This document shows, piece after piece, positions 1 to 6,254 of a stretch of DNA of 6,254 bases. The stretch spans positions 1-6,254 of the forward strand of contig RFHZ01000613.1 in the NCBI GenBank assembly GCA_003696125.1. Reading direction: 5' to 3'. This DNA is from Nitrospinota bacterium. Lineage in GTDB: Bacteria > Tectomicrobia > Entotheonellia > J063. A program made the position numbers and the translations under genes. Every line of letters starts with the position of its first letter. The stretch's first letter is position 1. Under the pieces are notes generated by a model. That model had not been told where the DNA came from. It saw nothing but the letters and a program-made list of their open reading frames with translations, and searched no databases.

Positions 1-2
1 CC

Positions 3-365
3 TTTATCCCGGTGTGGCGGGATGGAAAATTCGATCACATGGCCTATACCTTCCTCGGGTATGGCTACGATCCGGATGACTGGCTCCTCACGCCGTTTCA
101 CTCCAAGTTTAATGGTAAGCGCTACTTTGGCTATGAGGACCCGGAATTCGACCGGATCCTGGATGCCGAGTCGTCCGAAGTGAACCCGGAGAAGCGGGTC
201 AAGCTGGCGCAAGAGGCGGCCAAGCATCTCGCCTGCCAGGCGTATGCCATTGCCGCTCCGGCCCGGCTCTATTTCCTGGGGATGAATCCTCGCCTGAAAA
301 ACTATGTCTACCATGACTCTTTCGACAATGGGCATCCGTTGATGATGGCCTGGATCGAGGAGTAA
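3..365 (+). CDS. ABC transporter substrate-binding protein, family 5 (C-terminal part, cut by window edge)
   Basis: This is the last 120 codons of a periplasmic solute-binding protein of the SBP_bac_5 (DppA/OppA/NikA) family, which captures peptides or similar solutes and hands them to the membrane permeases. The frame is open from base 3 and runs off the left edge, so the GTG at 12 is an internal codon and not a start. Visible family features are the G-Y-D-P-D-D-W motif, then Y-E-D-P-E-F-D-R-I-L-D-A, a helix N-P-E-K-R-V-K-L-A-Q-E, and the closing strand with L-K-N-Y-V-Y. These lie in the C-terminal part of the family fold. The stop is TAA at 363-365, with the next gene starting 3 bp later. 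The identity is supported by the two following permeases. The ligand cannot be told from this fragment. Confidence 0.9.
   Translation, partial: FIPVWRDGKFDHMAYTFLGYGYDPDDWLLTPFHSKFNGKRYFGYEDPEFDRILDAESSEVNPEKRVKLAQEAAKHLACQAYAIAAPARLYFLGMNPRLKNYVYHDSFDNGHPLMMAWIEE
357..362 (+). promoter_or_regulatory. Ribosome binding site setting the TTG start of the first permease gene
   Basis: GAGGAG lies inside the last two sense codons of the upstream gene, 6 nt before a TTG at 369. This fixes TTG as the start of the permease gene. The placement implies translational coupling with the binding-protein gene. Confidence 0.7.
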
Positions 366-368
366 CCG

Positions 369-1319
369 TTGCGGGACTACCTGATTAAACGTGCGCTGCT
401 GATCTTCCCCACGCTGCTGCTGGTCAGCATCATCATCTTCAGTCTCATCCGGTTTGTTCCCGGAGACATGGTCGATCTTCTGGCCGACCAGCGTGGGGGG
501 ACGTTCGGCATGGATGCGGAGAAGATCCGGGAACGACTCGGGCTGACCAAGCCGATCTATGTCCAGTACCTGCAGTGGATGCAGGGCATCTTCCACGGGA
601 ACTTTGGGGAATCGATGTGGAGTCGCCGCAGCGTGCTGGAAGAGATCAGTCACCGCTTCCCGGTCACCCTGGAACTGGCCGTCTTAACCGTTCTCCTCTC
701 CACCGTGTGGGGACTGCTGGTCGGTGTTGTCTCGGCGGTGCGGCAAGATTCGGCTCTCGACTATATCTTGCGGACCATTGCCATCGGTGGCCTCTCCATC
801 CCCTATTTCTGGTCGAGCATCCTGGTGCTGGTCTTTGCCTCCATCTACCTGAACTGGAGTCCTGATCCGATCTACTCCCCGCTCACCGAGGATCTCTGGG
901 CCAATCTGAAGCAGGTGATCGTCCCGGCCACGGTCTTTGCCTTTTACATCGGGGCCCCGGTGGCTCGTATGACCCGGGCCACCATGCTGGAGGTGTTGCG
1001 GGAGGACTATATCCGTACCGCCTGGGCCAAGGGGCTGGCGGAAAAGACGGTGGTCTACCGGCATGCCCTGAAAAACGCCTTCATCTCGGTCATGACCATC
1101 ATCGGACTGCAGGCAGCCTGGGCCGTTTCCGGGCTTGTATTGATCGAGACCATCTGGGGATTGCCCGGCATTGGGAAATACGTGGTCGAGGTGGTCATCG
1201 ACCGGGATTATCCGATGTTACAAGGACTGGTCGTGTTTATCGCTTTCTGTGTTGTACTCATCAACTTCCTGGTAGATTTGAGCTATGCGTGGCTTGACCC
1301 CAGAATCCGGTATCGGTAA
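369..1319 (+). CDS. dppB: ABC transporter permease, DppB/OppB type
   Basis: Inner-membrane permease, one half of the channel of a peptide-type ABC importer. It is 316 aa, normal for DppB. The start is TTG, preceded by GAGGAG at 6-nt spacing. The N-terminus follows the DppB pattern: a short basic stretch, a first membrane helix at about residues 9-29, then V-P-G-D. Further hydrophobic segments lie near 100-122, 138-160, 181-203, 241-261 and 285-305, giving six helices. The EAA loop that docks to the ATPase lies at about 213-236 (D-Y-I-R-T-A-x-A-K-G-L ending L-K-N-A). The C-terminus has the usual Y-A-x-L-D-P-R-I-R-Y. Its 3' end overlaps the next permease gene by 35 bp. DppB is used in the family sense; the Dpp, Opp, Gsi and Nik subgroups cannot be separated here. 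Confidence 0.93.
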   Translation: MRDYLIKRALLIFPTLLLVSIIIFSLIRFVPGDMVDLLADQRGGTFGMDAEKIRERLGLTKPIYVQYLQWMQGIFHGNFGESMWSRRSVLEEISHRFPVTLELAVLTVLLSTVWGLLVGVVSAVRQDSALDYILRTIAIGGLSIPYFWSSILVLVFASIYLNWSPDPIYSPLTEDLWANLKQVIVPATVFAFYIGAPVARMTRATMLEVLREDYIRTAWAKGLAEKTVVYRHALKNAFISVMTIIGLQAAWAVSGLVLIETIWGLPGIGKYVVEVVIDRDYPMLQGLVVFIAFCVVLINFLVDLSYAWLDPRIRYR

Positions 1320-2160
1320 GACCGCTTTTCTGCGTCGTCTCTTTACCGAAAAACCGCTCGGTGCCCTGGGAGCCGTGATCATCCTGGTCCTGGTCCTGGT
1401 CGCCCTCTTTGCCGACTACCTGGCCCCGTACGGCTTTAGCGAGCAAAACCTGAGCGAGGCGCTGGAGGGGTACAGCCGGAAGCACTTTTTGGGCACAGAT
1501 CAGCTCGGTCGCGACGTGTTCAGCCGGGTGTTGTACGGTGCCCGCATCTCCCTGACCGTCGGTTTTGCCTGCGTGGCTATCTCCATCACCGGTGCCGTCC
1601 TGCTCGGCCTCATCTCCGGCTATTTCGGGGGGAAAATCGATGCGGCCCTGCAACGGCTGGTCGACGCCTTTATGGCCATCCCTGACCTGGTCTTTGTCCT
1701 CACCTTCATGGCCGTTTTCGGACCAGGGATGCTCAACGTGATCCTGGCCCTCTCCCTGATCTCTCTCATCTGGAATTCACGGGTGGTGCGGGGGGAGGTC
1801 CTCTCCCTCAAGCAGAATCCCTATGTGGAAGCTGCCCGCGCCATGGGGGCCTCGACGTTCCGTATCATGTTCCTCCAGATCCTCCCCAATGCGGTGGCTC
1901 CGGTTATCATCCTGGGGACGACGCGTATCGGGGGATACATTTTGGGAGAAGCTTCCCTCTCCTTTTTAGGCTTTGGCATTCCTCCCCCCTTTCCCACCTG
2001 GGGGGGCATGCTCTCCGGGACCGGGATCACCTATATGTACCGGGCCCCCTGGCTGGCCATCTGGCCGGGGTTTGCCCTGGGGATAACCGTCTTTGCCTTT
2101 AACATGTTGGGTGATGCGATGCGTGATCTGCTCGATCCACGCCTGCGGGGCTCAAAATAA
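1285..2160 (+). CDS. dppC: ABC transporter permease, DppC/OppC type
   Basis: The second inner-membrane permease, forming the heterodimeric channel with the DppB-type protein. It is 291 aa, typical for DppC. The first helix is at about residues 27-45. It is followed by the DppC/OppC hallmark H-x-L-G-T-D-x-L-G-R-D-V-F-S-R at about 67-81, the segment S-G-Y-F-G-G-K-I-D at 111-119, and the EAA loop at about 180-203 (Y-V-E-A-A-R-A-M-G-A to L-P-N-A). The pattern E-A-x-L-S-F-L-G-F-G starts at 222. The C-terminus ends N-M-L-G-D-A-M-R-D-L-L-D-P-R-L. The ATG at 1285 lies 35 bp inside the preceding gene and has only a weak Shine-Dalgarno, consistent with translational coupling. No ATPase gene follows; the next gene, 41 bp on, is unrelated. 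Confidence 0.93.
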   Translation: MRGLTPESGIGKTAFLRRLFTEKPLGALGAVIILVLVLVALFADYLAPYGFSEQNLSEALEGYSRKHFLGTDQLGRDVFSRVLYGARISLTVGFACVAISITGAVLLGLISGYFGGKIDAALQRLVDAFMAIPDLVFVLTFMAVFGPGMLNVILALSLISLIWNSRVVRGEVLSLKQNPYVEAARAMGASTFRIMFLQILPNAVAPVIILGTTRIGGYILGEASLSFLGFGIPPPFPTWGGMLSGTGITYMYRAPWLAIWPGFALGITVFAFNMLGDAMRDLLDPRLRGSK

Positions 2161-2201
2161 CCGAGAAGACGCCTTTGGTAAGGGAGTGAGAGGAGTGACA
2201 G

Positions 2202-2594
2202 ATGATGAGGGTACTCTTCCCAGGTGTTGCGTGGTGCCTCATAATCACGATGTGTCTCGTGGGCCTGATACCCAGGGTGGAAGCAGGGTTTGTCCCTTCC
2301 CAGATCCTCCCCTCCCCTCCTGTCGATCGCCTGCAGGACCTGGAGACGATTCGGCAGGTGCTGGAGATGAAGATGGTGCGAGAACGCCTGAAGCAACTCG
2401 GTTTTACTCCAGAAGAGATCCAGGCACGTCTTCAGCAGCTAAACGATCAACAGCTTCATCAGCTCGCCCGTCATCTGGACGAATTGAAGGTGGGAGGGGG
2501 AGGACTGGAAGTCGCCATCCTGATCCTGCTCATCGTCACCCTGGTCCTCCTCATCCTGCTTTTGACCGGTCGTCGGGTCATCGTGACCAAATGA
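2202..2594 (+). CDS. PA2779-family small envelope protein
   Basis: A 130-aa protein resembling the uncharacterised Pseudomonas PA2779 family (DUF6627 in Pfam, from memory). A signal peptide spans about residues 1-28 (hydrophobic core 8-23, likely cleavage after V-E-A). It is followed by a charged helical region at 43-96 with L-G-F-T-P-E-E-I-Q-A-R-L, where P-E-E-I-Q-A-R-L is the part most like the family. Then come four consecutive glycines (98-101), a membrane helix at about 103-122 and a short basic tail with R-R. The expected topology is periplasmic with a C-terminal anchor. Start: AGGAG at 2191-2195 precedes ATG-ATG at 2202/2205 by 6 or 9 nt, so either ATG could be used. It lies 41 bp after the permease gene and overlaps the peptidase gene by 4 bp (ATGA). 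The function is unknown. Confidence 0.82.
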   Translation: MMRVLFPGVAWCLIITMCLVGLIPRVEAGFVPSQILPSPPVDRLQDLETIRQVLEMKMVRERLKQLGFTPEEIQARLQQLNDQQLHQLARHLDELKVGGGGLEVAILILLIVTLVLLILLLTGRRVIVTK

Positions 2595-3157
2595 AGGGGC
2601 TGGCTGTAGAGATGAGCTATCGGGTGTCAGGCGGACTTCTCTTCCTGTTCTTGCTGGCTGCATGCGCCTCTCCCCGGGTGGAAATGGTGCCGTACCCCGC
2701 AGCCCACCTGATCCGGGATGTTCCCTTCTTCCCCCAAGAGACGGATCAGTGTGGTCCGGCAGCCCTGGCCGGGGTTCTCCAATACTGGGGCCTTCAGATC
2801 TCCCCGCAGGAGATCGCCTCAGCCATCTACAGTCCCTCTGCCCGGGGAACCCTGACCCTCGACATGGCCCTCTATGCCCGGCGGCAAGGACTCCAGGTGC
2901 GCCAATACCAGGGGAGTCTCTCTGACCTGACCCGCCGTATCGACCAGGGATACCCGCTGATCGTCCTGGTCGATAACGGCTTCTGGCTCTATCCCCGCTA
3001 TCACTTCCTGGTCGTGGTCGGGTACACAAAAGACGGGTTCATTGTCAACTCGGGCCAGGAGCGGTTACGGTGGCTCTCCCGGGAGCGTTTCTACCGGTCG
3101 TGGAAGAGAGCGGATCTCTGGACCCTGCTCATTACACCGAAGCAAAATGATGTCTAG
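2591..3157 (+). CDS. C39-like cysteine peptidase lipoprotein (PA2778 type)
   Basis: A 188-aa predicted lipoprotein with a papain-like C39 peptidase domain. The signal sequence ends in the lipobox L-A-A-C with lipidated Cys25. Ala-Ser follows, so there is no inner-membrane retention Asp. The peptidase domain runs from about 41 to 182. It has an N-terminal Gln49 (probable oxyanion-hole residue), nucleophile Cys54 in D-Q-C-G-P-A-A, general base His138 in R-Y-H-F-L-V-V-V-G-Y, and Asn153 as a possible third residue. Known C39 domains cleave after double glycine, usually as part of exporters, but this one has no ABC exporter part and should face the periplasm. The start at 2591 overlaps the previous stop as ATGA. 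ATG at 2612 is an alternative and gives a more compact 18-residue lipoprotein signal. PA2778 relatives, as I recall, carry C-terminal TPRs in the same chain; here they are in the next gene. Confidence 0.85.
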   Translation: MKGLAVEMSYRVSGGLLFLFLLAACASPRVEMVPYPAAHLIRDVPFFPQETDQCGPAALAGVLQYWGLQISPQEIASAIYSPSARGTLTLDMALYARRQGLQVRQYQGSLSDLTRRIDQGYPLIVLVDNGFWLYPRYHFLVVVGYTKDGFIVNSGQERLRWLSRERFYRSWKRADLWTLLITPKQNDV

Positions 3158-3632
3158 GTATCGTCGCTACCTGTATCTCGGTCTCCTCTGTCTTTTGGGA
3201 GGATGTACATTGCCTCGCCTCGTTGTGTTGCAGGATACCCTGACCCCAGAAGAGCATCTGAACCTGGGGGTTGCTTACGAGGAGCAGGGGGAGTTTGCCG
3301 CAGCGATACAGGAATACAAGCTGGCGGCCAAGGAGCTTCCCCGGGCCTATCTCTACCTGGGCAATGTCGCCTTCCGGCAGCAGGAGTGGAGTCAGGCCGA
3401 ACGCTATTACCAAAAGGCGATCGACCAGGACCCAGACCTGGCCGAGGCGTACAACAATCTCGCCTGGCTCTACTATACCCGGGGAGAGAAGCTGGAGGAG
3501 GCCGAACACCTGGCCCGCAAAGCCCTGCTCCTCGACCCGGGGAAGGCGGAGATCTATACCGATACGCTGGAGAAGATCCAGGCCCTCTCTTCGGCTGGGG
3601 AGAAAAGGAGAAGGGGGATGGGTACACGTTGA
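3147..3632 (+). CDS. TPR lipoprotein, partner of the C39-like peptidase
   Basis: A 161-aa protein with a basic N-region, a hydrophobic core and the lipobox L-G-G-C (Cys20), followed by Thr-Leu, so it is a predicted outer-membrane lipoprotein. About three tetratricopeptide repeats follow. The first is at 33-65 (L-N-L-G-V-A-Y...F-A-A-A-I-x-E-Y), the second at 66-97 (A-Y-L-Y-L-G-N-V-A...A-I-D-Q-D-P), and the third at 98-131 (A-Y-N-N-L-A-W-L-Y-Y...A-L-L-L-D-P). TPRs act as protein-binding scaffolds. The C-terminal tail is short and basic (K-R-R-R). The ATG at 3147 overlaps the peptidase gene by 11 bp; ATG at 3150 is equally possible. The tight overlap and the PA2778 precedent of peptidase plus TPR in one chain suggest the two proteins work together. 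The stop codon is overlapped by the -35 element of the next promoter. Confidence 0.85.
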   Translation: MMSRYRRYLYLGLLCLLGGCTLPRLVVLQDTLTPEEHLNLGVAYEEQGEFAAAIQEYKLAAKELPRAYLYLGNVAFRQQEWSQAERYYQKAIDQDPDLAEAYNNLAWLYYTRGEKLEEAEHLARKALLLDPGKAEIYTDTLEKIQALSSAGEKRRRGMGTR

Positions 3633-3657
3633 TTTTGTATACAGCCTTCGTTACAAT
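3629..3657 (+). promoter_or_regulatory. Predicted sigma70-type promoter for hflX
   Basis: TTGATT (3629-3634), a 17-bp spacer, and TACAAT (3652-3657). The -35 matches the consensus at 4 of 6 positions and the -10 at 5 of 6. Transcription would begin near 3664 and give a leader of about 107 nt. The -35 box overlaps the TGA stop of the TPR gene. This is a prediction from sequence only. Confidence 0.6.
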
Positions 3658-3685
3658 TAAGGTACAGGACAGCAGGCACAGAGGC

Positions 3686-3699
3686 ACCAGACGTCTGGT
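3686..3699. repeat. Perfect 14-bp palindrome ACCAGACGTCTGGT
   Basis: Two exact 7-bp arms with no spacer, in the predicted hflX leader. Its last three bases (GGT, 3697-3699) are also the first three of the next, longer palindrome, so the two hairpins could not both form fully. It could be an operator for a dimeric protein or the edge of a repeat unit. Confidence 0.7.
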
Positions 3700-3726
3700 A
3701 GGGGTGCAGCGCGCTGCGCCCCTACC
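3697..3726. repeat. 30-bp near-perfect palindrome, REP-like intergenic repeat
   Basis: The outer arms are GGTAGGGG and CCCCTACC, around a core GCAGCG/CGCTGC centred between 3711 and 3712. The only mismatch is T3705 opposite G3718, which would be a G-U wobble in RNA. The GTAGGGG...CCCCTAC form resembles dispersed palindromic repeats seen between genes in several bacterial groups. No run of T follows, so it does not look like an intrinsic terminator, although it would fold strongly in the hflX leader. Confidence 0.75.
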
Positions 3727-3731
3727 TCATC

Positions 3732-3752
3732 ACTCATTACTCGTTACTCATC
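3732..3752 (+). repeat. Tandem heptamer, three copies of ACTCRTY
   Basis: ACTCATT (3732-3738), ACTCGTT (3739-3745) and ACTCATC (3746-3752), directly after the 30-bp palindrome and before the hflX Shine-Dalgarno. The last base of the copies varies between T and C. It may be part of the same dispersed element as the palindrome. Confidence 0.6.
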
Positions 3753-3756
3753 AGAG

Positions 3757-3763
3757 AGGAGGG
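3757..3763 (+). promoter_or_regulatory. Strong Shine-Dalgarno for the non-canonical hflX start
   Basis: AGGAGGG, close to a full match to the anti-Shine-Dalgarno. From AGGAGG there are 8 nt to the ATT at 3771, an ideal distance. An in-frame TAG at 3765-3767 shuts off any earlier start. No ATG exists between 3633 and 3770. This site decides the start of hflX. Confidence 0.75.
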
Positions 3764-3770
3764 ATAGGTT

Positions 3771-5501
3771 ATTAAAAAAGTTCACGGCAACATCTCCGGT
3801 TTAAAAGCCAGTCAACTGAAGAGTCTTGAACGTATTTATCGCCGCAAGATTCCTCCTACCCAGGTTATTACCGCAGAGCTTGCCCGTTATCTTACCACCC
3901 TTTCTGCTGAATTAAAGAAACAGATCGGCATCCTGGTCGATAGAAAAGGGAACATCGATTACGTCCTGCTGGGGGATGCCAAGGGGATCTTCATCCCGGA
4001 ACTCGAGCGCTTCCGGGTGGGACAGAGCCGGCTGCGTGGGCTTCGTTGTGTCCACACTCATCTGCGCCATGAAGCGCTCACGCGAGATGATCTGGTCGAT
4101 CTGGCCCTCCTCCGCCTGGATCTAATGGTTGCCCTGGAAGTCGAGGAGAACGGGCTTCCTGGGCTTGTGCATGCCGCCCATCTCCTGCCAGACAATGCTG
4201 AGGGGAAAAACTGGGAACTCCTTCCTCCGGTGCATCTGAGTCAATGGCACCTCGATTTCCATCACCTGATCCAGTCGCTGGAAGAAGAATTTGCCCGGGT
4301 GCAGGGGGCACGGACGGTTGGTGACCGGCGTGATCGCGCCATCCTGGTCAGTGTAACGACCGGAGGGAAGTTCCTCGCCGAGGATTCCATGGCCGAGCTC
4401 CGCGAACTGGCGGTCGGAAACGGGGTGCTGGTGCTGGATACGATCATCCAGCGGCGTCCCTCCATCGATCCCCGCTTTGTCCTCGGTCGAGGGAAACTGA
4501 GTGAGATCGTGATTCGCAGCCTGCAGCTCGGTGCCGACATGCTCATCTTCGATCAGGAACTCACCCCGGCCCAGGTCCGCTCCATTTCCAACGTGACCGA
4601 GTTGAAGATCATCGATCGCACCCAGCTCATCCTGGATATCTTTGCCCAGCGTGCCCATAGCCGGGAAGGAAAGCTCCAGGTCGAACTGGCCCAGCTCAAA
4701 TACCTGCTGCCCCGCCTGGTCAAACAAGACAAGGCCATGTCGCGTCTCGCCGGAGGGATCGGTGGGCGCGGACCGGGAGAGACCAAGCTGGAGATCGATC
4801 GACGACGCGTCCGTGACCGCATCCACCAGCTTGAAAGAGCGATCAAAGATATCAGCCGGGCCCGGCAGCAGCGTCGAGCCAGGCGCCTGCGCAAAGGGAT
4901 GCCCATCATCTCCATCATCGGGTACACCAATGCCGGGAAATCGACTCTTCTCAATACCCTGACCCACAGTCAGGTGCTGGCCGAAGACCGGCCCTTTGCC
5001 ACCCTGGATCCGACCAGCCGGCGCTTGCGCTTCCCGCAGGACAGAGAGGTCATTATCACCGATACGGTCGGATTTATCCGCGACCTGCCGCGCGACCTGA
5101 TCGCCGCCTTCCGGGCGACCCTGGAAGAGCTCCAGTACGCCGATCTCCTGCTCCAGGTGGTGGATATCAGCAGCCCGTACTATGAAGAGCACATCCTGAG
5201 TGTGGAGAAGATCTTACAGGAGTTGCATCTGGAACAGACCCCTCGCCTCCTCGTTTTCAACAAGATAGACAAGGTAGATCCGGGTACAGTGGAAAACCTC
5301 TGCCGCCTCTATGGGGCGATCGCCATCTCGGCGGTAGATGCCAGCACGCTCCCTCCCCTGGTGAAGAGAATAGAGCAGCTCCTGTGGGAGCGCTTCCCGG
5401 CGGGGCCTTCGGATGGGCAACAAAGACCGGAGAACTCAGTCTGTACCCCGGGTCACAAAAGGCCGGTAGCCTTCGCGAGCGAGGCGATCACTGATCTCTA
5501 G
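3771..5501 (+). CDS. hflX: Ribosome-associated GTPase HflX, probable AUU start
   Basis: HflX binds the 50S subunit and splits or rescues stalled 70S ribosomes; it acts in the cytosol. From ATT at 3771 the protein is 576 aa, longer than the roughly 430 aa of E. coli HflX because of an extension of about 185 residues (conserved-looking [19 protein letters not shown]). The core starts near 188. The middle-domain signature [12 protein letters not shown] is at 328-339, followed by a coiled coil. The GTPase motifs are G1 G-Y-T-N-A-G-K-S-T (384-392), G2 around A-T-L-D-P-T (410-415), G3 D-T-V-G-F (431-435), G4 N-K-I-D (497-500) and G5 S-A-V-D (520-523). All are intact. The first ATG/GTG/TTG in frame is GTG at 4017, codon 83, which would cut through the extension and lacks a good ribosome site. 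The last 21 codons overlap convergent rlpA. Confidence 0.92.
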
Positions 5502-6092
5502 AGCCTGTTCACGGTCAGCAAAAGGGCCGATCCGTACCCGGTAGAGCCGTCGCCAGGGGAGACCGCTGCGGACAACATAGACGGCGCGGTAACGGGGAGC
5601 AAGCATCTTCTGCAGGTGTTCGGCATTCTCTTTCTGGCGAAAGGCACCTACCTGGACGCTATAAGGCCCGGAGTCTTCCCTGGGGGAGGGGGCAGAGGGG
5701 AGGTCACCGTCTCCGGAGAGCACCTCCAGCCGTACCTGCTCCACGCCGGTGGCTAACAGGTCGATCTTCTTGGCAGCGGCATAGGAGAGATCGATGATGC
5801 GGCCGCGCACAAAGGGACCCCGGTCGTTGATACGCACGACGACGTCGCGATGGTTCCGCAGGTTGGTCACCCTGACCCGGGTACCAAAAGGGAGGGTGCG
5901 ATGGGCTGCGGTCAGGGCATACTGGTTATAGATCTCTCCACTGGCCGTGGGTTGACCATGGTCTTCGTCTCCGTACCAGGAAGCCAGACCGTACTGGACA
6001 CGGTACGGTTTTTGCGAGCCGCAGGAAACGAGGAACAAACAGCAGAGGAGAAGGAACCAGCGATAACCGGTTGTGGTGATGCCTCTTTCCAT
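5436..6092 (-). CDS. rlpA: RlpA septal lipoprotein, lytic transglycosylase with SPOR domain
   Basis: A 218-aa outer-membrane lipoprotein that, in Pseudomonas, cleaves denuded (peptide-free) peptidoglycan strands at the division septum. The signal sequence ends in lipobox L-V-S-C (Cys24). The double-psi beta-barrel domain spans about 34-126, with [20 protein letters not shown] and N-D-R-G-P-F. By spacing and motif, Glu53, His64 and Asp90 correspond to the residues reported as important in P. aeruginosa RlpA (E120, H131, D157, from memory). A short Pro/Ser linker (127-141) leads to a C-terminal SPOR domain at 142-215 (Y-S-V-Q-V-G-A-F and R-V-R-I-G-P-F), which targets the septum. Start: the minus-strand ATG at 6092-6090 has GAGG 8 nt upstream. 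The protein is shorter than many RlpAs because its linker is short. Its 3' end overlaps hflX by 66 bp. Confidence 0.93.
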
Positions 6093-6176
6093 CGCTTCTT
6101 CCTCTCGAAAGAGCGTTAAGCACCTGTCGCTTCACCACCGCGTATCCGAAGCCAGGAAGGGGGAATCCCTAGCAAC

Positions 6177-6205
6177 AATATAACGAGAAAGGATTGGGAA
6201 ATCAA
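6177..6205 (-). promoter_or_regulatory. Predicted sigma70-type promoter for rlpA
   Basis: Reading the minus strand: TTGATT (6205-6200), a 17-bp spacer, and TATATT (6182-6177). The -10 matches at 5 of 6 positions and the -35 at 4 of 6. Transcription would begin near 6170, leaving a leader of about 77 nt before the rlpA start. The flanking 6206-6240 is A+T-rich, as is common upstream of promoters. I see no gene between 6093 and the right edge. Confidence 0.55.
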
Positions 6206-6254
6206 TAGATTATCTGCTTTTAAGTATAAGTAACTATTACTCACCCTTTTGCAC

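Follow-up and report, generated by a model that had tools for sequence, protein, structure and literature searches.

Non-canonical start codons and the hflX gene

Genes shown by experiment to start at AUU, AUC or AUA (here AUH; ATG, GTG and TTG are called canonical) are very few, and the standard example of one used for regulation is infC, the gene for initiation factor IF3. On non-canonical starts IF3 makes 30S complexes unstable, which infC exploits for autoregulation (PMC5472188). Weak initiation codon-anticodon pairs, AUU/CAU among them, yield little product in vitro and respond to IF3, EF-G and RRF (PMC10158994). The GTPase HflX separates 70S ribosomes into subunits; by crosslinking, its position on the 30S subunit is close to the IF3 site (PMC4770234).

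The DNA analysed here, called the window, is the whole 6,254-nucleotide contig RFHZ01000613.1 of a Nitrospinota bacterium, whose assembly is fragmented (4.18 Mb, 990 contigs). An earlier note had proposed that its hflX gene starts at AUU, a codon described there as known mainly from infC and pcnB. For experimentally shown cases that description agrees with PMC1780047; the list is extended by Streptomyces sigR, whose GTC start is repressed by IF3 (PMC5472188).

The hflX start resembles that of infC in placing AUU, AUC or AUA behind a strong Shine-Dalgarno (SD) sequence over many phyla, as infC does in E. coli and others. IF3 and HflX both act on the balance of 70S ribosomes and subunits, and both AUH genes occur in the same genomes; whereas IF3 represses its own gene, control of hflX would be cross-regulation. 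With pcnB, the E. coli poly(A) polymerase gene, it shares an AUU start on a gene other than infC, but in E. coli pcnB is described as limiting the dose of its product, and the AUH of hflX spans many phyla. Like hflX, sigR is a non-infC gene with a strong SD and a non-canonical start kept among relatives while the exact codon varies (GTC/GTT in sigR); unlike hflX, which is known from sequence comparison, it is confined to one genus, uses another codon (GTC) and was shown by experiment. The literature searched, with most subscription journals and preprints outside it, contained no earlier report of an AUU, AUC or AUA start for hflX. An IF3-discriminated non-canonical start is a known kind of element, of which hflX is a new and widely conserved case.

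The hflX start region

The features of the locus, all on the + strand, are as follows.

3757..3762, +, Shine-Dalgarno AGGAGG, read directly; 8 nt gap to ATT, position conserved across AUH relatives
3765..3767, +, in-frame stop TAG closing the hflX frame upstream, read directly
3771..3773, +, predicted AUU start codon of hflX; the aligned column is AUU, AUC or AUA in most relatives
3771..5501, +, hflX, long form, 576 aa, N-terminal extension and HflX GTPase; TIGR03156 457 bits, Pfam GTP-bdg_N, GTP-bdg_M and MMR_HSR1
3771..4334, +, N-terminal extension, about residues 1-188, predicted JAB/MPN-like fold with conserved H95-T-H97 and D107; from a model, structure matches and conservation
4017..4019, +, GTG, codon 83, first in-frame canonical start-like codon; inside a conserved domain and not a likely start

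The codons of the frame run TAG (3765-3767), GTT (3768-3770), ATT (3771-3773), and from ATT the frame stays open for 576 codons to the stop at 5499-5501. On re-reading, ATT indeed lies 8 nt past AGGAGG, and between TAG and GTG 4017 (codon 83) the frame contains no canonical start, as the earlier note had stated. The window gene therefore shows both marks of a non-canonical start: the absence of a canonical codon from the upstream stop to conserved protein, and an AUH codon with an SD. Read-in from upstream is ruled out by the TAG two codons before ATT.

The product scores 457.4 bits against TIGR03156 (curated cut-off 216.75) over residues 189-537 (E 2.7e-137), covering model positions 1-350 of 351. 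It shares the GTP-bdg_N, GTP-bdg_M and G domains with E. coli HflX, a protein of the same family that has 426 aa and lacks the extension of about 188 residues. Since the HflX core begins only near residue 189, a start at GTG 4017 would cut the conserved extension. RNA structure at the start did not exceed that of shuffled sequences (z -0.35), and no Rfam family matched anywhere in the window.

Upstream of hflX, positions 2202-3632 hold three consecutive frames, possibly one operon, for a DUF6627 protein and for two proteins that resemble lipoproteins, a C39-like peptidase and a TPR protein. Between the TPR gene and hflX stands a near-perfect GC-rich palindrome (3697-3725, gtaggggtgcagcgcgctgcgcccctac) followed by a near-repeat (catcactcattactcgttactcatc); the palindrome looks like a REP-type element within the hflX leader, and a terminator scan at 3697-3725 found no terminator.

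Conservation of the start codon among relatives

Relatives were collected with two queries, the full protein and a profile of 22 rows made from the first 200 residues. The profile search found the long HflX N-terminus in 79 of 386 genomes sampled across Bacteria, and on this distribution of sequences the extension is ancient. At the aligned start column the other four genomes of the window's phylum have ATT or ATC, as do therefore all five. The same column holds ATC in genome G035, ATT in G052 and ATA in G028; among named records, one from Nitrospinota and one from an uncultured proteobacterium have ATC there, and one from Syntrophus has ATA. Plasmid records gave distant Fusobacterium matches only, with an ATG start in the one read.

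Once duplicates had been removed, 73 distinct non-cyanobacterial loci were scored from the upstream stop to the conserved GN motif. AUH without any canonical codon in this interval was found in 39, and AUH with a canonical codon more than 3 codons further upstream in 11; the two kinds of codon lay close together in 4 loci, a canonical codon alone stood near the start in 18, and one locus had distant canonical codons alone. AUH is thus kept at the homologous codon in 50 of the 73 (the 39 and the 11), as ATC in 21, ATA in 16 and ATT in 13. These 50 loci span at least 34 genome families, counted from family codes, and three named records; they cover at least six phyla that are distinct by non-overlapping phylum lists, besides the named Nitrospinota, Thermodesulfobacteriota and proteobacterial records.

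Of 78 distinct loci, 42 have ATH in the start column, more than chance would give, and 1-8 have it in the columns directly upstream. The start column is marked as a protein start because distant relatives place ATG (Nostoc L039, L083, L086, L093, L095) or TTG (L013, L018, L038) there. The alignment of long HflX homologues that the earlier note had called for accordingly places the first residue at ATT, with AUH conserved at that column. ATG there, which the note had proposed would point to a local mutation or sequencing error, is limited to the more distant relatives just named, so that there is no sign of a local error at the window's ATT. The AUU start is strongly supported well past this genome, by ATT or ATC throughout the phylum and by AUH in 34 families.

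The Ile codon is sometimes retained behind an ATG one or two codons upstream (L007, L036, L040 and the cyanobacterial L232 and L239), so amino-acid conservation can account for part of the AUH signal. The presence of ATG, GTG or TTG near the start in 18 of the 73 loci shows that AUH is not essential to the family. Two loci without AUH at the start have CTA (L071, AAGGAG..TAAGCC CTA AGT) or ACG (L078, GGAGG CACTC ACG) behind an SD, and these may be further weak starts. In a tree of 77 N-termini built with the start columns left out, at least 11 changes between AUH and canonical codons and at least 36 changes of the exact codon were counted, rough figures given the tree's many weak branches. The comparison of these counts indicates exchange of the third base between U, C and A within a class that itself tends to persist, a pattern in the sequences that fits selection for a weak start.

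Ordinary and AUH genes were separated by the same scoring. In the GTPase control der, from the same genomes, all 18 scored loci had a canonical codon, and in 16 it lay no more than 10 codons from the conserved P-loop strand; 9 of the 27 der loci, in which the regular-expression anchor had no match, were left uncounted. Of the 42 infC loci scored in genomes with long hflX, 26 had AUH without any canonical codon (16 of 58 were left uncounted for the same reason), and in several of the remaining infC loci the best SD likewise points at an AUH codon. By this test, and as far as sequence can tell, the hflX start behaves like the infC start. In the fragmented assembly to which the window belongs, infC was not found, so the pairing of the two genes is seen in other genomes only.

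Long-form hflX occurs in 90 of 244 cyanobacterial genomes, and a canonical start is missing from most of the loci read. Two codons before the Ile codon there is often an ACG or, in some loci, an ATG or GTG, with Ile kept behind; the frame of Nostocales-like loci reads TAA-ACG-CCT-ATA. ATG or GTG stands at the ACG column in L232, L239 and L251, and canonical and non-canonical starts thus interchange at one column. From these alignments the start appears non-canonical in most cyanobacterial hflX genes and is ambiguous between ACG and AUH. An in-frame ATG is present in infC of the three cyanobacteria checked; as cyanobacterial hflX mostly lacks one, AUH in the two genes is not always coupled. A CCAG-N4-CTGG palindrome or small hairpin with a varying loop lies about a dozen nucleotides upstream of the start in L193, L195, L196, L198, L202, L237 and L243, where it occupies the place of the SD.

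Probable use of the AUH codon as a start

An SD, taken as a match of at least 5 nt to TAAGGAGGTGA at legal spacing, was found at the AUH codon in 34 of the 50 AUH loci and in 0-3 of 50 when the test position was shifted by at least 3 codons; the signal is partly common to the codons adjoining AUH, which the range of permitted spacings would lead one to expect. Between loci L008 and L009, codons 2-60 differ by 21 synonymous and 0 nonsynonymous substitutions, and the bias recurs in other pairs. By this measure the region before codon 83 evolves as protein under purifying selection, which bears out the earlier reading of the 82 codons before GTG 4017 as protein. In AUH-only loci the first downstream canonical codon comes at a median of 40 codons and as late as 119. 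Internal canonical codons with an SD (19 of 52) are not commoner than in a shifted frame (20 and 7), and a search of the hflX relatives for an internal start combining SD and canonical codon found none conserved in position. Start position, AUH identity, conservation and SD are well supported by this comparison across relatives, and we infer initiation with fMet at AUU 3771.

The N-terminal extension

Alignment rows show the extension to be conserved from residue 6 onward. Residues 1-188 of the window HflX had no match in Pfam, and no relative turned up among solved structures when these were searched with a sequence profile of the extension. A structural model built from the window sequence and seven named relatives has a mean pLDDT of 84.6, and its top structural matches are nearly all JAB/MPN proteins (JAMM1, AMSH, Rpn11, RadC). 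The best VIA match is P. furiosus JAMM1 (Z 7.6, 106 residues, 3.3 A), a Z that may reflect a common arrangement; Foldseek against JAB/MPN proteins gave an E of 7.5e-4 at best. Most of 75 rows carry H95-x-H97-x(6)-[ST]104-x(2)-D107 (H in 62, H in 63, S/T in 60, D in 69), one residue short of the spacing that is standard for JAMM metal sites (HxHx(7)Sx(2)D with an additional Glu); no Glu was assigned in the extension. The His pair is absent from the cyanobacterial and Nostoc rows of the 22-row N-terminal alignment. The model offers a lead that the extension is a JAB/MPN (JAMM-like) fold; if so, translation from GTG 4017 would delete part of the domain.

Alternative explanations

We consider it probable that hflX starts at AUU 3771-3773 through its strong SD and fMet-tRNA, and that AUH is kept because initiation there is poor and sensitive to IF3. 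A real AUH start might instead do no more than hold HflX at a low and constant dose, the role proposed for pcnB, with no response to IF3 or subunit levels. The pcnB precedent, in which AUU limits translation (as cited in PMC1780047), speaks for such an arrangement; the anatomy of the start would be identical, and loss to ATG, GTG or TTG in several lineages suggests that exact regulation is dispensable. A weak SD would serve a low dose equally well, yet the AUH of hflX goes together with retained strong SDs, as it does in infC, and sensitivity to IF3 is a general property of non-canonical starts (PMC5472188). We regard a constant low dose as unlikely, though it deserves serious consideration.

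The explanations that move or remove the AUU start have far less in their favour. Initiation at another non-canonical codon nearby, either GTT 3768 in the window or, in cyanobacteria, ACG or another NNG two codons upstream, has precedents in the GTT/GTC starts of sigR (PMC5472188), the Nostocales-like frame and the ATG or GTG at its ACG column; outside cyanobacteria the codon before AUH varies (GTT, ACC, GCA, CCG, AAA) while AUH and its SD spacing are conserved, making this very improbable. That a canonical codon downstream is the true start, or yields a second, short isoform, seems scarcely credible: a GTG does exist at codon 83 of the window, but the extension before it is conserved and under purifying selection, and internal SDs with canonical codons are neither enriched nor fixed in position. 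Most improbable is a local mutation, sequencing error or decaying gene. The metagenome-assembled source, in 990 contigs, would allow for one, but the frame is intact and the same codon class recurs in independent genomes of 34 families, the single-contig G001 and G002 included; an error at ATT itself is contradicted by AUH in the relatives.

Proposed regulation

Under the preferred reading, an AUU start sensitive to IF3, the SD would position the ribosome at AUU 3771-3773, where initiator fMet-tRNA would read the codon, and AUH would have been retained over much of the bacterial tree since initiation there is poor and IF3-sensitive, as in infC. With IF3 discriminating against this start, HflX would be kept at low levels and would probably respond to the supply of IF3. 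Abundant IF3, measured against 30S subunits, would restrain HflX synthesis; a shortage of IF3 would let initiation at AUU pass, and HflX would rise, as would IF3 through its own AUH start, and HflX, by splitting 70S ribosomes during the shortage, would restore free subunits. IF3 discrimination at hflX in this organism, and its regulatory benefit, are reasoned by analogy with infC; such tuning, raised already in the earlier note, fits the repeated retention of AUH, the AUH infC in the same genomes and the ribosome-splitting role of HflX. The recurrence of AUH at aligned hflX starts in many phyla suggests that cells deliberately keep the gene under initiation-factor control.

More tentatively, and with somewhat less than even expectation, hflX and infC may form a conserved IF3-sensed pair that controls subunit balance at the level of translation over many phyla. 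A shortage of IF3 relative to 30S would then raise both a subunit-separating factor and a 70S-splitting GTPase, an arrangement that would have stayed hidden because gene finders accept ATG, GTG and TTG alone. Such programs are expected to truncate or wrongly extend HflX, with the conserved domain partly or wholly lost. A second ribosome-cycle gene keeping AUH over many phyla would make IF3 regulate more than itself, and the AUH start of hflX would tie initiation fidelity to ribosome splitting in a way open to direct test.
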